Below, piece by piece: positions 1 to 43,337 of a stretch of 43,337 nt of DNA. A program made the position numbers and the translations under genes. Position 1 is the stretch's first letter. The number at the start of each line of letters is the position of its first letter. The notes under the pieces are model-generated. The model made no database searches. It worked only from the letters and a program-made list of their open reading frames with translations, and had not been told where the DNA came from. Origin of the DNA: Burkholderiales bacterium (GTDB taxonomy: Bacteria; Pseudomonadota; Gammaproteobacteria; Burkholderiales; Burkholderiaceae_E); contig JADCHE010000155.1 in assembly GCA_020248665.1 (NCBI GenBank), forward strand, positions 1 through 43,337, written 5' to 3'.

Positions 1-494
1 CCGGCAGCCTCTCGCCGCTGTCGGCCCGCCAGGTCGCGCGCGCCACGCGCTTCGAGCGCCTCGCGCTCGACGCCGCGCGCCTCGCCGCGGGCGACGCCGC
101 CTACCGCGACGCCACCGCCGCCGCCATCGCGTCGCGCCTCGCCGCGGGCGTGCACGTGCTCGCCGGCACCGCGCTCCGCGTCGAGGCGCCGCGCGCCGCC
201 GATCCGGCGCTCGCAGCGGCCTGCGGCGCACTGCTCGCGTCGGTGGTCGCGCGCGTGCGCTGCGCGCGGATCGGCGTGATCGGCGGCGACACCTCGAGCC
301 GGGCGGTGCAGGCGCTCGCGCCGTGGGCGCTCGGCTGGGTCGGCCGTCTCGGCGGCAGCTCGCCGGTCGTGCGCGCGCATGCCGACGACCCGGCGGTCGA
401 CGGGCTCGAGCTGATGCTCAAGGGCGGGCAGATGGGCGAGGACGACGTGCTCGACCGCCTCGTCGACGGCGACGCGCAGCGCCCCGCGGCCTGA
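1..494 (+). CDS. Four-carbon acid sugar kinase family protein (DUF1537/OtnK-like), 3' part
   Basis: The window opens inside this gene; reading from base 3 gives 163 codons to a TGA at 492-494. The visible part matches the C-terminal nucleotide-binding domain of the DUF1537 kinases, which phosphorylate four-carbon sugar acids such as threonate or erythronate in the cytoplasm. Supporting motifs are the N-terminal SLSPLSARQVA segment (family form: G-S-x-S-P-x-T-x-x-Q), the glycine-rich GGDTSS loop near codon 96, and the near-terminal LELMLKGGQMGEDDVLD segment, which corresponds to the conserved K-G-G-x-x-G motif. The substrate-binding N-terminal domain lies outside the window, so the substrate cannot be stated. 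A degenerate copy of its last 50 bases occurs about 1.08 kb downstream at 1530-1579. Confidence 0.85.
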   Translation, partial: GSLSPLSARQVARATRFERLALDAARLAAGDAAYRDATAAAIASRLAAGVHVLAGTALRVEAPRAADPALAAACGALLASVVARVRCARIGVIGGDTSSRAVQALAPWALGWVGRLGGSSPVVRAHADDPAVDGLELMLKGGQMGEDDVLDRLVDGDAQRPAA

Positions 495-526
495 GCACCC
501 CGCCGCCCGGGCACCCGAGCGCCGAC

Positions 527-832
527 TGGCCCCTCTACGGCGCGCACCAACCGAATCGGGGCCCGGGGCGGGACACCACGCTCGCGCTTCTCGAAGGCAC
601 CGAGGACGCGGTGTCGATCGGGCGGCTGCCCGAGCCGCAGCCCGGGTCCAGACTGGAGGCCTTCCACGAGCGCAATGCCGCGCAGGCGCCGGCGATGCTG
701 CGCCAACTGCTCGACACGGTGATCGCCGACGGCAACGCATTCGAGGCGCTGATGGATGCCGTGCGGGTGTGCTCGCTCGGTCGGATCACCAACGCGCTGT
801 TCGAGGTGGGCGGGCAGAACCGGCGCACCATG
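527..832 (+). pseudogene. Chimeric remnant: hydratase fragment fused to IcmF/methylmalonyl-CoA mutase C-terminus
   Basis: One open frame joins two unrelated protein pieces. Codons from 527 to about 649 (WPLYGAHQPN..., ending PEPQPGS) are a copy of residues 68-108 of the intact hydratase at 1623-2447; 104 of 123 bases match by hand alignment. From about 653 the frame becomes AFHERNAAQAPAML..., then ALMDAVRVCSLGRITNALFE and VGGQNRRTM, which closely resembles the extreme C-terminus of the IcmF-type isobutyryl-CoA mutase, a protein normally ending in G-G-Q-Y-R-R-N-M. Here the frame runs on past the Met at 830-832, so the original stop is lost. No start codon or ribosome site serves it. I read it as decayed debris from recombination, not a working gene. 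Confidence 0.75.
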
Positions 833-960
833 CAGGCGACCCGTTGCGGCGCTCGTGGCGCCGGTCGAATCAGGGCAGGTTCTGCAGATCGGTGCGGCTT
901 TCCTTCAGCCTTTCGGTGCCGCGATGGAGCAGCCCGCCTGGAGCCGTCCATCTTCCTCGC

Positions 961-1344
961 TCATCGCTCGCCCAGACGGGCCTTGATGCGGAAGACCTTG
1001 GTCAGCAGCTTCCACGACCCGTCCTCGTTCACGAAACCGAGGTGATCCTCGAACCGGGTGCCGGGAATGTCGACCGTGAGATGCACGCGCGCGATCTGTT
1101 CGCCCATCACGTCGATGTCGAGCACCTCGTAGGAGGCAGGCCCCTCACCCGGCGCGCGGTTACGCACGCGCTCGATGAAGGAGGCCTTGTCCCAATACGT
1201 CGGCCCCGCGGGATCCATGAGATTCATGGCGAAGCGCTCATGGCACATCTTCTCGAAGACTTCGGGCCGCGCATACCAGACCGCCTCGCAATAGGCCTGC
1301 GCCTGTTCGAGGATCTGCCGATGCAGTTCGACGGTTCCGCTCAT
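961..1344 (-). CDS. SnoaL/NTF2-like (lumazine-binding-like) protein
   Basis: Encodes 127 residues from an ATG at 1344 preceded by GGAGG-type bases (GGAGGCGATGAC before the ATG). Longer upstream frames are low-complexity and lack a ribosome site. The sequence has the NTF2-like cone fold pattern: N-terminal helix (LHRQILEQAQAYCEAVWYA), a mid YWDKASFIERV segment, and a C-terminal FEDHLGFVNEDGSWKLLTKV strand pair, closely resembling the putative lumazine-binding family PF12893 (F-x-D-x-L ... D-G-x-W-K-I). Members of this fold bind or isomerise small molecules, but the substrate is not predictable. It lies between the kinase end and the hydratase on the opposite strand, so it probably arrived with the rearrangement around 446-1579. 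Confidence 0.75.
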   Translation of the reverse strand: MSGTVELHRQILEQAQAYCEAVWYARPEVFEKMCHERFAMNLMDPAGPTYWDKASFIERVRNRAPGEGPASYEVLDIDVMGEQIARVHLTVDIPGTRFEDHLGFVNEDGSWKLLTKVFRIKARLGER

Positions 1345-1397
1345 GTCATCGCCTCCATCGTGCCATCGTGGGCACTGTTGCCCGCCCGCACCCTTGA

Positions 1398-1415
1398 CCG
1401 GTCGACCTCGACCGG
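1398..1415. promoter_or_regulatory. 18-bp inverted repeat in the divergent intergenic region
   Basis: CCGGTCGA and TCGACCGG form perfect 8-base arms around a 2-base spacer. It sits 54 bases upstream of the SnoaL-like ATG and about 210 bases upstream of the hydratase ATG, a position suited to an operator for either gene. No cognate regulator is encoded nearby. Confidence 0.35.
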
Positions 1416-1529
1416 CCTCGCTTACGTGCGGACGGTAGCATGCCCGGCTGCACCAGGCATCGTCTCCTGGAATCCGCCTTCTCGCCGCCGAGCCGCCGCG
1501 CGCGCAGGGACTTGGCGAGGGCGTTCGAA

Positions 1530-1579
1530 CGTCCTGTCCCCGCTCGCCGACGGCGACGCGCAGCGGTCCGCCGGCCGAG
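1530..1579 (+). repeat. Degenerate second copy of the kinase gene 3' end
   Basis: This stretch aligns with bases 446-495, the end of the kinase gene: 38 of 50 bases agree, including an exact 18-base run (464-481 against 1548-1565). Together with the hydratase fragment at 527-649 it shows that the kinase-hydratase junction was duplicated, with the SnoaL-like gene and the mutase fragment now lying between the copies. Confidence 0.55.
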
Positions 1580-1622
1580 CGTCGCGCTTGCCGGCGCGGC
1601 CGGTTCGCGCCAGCATGGTCCA

Positions 1623-2447
1623 ATGGACCTGCCCACGCCCGAAGCGCTGCTCGCCGCCGCCGAGTCCGGCCGCTCGCTGCCCGCCCCCGCCCCGGTCTCC
1701 GGCCCCGTCGACCCCGCCGACCTGGACGCCGCGCTGCGCGTGCAGGCCGGCATCGCCGCGCTGCGCCGCGCGCGCGGCGAGCGCCAGGCCGGCTGGAAGA
1801 TCGGCTTCACCAACCGCACGATCTGGCCGCTCTACGGCGTGCACCAGCCGATCTGGGGGCCGGTGTGGGACACCACGCTCGTGCTGCTCGACGGTACCGA
1901 GGACACGGTGTCGATCGAGCGGCTGCCCGAGCCGCGGCTCGAGCCCGAGATCGTGATCGGCCTGAAGGCCTCGCCGCCGCCTGACGCGGTGGCGCGCGAC
2001 CCGGCCTCCACCGCCGCGCTGCTCGCCTGCGTCGACTGGGTCGCGCACGGTTTCGAGATCGTCGTCAGCGTCTGGCCCGGCTGGAAGTTCGACGCGCCGC
2101 GCGGCATCGCCGCGCAGGCGCTGCACGGCCGGCTGCGCGTGGGCCCGCGCGTGCCGCTCGCCGCGCTCGGCGCCGACCCGGCGGGCGCGCTGTCGGCGCT
2201 GCGCATCGTGCTGTCGTGCGACGGCGCGCGCGTCGCCGAAGGCATCGGCGCCAACGTGCTCGACGGCCCGGTGCAGGCGCTCGGCCACCTGGTCGCGGGG
2301 CTCGCCGCGCGCGGCGAGCGGATCGCCGCCGGCGCGGTCGTGACCACCGGCACGCTGACCGACGCGCAGCCGCTCGCGCGCGGGCAGGCCTGGCGCACGA
2401 CGATCGCCGGGGCGCCGCTGCCGGGGCTGTCGCTCGCGGTGCGCTGA
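1623..2447 (+). CDS. 2-keto-4-pentenoate hydratase-like protein (fumarylacetoacetase superfamily)
   Basis: 274 residues, the usual length of MhpD-type hydratases, which add water to 2-hydroxy-alkadienoates in meta-cleavage and related carboxylate pathways in the cytoplasm. The sequence has the W-K-I-G-F-T segment at about residues 59-64, the WPLYGVHQPIWGPVWDTT block, and the LEPEIVIGLK acidic block at about residue 108, where the E-x-E pair is the expected divalent-metal site. A basic/aromatic GFEIVVSVWPGWKF block follows near residue 143. The ATG at 1623 is chosen because the homologous region begins right after it; the ribosome site is weak. Part of this gene is duplicated as a remnant at 527-649. 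The exact substrate is unknown. Confidence 0.8.
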   Translation: MDLPTPEALLAAAESGRSLPAPAPVSGPVDPADLDAALRVQAGIAALRRARGERQAGWKIGFTNRTIWPLYGVHQPIWGPVWDTTLVLLDGTEDTVSIERLPEPRLEPEIVIGLKASPPPDAVARDPASTAALLACVDWVAHGFEIVVSVWPGWKFDAPRGIAAQALHGRLRVGPRVPLAALGADPAGALSALRIVLSCDGARVAEGIGANVLDGPVQALGHLVAGLAARGERIAAGAVVTTGTLTDAQPLARGQAWRTTIAGAPLPGLSLAVR

Positions 2448-2499
2448 CCGACCGGCCGCACCGCGACCGGGCCGGCCCGCCTGCGGTATCGTCGCGGCC

Positions 2500-3513
2500 A
2501 TGAGCCCCGTCGCCCCCCCCGCCGCCGCGGCGCCCGACGCCGCCGACATCGAGGCCGCCGCCGCCCGCATCGCGCCGTACGTGCGCACGACCCCGGTCCT
2601 GGCCGTCGAGGTCGACGGCCGTCCGGTCGAGCTCAAGCTCGAGTGCCTGCAGGTCTCGGGCACCTTCAAGGCGCGCGGCGCGTTCGCGCGGCTGCTCGCG
2701 GCGCGCGAGGCCGCCGCGGCCGAGCGCCGGCCGGCCCCGATGCGCGTGGTCGCGGCCTCGGGCGGCAACCACGGCATCGCGGTCGCGCACGCGGCGCGCG
2801 CGCTCGGCCTGCGCGCGAACGTCTTCGTGCCGCGCACCTCGCCGCGCGCGAAGCTCGACCGGCTGCGCGCGCTCGGCGCGACCGTGCACGCCGAGGGCGA
2901 CGAGTACGCGCAGGCCTACGCGGCGAGCCGCACGTTCGCGGCCGAGTACCGCGCGCTCGAGTCGCACGCGTACGACCACTTCGACACGCTCGCCGGCCAG
3001 GGCACGCTCGCGCGCGAATGGCTCGCGCAGTCGCCGTCGCTCGACGTGCTGCTGGTCGCCGTCGGCGGCGGCGGCCTGATCGGCGGGATCGCCGCGTGGC
3101 TCGACGCGCGGGCGCGCGCCGGCGAGCGCGTGCCGCGGCTGGTCGCGGTCGAGTCCGAGGGCTGCCCGACGCTGCACGACGCGCTCGCCGCGGGCCGCAT
3201 CGTCGAGGTCGCGCCGCGCGGCCTCGCGGCCGACTCGCTCGGCGCGCGCCGCGTCGGCGAGCTGATGTTCCCGCTCGCGCAGCGACGGGTCGCCGAGGCG
3301 GTGCTCGTGCCCGATGCCGCGATCGCCGCCGCGCAGGCCGCGCTCTGGCGCCTCGCGCGCGTCGCGACCGAGCCCGGCGGCGCGGCCGCGTTCGCGGCGC
3401 TCGCCTCGGGTGCGTGGCGGCCGGCCGGCGACGAGCACGTCGGCGTGCTGGTCTGCGGCGCGAACGTCGACCTGCGCGCGCTCGCCGACACGGTCGACGC
3501 GACGCCCGCCTGA
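2500..3513 (+). CDS. Threonine/serine dehydratase-like PLP enzyme (fold type II)
   Basis: 337 residues. The fold-type II PLP signature is intact: Lys57 in SGTFKARG should form the Schiff base, ASGGNHG (about residues 86-92) binds the cofactor phosphate side, and the tetraglycine AVGGGGLIGG near residue 190 cradles the phosphate. There is no C-terminal ACT regulatory domain, so it fits the short catabolic type that deaminates threonine or serine (or hydroxyaspartate) to a 2-oxoacid and ammonia. A TATCGT hexamer at 2487-2492 lies seven bases before the ATG with no Shine-Dalgarno, suggesting a leaderless or very short-leader message. The next gene follows by 27 bases on the same strand and may be co-transcribed. 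Confidence 0.85.
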   Translation: MSPVAPPAAAAPDAADIEAAAARIAPYVRTTPVLAVEVDGRPVELKLECLQVSGTFKARGAFARLLAAREAAAAERRPAPMRVVAASGGNHGIAVAHAARALGLRANVFVPRTSPRAKLDRLRALGATVHAEGDEYAQAYAASRTFAAEYRALESHAYDHFDTLAGQGTLAREWLAQSPSLDVLLVAVGGGGLIGGIAAWLDARARAGERVPRLVAVESEGCPTLHDALAAGRIVEVAPRGLAADSLGARRVGELMFPLAQRRVAEAVLVPDAAIAAAQAALWRLARVATEPGGAAAFAALASGAWRPAGDEHVGVLVCGANVDLRALADTVDATPA

Positions 3514-3540
3514 GCCCCGCCCTCTCCCGAAGAGTCGCCG

Positions 3541-4662
3541 ATGGACCCCGCCTCGTTCTTCCAGCCCTCGTACGCCGTCTCCCGCGAGCGCTTCCTCGCC
3601 GCGGCCGGCACGCTCGCGTCGCGCCACGACGTCGTCGTCGACTCGCGCGCGCTCGGGGCGCGCGGCCCGTCCGGCGAGACGCTCGCGCTCGACTTCGCGG
3701 TCTTCGGCGCGCGCCGCCCGGCGCACGCGCTGGTGCTCTCCAGCGGCACCCACGGCGTCGAGGGCTACGTCGGCAGCGCGATCCAGCACCACGTGCTCGC
3801 GAACGTGCTGCCTCGCCTCGCGCTCGCCGACGACACCGCGGTGATCCTGCAGCACGCGAACAACCCGTACGGCTTCGCCTGGGGCCGGCGCGTCAACGAG
3901 TCGAACGTCGACTTCAACCGCAACTTCCTCGACGCGTTCGACGCCTCGCTGTGCGACCCCGACTACGAGCGGCTGCACGACGAGATCAACCCGCGCGACC
4001 TCGACCCCGCCGCCGAGGCGGCGCGCTGGGCGCGCATCGACGCGTTCATCGCCGAGCACGGCGAGCGCCGCTACCAGCAGGTCGCGATGGGCGGGCAGTA
4101 CCGCTACCCGCAGGGCGTGCAGTACGGCGGCGCGCGCCAGGAGCAGGGCACGCGGCACCTGCTCGCGCTGGTCCGCGAGCACCTCGCCGAGGCGCGCACC
4201 GTGCTCTGGCTCGACTTCCACACCGGGCTGGGCGCGTTCGGCGACTGCGAGCTGGTGACCGGCGCGATGCCCGACAGCGACTGCTACCGGTTCTCGGTCG
4301 ACGCCTGGCCGGGCTGGATCAAGTCGGCGACCTCGGGCGAGTCGGTGTCGACGCCGCTCAACGGCCTGCTCGACCGCGGCGTGGAGCCCGCGTTGCCCGC
4401 CGGCTGCCGGTTCGCCTTCGGCTTCCCCGAGTACGGCACGTACGACCCGATGCGGATGATCCGCGCGATCCGCGCCGACAACTGGCTGCACGCGCACGGC
4501 GACCCTTCGGACGCGACCGGCCGGGCGATCCGGGCCGAGATCCTGGAGGTCTTCCGGCCGGCGAGCACGGACTGGCAGCGGCGGGTCGTCGAGACCGGCG
4601 CGCGGCTCGTCGAGCTGGGGCTCGCGCGCCTGCCGGGCGCGCGCGCGGCGGCCGCCCGCTGA
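3541..4662 (+). CDS. DUF2817 family protein (M14 carboxypeptidase-like)
   Basis: 373 residues matching the DUF2817 family, distantly related to M14 zinc carboxypeptidases. Key blocks are SSGTHGVEGYVGS near residue 70 (H-x-x-E, expected zinc ligands), NNPYGFAWGRRVNESNVDFN near residue 108, and LDFHTGLGAFG near residue 224, whose His would be the third ligand. No signal peptide is visible, so it is predicted cytoplasmic. An AAGAGTCGCCG stretch precedes the ATG. It follows the dehydratase on the same strand. The physiological peptide or amide substrate is unknown. Confidence 0.85.
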   Translation: MDPASFFQPSYAVSRERFLAAAGTLASRHDVVVDSRALGARGPSGETLALDFAVFGARRPAHALVLSSGTHGVEGYVGSAIQHHVLANVLPRLALADDTAVILQHANNPYGFAWGRRVNESNVDFNRNFLDAFDASLCDPDYERLHDEINPRDLDPAAEAARWARIDAFIAEHGERRYQQVAMGGQYRYPQGVQYGGARQEQGTRHLLALVREHLAEARTVLWLDFHTGLGAFGDCELVTGAMPDSDCYRFSVDAWPGWIKSATSGESVSTPLNGLLDRGVEPALPAGCRFAFGFPEYGTYDPMRMIRAIRADNWLHAHGDPSDATGRAIRAEILEVFRPASTDWQRRVVETGARLVELGLARLPGARAAAAR

Positions 4663-4670
4663 GGGAGCAG

Positions 4671-4685
4671 GCGCCCGTCGGGCGC
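4671..4685 (+). terminator. Short GC hairpin after the DUF2817 gene
   Basis: GCGCCC-GTC-GGGCGC forms a six-pair stem with a three-base loop nine bases after the stop codon. There is no T-run, so it is only a weak terminator candidate. The rest of the 254-base gap up to 4916 shows CGTCC/CGGTC-rich low-complexity sequence and no convincing gene. Confidence 0.3.
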
Positions 4686-4916
4686 TCGGAGCGCGCCCTC
4701 GAAGCCCCCGCGCCGGAACGGCCCCGCCGCCGGCCGGCATCGCAACCGGTCCGAACGGTGCCACAATGGATGGGTCGTCCGTCGGTCGCGCGTCCGTCCG
4801 GTCGTATCGCCCGCCGGGAACGCGAGGTCGATGCACACCGTGTCCGCAGCGATTACGATGGCCCGTCCTGATCGCCGCGGTGCCCCCGGGTCCCGGCACG
4901 CACCACGGATCGCACC

Positions 4917-5093
4917 ATGGCCGAACTGTCCCCCTCGCAGCGCACCGCAGGCACGGGCCGGATCCTGATGACCGCCGGCGCGCTGGTCGCGCTCGAGGCG
5001 ATGTGGCAGGGTTCGGTGATCCGCACCGCGATCGCGAGCGGCCTGCTCGCCGTCGGCGGCGGGCTGCTCTTCTTCGCCAAGCGCGCCGACTGA
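4917..5093 (+). CDS. 58-residue predicted membrane protein
   Basis: A short gene with ATG at 4917 and TGA at 5091-5093. The product starts MAELSPSQRTAGTGR and contains two hydrophobic stretches, about residues 17-30 (LMTAGALVALEAMW) and 36-54 (RTAIASGLLAVGGGLLFFA), ending in the basic FAKRAD, so it probably crosses the inner membrane twice with both ends in the cytoplasm. The third-position GC preference matches neighbouring genes. I do not recognise the family. A hairpin follows seven bases after the stop, which supports an independent transcription unit. Confidence 0.55.
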   Translation: MAELSPSQRTAGTGRILMTAGALVALEAMWQGSVIRTAIASGLLAVGGGLLFFAKRAD

Positions 5094-5099
5094 CGGCGG

Positions 5100-5114
5100 C
5101 CGGCCCCGGGCCGG
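5100..5114 (+). terminator. GC hairpin followed by a pyrimidine-rich run
   Basis: CCGGCCC-C-GGGCCGG is a perfect seven-pair arm repeat, followed by TCCTCTCCTCC. It lies just after the 58-residue protein gene and is a plausible intrinsic terminator, although the single-base gap means the inner pairs must open to form a loop. Confidence 0.4.
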
Positions 5115-5175
5115 TCCTCTCCTCCGCGGGGCTTCCGGGCGCCCGCGACCCGTGCGTCCCACCGAACGGAGCCCG

Positions 5176-6348
5176 ATGGACTTCGAGGCGATCCGCGTCG
5201 ACGGCTTCCCGATCGACGCCGAGCTGACCGACACCGGCAACGTCGGCCCCGACCTGTCGGCGGCGGCGCACGCCTACCTCGCGACGCCGCGCGCGCTCGT
5301 CTGGCGCAACCCCTCGCCCGACTGGAAGCTGTTCGTCGTGCTGCTGCCGCTCGCCTCGCGGCTGTCGCTGATGGCGAACCCGATCTTCGCGCAGCTGGTC
5401 CGCGACTGGGGCCACACCATCCGCTTCGTCGGCGTCGACCGCGACCAGTGCGTGCACGACTTCCGCAGCCTGCTGACCGATGCGACGCTGCGCCGGCTGG
5501 TCGACGCGCTCGCGCGCTGGCTGCACTCCGACGGTGCCCGTGACGGCACGCCCGCGCGCGCGGCCGAGGCGGCCACGCTCGACGTGCTGTTCGCCGCGCT
5601 CGGCGACGCGATGCTGACGATCCTCGAGGCGCGCCGCGACGACTGGGGCCGCCACCTCGCGCGAGAGCATCGGCTCGAGCCCGAGGTGCCGGGCAGCCTC
5701 TTCGACCGCGCGTCGCGCTATCCCGACTTCCTCGGCCAGCTGCGCCACGCGCTGCGCCACGAGCTGGTCGATGTCGCGTTCTACGGCAGGGTGCTGCGCT
5801 CGATGGACCTGCGCGAGGCCGCTGCCGAGCAGCGGATCGCCGCGCTGGTCGAGGGCACGCTCGAGCCGGTCACCCTGGTCAAGCTCGGTCGCACGCGCGC
5901 GGGCCGCCACCTCGGCTGCTACAACTGGCTGCTGACCGGGCCGCGGCATGCCGCCCAGCGTGCCTACGTGCTCGGCAGGCTGCCGCTCTTCGCGCAGTGC
6001 TTCGCCGACACGCTGATCGACGCGACGCCGCGCCGGCGCTCGGGACTGCTCGCCGCGGCCGATCACGACGCGCGCACGCGCGGCGCGCCCGACGACGCGC
6101 TGCGCCAGGCGGTCGACTCCGGCCAGGACCGCTGGGTGGTCGAGGCGCTGGCCGCGCACTTCGGCGTGCACGACAACGTGCTGCGCGCGCTGTGGCGCCA
6201 CTGCCCGGCCGCGCTGCAGGCGCCGCCCACCTGGCACCTGAAGCAGATCCTGCTGCGACTCGACCAGCTGCCCGAGCGCAGCTGGCCGCGCGACGACGCC
6301 GGCTGGCTGCAGCTCGCGAGCCGGGCGGTGCCGGCAGTCGCCGGCTGA
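5176..6348 (+). CDS. Uncharacterised 390-residue protein
   Basis: The ATG at 5176 (MDFEAIRVDGFPID) has ACGGAG seven bases upstream and is preferred over an upstream in-frame start at 5152. The product is rich in Ala, Leu, Arg and Asp, with long amphipathic helical stretches and no signal peptide or membrane span, so it is probably cytoplasmic. Conserved-looking features are WRNPSPDWKLFVVLLP near residue 45, LVKLGRTRAGRHLGCYNWLL near residue 235, and a His/Trp-rich C-terminal block (LWRHCPAALQAPPTWHLKQILL). I do not recognise the family and assign no function. It stands alone between a hairpin (5100-5114) and a 266-base intergenic region. Confidence 0.7.
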   Translation: MDFEAIRVDGFPIDAELTDTGNVGPDLSAAAHAYLATPRALVWRNPSPDWKLFVVLLPLASRLSLMANPIFAQLVRDWGHTIRFVGVDRDQCVHDFRSLLTDATLRRLVDALARWLHSDGARDGTPARAAEAATLDVLFAALGDAMLTILEARRDDWGRHLAREHRLEPEVPGSLFDRASRYPDFLGQLRHALRHELVDVAFYGRVLRSMDLREAAAEQRIAALVEGTLEPVTLVKLGRTRAGRHLGCYNWLLTGPRHAAQRAYVLGRLPLFAQCFADTLIDATPRRRSGLLAAADHDARTRGAPDDALRQAVDSGQDRWVVEALAAHFGVHDNVLRALWRHCPAALQAPPTWHLKQILLRLDQLPERSWPRDDAGWLQLASRAVPAVAG

Positions 6349-6420
6349 GCCGCTCTTCGGACGCCGCGGCCCCGGTTTCCGGGCAGTCCGCTCGATTGTA
6401 AGCACACACTCTACTGGCCA

Positions 6421-6435
6421 GTGCCGATACGGCAC
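6421..6435. promoter_or_regulatory. 15-bp palindrome in the 6349-6614 intergenic region
   Basis: GTGCCG-ATA-CGGCAC is a perfect inverted repeat with three central bases. It follows an AT-richer patch (ATTGTAAGCACACACTCTACT, about 6396-6415) that stands out from its surroundings and could contain a promoter. Nothing else gene-like is visible in the gap. Confidence 0.35.
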
Positions 6436-6614
6436 GCGGGGCGGTGCACCCGCGCGACCGCGTCGTATCGCATCCATGGTGCCGTTGCGCCGCCCGCACG
6501 GGTCGGCGACGGGCGTCGCGCTGCGACGACGCCCCTGTTTTCGCGACCCCTTGGACGGGTAGCATCGGTCCCCCTTGCCCTCGCGGGCAGACCCGATACG
6601 GGACGCAGACGCCC

Positions 6615-7481
6615 ATGGACACGCCCCCCGACCGACCTGCCGGAGCCGACCGTCGCGCGGCCGTCGCGCACCCGCCCCTGCAGCGCACGCTGCGCGCGGC
6701 GCTCGAGCTCACCGCCCGCGACCTGCCGGAGTTCGACGCCGGGCTGCGCCGGATGCTGGTCGCGCGCTATCGGGCCGACGAGGGCGCCGCCGCCGCGACG
6801 CCGAGCTCGCGCGCCAAGTCGACCCTGCTCGCGCACGAGGCCGCGTTCCGCTCGATGCTGCCGCGGATGGTCGCGCTCGGCCTGAACACCGAGTTCCGGC
6901 GCCTCGACGGCGGCACGGCGCTCGACCCGCGTCCCGAGGACGGCGCGACGCCGCGCGCGGCGACGATCGCCGCGTTCGCGCGCGGCTTCGCCGCCGACCA
7001 TGCGGACGCCCTCGACGAGCTCGAGCGCCGCCTCGCCCACGCGCTCGGCCGCTCGATGCTCGCGCCCCGCGAGAACCCGATGCGCCCGGCGGTGTTCCTG
7101 CACGCGGTCGGCGCCTGCTGGCGGGCGGTGTCGGGCACCGATCGCGACGAGGTCGACGTGATACACGCCTACGGGACGCTGTGGGTGCCCTCGCTGCGCC
7201 GGACGATCTCGGCGCTGGTCGCCGGCCTGCCGCCGGCGCCCGGCCGCGGGGCATCGGTGCCTGCGATGCCCGCGTCGCCTGCGACGCGTACCGCCCCCGA
7301 CGCCGTCTCGGTCGTCGAGCGCTGGGCGGCCGCGATGGGCACGACGACCGACCTGCCTCGACCCGCGCCGGCCGATGCGGCGCGCGCACCCGCGCCGCCG
7401 AGGATGTCCCCGGAGACGGTCGAGCGCCTGCGTGCGGGCCACGGCGTGCCGACGCCCGACCCGCGCGCCTCGCCCGCCTGA
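6615..7481 (+). CDS. Uncharacterised 288-residue protein
   Basis: The ATG at 6615 begins MDTPPDRPAGADRRAAV; the longer frame upstream is low-complexity. The body (residues 20-195) is predicted helical and soluble, with recognisable blocks LQRTLRAALELTARDLPEF, RAKSTLLAHEAAFRSMLPRM and NPMRPAVFLHAVGACWRAV. The last 90 residues are Ala/Pro-rich and probably disordered. The stretch around AALEL...FRSML hints at a regulatory or scaffold protein, but I do not recognise a family and assign no function. The stop at 7479-7481 is one base from the stop of the convergent EamA gene. Confidence 0.65.
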   Translation: MDTPPDRPAGADRRAAVAHPPLQRTLRAALELTARDLPEFDAGLRRMLVARYRADEGAAAATPSSRAKSTLLAHEAAFRSMLPRMVALGLNTEFRRLDGGTALDPRPEDGATPRAATIAAFARGFAADHADALDELERRLAHALGRSMLAPRENPMRPAVFLHAVGACWRAVSGTDRDEVDVIHAYGTLWVPSLRRTISALVAGLPPAPGRGASVPAMPASPATRTAPDAVSVVERWAAAMGTTTDLPRPAPADAARAPAPPRMSPETVERLRAGHGVPTPDPRASPA

Positions 7482-7482
7482 G

Positions 7483-8403
7483 TCAGCCGGCCCGGCGCGC
7501 CCCCGGCCGCAGGTTCAGCCAGACGATCGCACCCACGACCAGCGCCGCGCCTGCCGCCTGCAGCGGCCCGATCGCCTGGCCGAGGATCGCCCACGCGAGC
7601 CCCATCGAGGCGATCGGCTCGAAGTTCATCGCCGGTGCCGAGTTGACCGCGCCGAGCCGCGGCAGCACCACGAAGAGCGACGTGAACGCGGTGCCGTAGA
7701 GCAGCGACAGCAGCACGAGCCCGGTCCATCCGGTGGCGTCGCGCGGCCACGCGAAGCCGTCGCCCGCGACGCCCCCGACGGTCGCGACCGCGGCCACGGT
7801 GACCATGAACCACAGCGTGCGCACGCGGCCGTCGACCTCTCCCAGCCAGCGCGTCGTGAGCAGCAGCGCGAGGCCGAAGCACAGCGACGCGGCAAGCCCG
7901 AAGCCCACGCCCGCCGCGAAGCGCGCCGGATCGTCGAGCGAGCGCCCGCCCGAGGCGAGCACGCCGGGCACGTCGAGCGCGAGCGCGAGGCCGACGAGGA
8001 TCACCGGCATCGCGATCGCGGTCCGGCGCGACGGCCGCTCGCCGCCGCTCGCCCACGACAGCAGCGCGAGCACGACCGGGAAGCTGTTGAAGACCAGCAG
8101 CGCGAGCGCGACCGGGATCCGCGCGACCGCCGCGTACAGGCACACGCTCTGCGCCGCGAGCACCACGCCGATCGCGATCGCTCGCCCGCGCGTCGCGCCG
8201 CGCAGCATCGACGGCGTGCGCGTCGCCACGAGCAGCAGCGCCACCGCCGCCGCGGTCGCCGCGGAGCGCACCGCGACCGCGGTGACGACGCCGGTCCCGT
8301 GGTCGAACGCGAGCCGCGCCGCGACGTGGTTCGACGCGAACACCGTCGCGATGAGCATCAGCAGCGCGACGCCGGCCCAGCGCGGGATCGCGGAGGCGCT
8401 CAC
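7483..8403 (-). CDS. EamA/RhaT family drug-metabolite transporter
   Basis: 306 residues from a GTG at 8403 (MSASAIPRWAGVALLML). About ten hydrophobic segments are visible in two tandem halves, the usual arrangement of the 10-TM EamA exporters in the inner membrane. Typical features are the ASNHVAARLAF segment in helix 1-2 and the VALALLVFNSFPVVLALLSW helix. Such proteins export amino acids, metabolites or purines; the substrate cannot be read from sequence. It lies 49 bases downstream of the SDR gene on the same strand, so the two may be co-transcribed. Confidence 0.88.
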   Translation of the reverse strand: MSASAIPRWAGVALLMLIATVFASNHVAARLAFDHGTGVVTAVAVRSAATAAAVALLLVATRTPSMLRGATRGRAIAIGVVLAAQSVCLYAAVARIPVALALLVFNSFPVVLALLSWASGGERPSRRTAIAMPVILVGLALALDVPGVLASGGRSLDDPARFAAGVGFGLAASLCFGLALLLTTRWLGEVDGRVRTLWFMVTVAAVATVGGVAGDGFAWPRDATGWTGLVLLSLLYGTAFTSLFVVLPRLGAVNSAPAMNFEPIASMGLAWAILGQAIGPLQAAGAALVVGAIVWLNLRPGARRAG

Positions 8404-8452
8404 GGCTCGCCCCGTGCGCGGGCGCGCCCGCCGCCGAGCGGGCGAGCGCCGC

Positions 8453-9232
8453 TCACGCGCGCCGCTTCAGGTCCTCGCCACCGATGTAGAACCGGTTCCA
8501 GGTCGGCGCGATGACGACCTCGGCGAGGCACACGTGCGGCGGCGCGGAGACGACGAAGCCGATCGCGTCGGCAACGTCCTCGGGCCGCAGCATCCGCGCG
8601 ATCTCCTCCTCCGACGGCGGCACCGGCCGCGACGTCAGGATCGGCGTCGCGACCTCGCCGGGGCAGAAGTGGCACGCTCGCACGCCATGCCGCCCCTCCT
8701 CGTCGTTGACGCTCTGCACCAGCGGGTCGAGCGCGGTCTTGCTCGCGCTGTAGGCGACGCCCGGGAAGTCCCTGTACGACCAGCCGGCCAGCGACGAGAC
8801 GACGCAGATCGAGCCGCCGCCCGCCGCGCGCATGCCGGGCAGCACCGCGTGGACCGCGTTCGCGACGCCGACCAGGTTGATCTGCACGACCTTCGCGAAG
8901 CCTTCGGGCGTGAGCCTCGGCCAGGTGCGGTTCGGCACGTTGGTGCCGGCCGCGCAGACCAGCACCGACACCGGACCGTGGCGGCCGGAGATCGTCGCGT
9001 GCGCGGCGGCGACCGAGGCCGCGTCCGCGACGTCGGCCGGGACCACCTCGATGCGCAGTCCCTGCGCGCGCAGCTCGGCTGCGGTCTTCTCGAGCTCCTC
9101 GGCGCGCCGCCCCGAGATCGCGACGGTCGCGCCCGCGCGGCCCAGCCACGCGGCGGTCGCACGTCCGATCCCGGTGCCGCCGCCGGTCACCCAGGCGAGC
9201 TTCCCGTCGAGTCCCTGCTGCATCGCGCCCAT
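8453..9232 (-). CDS. Short-chain dehydrogenase/reductase (SDR)
   Basis: 259 residues with a complete classical SDR core: the cofactor loop TGGGTGIG at residues 16-23, Arg42/Arg43 after the second strand (suggesting NADPH preference), Asn119, catalytic Ser147, Tyr161 and Lys165 (YSASK). The structural N-N-A-G motif is replaced by CAAG at 93-96. A second ATG at residue 4 (9223) is an alternative start. The substrate is unknown. The 63-base gap to the PNPOx-like gene holds the divergent promoters. Confidence 0.88.
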   Translation of the reverse strand: MGAMQQGLDGKLAWVTGGGTGIGRATAAWLGRAGATVAISGRRAEELEKTAAELRAQGLRIEVVPADVADAASVAAAHATISGRHGPVSVLVCAAGTNVPNRTWPRLTPEGFAKVVQINLVGVANAVHAVLPGMRAAGGGSICVVSSLAGWSYRDFPGVAYSASKTALDPLVQSVNDEEGRHGVRACHFCPGEVATPILTSRPVPPSEEEIARMLRPEDVADAIGFVVSAPPHVCLAEVVIAPTWNRFYIGGEDLKRRA

Positions 9233-9295
9233 CGTCGCCTCTCCTCGTCGCGTGGGTGCGCCGGCCCGCGGACGCGGCCGGCTACACTGCGCGCC

Positions 9296-9961
9296 GTGCC
9301 CGACACCGAACCGATCGACCTCCCCGGCGGCGACGCGACGCTCGAAGCGATTCTAGCGGCCGCGTGGCAACTGCTCGAACGCGGCGCGCGCCGCGCGTCG
9401 GAAGACTGGCACTGGCCGGTGCTCGCGAGCGTCGACGCGCGGGATCCGGAACGCGCGGCCGCCGACGCGCGCGTGGTCGTGCTGCGGCGCGCCGACCGCG
9501 GCGCGCGCGAGCTCGAGATCCACGGCGACGCGCGCTCGCACAAGCGCGCGCAGCTCGACGCCGCCCCGCGCGCCTGCCTTGTCTTCCACGACCGCGCGCG
9601 CGAGCTGCAGCTGCGCGCGTGGGGCCCGGCGCGCACGCACGTCGGCGACGCGGTCGCGCGCCGCGCGTGGGACACGCTCGCGCCCTCGTCGCGCCGCGCC
9701 TACCTCGCGCCGCGCGCGCCCGGCGAGCCGACCGGCGCGCCCGATGCGAACCTGCCCGAGGCATTCCGCGACCGGCTGCCCGACGCGGCGCAGTCGGAGC
9801 CGGGCTTCGCGAGCTTCGCCGCGATCGTGATGCGGCCGCACGCGATCGAGTGGCTGCGGCTGGGCCGCAGCGGCCACCAGCGTGCGCGATTCGAGTGGGG
9901 CGACGAAACGGCCGGGGCCGGGACCGGAGCCGCGCCCGCGTCGACCTGGATCCGGCCCTGA
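9296..9961 (+). CDS. Pyridoxamine 5'-phosphate oxidase-like flavoprotein
   Basis: 221 residues from a GTG at 9296 (VPDTEPIDLPGGD). A split-barrel FMN-binding fold is suggested by PVLASVDARDPERAAADARVV, then IHGDARSHKRAQLDAAPRAC, and a C-terminal IEWLRLGRSGHQRARF block; this resembles the Pyridox_oxase_2 (Alr4036-like) group, which often acts on substrates other than pyridoxine phosphate. A TACACT hexamer at 9283-9288 lies seven bases before the GTG with no ribosome site, so translation may be leaderless. It is divergent from the SDR gene. Confidence 0.78.
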   Translation: MPDTEPIDLPGGDATLEAILAAAWQLLERGARRASEDWHWPVLASVDARDPERAAADARVVVLRRADRGARELEIHGDARSHKRAQLDAAPRACLVFHDRARELQLRAWGPARTHVGDAVARRAWDTLAPSSRRAYLAPRAPGEPTGAPDANLPEAFRDRLPDAAQSEPGFASFAAIVMRPHAIEWLRLGRSGHQRARFEWGDETAGAGTGAAPASTWIRP

Positions 9962-10070
9962 GCCGCGCCGCGCCGCGCGGCGCGGACCCCGCCGACCCGA
10001 CCTGACGGTGCGCGCGCGGCGCGCCCGCGCTATCGTCGGGGTCCGACCCATTCCGACAGCGAGCGAGCGC

Positions 10071-10700
10071 ATGGCCTCCGCAACCCTGAAGCAGACCCTC
10101 GAGCAGGTCGACACCTGGATCCGTTCGGGCGCCGCCGCCCGCGACGTCGAGCGCCTCGCGCGCGAGACGATGGTCCGCGCCTCCGAGCGCATTCCGCCCG
10201 AGGCGCTGCGCCGGCTCATCGTGCTCCTCGAGCGGCTGCGCCCGATCGCCGAGCGTGCGGCCGCGGCCGCGCAGCAGGGGGCCGAGACCGTGCGGCGCGC
10301 GGCCGAGTCGCGCGCAGGCGCGACGTCGGGCGCGGCGCCGGCGCGGGGCGCCGCGGGGGCGAAGCGGCGCGCGACGAAGGCGCCGGCCGCGAAGGCCCCT
10401 GCACGTAAGGCCGCCGCGAAGAAGGCCGCCGCGAAGTCGGGCGCGAAGGCGGGCGCGGAGACGGGCGCGAAGAAGGCCGGTGCGAAGAAGGCCGGTGCGA
10501 AGAAGGCCGGAGCGAAGAAGACCGCCTCGAACGGCACCGGCGTCGCGAAGGCGCCGGCCGCGAAGAAGGCGGCCCCGCGCAAGGCCCCCGCGAAGAAGGC
10601 CCCCGCGAAGACGCCGTCCGCGAGCAAACCCGCCCTCGCACGCAAGGCGCCCGCCTCGGCGCCCGCTTCGCCGGTCGCGAACGCCCCGTCCGCCGACTGA
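10071..10700 (+). CDS. Histone H1/AlgP-like Lys-Ala-Pro-rich protein
   Basis: 209 residues. The first 65 residues (MASATLKQTLEQVDTWIRSG ...) form a helical domain. From about residue 95 the chain becomes an AKKA/PAKK-type tail, almost entirely Ala, Lys, Pro and Gly, like the DNA-binding tails of AlgP and eukaryotic H1. It is expected to bind DNA nonspecifically and affect nucleoid packing or expression. Three 15-base units encoding GAKKA lie in the tail (10467-10511). A TATCGT hexamer at 10031-10036 is a likely -10 element with a leader of about 30 bases. Confidence 0.75.
   Translation: MASATLKQTLEQVDTWIRSGAAARDVERLARETMVRASERIPPEALRRLIVLLERLRPIAERAAAAAQQGAETVRRAAESRAGATSGAAPARGAAGAKRRATKAPAAKAPARKAAAKKAAAKSGAKAGAETGAKKAGAKKAGAKKAGAKKTASNGTGVAKAPAAKKAAPRKAPAKKAPAKTPSASKPALARKAPASAPASPVANAPSAD
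10467..10511 (+). repeat. Three tandem 15-bp units in the H1-like tail
   Basis: The unit GCGAAGAAGGCCGGT occurs at 10467-10481 and 10482-10496, and a third copy with one changed base at 10497-10511, followed by a partial unit to 10520. Each adds AKKAG in frame, so copy number can vary without frameshift. Confidence 0.85.
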
Positions 10701-10713
10701 GCCGGCCGCGTCC

Positions 10714-10735
10714 CGCCCGCCCGCGCGGGCGGGCG
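10714..10735. terminator. GC palindrome between convergent genes
   Basis: An eleven-base arm (CGCCCGCCCGC) is immediately followed by its exact complement. It sits 14 bases after the H1-like stop and six bases before the thioesterase stop, so it could act on both strands. There is no T-run, so termination is inferred from position. Confidence 0.4.
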
Positions 10736-10740
10736 CGCCC

Positions 10741-11145
10741 TCAGACCAGCGCGTAGGTCGTCGTCGCGTGCGCCGCGAGCCTGCCGTCCGGCGCGAGCAG
10801 CTCGACCTCGCCGAACGTCAGCGTGCGGCCCGGCTTGAGCACGCGTGCAACGACGCGCAGCTCGGTGCCCTGCACCGGCCTCATGAAGCTCGTCGTCAGG
10901 CTCACCGTCGTCATCGGCCTGAACCCGCCGAGTTGCGACGACACCGCGAGCACCATCGCCGTGTCGGCCGCGGCCATCATCGCCTGGCCGCACACCGTGC
11001 CGCCGACCCGCGCGAGCCGCGCATCGAACGGCAGCCGCAGCGTCGTCTCGCCGCCGCCGATCGCGAGCACCTCGAGCCGCAGGTCCTGCACCCACGGCGC
11101 GAACAGCTCCCCGAGCATGCGCTGCGCCTCTTCGACCGTCACCAT
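10741..11145 (-). CDS. PaaI-family acyl-CoA thioesterase (hotdog fold)
   Basis: 134 residues from an ATG at 11145 with AGGGAG nine bases upstream; a GTG three codons earlier is less well placed. The hotdog pattern includes RVGGTVCGQAMMAAADTAMV near residue 47 (an Asp in the helix is the usual catalytic acid) and a second half MTTVSLTTSFMRPVQGTELR near residue 80. Members hydrolyse aryl- or acyl-CoA esters in the cytoplasm. It is divergent from the TRAP operon, 141 bases away, which may indicate a shared regulatory region. Confidence 0.82.
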   Translation of the reverse strand: MVTVEEAQRMLGELFAPWVQDLRLEVLAIGGGETTLRLPFDARLARVGGTVCGQAMMAAADTAMVLAVSSQLGGFRPMTTVSLTTSFMRPVQGTELRVVARVLKPGRTLTFGEVELLAPDGRLAAHATTTYALV

Positions 11146-11240
11146 CGCGACCACTCCCTGATCCGTGCCGGCAGACGATACACGCGGTCCCCGGGCGCGC
11201 GATAGCGCAGCGCAGCATCGCGTCGGCTGGCGCGTCGTCC

Positions 11241-11257
11241 GTAACGGGTGTTACAGT
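11241..11257 (+). promoter_or_regulatory. Dyad overlapping a -10 element of TRAP operon 1 (possible MarR operator)
   Basis: GTAAC-GGGT-GTTAC (11241-11254) is a perfect inverted repeat whose right arm runs into TACAGT (11252-11257), a credible -10 hexamer 29 bases before the dctQ-like ATG. A very similar element, read on the minus strand, precedes the cupin gene at 15673 (see 15694-15717). The marR-like gene of this operon is the obvious candidate regulator. Confidence 0.5.
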
Positions 11258-11286
11258 TCCGGCCCGCTCCGCATCATCGCCCGTCG

Positions 11287-11916
11287 ATGTCGTCACGTCC
11301 CGAGCCCGGTCCCGCGTTGCCGCCCGAAGCAGCTCCGCCGCCCCGCCGCGAGCCCGTCCTGGTCGAGGAGGCGATCGCGGTCGCCTGCATGGTGGTGCTG
11401 GTGCTGCTGACGCTGGCCAACGTGCTGGTGCGCTACTTCACCGACGAGAGCTTCGCGGCCACCGAGGAGGTCTCGATCGCGCTGATGGTCATCATGACCG
11501 TCGCCGGCGCCTGCTCGGCCGCGGCCCGGGACCGCCACATCCGCATCGAGTTCTTCTACGAGACCGGCAGCGCCGGCCGGCGCCGCAGGCTCGCGCTGCT
11601 GTCGGCGACGATCACCTGCGTGTTCTTCCTCGTGCTCGGGGCGCTGTCGGCGCGCGTCGTCTGGGACGAGTGGCGCTACGAGGAGACGACGATGGCGCTG
11701 GGCCTGCCGCGGTGGTGGTACACCGTGTGGGTGCCGGTGATGTGCGTCGTGCTCGCGATGCGCGCGGCGGCCGTCGCGGGCAAGGTGCGCCGCGGGCTGA
11801 TGCTGCCCGGGGGCGACGGCGGCGGCGACGACGCCGGCTCGCCGCTCACCGGCCATGCGCACGCGGCCGACGTCGACCGCGCGGCGGTTCGCGCGCCGAA
11901 GGACGCGACGCGATGA
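11287..11916 (+). CDS. TRAP transporter 1, small permease subunit (DctQ-like)
   Basis: 209 residues. After a Pro-rich N-terminal 30 residues there are four hydrophobic helices (roughly 35-60, 70-90, 108-130, 150-170), the usual DctQ topology. Conserved-type features are LANVLVRYFTDESFAATEEV after helix 1 and RHIRIEFF in the loop after helix 2. Together with DctM it forms the inner-membrane module that uses an ion gradient to import carboxylates delivered by the binding protein. The stop overlaps the next ATG (ATGA at 11913), showing translational coupling. Confidence 0.9.
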   Translation: MSSRPEPGPALPPEAAPPPRREPVLVEEAIAVACMVVLVLLTLANVLVRYFTDESFAATEEVSIALMVIMTVAGACSAAARDRHIRIEFFYETGSAGRRRRLALLSATITCVFFLVLGALSARVVWDEWRYEETTMALGLPRWWYTVWVPVMCVVLAMRAAAVAGKVRRGLMLPGGDGGGDDAGSPLTGHAHAADVDRAAVRAPKDATR

Positions 11917-13211
11917 TCGCGGCGCTGCTCTTCGCCGCGTTCTTCCTGCTGATGTTCCTCGGCGTGCCGATCGGCGTCGCGCTCGGCGTCGGCGGCATGA
12001 TCGCGATCGCGCTCGAGAACCCGGACACGATGCTGTGGGGCACGCTCGCCGCGCCGCAGAATTTCCACGCCGGCCTCGCGAAGTACCCGCTGCTCGCGTT
12101 GCCGATGTTCGTGCTGGTCGGCTCGATCTTCGACCGCTCCGGCGTCGCCCGGCGGATGGTGCAGTTCGCGATCGCCTGCGTCGGCCGCGGCCCCGGCATG
12201 CTGCCGCTGGTCGCGATCCTGGTCGCGATGGTGCTGGGCGGCATCTCGGGCTCCGGCCCGGCGAACGCCGCCGCGGTCGGCGGCGTGATGATCGCGGCGA
12301 TGGCCCGCGCGGGCTACCCCGCGCCCTTCTCCGCGTCGGTGGTCGGCGCGGCCGCCGCGACCGACGTGCTGATTCCGCCCTCGATCGCGTTCATCGTCTA
12401 CAGCGTCGTGGTGCCTGGCGCGTCGGTGCCCGCGCTGTTCGCAGCCGGCATGGTGCCCGGCATCCTCGCGGGCCTCGCGCTGATCATCCCGGCAGTGTGG
12501 CTGTCGAGGAAGCACGGCTTCGGCGTGGCCGAGCGCGAACTGCCGCGTCCGCCGTTCTGGAAGTCGCTGCGCGAGGCCTCGTGGGGCCTCGCCGCGCCGG
12601 TGCTGATCCTCGGCGGCATGCGCGCCGGCTGGTTCACGCCGACCGAGGCCGCGGTGGTCGCGGTGGTCTATGGCCTGTTCGTGGGCATGTTCGTCCATCG
12701 GACGATGGGCCCGCGCGAGCTGTGGGACACCTTCCGCGAGGCGACCGAGATCTCGGCGGTCATCATGCTGGTGCTCGGGCTGGCCGCGATCTTCGCCTAC
12801 GCGGTCGCGACCCTCGGCCTCGCCGACCCGCTCGTCGACGGCATCCGCGCGCTCGGCTGGAGCGGCGCGCTGACGCTGACGCTGGTCGCGGTGCTGCTGC
12901 TGGTCGTCGGCATGTTCCTCGACGGCGTGTCGATCTTCCTGATCTTCCTGCCGCTGCTGCTGCCGCTGATGAAGCTGTACCAGTGGGACCCGGTCTGGTT
13001 CGGCGTGCTGCTGACGATGATGGTGGCGATCGGCCAGTTCACGCCGCCGATGGCGGTCAACCTGCTGGTGTCGTGCCGCATCGCCGGCGTGCGCATCGAG
13101 CAGACCGTGCCCTGGGTCGGCTGGCTGGTGTTCTCGTTCCTGACGGCCGCCGTCCTGGTGGCGGTGTTCCCCGAGCTCGCGCTTTGGCTGCCGCGCGCGC
13201 TCGGCTACTGA
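11913..13211 (+). CDS. TRAP transporter 1, large permease subunit (DctM-like)
   Basis: 432 residues, the typical DctM length, with about twelve hydrophobic segments. Family signatures are MFLGVPIGVALGVGG in the first hairpin, GGISGSGPANAAAVGGVMI near residue 110, TDVLIPPSIAFIVY near residue 150, and GVLLTMMVAIGQFTPPMAVNL near residue 365. These form the ion and substrate path in the inner membrane. The gene is read through the ATGA overlap with dctQ and is followed 37 bases later by the binding-protein gene with its own strong ribosome site. Confidence 0.92.
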   Translation: MIAALLFAAFFLLMFLGVPIGVALGVGGMIAIALENPDTMLWGTLAAPQNFHAGLAKYPLLALPMFVLVGSIFDRSGVARRMVQFAIACVGRGPGMLPLVAILVAMVLGGISGSGPANAAAVGGVMIAAMARAGYPAPFSASVVGAAAATDVLIPPSIAFIVYSVVVPGASVPALFAAGMVPGILAGLALIIPAVWLSRKHGFGVAERELPRPPFWKSLREASWGLAAPVLILGGMRAGWFTPTEAAVVAVVYGLFVGMFVHRTMGPRELWDTFREATEISAVIMLVLGLAAIFAYAVATLGLADPLVDGIRALGWSGALTLTLVAVLLLVVGMFLDGVSIFLIFLPLLLPLMKLYQWDPVWFGVLLTMMVAIGQFTPPMAVNLLVSCRIAGVRIEQTVPWVGWLVFSFLTAAVLVAVFPELALWLPRALGY

Positions 13212-13248
13212 AGTTCCCGTACGTTCCCCAGAAAGAGGAGACCCCGAG

Positions 13249-14277
13249 ATGAAACGACGCGACATCCTGAAGACCGGCGCCGCCAGCGGCGCGGCCCTCG
13301 GCTTCCCGACGATCCTGAAGGCGCAGCAGGCCTACCGGCCCGAGTACAAGATGTCGACGGTCGTCGGCACCGCGCTCGCCTGGGGCCGCTGCGGCGAGCG
13401 GTTCGGCAAGCTGGTGTCCGAGCGCACCGGCGGCCGGATCAACATCAAGCAGTACCCGGGCTCCAGCCTCGTGCAGGGCCAGCAGGACCGCGAGTTCGCG
13501 GCGATGCGCCAGGGCATCATCGACGTGCTCTGCGGCGCCCCGATCAACTGGTCGGGCACGGTGCGCGAGTGCGGCGCGTTCGCGCTGCCGTTCCTGATGC
13601 CCGACCACAAGGCCTACGACGCGCTGATCCAGTCGGACGCGGTGCAGAAGGACTTCTTCGACATCATCCGCAAGGCCGGTGCCGAGCCGCTCGCGGTGGG
13701 CGAGACCGGCTACCGCCAGCTGTCGAACAGCAAGCGCGCGGTGAGGAAGCCCGATGACCTCAAGGGCCTGAAGATCCGCGTCGTCGCGAGCCCGATGTAC
13801 CAGGAGATCATGTCGGGCATGCAGGCGAACCCCACCGCGATGAGCTGGGCCGACGCGCAGCCGGCACTCGCCTCGGGGGCGGTCGACGGGCAGGAGAACC
13901 CGATGGAGCTGTTCCTCGGGCTCAAGGTCCACACGCTGGGCCAGAAGTTCGTGACCAAGTGGAACTACTCGAACGACATCCTGCTGATCGCGATCGCCAA
14001 CCCGATCTGGAACTCGTGGTCGCCGCAGGACCAGAAGATCGTCCGCGAGGCCGCGATCGAGGCCGCGAAGGAGAACATCAGGGAGGTCCGCGAGGTCTAC
14101 GCCAAGGACGTCGAGGCCGTCCGCGCGCTCGGCGTCGACGTCACGGTGCCGACGGCGGCCGAGATGGAGACCTGGCAGATCGCGTGCCGTCGGCCGTACG
14201 CGCGCTGGAAGGCGCAGATCAACCCCGGCCTGATCTCGAAGTTCGAGGAGGTCGTCGCCCGGACCCGCAAGGCCTGA
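13249..14277 (+). CDS. TRAP transporter 1, periplasmic substrate-binding protein (DctP-like)
   Basis: 342 residues. AGAGGAGA upstream is a strong ribosome site. The N-terminus MKRRDILKTGAASGAALGFP has twin arginines, a hydrophobic stretch and LKAQQ before the mature start, so Tat export is likely. The mature part shows the DctP pattern: VVGTALAWGRCGERFGKLVS, GRINIKQYPGSSLVQGQQD, LKGLKIRVVASPMYQ (the Arg normally clamps the substrate carboxylate) and GAVDGQENPMELF near residue 212. The ligand is probably a carboxylate or aromatic acid. The gene order Q-M-P is normal for one TRAP subgroup. Confidence 0.92.
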   Translation: MKRRDILKTGAASGAALGFPTILKAQQAYRPEYKMSTVVGTALAWGRCGERFGKLVSERTGGRINIKQYPGSSLVQGQQDREFAAMRQGIIDVLCGAPINWSGTVRECGAFALPFLMPDHKAYDALIQSDAVQKDFFDIIRKAGAEPLAVGETGYRQLSNSKRAVRKPDDLKGLKIRVVASPMYQEIMSGMQANPTAMSWADAQPALASGAVDGQENPMELFLGLKVHTLGQKFVTKWNYSNDILLIAIANPIWNSWSPQDQKIVREAAIEAAKENIREVREVYAKDVEAVRALGVDVTVPTAAEMETWQIACRRPYARWKAQINPGLISKFEEVVARTRKA

Positions 14278-14278
14278 G

Positions 14279-14776
14279 ATGGCCCCGGCGCGCCCCGCTC
14301 CGGCCGGCCGCGACGACGGGCCGCCGCACGATCGCACGCTGCTCTTCGCGATGGTGCGGCTGGTCAACCTGACCGCCCGGCCCTTCCAGGAGGGCATCGG
14401 GCGGCGGCATCGTCTCGGGCTGTCGGAGTGGCGCGTGCTCGCGGTGCTGCACGAGCATCCGGGGTCGGCTGCGATCGAGATCGCGCAGCGCACCGGGCTC
14501 GACAAGATGAGCGTCTCGCGCGCGCTCGCGTCGCTCGAGGCCGCGGGCCGCGTCGCGCGCCGGCCCGACCCCGACGACGGCCGCCGCGCGCTCGCGACGC
14601 TGACACCGGCGGGGCGCCAGCTCTACCGCAGCCTGCGCGGCCCCGCCCGCGAGCGCGAGGCGGCGGTCACCGGCGCGCTGACCGCGGCCGAGCGCAGGCA
14701 GCTGACGGCGCTCGTCGAGCGGATGACCGCGTCGGTGCTCTCGGCCGACGGCGCGCCGCCCGACGCGCCGCGCTGA
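14279..14776 (+). CDS. MarR family transcriptional regulator
   Basis: 165 residues. It starts one base after the TRAP binding-protein stop (TGAGATG), so it is the last gene of that operon. The winged helix is clear: LGLSEWRVLAVLHEHPGSAA, the recognition-helix region GLDKMSVSRALASLEAAG, and the wing RRPDPDDGRRALATLTPAG (about residues 45-112), flanked by dimerisation helices. MarR proteins usually repress and are released by an aromatic or carboxylate ligand; operon location suggests the ligand is the TRAP substrate or a derivative. The dyads at 11241 and 15694 are candidate operators. Confidence 0.9.
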   Translation: MAPARPAPAGRDDGPPHDRTLLFAMVRLVNLTARPFQEGIGRRHRLGLSEWRVLAVLHEHPGSAAIEIAQRTGLDKMSVSRALASLEAAGRVARRPDPDDGRRALATLTPAGRQLYRSLRGPAREREAAVTGALTAAERRQLTALVERMTASVLSADGAPPDAPR

Positions 14777-14777
14777 C

Positions 14778-14815
14778 GGATCGGCCGCGGGCGCGAGCCG
14801 GCCGCGGCCCGATCG
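14778..14815. terminator. Bidirectional hairpin between marR and cupin genes
   Basis: Arms GATCGGCCGCGG and CCGCGGCCCGATC pair with one bulged base around a loop of about ten bases. It fills the 54-base gap between two convergent genes and could terminate both. No clear T-run follows on either strand. Confidence 0.45.
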
Positions 14816-14830
14816 TGCAGCGACGCCCGC

Positions 14831-15673
14831 TCAGCGATACCCGAACAGGTCCGCCCGCGGCGGCGCCGCCCCGTCGGCGCTCCCCGGCGGATCGATCCAG
14901 TGCGCCGGACCCTCGGCCCATGCGAGCACCAGCGCACCGAACGGGCAGGCGAGGCTCACCTCGGCGGTCGGCTCGAGGATGACGAAGCAGCCCGCGTGCG
15001 CGACCCGCCCGTCGACCTCGAGCAGCCCGCCGCGGATCCAGAGCTCGGTGTGGCCGGTCACGACCAGCCGCGGAATGCGGCTCTGCGGCCGGATCGACAA
15101 CTGCACCATCCGGTGATCGTCGGCGGTCGGCGCGTAGTCGAACACCGTGCGGCGCACGACCCCGTCGCAGCCGGTGCCCTGCTCGGGGAGCAGGTCGACC
15201 GACACGTTGATGTCGGGCGGCACCGACGGCGCCGGGTTGGAGAGCAGCGCGTGGCGGGCGCCGGCGTGCAGGCCGTGCAGCGGCCCGTCCTGCGGCGGGT
15301 AGGTCACCGGCCCTTCCAGCCGCGCGACGAACAGCGTGCGCGCGTAGGCGATCGCGTCGTGCGTCGCGCCCTTCAGGTTGATGCCGGCCTGCCCGGCGAG
15401 GATCGCGCCCTGGTAGTCGGTCAGGCCGCCGTCGACGAAGTAGCTGGTCGCGACGCCCTGGTGCTGGTGCAGCCCCGAGCGGACCATCGGCTCCATCGCG
15501 ATCAGCCCGAGGAACTGGCCGCGCTCGTCGTCGCGCCGCACGACCTTCTGCAGGACACCGGCCTTGCCGGCCTCGCGCCAGTCGAGCTCGGCGGGGTCGT
15601 ACACGTAGGCGCCGCCGCGGCCGCCGCGGCGGTAGGGCTCGGCAGGACGTGCGGCGGTGGCGAGGGTGTCCAT
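14831..15673 (-). CDS. Double-cupin protein (ChrR/dihydroxyacetophenone dioxygenase-like)
   Basis: 280 residues from an ATG at 15673 with AAGGAGA seven bases upstream. Two cupin-like halves are visible: the first with GLHQHQGVATSYFVDGG (about residues 67-83; histidines as likely metal ligands), the second with SRIPRLVVTGHTELWIRGGL (about residues 198-217; one His only) and a VAHAGCFVILEP strand. This resembles ChrR-type cupins and 2,4'-dihydroxyacetophenone dioxygenases. It could be a metal-dependent dioxygenase or an isomerase; the reaction is not fixed by sequence. Its promoter carries a dyad like that of TRAP operon 1, suggesting it acts on the imported compound. Confidence 0.75.
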   Translation of the reverse strand: MDTLATAARPAEPYRRGGRGGAYVYDPAELDWREAGKAGVLQKVVRRDDERGQFLGLIAMEPMVRSGLHQHQGVATSYFVDGGLTDYQGAILAGQAGINLKGATHDAIAYARTLFVARLEGPVTYPPQDGPLHGLHAGARHALLSNPAPSVPPDINVSVDLLPEQGTGCDGVVRRTVFDYAPTADDHRMVQLSIRPQSRIPRLVVTGHTELWIRGGLLEVDGRVAHAGCFVILEPTAEVSLACPFGALVLAWAEGPAHWIDPPGSADGAAPPRADLFGYR

Positions 15674-15693
15674 GCGGGGCGTCTCCTTCGCCC

Positions 15694-15717
15694 GGATCGT
15701 AACACTCGTGACGATCC
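15694..15717 (-). promoter_or_regulatory. 24-bp dyad over the cupin promoter (possible MarR operator)
   Basis: Arms GGATCGTAAC (15694-15703) and GTGACGATCC (15708-15717) are complementary at nine of ten positions around ACTC. Read on the minus strand the core is GTCAC-GAGT-GTTAC, which differs at two of 14 positions from the GTAAC-GGGT-GTTAC element at 11241, and TACGAT inside it is a likely -10 hexamer for the cupin gene. Confidence 0.5.
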
Positions 15718-15833
15718 GCCGTCGACCGGTCGGGCCGCCGCCGCGGGCGCCGGCGGCCGATGCTGCGGCGCAGCTACCGCGGCCTGCTCGGTCGGCCTAC
15801 ACTGGACCGGTCGCTGCCCGCTCCCGTCCTCCG

Positions 15834-16664
15834 ATGACCCCGTCGACGCCCGCCTCCGGCGAACCGACCGAGACGACCGGCGCCGCCCGCACCGACGCGC
15901 CGCGCGCGCCGTTCCCGGTCGTGCGCGAGATCGGGTTCGGCGCGCCGCTGCGCTGGCTCGCGCTCGGCGCGCGCGACTTCCGCGAGCGGCCGGTGCCGTG
16001 CCTCTTCTACGGCACGTGCTTCGCCGCGATGGGCTGGCTGCTGGCCGCGCTGCTGCGCCCCGCGCCCGGCACGATGATGGCGCTGACCGCGGGCTTCCTG
16101 CTGGTCGGGCCGTTCATGGCGATGGGCCTGTACGAGGTGGCGCGCCGGCGCGAGGCCGGGCTGCCCTGCGACCTGTTGGCCTCGACGCTGGTGTGGCGGC
16201 GCAACCTGACCAACGTCGCGATCCTCGGCATCGGCCTCGAGATCGTGATGGCGCTGTGGGCGCGCTCGTCGATGATGGTGATCGCGATCTTCTTCCCGCG
16301 CTCGATGCCGAGCGTCGCGGTGCTGCTCGACGAGATCGCGCGCGGGCAGGAGATCGGGTTCCTCGCGACCTGGCTGGGTGTCGGCGCGCTGTTCGCGACG
16401 CTGGTGTTCGCCTTCACCGCGATCGCGATCCCGCTGATGCTCGACCGAGGCACCGACGCGATCACCGCGATGCTCGCGAGCGTCGTGGCCTTCGGGCGCA
16501 ACGTCGTGCCGCTGCTCTTCTGGGCCGCGCTGATCGTCGCGCTGACGGTGCTGGGCTTCGCGACCTTCTTCGTGGGGCTGATCGTCACCGTGCCGTGGGT
16601 CGGGCTCGCCACCTGGCACGCGTACCGCGCGCTGGTCGAGCCGGTCGCGACGACGGTGGCCTGA
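15834..16664 (+). CDS. DUF2189 membrane protein
   Basis: 276 residues. After about 25 variable residues comes VREIGFGAPLRWLALGARDF, the hallmark opening of DUF2189 proteins. Six or so hydrophobic segments follow, including LTAGFLLVGPFMAMGLYEVARRREAG near residue 85, ending with VPWVGLATWHAYRALV, the typical C-terminal motif. These are inner-membrane proteins of unknown role, often near cytochrome oxidase genes, but none is present here. A TACACT hexamer at 15798-15803 is a likely -10 element with a leader of about 25 bases. Confidence 0.85.
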   Translation: MTPSTPASGEPTETTGAARTDAPRAPFPVVREIGFGAPLRWLALGARDFRERPVPCLFYGTCFAAMGWLLAALLRPAPGTMMALTAGFLLVGPFMAMGLYEVARRREAGLPCDLLASTLVWRRNLTNVAILGIGLEIVMALWARSSMMVIAIFFPRSMPSVAVLLDEIARGQEIGFLATWLGVGALFATLVFAFTAIAIPLMLDRGTDAITAMLASVVAFGRNVVPLLFWAALIVALTVLGFATFFVGLIVTVPWVGLATWHAYRALVEPVATTVA

Positions 16665-16682
16665 GCCGCCGCAGGCGAAGCG

Positions 16683-17180
16683 TCAGTCGGCGAGGCGGCG
16701 GCCGCCCTCGCGCCGGGCGCGGTCGAGGTCGGCGTCGGCCGCGCGCACCAGCGCATCGAGCCCGCAGGGCCGCGAGCCGCGCGCGGCGGCGCCGATCGTG
16801 CAGCTGAGCGACCACAGGTTGCCGGCGATCGACAGCCGCAGCGCCTGCACGTCCTCGTGCAGCCGCGCCGAGAGCACCGGCACCGCGTCGCCGGACGCGC
16901 CGGTCAGCACCACCAGGAACTCGTCGTCGCGCAGCAGCGCGAGCCGGTCGTCGGGACGCAGGCGGCGCTGCAGGCACGCGACGACCGCGAGGGTCACCTG
17001 CTCGGCGGCGGCCGCGCCGTGGCGCTCGCGGATCCCGGCGAACTGGTCGACGTCGACGATCAGCACCGCGTCGCCGCAGGGCGCACGGCGCACCCGGTGC
17101 GCCCGGTGCGTGCCCGCATCGAGCGGTGCGCCCCTGACCCCGGTCATCCACAGCCTCTGCAGCACGTCGCGGTCTCCCAC
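16683..17180 (-). CDS. GGDEF-like domain protein with degenerate signature
   Basis: 165 residues from a GTG at 17180; AGGATCGACGG precedes it, and a TAGACT hexamer (17208-17203, minus strand) is placed as a -10. A longer start at 17240 would read through that promoter. The fold is visible from VLQRLWMTGVRGAPLD (in place of D-x-L-T-G-L-x-N-R) through AVLIVDVDQFAGIRERHGAAAAEQV, which is a well-preserved helix-strand of diguanylate cyclases. At the active site the expected G-G-D/E-E-F is RDDEF, losing both glycines, so cyclase activity is unlikely; it may bind c-di-GMP or GTP or only interact with partners. No sensor domain is attached. Confidence 0.72.
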   Translation of the reverse strand: MGDRDVLQRLWMTGVRGAPLDAGTHRAHRVRRAPCGDAVLIVDVDQFAGIRERHGAAAAEQVTLAVVACLQRRLRPDDRLALLRDDEFLVVLTGASGDAVPVLSARLHEDVQALRLSIAGNLWSLSCTIGAAARGSRPCGLDALVRAADADLDRARREGGRRLAD

Positions 17181-17294
17181 CCGTCGATCCTGCGGGCAGT
17201 CTAGGCGTGCGCCCGGCAGGCGGTGCAGGACATCCGTCACGGCCGACGCAGGCGGCCGGGCCGCGCGCGTGACGGCGGTCGCGCCGCGCCGCGC

Positions 17295-18266
17295 TCAGCC
17301 GCGGCGCAGCAGCGCGCGCGCCGCGTCGGCGACGCGGGCCGCGTCGACGCGCGCCTGCGCCTCGAGCCCAGGCGAGTAGCCGACCGGCGCGCGCGGCGCG
17401 CCGAGGCGCGCGAGCCGTGCGACGCCCGCCTCCGCGAGCGTCGCGACGATCTCGGCGCCGAAGCCGGCGACCTGCACCGCCTCGTGCACGACCAGCACGC
17501 GGCGCGTGCGCTCGGCCGACGCGAATACCGCGTCGCGGTCCCACGGCCACAGCGTGCGCAGGTCGATCACCTCGGCCTGCACGCCCTCGCCGGCGAGCGT
17601 CTCGGCCGCGGCCAGCGACCCGTGCACCGCCTTGCTCCACGAGACGATCGTCAGGTCGCCGCCGGCGCGCACCGTCTGCGCGCGGCCGAGCGGCGCCGGC
17701 TGCGTCGGATGCACCTCGCCCTCGGTGCCCCAGAGCTCCTTGTGCTCGAAGTAGGCGACCGGGTCGCCGCAGTCGATCGCCGCACGCAGCAGGCCGAAGT
17801 TGTCCTGCGGCGTCGACGGCGCGACCACGACCAGCCCCGGCACGTGCGCGAACCACGCCTCGAGCGACTGCGAGTGCTGCGCGGCCGACGCGCTCCAGAT
17901 GCCGACCGGCATCCGGATCACCGTCGGCACGCGGCCCTGGCCGCCGAACATGAAGCGGTTCTTCGCGGCCTGGTTGACGATCTCGTCCATCGCGCACAGC
18001 GCGAAGTCGATCACGCGCATCTCTACGACCGGCTTCAGTCCGGTGAGCGCCATGCCGACGGCGGCACCCACGATCGTCGACTCCGAGATCGGCGTGTCGA
18101 TCACCCGCTCGCCGCCGAACTCGGCCTGCAGCCCGGCGTACTGGCCGAAGATCCCGCCGCGCCCGACGTCCTCGCCGAGCGCGACCACGCGCGCATCGTC
18201 GCGCATCGCCTGCGCGAGCGCGGCGGCGCCGGCCTGCGCGTAGGTCATCCGCTTCACCGTGCTCAT
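17295..18266 (-). CDS. 2-oxoacid dehydrogenase E1 component, beta subunit
   Basis: 323 residues from an ATG at 18266 with GGGAGGTGGGC upstream. Family blocks are ALGEDVGRGGIFG near residue 30, DTPISESTIVGAAVGMALTG near residue 58 (the Glu activates thiamine diphosphate), QAAKNRFMFGGQ, AQHSQSLEAWFAHVPGL near residue 130, and VIDLRTLWPWD near residue 235. With the alpha subunit it forms the alpha2beta2 decarboxylase of pyruvate, acetoin or branched-chain type complexes. Its ATG overlaps the alpha stop codon (ATGA), so the two are coupled. No E2 or E3 gene lies in the window. Confidence 0.9.
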   Translation of the reverse strand: MSTVKRMTYAQAGAAALAQAMRDDARVVALGEDVGRGGIFGQYAGLQAEFGGERVIDTPISESTIVGAAVGMALTGLKPVVEMRVIDFALCAMDEIVNQAAKNRFMFGGQGRVPTVIRMPVGIWSASAAQHSQSLEAWFAHVPGLVVVAPSTPQDNFGLLRAAIDCGDPVAYFEHKELWGTEGEVHPTQPAPLGRAQTVRAGGDLTIVSWSKAVHGSLAAAETLAGEGVQAEVIDLRTLWPWDRDAVFASAERTRRVLVVHEAVQVAGFGAEIVATLAEAGVARLARLGAPRAPVGYSPGLEAQARVDAARVADAARALLRRG

Positions 18267-19273
18267 GCCCACCTCCCGGCGCCGACGTCCTGCACGTCCG
18301 TGTACGCCGCGCCCGGATCGGGCCACGGCGCCGCGGCGGCGGTCTCGATCGAGCGCGCGATCTCGGCGCGCGCCTCGGCGAGCACCGCGTCGATGGCGGC
18401 CTGCGCGACACCGCGCGCGGCGAGGCGCGCCTGCGCGAGCGGCAGCGGGTCGCCCTGCATCGCCGCCGCGAGCTCGGCCGGATCGCGGTAGGCGGCCGGG
18501 TCGACCGACACGTGCCCCTTGAAGCGGTAGGTCTTCGCGTGCAGCAGCCGCGGCCCGCCGCCCGCACGCACCTGCGCGACGAGCCGGCCCGCGACCGCGT
18601 GGACCGCCTCGACGTCCATGCCGTCGACCGCCTCCGAGGGGACGCCGGCCGCGGCCGCGCGCGCCGCCGCGCCGTCGCCGGCCGACATCGCCGCGGTCTT
18701 GGTCGTCGCCGACCACTGGTTGTCCTCGCAGACGAACAGCATCGGCAGCCGGAACGCCGCGGCCCAGTTCAGGCTCTCGGCGAACGGCCCGCGGTTGATC
18801 GCGCCGTCGCCGAAGAAGCTGACCGCGATCGCGTCGACGCCGCGCAGCTTCAGCGACTGCGCGGCGCCCACCGCGATCGGGATGCCGGCGGCGACGACGC
18901 CGTTGGCGCCGAGCATGCCGACCGAGAAGTCGGCGATGTGCATCGAGCCGCCCTTGCCGCCGCAGTAGCCGCCCGCACGGCCGAAGAGCTCGAGCATCAT
19001 CCGCGTCGGGTCCGCGCCCTTGGCGAGCGTGTGGCCGTGGCCGCGGTGCGTCGAGGTCAGGCAGTCCTCGCGCCGAAGGTGCGCGCACACGCCGGCCGCG
19101 ACCGCCTCCTGGCCGGTGGACAGGTGCAGCGGCCCGCGCACGTTCGCGTTGCCGGCCGCCTGGCCGAACGCGGCGACGCCGCCGCGGCTCGCTTCCTCCG
19201 CGGCGTCCTCGAACGCGCGGATCCGGCACATCGTCCGGTACAGGGACATCAGGGGTTCGTTCGGGGCGCTCAT
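18263..19273 (-). CDS. 2-oxoacid dehydrogenase E1 component, alpha subunit
   Basis: 336 residues from an ATG at 19273. The thiamine diphosphate motif GDGAINRGPFAESLNWAAAF ... CEDNQWS is complete (GDG to the conserved Asn). Other family blocks are GQEAVAAGVCAHLRREDCLTSTHRGHGH and GGKGGSMHIADFSVGMLGANG, which shape the active site. It decarboxylates a 2-oxoacid and passes the acyl group to a lipoylated E2. The best functional guess is a pyruvate/acetoin-type enzyme; specificity is uncertain. A TACAAT hexamer on the minus strand (19304-19299) is a good -10, in the 96-base region shared with the divergent LD-carboxypeptidase gene. Confidence 0.9.
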   Translation of the reverse strand: MSAPNEPLMSLYRTMCRIRAFEDAAEEASRGGVAAFGQAAGNANVRGPLHLSTGQEAVAAGVCAHLRREDCLTSTHRGHGHTLAKGADPTRMMLELFGRAGGYCGGKGGSMHIADFSVGMLGANGVVAAGIPIAVGAAQSLKLRGVDAIAVSFFGDGAINRGPFAESLNWAAAFRLPMLFVCEDNQWSATTKTAAMSAGDGAAARAAAAGVPSEAVDGMDVEAVHAVAGRLVAQVRAGGGPRLLHAKTYRFKGHVSVDPAAYRDPAELAAAMQGDPLPLAQARLAARGVAQAAIDAVLAEARAEIARSIETAAAAPWPDPGAAYTDVQDVGAGRWA

Positions 19274-19369
19274 CGCTGCGGCCGGGTCCAGGGTCGGGGA
19301 ATTGTACGGGACCGCTTCCGCGCGACCGGCGGCGCCTCGTTCCGGGGATCGGCGTGGCAGACTGCCGCC

Positions 19370-20260
19370 ATGGCCTTCGACCTCTACGCGATCTCGCCCT
19401 CGGGCGCCGTCCAGGACCGCACGCGCATGGAGCGCGCCGCGGCGCGCCTCGCCGACGCGGGCATCGGCGTGCGCTTCGACCGCACCGCGTTCTCGCGCGC
19501 GCAGCGCTTCGCCGGCACCGACGCGCAGCGCGCCGCCGCGTTCGGGCGCGCGGCGGCGCAGCGCGCGCCGGTGGTGATGATCACGCGGGGCGGCTACGGC
19601 CTCACCCGCTATCTCGATGCGCTCGACTACGAGGCGCTCGCCGCCTCCGGCAAGAAGTGGGTCGGCGTCTCCGACTTCACCGCCTTCCAGCTCGCGATGC
19701 TCGCCCGCGCCGGCGCGGTCACCTGGGCGGGCCCGGCGCTCACCGACTTCGGCGCCGAGGACGGCGTCGACGGGACCACGCTCGACGCCTTCGGCGAGGC
19801 GATGCGCGGCGAGCTCGAGGTCCTCGGCTTCGGGTACTCCGGCCCGAAGGACGTCGAGGCGCGCGGCACGCTGTGGGGCGGCAACCTGAGCGTGCTGTGC
19901 GCGCTGCTCGGCACGCCCTGGTTCCCGCAGGTGCGGCGCGGCATCCTCTTCGTCGAGGACGTCAACGAGCACCCGTACCGCATCGAGCGGATGCTCACCC
20001 AGCTGCTGCACGCGGGCGTGATCGACGCGCAGTCCGCGGTGCTCGTCGGCCAGGTGAGCCGCTACCGCCTCGCCGAGCACGACCGCGGCTTCGACATGCC
20101 CGCGGTGCTGCGCTTCCTGCGCGGGCGCACCCGCACCCCGATCCTCGCCGGCCTGCCCTACGGCCACGAGATGCCGTGCATGACGCTGCCGCACGGGGCG
20201 AAGGTGTCCCTAGCCACCGAGGGCCGGACCTGCTGGCTGCGCCTGCCGCACGCGCACTGA
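19370..20260 (+). CDS. ldcA: LD-carboxypeptidase (peptidase family S66)
   Basis: 296 residues, typical for LdcA, which removes the terminal D-Ala from the L-Lys/mDAP-D-Ala bond of murein tetrapeptides during cell-wall recycling in the cytoplasm. The S66 triad is present: Ser101 in VGVSDFTAF, Glu196 in FVEDVNEHPYRIERM, and His266 in GLPYGHEM. RGGYG at 73-77 and WGGNLSVL near residue 169 are also family hallmarks. A CAGACT hexamer at 19358-19363 lies six bases before the ATG. The lrgAB genes follow closely on the same strand (10 bases), which makes a wall-turnover operon plausible. Confidence 0.9.
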   Translation: MAFDLYAISPSGAVQDRTRMERAAARLADAGIGVRFDRTAFSRAQRFAGTDAQRAAAFGRAAAQRAPVVMITRGGYGLTRYLDALDYEALAASGKKWVGVSDFTAFQLAMLARAGAVTWAGPALTDFGAEDGVDGTTLDAFGEAMRGELEVLGFGYSGPKDVEARGTLWGGNLSVLCALLGTPWFPQVRRGILFVEDVNEHPYRIERMLTQLLHAGVIDAQSAVLVGQVSRYRLAEHDRGFDMPAVLRFLRGRTRTPILAGLPYGHEMPCMTLPHGAKVSLATEGRTCWLRLPHAH

Positions 20261-20270
20261 GCCGCAGGCG

Positions 20271-20710
<440 letters not shown>

Positions 20711-20714
<4 letters not shown>

Positions 20715-21433
20715 CCCCGCAGCTCCCCGAGATCCGGGAGATCTGGGTCTACCTGTCGGGCAGCCCGCTGCTCGCGCTGACCCTGACGCTCGCCGCGTGG
20801 CAGCTCGGCACCTGGGCGTACGAGAAGAGCGGCCGCAACCCGCTGGTGAACCCGGTCGCGATCGCGGTGGTCGCGGTCGCCGCGACGATCGTCGCGATCG
20901 GCATGCCCTATGCGACCTACTTCGAGGGCGCGCAGTTCGTCCACTTCCTGCTCGGCACCGCGACCGTCGCGCTCGCGGTCCCGATCCACCGCGGCCTGGC
21001 CGCGCTGCGCGGCCGCGTGCTGCCGCTGCTCGCCGCGCTCGTGGGCGGCGGCGCGGCCTCGATCGCGGTCGCGATCGGCATGGCGCGCCTCCTCGGCGTC
21101 GACGCCCCGCTGCAGCAGGGCCTGTGGGCGAAGTCGGTGACCGCGCCGATCGCCATGGGCGTGGCCGAGCGGATCGGCGCATCGCCGACGCTGACCGCGG
21201 TCTACGCGGTGGTGACCGGCGTGCTCGGCGCGGCGCTCGGCCGCTTCGTGCTGGATGCGGTCGGCTGCCGCGCGTGGTGGCAGCGCGGTGCCGCGATCGG
21301 CATCGCCGCGCACGGCATCGGCACCTCGCGGGCGTTCAACGTGCATCCGGAGGCGGGCGCGTGGGCGAGCCTCGCGATGGGGCTGCACGGGGTGCTCGGG
21401 GCGGTGCTGATCCCGCTGGCGTTCGCGGGCTGA
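20711..21433 (+). CDS. lrgB: LrgB family protein
   Basis: 240 residues from a GTG at 20711 that overlaps the lrgA stop (GTGA). Six or more hydrophobic segments and the blocks PLVNPVAIAVV near residue 40, LGTATVALAVPIHR near residue 80, AKSVTAPIAMGVAERIG near residue 138, and AHGIGTSRAFNVHPEAGAWA near residue 200 are diagnostic for LrgB. It is an inner-membrane partner of LrgA. An upstream in-frame ATG at 20384 would place the start inside lrgA in another frame and is rejected. Confidence 0.92.
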
Positions 21434-21494
21434 GCGACCGCGCACGTGCGCGGATCCGGTACCGTAAGCGGCCCCGACAGGCCAGGACGCCACG

Positions 21495-22166
21495 ATGCCG
21501 AAGGACGCCGCCGATCCGCGGGTGCGCCGCCGTGCCCGCCGCACCGCGCCGCGCGTCGGGCACGACCCCGAACCGCACGCCCTGCCCGACCCGGATCGGG
21601 CGCCGCAGCCCGATCCGCTCGACGCCGCGTACTCGATCCTCGCGTTCACGATGAACCGCTGCGTGGTCGACCAGATGCTGCGTTCGGCCAGGCAGTTCGG
21701 CGGCGACTACGAGCGACTGATCCTGTGGGGCGTGGTCGCGCACCTGAACGTCGCGCACCTGATGCCCCCGGGCAGCCTGCCGTCCTCGGTGCTGGACCCG
21801 CACGGGCTCGTCCCCGGCGCGAGCGAGCGGCTGCGGCCGGTGCGCACCAGCGACCTGGCGCAGATCACCGGCATCCCGCGCGAGACAGTGCGCCGCAAGC
21901 TCGGGGCGCTCGAGCGCGACGGCTGGATCCGCCAGGACGACGCCGGCTGGTTCCTCGACGTCGAGCGGCTGGATCCCTCGGTGCGTGCGTTCACGCTGCA
22001 GTCGATCCGCAACTTCCTGCAGGCCGCGCGCACGATGGACGCGGCGATCGCCGACGCAACGCCGGCCGCGGTCAGCGGATCACGTACTGCGCGCTCAGCC
22101 GCAGCTCCGCCGACGGCGCGAACGACGGGCGCTCGACGTAGCCGACCGCCGCCGCGCCGAGGTTGA
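21495..22166 (+). CDS. Winged-helix transcriptional regulator
   Basis: 223 residues. Residues 1-40 are charged and probably disordered; residues 41-100 (LDAAYSILAFTMNRCVVDQM, then HLNVAHLM) are helical. The DNA-binding part is residues 115-156: TSDLAQITGIPRETVRRKLG followed by LERDGWIRQDDAGWFLD, a Crp/ArsR-like winged helix without a cyclic-nucleotide domain. The last 32 codons overlap, antisense, the 3' end of the outer-membrane protein gene (22072 onward) and are low in complexity, so the native stop was probably lost. Target genes are unknown, but the adjacent sulfatase/porin cluster is a candidate. Confidence 0.75.
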   Translation: MPKDAADPRVRRRARRTAPRVGHDPEPHALPDPDRAPQPDPLDAAYSILAFTMNRCVVDQMLRSARQFGGDYERLILWGVVAHLNVAHLMPPGSLPSSVLDPHGLVPGASERLRPVRTSDLAQITGIPRETVRRKLGALERDGWIRQDDAGWFLDVERLDPSVRAFTLQSIRNFLQAARTMDAAIADATPAAVSGSRTARSAAAPPTARTTGARRSRPPPRRG

Positions 22167-22926
22167 CGTACGAGCCCCACAGCGGCACGACGCGCGACAC
22201 CGCGACCGCGACCGGCACGGTCCAGCGCGAGCCGGACGGCAGCTCCCAGTTGTACGTCGCCTCGACGTTCACGCCGGCGCTCCAGCCGTCGCCGAGCAGC
22301 CGCGTGGCGAAGGGCTGCACCGTGGTCACGTTCACCCGTGCGCGGGCGTCGTCGCCGGCGAACGACCGGACATGCTGCGCGAGACCGCCCCAGGTCACCG
22401 GCTGGCCGGTCCTCGCGAACAGCACCGCCGGGCCGGCCGACCACTTCCCGGCGCCGAGCGCGTCGTCGGTCGCGGTCGGCAGGTTGATCGCTGCGCCCCA
22501 GCCGACGAAGGTCGAGGCCGTCGTGTCGGGCACGTAGTACGGAACCAGCGTGAGGTCGCCGAGGCCGCGGGCGCCGGACGGCCACGACACCGAGCGCAGC
22601 GGCAGGATCGTGCGCAGCAGGAACGCGGCGCCGTCCGGGCGCGGCACGAAGAACGACGGCTGGACGCGCAGCGCGTGGTGGGTCGCGTCCCCGGGGCCCA
22701 CCCGGAGCTCCGTGCGGTACTGGACCGAGGCGGAGGTCACCGGGGCGAGGGGATTGGCGAGCTCCGCCGCGACGGCCTCGACACCCGTCTCGGCCCGTTC
22801 CCGGGCCGGCGCGGCCGAACCGAAGGCGGCCAGCGACGTCGCGAGCAGGCCCGCGGCGAGTCGCAGGGCGCATCGGCCGGGCATGGAACGGGACGGTTCG
22901 CGGCTGCGGCGGGTCGGGCAGGTCAT
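22072..22926 (-). CDS. MetA-like outer-membrane beta-barrel protein (putative transporter)
   Basis: 284 residues from ATG 22926; an internal ATG at 22884 would give 270 residues and a more conventional signal peptide (MPGRCALRLAAGLLATSLAA, cleavage after SAAPA). Neither has a good ribosome site. The mature chain alternates hydrophobic and polar residues and contains LRTILPLRSV, LGDLTLVPYYVPD, GAAINLPTATDDALGAGKWSAGPAVL, and NVEATYNWEL, typical of the Phenol_MetA_deg outer-membrane channels linked to aromatic degradation. TACAGT in the minus-strand region 22958-22953 is a likely -10. It is divergent from the alginate-export-type gene. Confidence 0.72.
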   Translation of the reverse strand: MTCPTRRSREPSRSMPGRCALRLAAGLLATSLAAFGSAAPARERAETGVEAVAAELANPLAPVTSASVQYRTELRVGPGDATHHALRVQPSFFVPRPDGAAFLLRTILPLRSVSWPSGARGLGDLTLVPYYVPDTTASTFVGWGAAINLPTATDDALGAGKWSAGPAVLFARTGQPVTWGGLAQHVRSFAGDDARARVNVTTVQPFATRLLGDGWSAGVNVEATYNWELPSGSRWTVPVAVAVSRVVPLWGSYVNLGAAAVGYVERPSFAPSAELRLSAQYVIR

Positions 22927-22987
22927 CGTCGGATCGATCGGCTGCAGCGGACTGTAGCCGCCCCGCACCCCGTGCGCGCGCCCACCG

Positions 22988-23002
22988 TGCCCAAAATGGG
23001 CA
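22988..23002. promoter_or_regulatory. 15-bp inverted repeat in the divergent porin region
   Basis: TGCCCA-AAA-TGGGCA has perfect six-base arms. It lies 62 bases upstream of the MetA-like ATG and 87 bases upstream of the alginate-export-type ATG, so it could serve as an operator for both. The regulator at 21495 is the nearest DNA-binding protein. Confidence 0.4.
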
Positions 23003-23088
23003 TTCCCCGGCTCGACCCGCCGGCGGCGGACAGTCACCATCATCGACTCGAGCGTGGCCCGCCCCGCCACGTCCCGTGCGTATCGCCC

Positions 23089-24519
23089 ATGACCCCCATC
23101 CCGTCGCATCTCCGCATCCTCGCCTGCGCGTTCTCGGCCCTCGTCGGCGCCCTCTTCGAGCCACGCCCGGGGATCGCGCAGCCCGCCGCCGCCGCGGCTT
23201 CGCAGGACGGCTTCTCGTGGACGCTCGACGCCGCCGGCCAGGGGCTGTTCGCCGCGCACGCGTTCTGGGGCCTCGCGCAGACCTTCGCTCCGACCGCCGG
23301 ATACGACAGCCGCGGTGCCTGGTTCGAGACCTACGTCCGGCCGGGCGTCACGGTCCGTCGTGCGCTCGACGCGGCGACGGCCGTCTACGGCGGGGTGTCG
23401 CTGGTCGCCTCGGGCACCCTCGGCGACGACGTCTTCCTGCAGGGCGACACCGGCCGGGTGCTCGTCGACGACGCCTACCTCGGCGTGCGACGCACGCTGC
23501 GGGGCGGGACCGTCATCGACGCGTCCGCCGGGGCGCAGCGCTACATGCTCGGCCACGGCCTGCTCCTCGCGGTCGGCGCGGGCAACGGCTACGAGCGCGG
23601 CGCCGTGACCCTCGCGCCCCGCCGCGCGTGGGGCAACACCGCGATCGTGCGGGCCACCCACGGGCCGGCGACCGTCGAGGCCTTCTGGCTGGATCCGAAC
23701 GAGCTCGCGTCGAGCGACACCGGAACGCAGCTGGCCGGCGGCCGCGCGCAGTGGGCGCCCGATGCGTCGACCTCGTTCGGCGTCGCGTGGTTCGAGGTGC
23801 TGCGCTCGACGGCACCGTACCCGCAAGCCCCGGTGCGGCTGATCGAGAACGGCCGCGACGGACTGGCCGTCACGGACCTGCACGCGCGCTGGGCGCCGAC
23901 GACGGGCCCGCTCGCCGGGCTGTCCGTGTCCGGCGAACTCGCGATCCAACGCAATGATCGCATCGCGATGAAGGCGATCGGCTGGGGCGGCGAGGTGGGG
24001 TGGCGCATCGCCGGCCTGCCGCTGCAGCCACGCGTGAGCTGGTCGCCGCGCTACTTCTCGGGCGACCAGCCGGGCACCCCGGACCGCCTCGAGCGCTTCG
24101 ATCCGCTCTTCTACGACGCGTCGCCCGCGACCTGGTCGTCGGGCGGCAACGGCTCGCTCGCGTTCTACAACTCGAACCTGCGCGTCGACCGGTTCCGCGT
24201 CGACCTGACGGTGTCGCCGCGCGACTTCGTCAACCTGAACTACTGGAACGTGCGCGCGGCGCAGGCCGACAGCCCGATCCAGTACGGCCAGGCGGGCCGG
24301 CTGGTGGGGCAGGGCGGCGGCGTGGCGCTCGTCAGCGGCGTGCCGGTGCGGCCGCTGACACAGGAGCTGTATGCGGAATGGACGCGGGCCCTGTCGCAGC
24401 GCGTGTTCCTCACCGCCGGATTCGGCATCGCGGTGCCCGACGACGGGCTGAAGGCCCTCGTCCCCACGGGCGCGCGGACCTGGGTGGGCGGCCTGTTGAA
24501 TCTCGCCTATCGTCACTGA
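23089..24519 (+). CDS. Alginate-export family outer-membrane porin
   Basis: 476 residues. The N-terminus MTPIPSHLRILACAFSALVGALF is a signal peptide, cleaved probably after GIAQPAA. The rest is a large beta-barrel of the alginate_exp type: WTLDAAGQGLFAAHAFWG, then VDDAYLGVRRTLRGGTVIDA, ASAGAQRYMLGHGLLLAVG, YFSGDQPGTPDRLERFDPLF near residue 318, and VDLTVSPRDFVNLNYW near residue 366. Such porins pass anionic carbohydrates or related acids. The sulfatase gene follows by 32 bases on the same strand, so the porin probably admits sulfated substrates. The start is the ATG right before the signal; no good ribosome site is seen. Confidence 0.82.
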   Translation: MTPIPSHLRILACAFSALVGALFEPRPGIAQPAAAAASQDGFSWTLDAAGQGLFAAHAFWGLAQTFAPTAGYDSRGAWFETYVRPGVTVRRALDAATAVYGGVSLVASGTLGDDVFLQGDTGRVLVDDAYLGVRRTLRGGTVIDASAGAQRYMLGHGLLLAVGAGNGYERGAVTLAPRRAWGNTAIVRATHGPATVEAFWLDPNELASSDTGTQLAGGRAQWAPDASTSFGVAWFEVLRSTAPYPQAPVRLIENGRDGLAVTDLHARWAPTTGPLAGLSVSGELAIQRNDRIAMKAIGWGGEVGWRIAGLPLQPRVSWSPRYFSGDQPGTPDRLERFDPLFYDASPATWSSGGNGSLAFYNSNLRVDRFRVDLTVSPRDFVNLNYWNVRAAQADSPIQYGQAGRLVGQGGGVALVSGVPVRPLTQELYAEWTRALSQRVFLTAGFGIAVPDDGLKALVPTGARTWVGGLLNLAYRH

Positions 24520-24551
24520 CGCGCACGCATCCCGAAACACTGAGACCGACG

Positions 24552-26069
24552 ATGATCCGACACCTCGCCCGCGCCGCTGCCGCGCTCCTCGCCGCCTGCG
24601 CCGCCCTGCTCGCAGCGCCCGCCTCCGCGCAGGGCACGCCGCCGAACATCCTGGTCATCATGCCCGACGACGTCGGCTACTCGAACGTCGCGATCTACAG
24701 CCACGGGATGATGGTGCCGACGCCGAACATCGACCGCATCGGCCGCGAGGGGCGCCTCTTCACCGACCACTACGCCCACCCGAGCTGCACGCCGGGCCGC
24801 GCCGCGTTCATCACCGGGCAGATGCCGATCCGCACCGGCCTCACGACGGTCGGCACGCCGGGCTCGCCGGTCGGGCTCGATCCCCGCGACCCGACGCTCG
24901 CGAAGGTGCTCAAGCCGCTCGGCTACGCGACCGGCCAGTTCGGCAAGAACCACCTCGGGGACCGCAACTCGCACCTGCCGACGGTGCACGGCTTCGACGA
25001 GTTCTACGGCAACCTCTACCACCTGAACACCGAGGAGGAGCCCGAGCTGCGGATGTGGCGCAAGGACCCGGGGTTCCAGTCGCGGTACCAGCCGCGCGGC
25101 GTGCTCGACTGCGTGGCCACCGACGTCGACGACCGCACCGACGACCCGCGCTTCGGTCCGATGGGGCGCCAGCGCTGCCGCGACACCGGGCCGCTGACGA
25201 CGGCGCGCATGCCCACCGTCGACGAGGAGTTCCTCGCCCGCACGAAGCAGTTCATCGAACGCTCGGCGAAGGACGGCAAGCCGTTCTTCGCGTGGTTCAA
25301 CCCGAGCCGCATGCACATCTACACGCACCTCAAGCCCGAGTCGCGCCACCTCGCCTCGGACATCTCCTCCGAGTTCGACATCTACGGCAGCGGTCTGATG
25401 GAGCACGACGGCCACGTCGGCCAGCTGCTCAAGCTGCTCGACGACCTGAAGCTCGCCGAGAACACGATCGTCGTCTACACCACCGACAACGGCGCGATGG
25501 TGTCGTGGTGGCCCGACGGCGGCGCCACGCCCTTCCGCGGCGAGAAGGCCACCACCTGGGAGGGCGGCGTGCGCGTGCCGCTGCTGGTGCGCTGGCCGGC
25601 GCGCATCCCGAAGGGCTCTATCTCCAACGGCATCCAGACCCACGAGGACCTGTTCACGACGCTCGCCGCCGCCGCGGGCGCGCGCGACGTCGCCGCGCAG
25701 CTGCGCCGCTCGCACAAGGTCCACATCGACGGCGTCGACAACCTGGCGCACTGGACCGGCGACGCGCCGTCGCGTCGCAACAGCGTCATCTACTACAACG
25801 AGGGCGACCTGACCGCGGTGCGGATCGGTCCGTGGAAGTCGCACATGAAGGTCCGCGACGGCTTCTTCGACTCGCTGCGCCCGAGCGCGCTGGTGTTCAA
25901 CCTGCGGATGGATCCGTACGAGCGGCACGGCGGGCAGAAGGCCGACGACCTGGCGATGCGGCTGGGGATCGCCTGGGGCGGACAGGTCTACGACCTTCTC
26001 GACGAGCACCAGCGATCGCTGGTGGAGTTTCCGCCGCGGCAGAAGGGCGGCTCGCTGAGGGAGCGCTGA
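24552..26069 (+). CDS. Secreted type I arylsulfatase
   Basis: 505 residues. A Sec-type signal peptide (MIRHLARAAAALLAACAALL, cleavage after ASAQ) directs it to the periplasm. Asp39/Asp40 (MPDD) bind calcium, and Cys79 in CTPGR (79-83) is the residue converted to formylglycine in type I sulfatases; LGYATGQFGKNHLGD near residue 126 supplies the Lys/His pair, and VVYTTDNGAMVSWWPDGG near residue 311 the D-N metal ligands. It hydrolyses sulfate esters, releasing sulfate. The activating formylglycine-generating enzyme is not encoded in the window. It is likely co-transcribed with the porin. Confidence 0.9.
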   Translation: MIRHLARAAAALLAACAALLAAPASAQGTPPNILVIMPDDVGYSNVAIYSHGMMVPTPNIDRIGREGRLFTDHYAHPSCTPGRAAFITGQMPIRTGLTTVGTPGSPVGLDPRDPTLAKVLKPLGYATGQFGKNHLGDRNSHLPTVHGFDEFYGNLYHLNTEEEPELRMWRKDPGFQSRYQPRGVLDCVATDVDDRTDDPRFGPMGRQRCRDTGPLTTARMPTVDEEFLARTKQFIERSAKDGKPFFAWFNPSRMHIYTHLKPESRHLASDISSEFDIYGSGLMEHDGHVGQLLKLLDDLKLAENTIVVYTTDNGAMVSWWPDGGATPFRGEKATTWEGGVRVPLLVRWPARIPKGSISNGIQTHEDLFTTLAAAAGARDVAAQLRRSHKVHIDGVDNLAHWTGDAPSRRNSVIYYNEGDLTAVRIGPWKSHMKVRDGFFDSLRPSALVFNLRMDPYERHGGQKADDLAMRLGIAWGGQVYDLLDEHQRSLVEFPPRQKGGSLRER

Positions 26070-26091
26070 CGGCGCGGCCGCGCGCCGCCCG

Positions 26092-27711
26092 CTAGAGCAG
26101 GTCCTCGGGCGCGAGCACCGCGTAGACCCGCTGCAGGAAGCGCCTCCACGCGCTCGCGCCCGGCTCGGTGTCGAGGCGGCGCACCACGCCCGACGGCTCG
26201 GCCTCCTCCCACGCGATGCGGCCCTCGTGCATCACGACGCGCCACGCGCTCTGCGGCGCGGCGTTGCGGTCGAAGATCGCGGCGACGTCGGCGGCGAGCG
26301 CCTCGCTGCGGACCAGCGCGCCGACCTCGGTGTTGACCTTGACCGAGCGCGGGTCCAGGTTCAGCGATCCGACGAACACGGTGCCGCGGTCGATCACGAA
26401 GGACTTCTCGTGCAGCGCCGCGCGCGAGCTGCCGCCCAGCGCGTCTCGGATCCGGACCTTGCCGTCGCGGCCCGGCCCGCTCGGCTTGAGCTCGTACAGC
26501 GACACGCCCGCCTCGAGCAGCGCGCGGCGGTAGTTCGAGTAGCCGGCCTGCGCGGGCAGCACGTCGTTCGAGGTCAGCGAGTTGGTCAGCACCCGGACCG
26601 AGACGCCCTCGCGCACCAGCGCGCCGAGCGTCGCGACGCCTTGGGCGCCGGGCACGAAGTACGGCGCGACGATGCGCAGTTCGCGCGAGGGACGGGGCGC
26701 CAGCGCGCCGAACTGGCCGGCGAGCAGCAGCCGCCGGTCCTGCGCGCGCAGCGCCGGGTCGTTTGGGTCGCGGCGCAGCTTCTCCGGGTCGTCGACCAGC
26801 AGGCGCGCTTCGCCGAAGCGCCAGTCGAGGTCGCCGCAGCGCAGCCGCTCGAGCAGCGGCGCGCCCGCCAGGGCCTTCGCGTACGGCGAGCCCTCGACGC
26901 GCGTCTCGTGCGCGGCGAACCACTCGCGCAGCGCAGCCCGCTGCGCCGCGTCGCCCGCGACGCGGCGGAACGCCTCCAGCGGCACCGCGAACTCGCTGTT
27001 CCAGTAGCGGTCGAAGCTGGCCGAGGTCTCGGCGACGATCGGCCCCGCCGCGAGCAGGTCGAGGTCGTGGTAGTCGAGGTCCTCGCGCGCCTCGAAGTAC
27101 TCGTCGCCGAGGTTGCGTCCGCCGACGATCGCGACGGCGTTGTCCGCGATCCACGCCTTGTTGTGCATCCGGCGGTTGATCCGCGAGAAGTCGCCGATCA
27201 CCTCGAACCAGCGGCGCAGCGTCCAGTAGGAGCGGTTCGCGGTCGGGTTGAAGACCCGCACCTCGATCGACGGGTGCGCGTCGAGCTGCGCGAGCGCCGC
27301 GTCGGCGTCGGCCAGCGTCCAGTCGTCGATCAGCAGCCGCACCCGCACGCCGCGCTCGGCGGCACCGAACACCCGGCCCAGCAGCAGCAGGCCGGAGGTG
27401 TCGCCGTGGACGATGTAGTACTGCAGGTCCAGGGTGCGCTCGGCCTGCTCGGCGAGCGCCGCGCGCGCGATGAACGCGTCGAGCCCGCGCTCGAGCGGCA
27501 GGAAGCCGGAGACGCCCGGCCGGGCGTCGAGCCTGGCCGCGATCGTCGCGTGCAGTCCGGTGGCCGTGCCGGGGTCGATCGCCGACGACGGCGTGCGCGG
27601 GACCGCGGCGAGGTCGATCGACGCGCAGCCGGCCGTCCCGAGCGCGACCGCGACGAGGGCGACGGCGACGGCGAGCCGCGCGGACAGGGCACGGATGCGG
27701 CGGCGGATCAT
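26092..27711 (-). CDS. Phospholipase D-family lipoprotein
   Basis: 539 residues. The N-terminus has a basic start, a hydrophobic stretch and the lipobox LGTAGCA with Cys29, so it is a lipoprotein. Both HKD motifs are complete: H183-N-K185-x4-D190 (MHNKAWIAD) with GGRN after, and H434-E-K436-x4-D441 (LHEKSFVID) with GSLN after. This architecture matches cardiolipin-synthase/phosphatidyltransferase-like proteins of the envelope, but the lipid substrate is not determined. The ATG overlaps the stop of the DUF3047 remnant (ATGA), so its translation is coupled to that frame. Confidence 0.85.
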   Translation of the reverse strand: MIRRRIRALSARLAVAVALVAVALGTAGCASIDLAAVPRTPSSAIDPGTATGLHATIAARLDARPGVSGFLPLERGLDAFIARAALAEQAERTLDLQYYIVHGDTSGLLLLGRVFGAAERGVRVRLLIDDWTLADADAALAQLDAHPSIEVRVFNPTANRSYWTLRRWFEVIGDFSRINRRMHNKAWIADNAVAIVGGRNLGDEYFEAREDLDYHDLDLLAAGPIVAETSASFDRYWNSEFAVPLEAFRRVAGDAAQRAALREWFAAHETRVEGSPYAKALAGAPLLERLRCGDLDWRFGEARLLVDDPEKLRRDPNDPALRAQDRRLLLAGQFGALAPRPSRELRIVAPYFVPGAQGVATLGALVREGVSVRVLTNSLTSNDVLPAQAGYSNYRRALLEAGVSLYELKPSGPGRDGKVRIRDALGGSSRAALHEKSFVIDRGTVFVGSLNLDPRSVKVNTEVGALVRSEALAADVAAIFDRNAAPQSAWRVVMHEGRIAWEEAEPSGVVRRLDTEPGASAWRRFLQRVYAVLAPEDLL

Positions 27712-28328
27712 GCGGTGGCGGTCGGGGGAGCCTGACCATCACTGTAATCGCGTTGCGCCGGACCGGGCCGCCCGCGACGACCCGCACACGGCACGCGCCG
27801 CCCCGCTGCCGCGACAGCTCGGCCGTGGCCCGGGTCGGTCGCGAAGGCGACGTCGCCGTAGCGCGCGAGCGCTTCGGTGCCGGTGTTGTCGCTGTCGGTC
27901 ATCACGCCCCAGGCGAAAAAGCGCCCGGGCGCCTCGCCGAACGCGTCGCGGAAGTCGAGCCGCAGGTCGCGCGAGAGCGGCTGCCAGCGGCCGAGCGCAC
28001 CGGCGGCCGGCGACGCGACGAGCATCATCACGCGGCTCGAGTGCGGGTTCGGCACGATCGTGCCCACCGGGGCCGCGTCCGAGGCGACGTACATCAGCGT
28101 CGCGTACGGCATCTCCCGCCCGGACAGCGAGCGCGCCAGCTTCATCGCGGTCCGGTCGGTCCACGCGAGCTTCGAGCGATCGCCGTCGAACGCGAAGAGC
28201 AGGCGCGCGGCCGAGTCCTCGCGGGCGGCCACCGCGTTGTCCGCACCGGGCGGCGCGGCGAGCACCTTCCAGCGCCACGACACCACCGGTGCATGGCGCG
28301 TGTCGACCGGGTGGGCGCGCATCACCAT
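27708..28328 (-). pseudogene. DUF3047 protein, 5'-truncated
   Basis: 206 residues from an ATG at 28328, two bases after the LysR stop. The frame begins MVMRAHPVDTRHAPVVSWRWKV and continues with the core FDGDRSKLAWTDRTAMKLARSL, MPYATLMYVASDAAPVGTIVPN and FFAWGVMTDSDNTGTEALARYG, all typical of DUF3047. Family members normally carry a signal peptide and about 80-100 further residues before this point; here those are replaced by the LysR gene. About 45 C-terminal residues after GDVAF are Arg/Ala-rich and not family-like. The frame is still open and its stop overlaps the PLD-family start, so it may serve to couple translation even if the protein is inactive. Confidence 0.65.
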
Positions 28329-28330
28329 GC

Positions 28331-29245
28331 TCACCGAGCCCGCTTCACCCCGTACGGCGTCTGCCGCGCCGCCTCGCTGATCGCGAGCACCGCCGGGTGC
28401 GAGAGGCGCCGCTCGACCGAGATCGCGAACGCCTGCTCGCGGACCGCGTCGGTGTGGCCGATCGCCTTCACGCCGAGGGTCCTGCAGATGTAGTCGGCCA
28501 CCAGCTCCGGCGCCGAGAACAGGCCCACGCCCTGCTCGGCGAAGGCCTTCAGCAGCGCGGTGTCGTCGAACTCGGCGACGATGCGCGGCTGCACGCCCTG
28601 CGACTCGAACCAGCGCAGCAGCCGCGGCCGCACGCCCGCCCCTTCTCCGTGCAGCAGCCACGGCGCATCGTGCAGGCACTGCGGGAACGGCCCGCGCAGC
28701 CGCCTGGCGAGCGAGGGCGCGGCGAGCACCGCGATGCCGCAGTCGATCAGCAGGTGGTTGAAGGCGCGCACGCTGACGCTCGCGTCCATCGGCCGGTCGG
28801 ACAGGACCATGTCGAGCCGGTGCACCGCGAGTTCGCCGAGCAGGTCGTGCAGCCGGCCCTCGTGGCACAGCAGCTTCGGCGGGTCGGGGATCGACAGCGC
28901 GGGCTGCAGCATCGAGAACGCGACCGAGCGGCCCAGCACGTTCGACACGCCGACGCGGAACACCGACGGATGCTCGCCCGGGCGCGCGCGCAGCGCCTCG
29001 AGCAGCTCGTCGCCCGCGGTGAACGCGCGGTCCGCGTACTCGAACACCGTGCGCCCGGTGTCGGTCAGCTCGATGCCGCGCCCCGAACGCCGCAGCAGCC
29101 GCGCGCCGAGCTGCTCCTCGAGCAGCCGCAGCTGGCCGCTGATCGACTGCGCCGTCACGTGCAGCTTCTCGGCCGCCCGGCCGACGCCGCCGGTCTTCGC
29201 GACGGTCCAGAAGTAGTGGAGGTGCTTGTAGTTGAGGCTCGCCAT
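28331..29245 (-). CDS. LysR family regulator, NhaR-like
   Basis: 304 residues from an ATG at 29245 (MASLNYKHLHYFWTVAKTGG); upstream in-frame codons do not resemble the family. The helix-turn-helix lies at about residues 5-62, including GRAAEKLHVTAQSISGQLRLLEEQL. Along its length it parallels E. coli NhaR: HKLDM-type VHRLDMVLSDRPMD, RPRLLRWFESQGVQPRIVAEFDDTALLKAF near residue 195, and LSHPAVLAISEAAR near the end. No NhaA antiporter is nearby, so it is more likely to control the divergent TRAP operon. A dyad with LysR-box geometry lies 14-30 bases upstream of its ATG. Confidence 0.88.
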   Translation of the reverse strand: MASLNYKHLHYFWTVAKTGGVGRAAEKLHVTAQSISGQLRLLEEQLGARLLRRSGRGIELTDTGRTVFEYADRAFTAGDELLEALRARPGEHPSVFRVGVSNVLGRSVAFSMLQPALSIPDPPKLLCHEGRLHDLLGELAVHRLDMVLSDRPMDASVSVRAFNHLLIDCGIAVLAAPSLARRLRGPFPQCLHDAPWLLHGEGAGVRPRLLRWFESQGVQPRIVAEFDDTALLKAFAEQGVGLFSAPELVADYICRTLGVKAIGHTDAVREQAFAISVERRLSHPAVLAISEAARQTPYGVKRAR

Positions 29246-29258
29246 GACCTGGAGCTTA

Positions 29259-29275
29259 CTTCGGGAAAACCGAAG
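29259..29275. promoter_or_regulatory. LysR-type box (T-N11-A dyad)
   Basis: CTTCGG-GAAAA-CCGAAG is a perfect dyad; the inner T-N11-A spans 29261-29273, the classical LysR-type geometry. Its centre is about 76 bases before the expected start of the divergent TRAP 2 transcript and 22 bases before the LysR ATG, which suits activation of the TRAP operon and autorepression. Confidence 0.55.
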
Positions 29276-29307
29276 AGTGGCCCCCGAACATTCGAGCGAT
29301 GGGGGAT

Positions 29308-29336
29308 TTGTCCAAGTCACAGAATCGTCATACGTC
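29308..29336 (+). promoter_or_regulatory. Predicted sigma-70 promoter of TRAP operon 2
   Basis: TTGTCC (29308-29313) and TACGTC (29331-29336) are separated by 17 bases. This is one of few stretches in the window with both hexamers. The start would fall near 29343, with a leader of about 73 bases before the binding-protein ATG. Confidence 0.45.
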
Positions 29337-29415
29337 GACAGAACCGACGGGTGTCGCATTCCGCGTCGCCGCCGGCCCCACCCTCCCCTCGACGACCGAA
29401 CCAGGAGACCCGTTC

Positions 29416-30504
29416 ATGGCCCGCCGTTCCTTCCTCAAGAATGCCGCGATCGGTGCCGGCGCCGGCACGATCCTCGCCGCGCCCGCGATCGTCAAGGCGC
29501 AACCGACCATCCGCTGGCGCTGCTCGTCGGGGTTCCCGAAGGCGCTCGACACCATCTTCGGCGCGGCCGAGGACTGTGCGAAGCGCGTCTCGGAAGCCAC
29601 CGGCGGCAAGTTCCAGATCACCGTCGCGGCCGCCGGCGAGATCGTCCCGATGCCGCAGGCCGCCGACGCGGTCGCCGCCGGCACGGTCGAGTGCTCGCAC
29701 ACCGCCGCGTTCTACTACGTCGGCAAGGATCCGACCTGGGCGCTGGGCACCTGCGTGCCGTTCGGCATGAACTTCCGCCAGATGAACGCGTGGTGGAAGG
29801 AAGGGGGCGGCGAGAAGCTGTTCAACGACTGGCTCGCGCCGCAGGGCATGCGCTACCTCCTCGGGGGCAACACCGGCGCCCAGATGGGCGGCTGGTTCCG
29901 CAAGGAGATCACCAGCCTCGAGGACGTCAAGGGCCTGAAGATGCGGATCCCGGGCCTCGGCGGCCGGCTGTGGGCGGCGATGGGCGCGGTGCCCCAGCAG
30001 ATCCCCGGCGGCGAGATCTACGCGGCCCTCGAGAAGGGCACGATCGACGCGACCGAGTGGGTCGGCCCGTACGACGACGAGAAGCTCGGCTTCAACAAGG
30101 TCGCCAAGTTCTACTACTACCCGGGCTTCTGGGAAGGCGGCGCGTCGCTCGGCTGGCTGATCAACAGCAAGGCCTGGGACGCGCTGCCGGCCGAGTACAA
30201 GCAGATCCTGACCGCGGCCTCGCACGAGTCGAACAACGCGATGATGGCCCGGTACGACGCGCGCAACGCGCCGGCGCTTCGCCGCCTGATCGCCGGCGGC
30301 ACGCAGATCAAGCCGTTCTCCCGCCCGGTGATGGAAGGCTTCTACAAGGCCGCCCAGGACATGTACCGCGAGATCGGTTCGGGCAACGCGAACTTCAAGC
30401 GGATGCACGACTCGTACGCGGCCTTCCAGCGCGAATCGGTCAGCTGGATGCGGGTGACCGAGAACACCTTCGACGACTTCATGGCCGCGATGCTGCGCAC
30501 CTGA
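29416..30504 (+). CDS. TRAP transporter 2, TakP-like 2-oxoacid-binding protein
   Basis: 362 residues from an ATG preceded by AGGAGA. The signal ARRSFLKNAAIGAGAGTILA has a canonical Tat motif (RRSFLK), with cleavage before or after IVKAQ. The mature protein follows Rhodobacter TakP block by block: WRCSSGFPKALDTIFGAAED, GWFRKEITSLEDVKGLKMRI (Arg contacts the carboxylate), GGEIYAALEKGTIDATEWVG, PYDDEKLGFNKVAKFYYYPG and FWEGGASLGWLINSKAW. TakP binds pyruvate, 2-oxobutyrate and similar 2-oxoacids with a cation, so those are the expected ligands here. It is divergent from the NhaR-like gene and is followed by a strong hairpin. Confidence 0.92.
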   Translation: MARRSFLKNAAIGAGAGTILAAPAIVKAQPTIRWRCSSGFPKALDTIFGAAEDCAKRVSEATGGKFQITVAAAGEIVPMPQAADAVAAGTVECSHTAAFYYVGKDPTWALGTCVPFGMNFRQMNAWWKEGGGEKLFNDWLAPQGMRYLLGGNTGAQMGGWFRKEITSLEDVKGLKMRIPGLGGRLWAAMGAVPQQIPGGEIYAALEKGTIDATEWVGPYDDEKLGFNKVAKFYYYPGFWEGGASLGWLINSKAWDALPAEYKQILTAASHESNNAMMARYDARNAPALRRLIAGGTQIKPFSRPVMEGFYKAAQDMYREIGSGNANFKRMHDSYAAFQRESVSWMRVTENTFDDFMAAMLRT

Positions 30505-30511
30505 AGCCGGT

Positions 30512-30541
30512 GTGCCGCGGCGGCGACGCCCGCCGCGGCAC
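30512..30541 (+). other. Intercistronic stem-loop after the TakP-like gene
   Basis: GTGCCGCGGCGG and CCGCCGCGGCAC are perfectly complementary 12-base arms around a six-base loop (CGACGC), eight bases after the stop. No T-run follows, so it is more likely to stabilise the upstream message or attenuate than to terminate fully. It would give more binding protein than permease, the usual need in TRAP operons. Confidence 0.65.
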
Positions 30542-30612
30542 GCGACCTCCGATCCCCTCCTCTGTCGATACCTGAAGGGCCGGTGCCAGCCGGTGCCCGC
30601 CGCGGAGATCTC

Positions 30613-31227
30613 GTGAACGCCCTGCTCGGCCTGTCCCGCGTCATCGACGCGGTCAGCGAACGGATCGGCCGGTTCGTCTACTGGCTGCTGCTCGCCGCGG
30701 TGCTCGTCAGCACCGTCAATGCCATCGTCCGCAAGGCGTTCTCGGTGGGCTCCAACGCGTATCTCGAGACCCAGTGGTACCTCTTCGCGACGATGTTCAT
30801 GCTCGGCGCGGGTTACGTGTTGCTGCACGACCAGCACGTCCGCATCGACGTGCTCGCGGGCAGGTGGTCCAAGAAGACGCGAGCCTGGATCGAAGTGGTC
30901 GGGCTGGGCGCGGTCCTGATCCCGCTGTGCCTGGTCATCGCGTGGATGTCGTTGCCCTCGGTGATGATGGCCTACACCTCGGGCGAGGTGTCCGCGAACC
31001 CCGGCGGACTGATCCGCTGGCCGCTGTACGTGCTGGTGCCGATCGGCATGTGCCTGCTCGCGCTGCAGGCGCTGTCGGAACTGATCAAGGAGATCGCGTT
31101 CCTCTCGGGCCGCGGCGAGGATCCGCACGCGGTGCACGAGCCGACCCCGGAGGAGATCCTCCTCGAGGAGATGCGCAGGGAAGCGCAGGCGCAGGCAGCC
31201 GCCGCGACGCCGGGAGCCCGGTCATGA
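30613..31227 (+). CDS. TRAP transporter 2, small permease subunit (DctQ-like)
   Basis: 204 residues from a GTG at 30613 with GGAG five bases before it; another in-frame GTG at 30583 has no such site. Four hydrophobic helices are visible (about residues 18-42, 52-72, 92-115, 133-155) with the DctQ features VNAIVRKAF after helix 1 and HDQHVRIDVLAGRWSKKTR after helix 2. The cytoplasmic C-terminus is Glu-rich (EPTPEEILLEEMRREAQAQ). Its stop overlaps the dctM-like ATG (ATGA at 31224). Confidence 0.9.
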   Translation: MNALLGLSRVIDAVSERIGRFVYWLLLAAVLVSTVNAIVRKAFSVGSNAYLETQWYLFATMFMLGAGYVLLHDQHVRIDVLAGRWSKKTRAWIEVVGLGAVLIPLCLVIAWMSLPSVMMAYTSGEVSANPGGLIRWPLYVLVPIGMCLLALQALSELIKEIAFLSGRGEDPHAVHEPTPEEILLEEMRREAQAQAAAATPGARS

Positions 31228-32930
31228 CCGCCTGGCTCGCCGCGAACATCGCCCCGGTGATGTTCGCCTCCCTGCTGCTGTTCCTGCTGACCGGCTTCCC
31301 GGTCGCGTTCGGGCTGGCCGCCACCGGCATCGTGTTCGGCTTCGTCGCCGTCGAGATGGGGCTCGCGCCCGCGCAGTTCTTCAACGCGCTGCCGCTGCGC
31401 CTGTACGGGATCATGTCGAACGACACGCTGCTCGCGATCCCGTTCTTCACCTTCATGGGCCTGATCCTAGAGCGCAGCCGAATGGCCGAGGACCTGCTCG
31501 AGACGATCGGCCAGGTGTTCGGCCCGATGCGCGGCGGGCTCGCGATCGCGGTCGTGCTCGTCGGCGCGATGCTCGCGGCCACCACCGGCGTGGTCGCCGC
31601 GTCGGTGATCGCGATGGGCCTGATCTCGCTGCCGATCATGCTGCGCTACGGCTACAACCGACCGCTGGCGGCCGGGGTGATCACCGCCTCGGGCACGCTC
31701 GCGCAGATCATCCCGCCGTCGCTGGTGCTGATCGTCATCGCCGACCAGCTCGGCCGCTCGGTCGGCGACATGTACCGCGCCGCGTTCATCCCGGCGTTCG
31801 GCCTGGTCGCGATCTACGCGGTCGCGGTGATGGCGATCGCGGTGGTGCGCCCGAAGTGGGTGCCGGCGCTGCCGATCGAGGCGCGCCTGTTCCGCGAGGC
31901 GAGCGGCTCGTCGGGCTACGCGTCGCTGTCGGTGCTGACCGGCCTGTCGGTGCTGGCCGGCGCCGTCCTCTTCGCGTACTACCCCGAGCTCCTGAAGGCC
32001 CTCGGCAGCACCTCCGAGTACGCGCCGCCGACCGACGAGCGCGTCGTGATGGCGCTGATGGTCACGATCGCGTTCGCGCTGGTCGTCGCGCTGATCGACA
32101 GGGGCTTGGGCTTCAACCGCCTGTCGCAGCTCGCCCGCCGCGTGACCTTCGTGCTGATCCCGCCGCTGCTGCTGGTGTTCCTGGTGCTCGGCACCATCTT
32201 CCTCGGCATCGCCACGCCGACCGAGGGCGGCGCGATGGGCGCGGCGGGCGCGCTGATCCTCGCCGTGCTGCGCAAGCGGCTCGACTTCAAGCTGCTCAAA
32301 CAGGCGCTCGACTCCTCGGCCCGGCTGTCGATCTTCGTGGTGTTCGTGCTGATCGGCTCGACGGTGTTCTCGCTCACCTTCCAGGCGATCGACGGTCCGC
32401 ATTGGGTCGAGGCGCTGTTCACGTCGCTGCCCGGCGGCCAGCTCGGCTTCCTGCTGTTCGTGAACGCGCTGATCTTCCTGCTCGGCTGCTTCCTCGACTT
32501 CTTCGAGATCGCGTTCATCCTGCTTCCGCTCCTGGCGCCGGTCGCTGAGAAGCTCGGCGTCGACCTGATCTACTTCGGCGTGATGATCGGCCTGGTGCTG
32601 CAGACCTCGTTCCTGACGCCGCCGTTCGGCTTCGCGCTGTTCTACCTGCGCAGCGTGGCGCCCAAGGACGCCTACGTCGACACCGTGACGAAAGCGAACG
32701 TCGCGCCGCTGTCCACGGTCGACATCTACAAGGGCTCGCTCGCGTTCGTCGCGCTGCAGGTCGCGATGGTCGCCGCGGTGATGATCGAACCGAAGATCAT
32801 CATGGCCGGCCTCGGCGAGCAGAAGGTGCTCGACGTCGAGAACGTGAACATCAACATCACCGCCCCCGACGAGGAGGAGGAGCCGCCTCCGGCCCTCGGC
32901 GGGGCGGCGCCCACGGACAAGAAGGACTGA
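31224..32930 (+). CDS. TRAP transporter 2, large permease subunit (DctM-like, extended form)
   Basis: 568 residues, about 130 longer than TRAP 1's large subunit. N-terminal blocks FLLTGFPVAFGLAATGIVFG, TLLAIPFFTFMGLILERS and TASGTLAQIIPPSLVLIVIA are family signatures, as are LGTIFLGIATPTEGGAMGAAG and MIGLVLQTSFLTPPFGFALF. The extra length is a loop with two further hydrophobic segments (about residues 235-330) and an acidic C-terminal tail (DEEEEPPPALGG ... TDKKD). This long form is usual for TakP-type systems. The stop is 24 bases before a strong terminator. Confidence 0.92.
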   Translation: MTAWLAANIAPVMFASLLLFLLTGFPVAFGLAATGIVFGFVAVEMGLAPAQFFNALPLRLYGIMSNDTLLAIPFFTFMGLILERSRMAEDLLETIGQVFGPMRGGLAIAVVLVGAMLAATTGVVAASVIAMGLISLPIMLRYGYNRPLAAGVITASGTLAQIIPPSLVLIVIADQLGRSVGDMYRAAFIPAFGLVAIYAVAVMAIAVVRPKWVPALPIEARLFREASGSSGYASLSVLTGLSVLAGAVLFAYYPELLKALGSTSEYAPPTDERVVMALMVTIAFALVVALIDRGLGFNRLSQLARRVTFVLIPPLLLVFLVLGTIFLGIATPTEGGAMGAAGALILAVLRKRLDFKLLKQALDSSARLSIFVVFVLIGSTVFSLTFQAIDGPHWVEALFTSLPGGQLGFLLFVNALIFLLGCFLDFFEIAFILLPLLAPVAEKLGVDLIYFGVMIGLVLQTSFLTPPFGFALFYLRSVAPKDAYVDTVTKANVAPLSTVDIYKGSLAFVALQVAMVAAVMIEPKIIMAGLGEQKVLDVENVNINITAPDEEEEPPPALGGAAPTDKKD

Positions 32931-32954
32931 GTTTCTCGGTGGTGGTGGGACGAG

Positions 32955-32990
32955 ACGCCCGGCGGTGCGGGGGCACCGTCGGGCGTTCTC
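32955..32990 (+). terminator. Intrinsic terminator of TRAP operon 2
   Basis: Arms 32955-32967 (ACGCCCGGCGGTG) and 32974-32986 (CACCGTCGGGCGT) pair along 13 positions with a single G-U pair, around a six-base loop of mostly G, followed by TTCTCTT. It is the clearest terminator in the window. Confidence 0.75.
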
Positions 32991-33025
32991 TTCCGTCCCC
33001 CACGACCCGGCCGCGGAGCCTCGGC

Positions 33026-33676
33026 ATGAAGTCTCTCGTCGCATTCGCCACCATGGCCGCCTGCGCGCTCGCGCCGGCCGCCGCGCACGCCCGGTCCCCG
33101 CAGGACGCGGGCACCTGGTACCTCGGCATGACGGTCGGCTCGGCCAACGTCGGCGACACGCCCGACGTCGTCCCGCTCGCCGTCGGCCCCTCGGGCCCCT
33201 TCGTCACCGACGAGCGCGACCCCGGCGTGAAGGCCGTCATCGGCTATCGTCTCCACCGCCACTTTGCGATCGAGGGCGGCTACGCGTGGCTGGGCGAGTA
33301 CCAGTTCAGCAACCAGCCGAACGGCCCCACCGGCGGCGCGCTGACCGCGGACACGCGCGTGATCGGCCTCTTCGTCGACGCGGTCGGCTTGCTGCCGATC
33401 GGCTGGGGCTTCACCGCGCTCGCGAAGGTCGGCGTCGTCGGCTCCGAGGTGCGGACGACCCGCACGGTGACCGGCGGCGTGACGCCGGCCCCCGGCCTGA
33501 CCACCACGTCCTACGCCGACGCGGCCGACCTGAAGATCGGCCTCGGCCTGCAGTACGACCTCGGCGCGCGCGCGTCGATCCGGATCGAGTGGGAGCGGTA
33601 TCCGGACATCGGCACCGCCTCGACCGGCATGGTCGACCTCGACGTCTATTCGGTCGGGGTGATGCTGCGGTTCTGA
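33026..33676 (+). CDS. Outer-membrane beta-barrel protein (OmpA-like/OmpW-like fold)
   Basis: 216 residues with GGAG upstream. MKSLVAFATMAACALAPAAA is a signal peptide, cleaved after AHA. The mature chain of about 193 residues shows alternating strands (GTWYLGMTVGSANVGD, VKAVIGYRLHRHFAIEGGYA, FTALAKVGVVGSEVR, LKIGLGLQYDLGARASIRIE) and ends with VGVMLRF; the terminal Phe is the sorting signal for BAM insertion. This is an eight-stranded barrel of the small OmpA-like type with no periplasmic domain. Its role is not known. Confidence 0.8.
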   Translation: MKSLVAFATMAACALAPAAAHARSPQDAGTWYLGMTVGSANVGDTPDVVPLAVGPSGPFVTDERDPGVKAVIGYRLHRHFAIEGGYAWLGEYQFSNQPNGPTGGALTADTRVIGLFVDAVGLLPIGWGFTALAKVGVVGSEVRTTRTVTGGVTPAPGLTTTSYADAADLKIGLGLQYDLGARASIRIEWERYPDIGTASTGMVDLDVYSVGVMLRF

Positions 33677-33846
33677 GCGCGGTCTCGGCGCCCGCCCGGC
33701 GGCACCGTCTCCAGCCAGGTCGCGAGCTCGCGATGCGATCACCGGGGACTGGGCGAACACCCGACGATGACCGATGACGCGGCGAGGCCGGCGCGCGACG
33801 CCGTCGCGGTCGCGTTCGACGGGATCGGCCTCGCGCGGCTCGTGTT

Positions 33847-34145
33847 CTAGGACGACGCGCGCCCGTCCGCGTGCAGCTCGAGGATGTCCGCGATCGCGCG
33901 GTTGAGCGGCGCGGGCACGCCCGTCTCGCGGCCCAGCGCGACGACCGCGTCGTCGGTGTCCCAGAGCTTCACGCACAGCGGCACCAGGTCCACGACGACG
34001 ATCCCGGCGGGATCGTCGGTCGCGTTCATCCGCGGCACGTGCATCGGCTCCGGGCCCTCGATGCGCAAGCCGTCCCCGCGCATCGCGCGCAGGTGCGCGC
34101 CGCGCGCCACGAAGTGGACGTCCGCGCCGCCGCGCGCGAGCCGCC
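33847..34145 (-). pseudogene. Ketopantoate reductase (PanE/ApbA) remnant with internal deletion
   Basis: Read on the minus strand, ALRRLARGGADVHFVARGAH, LRAMRGDGLRIEGPEPMHVP and DLVPLCVKLWDTDDAVV match the first third of ketopantoate reductases, then the frame passes directly to LGRETGVPAPLNRAIADILE and LHADGRASS, which match the very C-terminus. About 190 residues between them are missing, and the start with the GxGxxG loop is absent because the 5' side is cut by the neighbouring NADH dehydrogenase gene. The frame is intact across the deletion, suggesting a clean or recent event. It cannot encode a working enzyme. Confidence 0.75.
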
Positions 34146-35510
34146 TCAGTGCAGCTTCACCCGCGGCCCGGTGCTGCGCGTCAGCGCGCGCGACGCCGAG
34201 CCGAGCGAGGTCTTCCACCAGCCGTGCAGCGCGACCTGGTGCATCGTGTAGAGCGAGCGGTACATCGCCTTCGCGAACAGCCCCTCGACCCACAGGTTGC
34301 CGCCGACCAGCGCGCCCATCAGGTTGCCGACCGTCGAGTACTCGCCGAGCGACACCAGCGAGCCGAAGTCGCGGTAGCGCCAGGGCTTCAACGGCTTGCC
34401 GTCGAGCCGTCGGCGCAGCTGCGCGACGAGGTGCGAGGCCTGCTGGTGCGCGGCCTGCGCACGAGGCGGGACGGTGACGCCCTCGCGGCCCAGCCACGGC
34501 GCGGCCGCGCAGTCGCCGATCGCGAACACCGCAGGGTCGAGCGTCGTCTGAAGCGTCGGGCCGACGACGAGCTGGTTCAGGCGGGTGGTCTCGAGCCCGT
34601 CGAGCTTCGCGAGGAACGCCGGCGCCTTCACGCCCGCGGCCCACACCACGAGCTCGGCCGGCAGCAGCGTACCCCCGTCGAGCACGACGCCCTCGGCATT
34701 CACCGCGGTCACGCGCGCGCCGGTGTGCACGCGCACGCCGAGCCCGGCGAGCAGCTCGTGCGCGGAGCCGGCGATCCGCTCGGGCAGCGCCGGCAGGATC
34801 CGCGGGCCGGCCTCGATCAGGTGGATGCGGATGTCGCGCTCGGGATCGATGCGTTCGAGGTTGTACGACACCAGCGTGCGCGTCGCCTTGTGCAGCTCGG
34901 CGGCGAGCTCCACGCCGGTCGCGCCCGCACCGATGATCGCCACCTGCAGCTGGCGCGGCGACAGCGGTGCATCCTGCATGTGCGCGCGCAGGCATGCGTT
35001 GACGAGCCGGCGGTGGAAGCGCTGCGCCTGCGCCGGCGTCTCGAGCGCGATCGCGTGCTCGGCGACGCCGGGCGTGCCGAAGTCGTTGGTCTGGCTGCCG
35101 ACCGCGACCACCAGCGTGTCGTACTCGCGCTCGTAGGGCTGCGTGACCGGCGCGCCGTCGTCGTCGAGCACCGGCGAGACGAGCACGCGCCGCCGCGCGC
35201 GGTCGAGCCCGACCATCTCGCCGACGCGGTAGCGGAAGCCGTGCCAGTGCGACTGCGCGAGGTAGTCGGTCGCGTGCACGTGCAGGTCGATGCTGCCCGC
35301 CGCGATCTCGTGCAGGTGCGGCTTCCAGAAGTGCGAGCGCGACTTCTCGATCAGCGTCACGTGCGCGCGGCCGCTGCGCCCGAGCGTATCGCCGAGCCGC
35401 GTCGCGAGCTCGAGCCCGCCGGCGCCGCCGCCGACGACGACGATCCGGTGCGCCCCGGTCCGTGCGGAGGCGGCCACGGGGGGTACGAAGGAACTCGTCG
35501 GATCGGCCAT
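34146..35510 (-). CDS. Type II NADH dehydrogenase-like FAD oxidoreductase
   Basis: 454 residues from an ATG at 35510. Two dinucleotide folds are clear: FAD site RIVVVGGGAGGLELATRLGD near residue 22 and NADH site QVAIIGAGATGVELAAELHK near residue 187, followed by LIEAGPRILPALPE. FAIGDCAAAP near residue 322 is the second FAD contact. The C-terminus (NLMGALVGGNLWVEGLFAKA ... HQVALHGWW) is a membrane-anchoring region as in NDH-2, which passes electrons from NADH to quinone without pumping protons. TACAGT (35568-35563, minus strand) is a likely -10. The stop is directly followed by the PanE remnant. Confidence 0.88.
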   Translation of the reverse strand: MADPTSSFVPPVAASARTGAHRIVVVGGGAGGLELATRLGDTLGRSGRAHVTLIEKSRSHFWKPHLHEIAAGSIDLHVHATDYLAQSHWHGFRYRVGEMVGLDRARRRVLVSPVLDDDGAPVTQPYEREYDTLVVAVGSQTNDFGTPGVAEHAIALETPAQAQRFHRRLVNACLRAHMQDAPLSPRQLQVAIIGAGATGVELAAELHKATRTLVSYNLERIDPERDIRIHLIEAGPRILPALPERIAGSAHELLAGLGVRVHTGARVTAVNAEGVVLDGGTLLPAELVVWAAGVKAPAFLAKLDGLETTRLNQLVVGPTLQTTLDPAVFAIGDCAAAPWLGREGVTVPPRAQAAHQQASHLVAQLRRRLDGKPLKPWRYRDFGSLVSLGEYSTVGNLMGALVGGNLWVEGLFAKAMYRSLYTMHQVALHGWWKTSLGSASRALTRSTGPRVKLH

Positions 35511-35589
35511 GGGGGCCCTCGGAGCGCGCCGTCGTGCCGCGGATGCGGGCCGGCCAGCCCGGACTGTAGCGCGAGGTGGACGTCCGGTG

Positions 35590-35609
35590 GTGTCCGCGGC
35601 CGCGGACAC
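35590..35609. promoter_or_regulatory. Perfect 20-bp palindrome upstream of the NDH-2-like gene
   Basis: GTGTCCGCGG is followed at once by CCGCGGACAC. It lies 21 bases upstream of the likely -10 of the NADH dehydrogenase gene and 12 bases after the GDT1-family stop. It might be an operator or a terminator; the lack of a T-run favours the former. Confidence 0.4.
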
Positions 35610-35620
35610 GCCCGATGCAG

Positions 35621-36181
35621 TCAGCCGGTGACCACCGCCGCGATCGCGAGCGCGACGAAGATCGCCGCGGCGGTCGCGTGGATCGCGCGGACCGGCAACC
35701 GGTGCGCGATCCGGTCGCCGAGCAGCACCGCCGGCACGTTCGCGACCATCATCCCGAGGGTCGTGCCGAGCACCACCGGCAGGAACGCGTCGAAGCGCGC
35801 GGCCATCGCGACGGTCGCGATCTGCGTCTTGTCGCCCATCTCGGCGAGGAAGAACGCGAGCGTCGTCGCGCCGAACACGCCGAGGCGACCCGCGGACGGC
35901 TGGGCGTCGTCGTCGAGCTTGTCCGGAATCAGCATCCAGACAGCCATCGCGACGAACGAGGCCGCGAGGATCCAGCGCAGCGTCGTCGGCGCGACCAGGG
36001 TGGCGACCCAGGCGCCGACCGCGCTCGCCATCGCGTGGTTCACCGCGGTCGCGACGAGGATGCCCCAGCAGATCGGCCACGGCCGCTTGTAGCGGGCCGC
36101 GAGCATGAACGACAGCAGCTGGGTCTTGTCGCCGATCTCGGCGAGCGCGACGAGACCGGTGGAGACGAGGAAGGCTTCCAT
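35621..36181 (-). CDS. GDT1/TMEM165 (UPF0016) family cation transporter
   Basis: 186 residues from an ATG at 36181. Two inverted repeats each carry the family signature E-x-G-D-K-T: VALAEIGDKTQLLSF near residue 15 and FFLAEMGDKTQIATV near residue 108. Six hydrophobic helices are present. Bacterial members such as MneA export manganese from the cytoplasm. A minus-strand TATACT at 36321 and a structured leader of about 130 bases precede it (see 36182-36321). The start in a longer frame at 36298 lies in that leader and is rejected. Confidence 0.9.
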   Translation of the reverse strand: MEAFLVSTGLVALAEIGDKTQLLSFMLAARYKRPWPICWGILVATAVNHAMASAVGAWVATLVAPTTLRWILAASFVAMAVWMLIPDKLDDDAQPSAGRLGVFGATTLAFFLAEMGDKTQIATVAMAARFDAFLPVVLGTTLGMMVANVPAVLLGDRIAHRLPVRAIHATAAAIFVALAIAAVVTG

Positions 36182-36321
36182 GGGGCGGGCGAGGGCGGGA
36201 TCGGGCGGCGGCTCGGCCACCCCGGCACCGGGTGCGCCACGGTCCCGATGCGCGAGTCGTCCGCCGGCGGACCGGCCCCGGACGACGCGGGCGGCCACTT
36301 CCCGGAGGCGGCCGGAGTATA
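36182..36321 (-). promoter_or_regulatory. Promoter and structured leader of the GDT1-family gene
   Basis: TATACT (36321-36316, minus strand) is a strong -10. Downstream the leader holds GGGAAGTGGC (36303-36294), eight of ten identical to the GGGGAGUAGC box of the manganese-sensing yybP-ykoY riboswitch, then an eight-pair stem (36279-36286 with 36256-36263). The second conserved riboswitch half (AGCAAGACC-like) is only weakly matched by CATCGGGACC. The promoter is well supported; the riboswitch reading is tentative. Confidence 0.35.
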
Positions 36322-36349
36322 GCAGCGGGACCCGCGCGCTCCGGCCGCG

Positions 36350-37183
36350 TCACGGCGCGCGCGGGCGACCGGTCGACGCCGCGCCGTCCGCGGCGAGTGC
36401 GCGCCCGGGCAGCCGGTACGACAGCAACCCGAACCACTCGTAGAACGCGATCGCATTCGCCTCGGCCGCGTCGCCGTTCGGCAGCCACCGGCGCGGGCCG
36501 GACGTGTCAGCGCTGCGGAACGTGTGGGGCGCGGGCAGCACCTTCAGGCCCGCCGCCTCGAGTCCGGGCCGCAGCCGCGGCATGTTGTGCGCGTGCGTGC
36601 TGGCGATCACCGACGCCACCCCGTCGGCCGCGAGCGTCCACGCGATCGCCTGGCCGATGCCCGCGTGGCCGACCCCGCCCGACACGTCGAGCCAGCGCAC
36701 CGTGGCGCCCCCGTCGTCCTCGATCACGCGGCGCATCAGTTCGGCGCTCGTCGCATCCATGCCGGGGTCCGACCAGCCGTGGATCAGCACCGGCAGGCCG
36801 GCCTGCTTCGCGAGCCGCGCGGCAGCCACCGCACGCTCGAGCGAGCGGGTCACGAGCCGCTCGGCGCGCGGCTCGAACAGGCCGTCGCGGCGCGCGCCGG
36901 CGGCGACGACGACGACCGCGCGCGGCGGGTCGGGCCCGTCGAGCGCCGCGCGCAGCGTCTGCGCGTCGAGCGGCCGCTGCCCGGACTCGAGCGCGCCGAA
37001 CATCGCGTCGGCGAGCGCCCAGGTCGCGCTCAGCCACGCGGCGACGAGCCCGATGCCCGCGAGCGCGCGGCCCGCGCGGGGCCGGCGCAGCGTCAGCAGC
37101 ACGCCGACCGTGATCAACAGGATCGGCGAGGCGGGGGGCAGCAGCAGGGCCTTCGCGGCCTCGCGCAGTTCGAGCCAGTCCAC
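36350..37183 (-). CDS. YdcF-family (DUF218) membrane protein
   Basis: 277 residues from a GTG at 37183 (VDWLELREAAKALLLPPASP); a TTG at residue 3 is an alternative. Two N-terminal hydrophobic segments (about 15-32 and 38-58) anchor it in the inner membrane. The DUF218 domain follows: RAVVVVAAGARRDG near residue 100, RSLERAVAAARLAKQAGLPV near residue 125, a TSAELMRRVIEDDG helix, and SVIASTHAHNMPRLRPGLEA near residue 200, then a C-terminal ANAIAFYEWFGLLSYRL. ElyC/YdcF proteins act in envelope precursor metabolism, but the reaction is not known. Confidence 0.8.
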   Translation of the reverse strand: MDWLELREAAKALLLPPASPILLITVGVLLTLRRPRAGRALAGIGLVAAWLSATWALADAMFGALESGQRPLDAQTLRAALDGPDPPRAVVVVAAGARRDGLFEPRAERLVTRSLERAVAAARLAKQAGLPVLIHGWSDPGMDATSAELMRRVIEDDGGATVRWLDVSGGVGHAGIGQAIAWTLAADGVASVIASTHAHNMPRLRPGLEAAGLKVLPAPHTFRSADTSGPRRWLPNGDAAEANAIAFYEWFGLLSYRLPGRALAADGAASTGRPRAP

Positions 37184-37304
37184 CGCGGCAGTGTCGTCGT
37201 TCTCGGTGCCGGACGTCGAGGGCCGCGGCGAGCCTGAACACCGGCCTGCGCGCGACGTCCGCGTGGTTGCGGGTGTTCCGGCGAGCACGGCGTCGAGAAC
37301 CTCG

Positions 37305-37412
37305 GCCAATTCCCGGGATCGCCGGGCGGCGATATCGGGTTCGAGCGGCCGCCGTTCAGCGCAGAGGTCTGTCCGTCGGTCAATTCCCGCGATCGCCGGA
37401 CAGCGACGTCGG
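37305..37412 (+). repeat. Two 34-bp direct repeats upstream of tpsB
   Basis: Copies at 37305-37338 and 37379-37412 agree at 28 of 34 positions and share the AATTCCCG(G/C)GATCGCCGG core, with a 74-base period (seven helical turns). They fill most of the 243-base gap before the TpsB start. The second copy ends 14 bases before that ATG, so a regulator bound here would block or bend the promoter. Confidence 0.55.
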
Positions 37413-37426
37413 CCAGTCTTCGGGTC

Positions 37427-39169
37427 ATGAGGCATCATCCCGGGACCCCGTCGAGCCGAGCGCGGGGACGCATCGTCGCAGCGGTTTGGGCCACCTGCCT
37501 GGCCCAGTTCGCCCTGCTCGCGGCGCCCGGCGCATGGGCGCAGAACGTGCCGGATGCCGGGACCCTCCTGCGCCAGCAGCCCCAGCCGCCGCCCGCCCCC
37601 AGGCCCCCGCCTGCGAAGCCGGCCCCCGACAGGCCAGCGGCCGCCCCTCCGGCCGCCTCCGAGGCGACGGTCCAGCTGAAGGGCTTGCGCATCACCGGCA
37701 ACGCGCTGATCCCGGAATCCGAACTCCAGGCACAGCTGGAGGATCTCGTCGGCAAGGCGCTGCGCTTCGACGAGCTGCTCGACATCCGGCAGCGCCTGAC
37801 CGCGTACTACGCGATGAAGGGCTATGTCGCGCGGGTCTTCCTGCCACCGCAGGAGATCCAGGACGGCGTCCTCGAGGTGCGCATCGTGGAGGGGATCCGC
37901 GGCGACATCAACGTGCAGACCAGGGCCGCCCGCGTCGACGCCGAGCGCGTGCGTCGGTTCCTGGAGGCGCGCGTCCCGGCGGGCGCACCGCTCGACATGA
38001 ATGCCGTGGGCGAGGCGCTCAACATCCTGAACGACCAGCCGGGCGTACAGGTGAGCTCCGCGCTGGCGACCGGCAGCACCGAAAGCGCGGTCGACATCAA
38101 CGTGACGGCGGACGACAGGGCGCTCGCCAGGTTCGACCTCGCGGTGAACAACCACGGTGGCCGCTCGACCGGTACCGGCCAGGCGACCGCCAGCGTGACC
38201 CTCGCCAACCCGATGGGGCTCTTCGACCAGGCCTCGGCGCTCGTGAACCTGGCCGAAGGCTCGACCTTCGGCCGCGCGGACTACAGCCTCGCGCTGGGCG
38301 ACCGCGGCCTGCGCCTGGGCGTGACCGGATCGGCCTTGGACTATCGCGTCGTGCAGTCGAGCTTCGCGGCTCTGCAGGCGCGCGGCACGGCGTACTCCGC
38401 AGGGCTGCGGGCGCTCTACCCGGTCCTTCGCCGCGACGACCTGTCGGTCGCGATGGACGGCGGGGTCGACACGAAGCGGCTCCAGGACTCGACGGTGAAC
38501 GGCGAGACGGGCGATCGCCGCGTGGACGTGGCCACCGTCGGCTTGAGCGGCTACTCCGTCTGGTTCCGGGCCGGCGGCCTGACCGGGGTTACGTTCGGCG
38601 TCGCCTTCGCCGGCGGTTCGGTCGACCAGCGCAACGGCGCCGCGCTCGACGCGGACCTCGCCACCCGCCGCACCCAGGGGAGCTACCGCAAGGTGTCCTA
38701 CGACCTGGGCGTGGTGCACACCCTCGCGCCGGACTGGAGCCTGGTCGGGACCCTCCGGGGGCAGCAGGCGGACAGCAACCTCGATTCGTCGGAGCGTCTC
38801 GCGCTGGGCGGCCCGAACGCGGTGCGCGCGTATCCGCTGGGCGAGGCGACGGGCGACGAGGGCTGGATACTCAAGGCCGACCTCAGGCGCCGACTGGGCG
38901 ATGCCTGGCGCGCCGGGGTCCTCTTCGACGTGGGCGGCATCACGCGGGACCACACGGTTCCGCCGGCCGGGGCCGCCACCCCGAACCGCTACACGCTGGC
39001 GGCGACGGGCCTGCTCGTGGAGTGGCAGCCCCGCGCGAACGTCTCGCTGAACTTCACGATCGCGATTCCGGTCGGGGCCAACCCTGGCAAGAGCGCGGAC
39101 GGCAGCAACATCGACGGCAGCCGCAGCGGCGCGGCCCGTGCCTGGCTCGGCCTCGTCGCGAGGTTCTAG
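37427..39169 (+). CDS. Two-partner secretion pore protein TpsB (ShlB/FhaC/HecB family)
   Basis: 580 residues. Signal peptide residues 1-38 (cleavage after AWAQ), then a Pro-rich linker about 50-78. The POTRA_2 and ShlB-type POTRA domains span about residues 80-230: VQLKGLRITGNALIPESELQ, LTAYYAMKGYVARVFLPPQ and QDGVLEVRIVEG. A 16-stranded barrel of about 350 residues follows. The loop-6 motif normally V-R-G-Y/F is VRAY (LGGPNAVRAYPLGEATGDEG). The last residue is Phe (LGLVARF), the BAM sorting signal. It exports the TpsA encoded downstream across the outer membrane. Confidence 0.92.
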   Translation: MRHHPGTPSSRARGRIVAAVWATCLAQFALLAAPGAWAQNVPDAGTLLRQQPQPPPAPRPPPAKPAPDRPAAAPPAASEATVQLKGLRITGNALIPESELQAQLEDLVGKALRFDELLDIRQRLTAYYAMKGYVARVFLPPQEIQDGVLEVRIVEGIRGDINVQTRAARVDAERVRRFLEARVPAGAPLDMNAVGEALNILNDQPGVQVSSALATGSTESAVDINVTADDRALARFDLAVNNHGGRSTGTGQATASVTLANPMGLFDQASALVNLAEGSTFGRADYSLALGDRGLRLGVTGSALDYRVVQSSFAALQARGTAYSAGLRALYPVLRRDDLSVAMDGGVDTKRLQDSTVNGETGDRRVDVATVGLSGYSVWFRAGGLTGVTFGVAFAGGSVDQRNGAALDADLATRRTQGSYRKVSYDLGVVHTLAPDWSLVGTLRGQQADSNLDSSERLALGGPNAVRAYPLGEATGDEGWILKADLRRRLGDAWRAGVLFDVGGITRDHTVPPAGAATPNRYTLAATGLLVEWQPRANVSLNFTIAIPVGANPGKSADGSNIDGSRSGAARAWLGLVARF

Positions 39170-39463
39170 CAGGCCCCCCGACCGTCAAGGCGCGCAAATG
39201 GACGGCTTTTCCCCCGCTTCTTCGGCTCTGGCTCGCGGCCACACTCCGGCCGAGGCGCAGATCGTGACCGGTGCCGCCCCCGCGCGTGAAGGAGTTCCTG
39301 TGGCTCGCGGTCGGCGTCGGGTACGGTGTCGGTGCTCCTCTTCCCATCCCTGCGCGCCGCACATGATCCTCGCGCCCATCGGTCTTCGCGATCCCCGCAG
39401 CGACGCCGGCGGGGCCCGGCCTCGTCCTGGCGGTGCGTGCCCGGATCCTCGGCGGGGCGCCCG

Positions 39464-42400
39464 ATGAATCGCATCTGCAGGCACGTCTGGAGGCCCGCGC
39501 GGCGCGGCTGGATGGCGGCCCCCGAGACCGCGAAGGCCCGCGGCCAGGGCAGGCGTGTCGCCCGGCTCGGCGCGCTGGCGCTCGCGCTGGCCGGCGCCTT
39601 CGGGGCGCAGGCCGCACCCCCTGGCGCCACGCTGCCCACCGGCGCTCAGGTGATCGCCGGCCAGGCCGCGGTCTCCACCGCCGGCACGACCACGACCATC
39701 CAGCAGGCGAGCGACCGGGCGATCCTGAACTGGCACAGCTTCAGCATCGGCTCGGGCGCTGCGGTGAATTTCGTCCAGCCGGGCGCGGGCGCCGTGGCGC
39801 TGAACCGCGTGGTGGGCAACGACCCCTCGGAGATCCACGGGCGGCTCACGGCGAACGGCCAGGTGTTCCTGATCAATCCGTCCGGGGTGCTGTTCGGGCC
39901 GGGCTCGCGGGTGGATGTCGGCGGTCTCGTGGCGAGCACCATGAACATCCGCAACGAGGACTTCCTGGACGGCCGGTATCGCTTCAGCCGCGACGGGTCC
40001 ACCGGGGCGGTCGTCAACCGGGGCGAGGTCCAGGCGAAGTACGCCGCCCTGCTCGGGCCCCGGGTGCTCAACGAAGGCGTGATCAGCGCGCCGATGGGCA
40101 GCATCGCCCTGGCCGCCGGCGAGGCGGTGACGCTGGGCATCACCGGGCACTCCAGGCTCGGCGTGCAGGTGGACAGGGCCACCATCGACACCCTGGTCGA
40201 GAACCGCCACCTGGTGAAGGCCGACGGGGGCACGGTGCTGCTGTCGGCGCAGTCCGCCCACGCGCTGCTCGGGCGGGTGGTCAACTCCGGCGCCGTCGAG
40301 GCCAACGGCATCAGCACCGAGGGCGGCGTCGTGCGCCTGCTCGCCAGCTCCTCGGTTCAGCACAGCGGCGTGATCCGCGTGGATGCCGGTACGCACGGCA
40401 AGGGCGGCAGCGCCATCCTGCTGGCCGACCTGTCCAATCCCGCCAGCCGGACCGAGGTGAGCGGCGCCATTTCCGCCCGCGGCGGCGCGCAATCGGGCGA
40501 CGGCGGCTTCATCGACACCTCGGCGGCGAAGGTGCAGCTCGCCGAAACGCTCTCGGTGAGCACCACCGCGGCCCAGGGGCGCACGGGCACCTGGCTCATC
40601 GACCCCACCGACTACGTCATCGCCGCCAGCGGCGGAGACATCACCGGTGCGGCGCTGTCCGCGCAGCTGGCGTCCAGCAACATCACCATCCAGACCCCGG
40701 CGGGCGGGAGCGGCAATGGCGACATCTTCGTCAACGACGCCATCAGCTGGGGCGCCAACACCACCCTCACCCTGTCCGCGCACCGCGACATCAGCCTGGG
40801 TGCCGACATCACCAAGAACGCCGGTGCCGGCGATGCCGGACTCGTCCTGCGGGCGGGGGGCAGCATCACCAATACCGGCACCCGCAGCATCGGTGCCACG
40901 TCGGGCAGGCTGCACGTCAAGCTGAACAGCGACGCCGACAACAGCGGCGGCGGCGCGATCGCCCTGTCGAACCTCTCCATCAACACCAACGGCGGCAACC
41001 TGTCGATGGGCGGCGGCAACCTCGCCAGCCAGCAGGCCATCAACCCCTCCTACAGCCAAGCCGATCACGACGACGCCAGCGTCGCCCTGCTCGATACCGC
41101 CAAGGGGATGTCCGGCAGAGTGACCGGCATCTCGCTGGCAGGCGGCACGTACGACAGCGGGGCCGGCAGCCTCACCCTGCGCGGCAGGGGGGTGAATGCC
41201 TCGTCCAGCACGCGTGGCGTATCCATCGCCGCCAACACGACCGTGAGGAGCACCAGCGGCAGCGTCACCGTTGTCGGCATCGGCGGCAATGGAACCAGCA
41301 GCAACCATGGCGTTCGTGTCGACGGCGCCAATGCGCTCATCACCTCCGCCAATGGCACGGTCACCGTGAATGGAACCGGCGGGAATTCGAGCGGCGGATT
41401 CAATTACGGCGTCTATCTCTTCAACGGTGGGCGGATCACCAGCACCGGCAACGCCCCCGTGGTGGTCACCGGGACCGGCGGCACCGGGACCGGCAACAAC
41501 ATCGGGATCTTGGCGAACACGGCCGGTTCCGGGATTTCCTCCGTCAACGGTGCGGTCACCGTGAACGGCACCGCCGGGAACGGGACGGGGTCCAATAATG
41601 TAGGCACCTACGTCACTGCCGGCGCGGCGATCACCGGCACCGGCAGTGCTCCCCTGACCATCACCGGCAGAGGGGGAAATGGGGCGAGTGGCAATTACGG
41701 GGTCGTCGTGTTCGGTTCCACGGTCGCCTCCGCCGACGGAGCAGTCACGGTCAACGGCACCGGGGGCAGTGCCACGGGCACTTCGAACGCCGGTGTCTAT
41801 CTTCTCTCGAGCGGGCAGATCAGCAGCACCGGCAACGCCCCCGTGACCGTCACCGGCACCGGGGGCAATGGCACGAGCGGCAACCATGGCGTTCTCCTGG
41901 AGACGAACTCGAGCATTTCTTCCGGCGGCGGTTCCGTTCGGCTCAACGGCACCCGTGGAGCGGGCACCAGTTTCGGCCTCACCACGAACGGCACCAACAC
42001 GCTCGGCCAGACGGGCCAGTCGGGAAACATCGCGCTGTCGACCGACAGCTGGGGCACTGCCCCCACCAACATCCGGACCACGGGCCAGGTGATCCTGGCG
42101 CCCCTGAGCACCACCGCCACGGTCGGACTCAACGGCGGCGCGGGCAGCGTCGCCATCCCCAACAGCTGGATCGCTGCGATCAACGGCAGCACCCCGTCCA
42201 GACTGGTGTTGGGCAACCCCGCTGGCAGCGCAACGGGCATGGTGTCGATCGGCGGTGGCTGGAACCTGACCAGCGCTGCCGCCGTCGGTGCCCTGGTGGC
42301 GGGCAGCGCTGTCCCGCTGGAGGTCCATGGCGGCAGCATCACTGTCGGCGGCATCACCGCCGGATCCAAGCCCCTGCTGCTGCGGGCGAACACCGGCAAC

Positions 42401-43337
42401 CTGACCCTGGACAGCGGAACGATCCTGAGCAGCGACGCGAGCGGCGATGCCATCACCCTGGCCGCGGCGGGCAACTTCATCAACAACGCAGGCAGCACGG
42501 CGCTGTCCACGCCCAACGGCCGCTGGCTGGTCTATTCCTCGAACCCGGCCAACGACACCATCGGTTCGCTGGCCAACGGTTTCCGTCGCTTCAGCTGCAC
42601 CTACATGGGCGCTTGTCCCGCCATTCCCGGCAGCGGCAACGGCCTGCTCTACGCCACGACCCCCACCCTGAGCGTGACCCCATCGGCATTGGCCGGCGCG
42701 CTGACGTATGGCGATGCCGCACCCGATCTCGTGGGCTATGCCTACGACGTCAGCGGCTACCTGGGCAGTGATGCCAGCACCGATGTCTTGTCAGGCAGCC
42801 TGAGCGGCAGTACCAGCTACCGCCGCGGCAGCAACGTCGGCACCTACGGTGTCAACCACAGCGGCGGCGCGCTGACCTCGAGCATGGGTTATGGATTCGT
42901 CTACCTGCAGAATGCCAGCGCCATCACGGTCGGCAGGGCCAACCTGACCCTGAGCGGCACCCGCACCTACGACGGCAGCACCATCGCGCACGGCAGCACC
43001 CTCACGGCGCTGGGCGTCAACGGCGAGAGCTTCGGCCTGACCGGAGCCGGCACGGTGGCCAGCAGGAACGCCGGCACCACCGTCCTGAGCGCACTCGGCA
43101 CCCTCGGCCTGGGCCCGGGCGCCAACGGTGCGCTGGCGACCAACTACAACGCGCTGAGCACCAGCGCCAGCAGCTACGCCATCGACAGGGCCGCGCTCAC
43201 CCTGGTCGGAGGGTTCGGTGCGGAGCACAAGCCCTACGACGGCACGACGAACGCCACGCTCACGGGGCTGGCAGGGCTGGGCGTTGCGGGGGTGCTCGGC
43301 GGCGATGCGGTGAGCCTGTCGACGGCCAGCGCGGCCG
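39464..43337 (+). CDS. TpsA exoprotein (filamentous haemagglutinin-like), 5' 1291 codons
   Basis: Open at the window end. The first 30 residues, MNRICRHVWRPARRGWMAAP and onward, are an extended signal peptide region (ESPR) before the hydrophobic core and AAPPGATLPTGAQVIAGQ. The TPS secretion domain covers about residues 55-300: AILNWHSFSIGSGAAVNFVQ, EIHGRLTANGQVFLINPSGV and GGVVRLLASSSVQHSG. A WLIDPTDYVI segment leads to beta-helix repeats, with an alternating 32-33-residue array at 41243-41997. A two-Cys segment (SCTYMGAC) precedes an MBG domain (SALAGALTYGDAAPDLVGYA) and YDG domains (TRTYDGST, KPYDGTT). The 294-base gap from tpsB holds no gene. The function is probably adhesion or biofilm matrix; the C-terminal cargo is unseen. 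Confidence 0.9.
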   Translation, partial: MNRICRHVWRPARRGWMAAPETAKARGQGRRVARLGALALALAGAFGAQAAPPGATLPTGAQVIAGQAAVSTAGTTTTIQQASDRAILNWHSFSIGSGAAVNFVQPGAGAVALNRVVGNDPSEIHGRLTANGQVFLINPSGVLFGPGSRVDVGGLVASTMNIRNEDFLDGRYRFSRDGSTGAVVNRGEVQAKYAALLGPRVLNEGVISAPMGSIALAAGEAVTLGITGHSRLGVQVDRATIDTLVENRHLVKADGGTVLLSAQSAHALLGRVVNSGAVEANGISTEGGVVRLLASSSVQHSGVIRVDAGTHGKGGSAILLADLSNPASRTEVSGAISARGGAQSGDGGFIDTSAAKVQLAETLSVSTTAAQGRTGTWLIDPTDYVIAASGGDITGAALSAQLASSNITIQTPAGGSGNGDIFVNDAISWGANTTLTLSAHRDISLGADITKNAGAGDAGLVLRAGGSITNTGTRSIGATSGRLHVKLNSDADNSGGGAIALSNLSINTNGGNLSMGGGNLASQQAINPSYSQADHDDASVALLDTAKGMSGRVTGISLAGGTYDSGAGSLTLRGRGVNASSSTRGVSIAANTTVRSTSGSVTVVGIGGNGTSSNHGVRVDGANALITSANGTVTVNGTGGNSSGGFNYGVYLFNGGRITSTGNAPVVVTGTGGTGTGNNIGILANTAGSGISSVNGAVTVNGTAGNGTGSNNVGTYVTAGAAITGTGSAPLTITGRGGNGASGNYGVVVFGSTVASADGAVTVNGTGGSATGTSNAGVYLLSSGQISSTGNAPVTVTGTGGNGTSGNHGVLLETNSSISSGGGSVRLNGTRGAGTSFGLTTNGTNTLGQTGQSGNIALSTDSWGTAPTNIRTTGQVILAPLSTTATVGLNGGAGSVAIPNSWIAAINGSTPSRLVLGNPAGSATGMVSIGGGWNLTSAAAVGALVAGSAVPLEVHGGSITVGGITAGSKPLLLRANTGNLTLDSGTILSSDASGDAITLAAAGNFINNAGSTALSTPNGRWLVYSSNPANDTIGSLANGFRRFSCTYMGACPAIPGSGNGLLYATTPTLSVTPSALAGALTYGDAAPDLVGYAYDVSGYLGSDASTDVLSGSLSGSTSYRRGSNVGTYGVNHSGGALTSSMGYGFVYLQNASAITVGRANLTLSGTRTYDGSTIAHGSTLTALGVNGESFGLTGAGTVASRNAGTTVLSALGTLGLGPGANGALATNYNALSTSASSYAIDRAALTLVGGFGAEHKPYDGTTNATLTGLAGLGVAGVLGGDAVSLSTASAA
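41243..41997 (+). repeat. Alternating beta-helix repeat array in TpsA
   Basis: About eight units of 32-33 residues. Two types alternate: one with S-x-x-G-x-V-T-V-N-G-T (41341, 41530, 41728 regions) and one with S-T-G-N-A-P-V-x-V-T-G-T (41431, 41629, 41824 regions), so the higher-order unit is about 65 residues. Each unit has a GGNGT-like turn and ends in a NxGVYL-like strand. DNA identity between units is visible but incomplete. Confidence 0.75.

Follow-up and report, generated by a model that had tools for sequence, protein, structure and literature searches.

A MarR-family protein encoded at the end of a TRAP transporter operon is predicted to bind two nearly identical dyads, one before that operon and one before a convergent cupin gene, and to repress both until a ligand releases it, a reading to which we assign a probability of roughly 0.8. 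All coordinates refer to the window, a stretch of 43,337 nucleotides from a Burkholderiales bacterium (Table 1). In the proposed mechanism the protein, as a dimer, would bind dyads of the type GTAAC-N4-GTTAC; sitting over the -10 of its own operon and of the cupin gene it would keep RNA polymerase off both promoters, and the substrate, or a metabolite of the imported compound, would free it from the dyads. The TRAP importer and the cupin enzyme would then probably be switched on together, under control of the MarR encoded between the dyads, which would also limit its own synthesis, as its gene closes the TRAP operon.

Table 1. Features of the TRAP–cupin locus and of the nearby E1 genes, with window coordinates.
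Feature	Position	Strand	Remark
Dyad 1, GTAACGGGTGTTAC (GTAAC-GGGT-GTTAC)	11241..11254	+	before dctQ; predicted operator through which MarR controls dctQMP-marR
-10-like box TACAGT	11252..11257	+	overlapped by right arm of dyad 1; identical in 5/5 genomes
dctQ, TRAP small permease	11287..11916	+	PF04290 above cut-off
dctM, TRAP large permease	11913..13211	+	PF06808 and TIGR00786 above cut-off
dctP, TRAP solute-binding protein	13249..14277	+	PF03480 above cut-off
marR, predicted regulator of both dyads	14279..14776	+	PF12802 and PF01047 above cut-off
Predicted recognition-helix codons, GLDKMSVSRALASLE, MarR residues 73-87	14495..14539	+	from alignments
Cupin gene (Cupin_7), convergent with marR	14831..15673	-	PF12973 above cut-off
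-10-like box TACGAT	15696..15701	-	overlapped by dyad 2; identical in 5/5 genomes
Dyad 2, GTCACGAGTGTTAC (GTCAC-GAGT-GTTAC)	15699..15712	-	before the cupin gene; predicted MarR operator
-35-like box TCGACG, cupin promoter	15720..15725	-	by reading; TCGAC identical in 5/5 genomes
E1-beta, thiamine-type 2-oxoacid dehydrogenase	17295..18266	-	apart from the TRAP operon here
E1-alpha of the same thiamine-type 2-oxoacid dehydrogenase	18263..19273	-	

The gene order dctQ-dctM-dctP-marR confirms marR as the final gene of the operon, its start lying one base past the dctP stop. Pfam models for DctQ, DctM and DctP all score above cut-off within this one operon, and for dctP a TAT-signal model scores just under its own. 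The marR product reaches 55.8 bits with PF12802 (cut-off 27) and 48.3 with PF01047 (cut-off 24.6), and falls under the cut-offs of all listed NCBIfam equivalog models, the best being HpaR with 50.5 bits, far under 121.2. From the MarR fold it follows that residues 73-87 should form the recognition helix. Concerning the cupin, PF12973 (Cupin_7, ChrR cupin-like) is matched at 46.8 bits against a cut-off of 27; the original prediction had called it a double cupin, but the Pfam match covers only residues 24-117 of 280.

The same prediction, made from the letters alone, held that nearly the same element occurs at two promoters on opposite strands with 12 of 14 core bases alike, and both the places and the count are correct. 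From the end of each dyad to the A of the ATG there are 33 positions for dctQ (A at 11287) and 26 for the cupin gene (A at 15673). The pattern GTMAC-N4-GTKAC has no occurrence in the window besides these two dyads; GTMACNNNNGTKAC is found twice there against 0.03 expected, a count reached by none of 100 shuffles, and the entire 5.07-Mb assembly holds GTMACNNNNGTTAC at 6 places, including both dyads. A third regulon member was sought ahead of E1-alpha, and positions 19100-19700 contain no dyad of at least 8/10, as is also the case ahead of E1a in L104, L105 and L106.

Both dyads were said to overlap the -10, and they do overlap TACAGT and TACGAT, but these boxes are weak (4/6 each, by eye) and a sigma-70 promoter scan of 10600-20000 with a threshold of 9 of 12 found none. 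At the cupin promoter, TCGACG and TACGAT are separated by 18 bases here and by 17 in the relatives. Judged by eye, neither -35 box is a good one; activated promoters often have such boxes, and this would suit a MarR that binds both dyads but activates, or scarcely affects, transcription. We consider this quite improbable, since each dyad covers the -10 plus much of the spacer, and a protein bound over these blocks polymerase. Repressors are described as typically interfering in a passage of one paper (PMC5487221).

Conservation of the dyads in orthologous promoters had been set beforehand as a check. The core of dyad 1 is identical in all five locus-carrying genomes of the genus (the window's own and four relatives), and so is the core of dyad 2, which lies within a 20-base block, TCGTCACGAGTGTTACGATC, likewise identical in five of five, while the sequence around the dyads drifts to a mean column identity of 82% and 62%, respectively. 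Perfect GTAACNNNNGTTAC occurs 1 to 3 times per genome in these carriers and is absent from the seven same-genus genomes that have no close marR or cupin relative. In other genera the arms reappear around other spacers and between other flanks: G067 has dyads ahead of an E1a-E1b-dctQMP-marR operon and of one further gene, no cupin being found at its dyad-led TRAP operon locus; G021 has them ahead of an E1-containing TRAP operon as in G067 and ahead of the cupin, and in both genomes E1-beta sits within the dyad-led operon. G019 shows a dyad ahead of the cupin on a contig of only 3.3 kb, and in G475 one with 9/10 arm bases lies between the cupin and dctP-dctM-marR. The check was passed on the five identical pairs of cores together with G067, G021, G019 and G475, and a regulon guessed from raw sequence has survived the computable half of its refutation test. 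The dctP-cupin pair of G025, which comes without marR, has no dyad of at least 8/10 in 6500-10500 of L114, and in G304, whose cupin neighbours a MarR with a helix of quite another kind, a perfect palindrome of another sequence lies between marR and the cupin gene.

The relation between recognition helix and operator was followed through 104 loci, one MarR each (for L123 not the one beside the cupin). Dropping L139, L140, L141, L142 and L144 as duplicate places (of L043, L061, L067, L059 and L069) leaves 99 rows, 20 with the KM helix and 79 others; the latter consist of 14 of the initial 30 loci, L120, L123 and 63 of the matches listed for the query A3, with L065 and L151, which are one gene, both kept. 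The A3-search rows (L146-L208) are 22 of the 30 loci first given plus 40 added, being the better matches and not a random sample. A GTAAC-N4-GTTAC dyad with at least 9/10 arm bases is present in the locus examined for 19 of the 20 KM genes and for 0 of the 79 other rows. L121 was included because of its dyad. The rows that make up the query A3 were mostly chosen from loci with a dyad, which leaves L143 and L145 as the sole independent KM tests that its search provides, one of the two having the dyad; for the initial 30 loci, taken before any choice by dyad, the counts are 16/16 for KM and 0/14 for the others. On the tree, no more than 4 changes account for the dyad label. Many of the 19 dyad-bearing KM genes are close kin, the five same-genus loci representing one lineage. 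At L011 and L013 a 9/10 dyad lies close to a MarR whose helix is unrelated.

A nested H[VL]M sub-clade carries TAAC-N4-GTTA with an outer base other than G in 5/5 loci, and TAAC-N4-GTTA is present in 0/72 other loci (L122 left out of the count, L005 used for the C158 locus); since this operator was found by aligning the same five loci, the former number is a description and the latter a control. In the putative code, the TAAC-N4-GTTA core stays constant, while D-K-M helices go with an outer G half-site (GTAAC) and H-[VL]-M helices with T, C or A as the outer base (TTAAC, CTAAC, ATAAC). Dyad conservation and this co-variation support the regulation by MarR that had been proposed, with one written prediction that failed: a dyad was expected ahead of E1a in G413, where the E1a-E1b-marR operon encodes a KM helix, and none of at least 8/10 is there.

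The window's genome encodes a second KM MarR, on C158, next to VOC dioxygenase and flavin monooxygenase genes, and this protein might bind the dyads, alone or additionally, the two clusters then forming one wider regulon. Its helix reads TLDKMQVSRAVGRME, and its gene is separated from the VOC gene by a stretch with a perfect GTAACTTCGGTTAC, which has the half-sites of dyad 1. However, dyad 1 lacks the TATA sequences that flank the C158 site, and perfect dyads number 2, 1, 2 and 1 in the whole genomes of G006, G008 (only 75% complete), G010 and G067, one of them in each case at the TRAP/marR locus and the second one of G006 and G010 being that after rpoD. Locus and rpoD together account for all perfect dyads of these four genomes, hence none lies at a VOC gene, and we regard a role of the C158 protein as unlikely.

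Concerning further sites in the genus, dyads occur after rpoD in three and before fimV in four of the five carriers (gene names by eye; the fimV alignment is in register for G000 and G006 alone, G010 and G011 being judged from printed flanks), where a role of this MarR is not evident. That these are likewise conserved, and that dyads 1 and 2 overlap the -10, would be expected if the dyads were core-promoter sequence or chance palindromes preserved by the closeness of the genomes. This is highly improbable, considering that the arms recur in other genera amid different spacers and flanks, that none of the other MarR rows has the dyad, and that the outer base changes along with the helix. The form at the cupin promoter, GTCACNNNNGTTAC, cannot be called rare, with 3 to 6 places in each carrier and 4 places in three of the seven non-carriers. 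Most remaining GTCAC-N4-GTTAC places were checked for overlapping reading frames only, some excepted; the G000 sites on C154 and C172 were set aside as chance, lying within reading frames that by eye resemble parB and a methionine synthase gene.

MarR-family regulators such as HpaR, HcaR, CouR and PcaV control catabolic genes beside which they are encoded. The window's MarR resembles them in its winged-helix domain, in the palindrome at the promoter and in the position of its gene beside the predicted targets, and differs in that the gene ends a transporter operon. The best solved chain for profile A2 is 2fa5 ('transcriptional regulator marR/emrR family', E 1.6e-38), whose helix region TAMDKVAVSRAVARL is alike, with V where the dyad-linked clades carry the marker M. 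Word searches found, among the matches listed, no published report of a GTAAC-N4-GTTAC operator for such MarR proteins, and an operator is here proposed for a MarR group without sites found in print, together with a short helix-to-operator code.

As for the substrate, a small keto- or hydroxy-acid is the likeliest import, which the cupin and, in related genera, a thiamine-type E1 would process. The cupin had been described as ring- or acid-processing; neighbours in other genera, a 2-oxoacid-dehydrogenase-type E1 and an E2-type acyltransferase, point to a small keto- or hydroxy-acid, and the E1 in those operons suits a small keto-acid more than a ring, so that half of that description is backed. 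The E1 pair of the window is related to pyruvate dehydrogenase E1 but does not reach the cut-offs for that enzyme (TIGR03182, 288.5 bits against 393.85; NF006667, 285.3 against 321). Dke1 and 2,4'-dihydroxyacetophenone dioxygenase are three-histidine cupin dioxygenases, which the window's cupin resembles in its Cupin_7 domain and in an HxH plus a further His (H69, H71 and H105, candidate metal ligands, invariant in 8/8 aligned proteins); it differs in its 280 residues and in a profile without any solved-chain match under E 0.1. In this way an uncharacterised cupin becomes linked with a transporter and with a dehydrogenase, and the search for its substrate is narrowed. Only tentatively, and with more doubt than confidence, do we suggest that this MarR group shows a readable helix-operator code and that the module under its control, made up of TRAP transporter, E1 and new three-His cupin, would be an undescribed acetolactate-like keto-acid route. 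The nearest solved chain to DctP is 4p8b_A (E 1.3e-106, residues 1-338 aligned, about half of them identical by eye), which we take to be the TRAP solute-binding protein of Ralstonia eutropha H16 crystallised with an acetolactate-type ligand. 2-Acetolactate is named among TRAP ligands in a section of a review (PMC5812351).

Two near-identical palindromes of the GTAAC-N4-GTTAC type (dyads) had been proposed at opposite-strand promoters of this contig (C63, which the window covers entirely, in an assembly of 5.07 Mb and 218 contigs), and both are real and could be located. The 43-kb window holds two dyads of the GTMAC-N4-GTKAC kind against 0.03 expected, and GTMACNNNNGTTAC occurs at only six places across the whole assembly, two of them being dyads 1 and 2, so that the observation is sound and goes beyond base composition. 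The other four places lie beside a marR paralogue (contig C158), before a fimV-like gene (C67) and inside reading frames (C154 and C172).

Positions of the genes and palindromes discussed (G, genome; C, contig; L, fetched locus; G000 is the window's own genome)
Feature	Location	Strand	Remark
TRAP operon dctQ-dctM-dctP-marR	11287-14776	+	faces convergent cupin gene
Cupin gene	14831-15673	-	convergent with TRAP operon
Dyad 1, GTAACGGGTGTTAC	before dctQ		right arm runs into -10-like TACAGT
Dyad 2, GTCACGAGTGTTAC	before cupin gene		right arm runs into -10-like TACGAT
E1-alpha and E1-beta genes	17295-19273		apart from TRAP operon
GGTAACGNNCGTTACC after rpoD-like frame	L129, L130, L138, around 1501		G011:C114, G006:C25, G010:C523
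GTCACTGATGTTAC upstream of fimV-like gene	L003 1501-1514 = G000:C67:4454-4467		also G006:C3, G010:C527, G011:C261
Second Lys-Met marR locus	L121 7706-10497 (G000:C158)
24-base palindrome ATTTATTATCATATGATAATAAAT	L120 9442-9465		G304

The original prediction was that the MarR protein controls the TRAP operon and the cupin gene through both dyads. Among 11 same-genus genomes besides the window's own, four (G006, G008, G010 and G011) encode near relatives of MarR and of the cupin alike. In these four the dctQ dyad reads GTAACGGGTGTTAC and the cupin dyad GTCACGAGTGTTAC, exactly as in the window; those of G008 are on separate contigs. The dyads are thus kept in the orthologous promoters, with identical cores at both in 5/5 carriers. 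Upstream of the cupin gene, where the alignment is rich in insertions and column identity averages 62%, the 20-base TCGTCACGAGTGTTACGATC is nevertheless identical in all five; upstream of dctQ (mean 82%) the same holds for the 18-base GTAACGGGTGTTACAGTT and, further upstream, for a second stretch, GCGCAGCGCAGCAT. The seven remaining genomes (G001-G005, G007 and G009) show no close marR or cupin relative and no perfect GTAACNNNNGTTAC, with 2 to 8 matches each to a reversed control pattern, while perfect GTAACNNNNGTTAC sites number 1 to 3 in each of the five carriers, which lack control matches. The asymmetric GTCACNNNNGTTAC is commoner than GTAACNNNNGTTAC: carriers have it at 3 to 6 places each, and it is also present, at four places, in three of the seven non-carriers.

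Dyads also stand at equivalent places in other genera. G067 has an operon E1a-E1b-dctQ-dctM-dctP-marR (E1a and E1b being E1-alpha and E1-beta of a thiamine-type 2-oxoacid dehydrogenase) with GTCACAGGCGTTAC upstream; a gene after the TRAP operon that matches E2 acyltransferase models below cut-offs has GTAACTATTGTTAC in front of it, and the genome yielded no cupin relative. G021 combines an operon of the E1a-E1b-TRAP-marR type with a convergent cupin gene and GTAACGTTTGTTAC at both, and G019 has GTAACGTACGTTAC at the cupin on a contig of only 3.3 kb. G475, a far relative, has the cupin gene and a dctP...dctM-marR cluster in divergent orientation, with GTAACATATGATAC (9/10 arm bases) in between. 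G025 has dctP and the cupin without marR, and its locus (L114, 6500-10500) holds no dyad of 8/10 or better. Few genomes other than close kin encode the cupin: counting the window's own genome each time, it was found at E < 1e-70 in 8 of the 150 nearest genomes, and at E 1e-20 in 2/399 across the order and 2/398 across the phylum.

Concerning the protein side, recognition helices were read from an alignment of MarR proteins. A Lys-Met pair (KM; forms LDKM, MDKM, LPKM and MEKM) occurs in 20 distinct MarR genes, 19 of which have a dyad of at least 9/10 arm bases in the fetched locus, against 0/79 non-KM rows, counts in which the five same-genus loci represent one lineage and which correspond to few independent dyad changes on the 99-row tree. 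The dyad lies 2.9 kb from marR in G475 and within 1.5 kb in the remaining KM loci that have one. The initial 30-locus set alone gave 16/16 KM against 0/14 others; outside the 79-row set, L011 and L013 have a 9/10 site near a MarR with a non-KM helix. In the maximum-likelihood tree the dyad label falls into two groups, one adjoining TRAP or E1 genes and the other a VOC-type dioxygenase gene. In the VOC group, 11 of the examined loci include a VOC gene (10 places, L058 and L116 being the same one), and in each of them the dyad lies in the gap separating it from marR. A second KM marR of the window's own genome, on C158, is divergent from genes judged by eye to encode a VOC-type dioxygenase and a flavin monooxygenase. 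The intervening gap contains a perfect dyad, and the marR-VOC arrangement is also seen in other families.

Five MarR genes nested in the TRAP/E1 group (L049, L050, L052, L053 and L054; fork support 95/88 and 100/95) carry H[VL]M instead of DKM. GTAAC-N4-GTTAC is absent from their loci, and upstream of each marR stands a TAAC-N4-GTTA core with T, C or A as the outer base. This core is present in 13/19 KM, 5/5 H[VL]M and 0/72 other loci (shuffles, 0.15); six KM loci lack it, namely L145 and the five same-genus loci, whose fetched stretches hold the cupin dyad only, with its GTGAC arm. In G304, the MarR adjoining the cupin has the helix LLTPVQTGRSLLKLR, unrelated to KM, and the marR-cupin gap holds a perfect palindrome, ATTTATTATCATATGATAATAAAT, unlike the dyads. 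A Paraburkholderia plasmid (L123) encodes the same helix and has in the corresponding gap ATATTATATCAAATGATAGTAT, which resembles ATTTATTATCATATGATAATAAAT and runs into GTATCGTCCGTGAC, one mismatch from GTMACNNNNGTKAC. In these loci operator and helix therefore differ together, the cupin still standing beside a MarR, and the predicted operator appears to vary with the recognition helix.

Several observations count against the regulon reading. G413 has an E1a-E1b-marR operon (MarR helix GLDKMAVSRALAGLK), for which a dyad upstream of E1a was predicted beforehand, and none of 8/10 or better is present there. Two further dyads are genus-conserved without evident role: GGTAACGNNCGTTACC lies just downstream of an rpoD-like gene (by eye) in three of the five carriers, before differing downstream genes, and GTCACTGATGTTAC, with similar flanks, lies upstream of a fimV-like gene (by eye) in four, where it is either promoter sequence or an additional site.

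Judged from sequence, occlusion of the -10 by a MarR dimer at both promoters is the most likely reading. A dimer on the predicted site would block polymerase, and an imported compound or its product would free it from the DNA, letting both promoters fire; MarR would also limit its own synthesis, because marR is co-transcribed with the importer. Regulation by MarR proteins at palindromes next to target genes is well established. The present analysis contributes a predicted operator for this MarR group, its link to a few recognition-helix residues, and a connection between an unstudied cupin, a TRAP importer and an E1 enzyme.

In G067 and G021, E1a-E1b forms part of the dyad-led operon; in the window's genus it is separate from the TRAP operon and has no dyad upstream, and may therefore be outside the regulon in the window's organism. 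Both subunits are relatives of the E1 of pyruvate and branched-chain dehydrogenases, scoring below the NCBIfam cut-offs. The cupin keeps three histidines in 8/8 aligned proteins, a pattern like that of the three-histidine cupins Dke1 and dihydroxyacetophenone dioxygenase. The nearest solved chain to DctP is 4p8b, which we take to be a complex with an acetolactate-type ligand. Among the ligands of TRAP transporters, a review lists 2-acetolactate (PMC5812351). Together, these points suggest, with modest confidence, a small keto-acid as a first guess for the pathway substrate.
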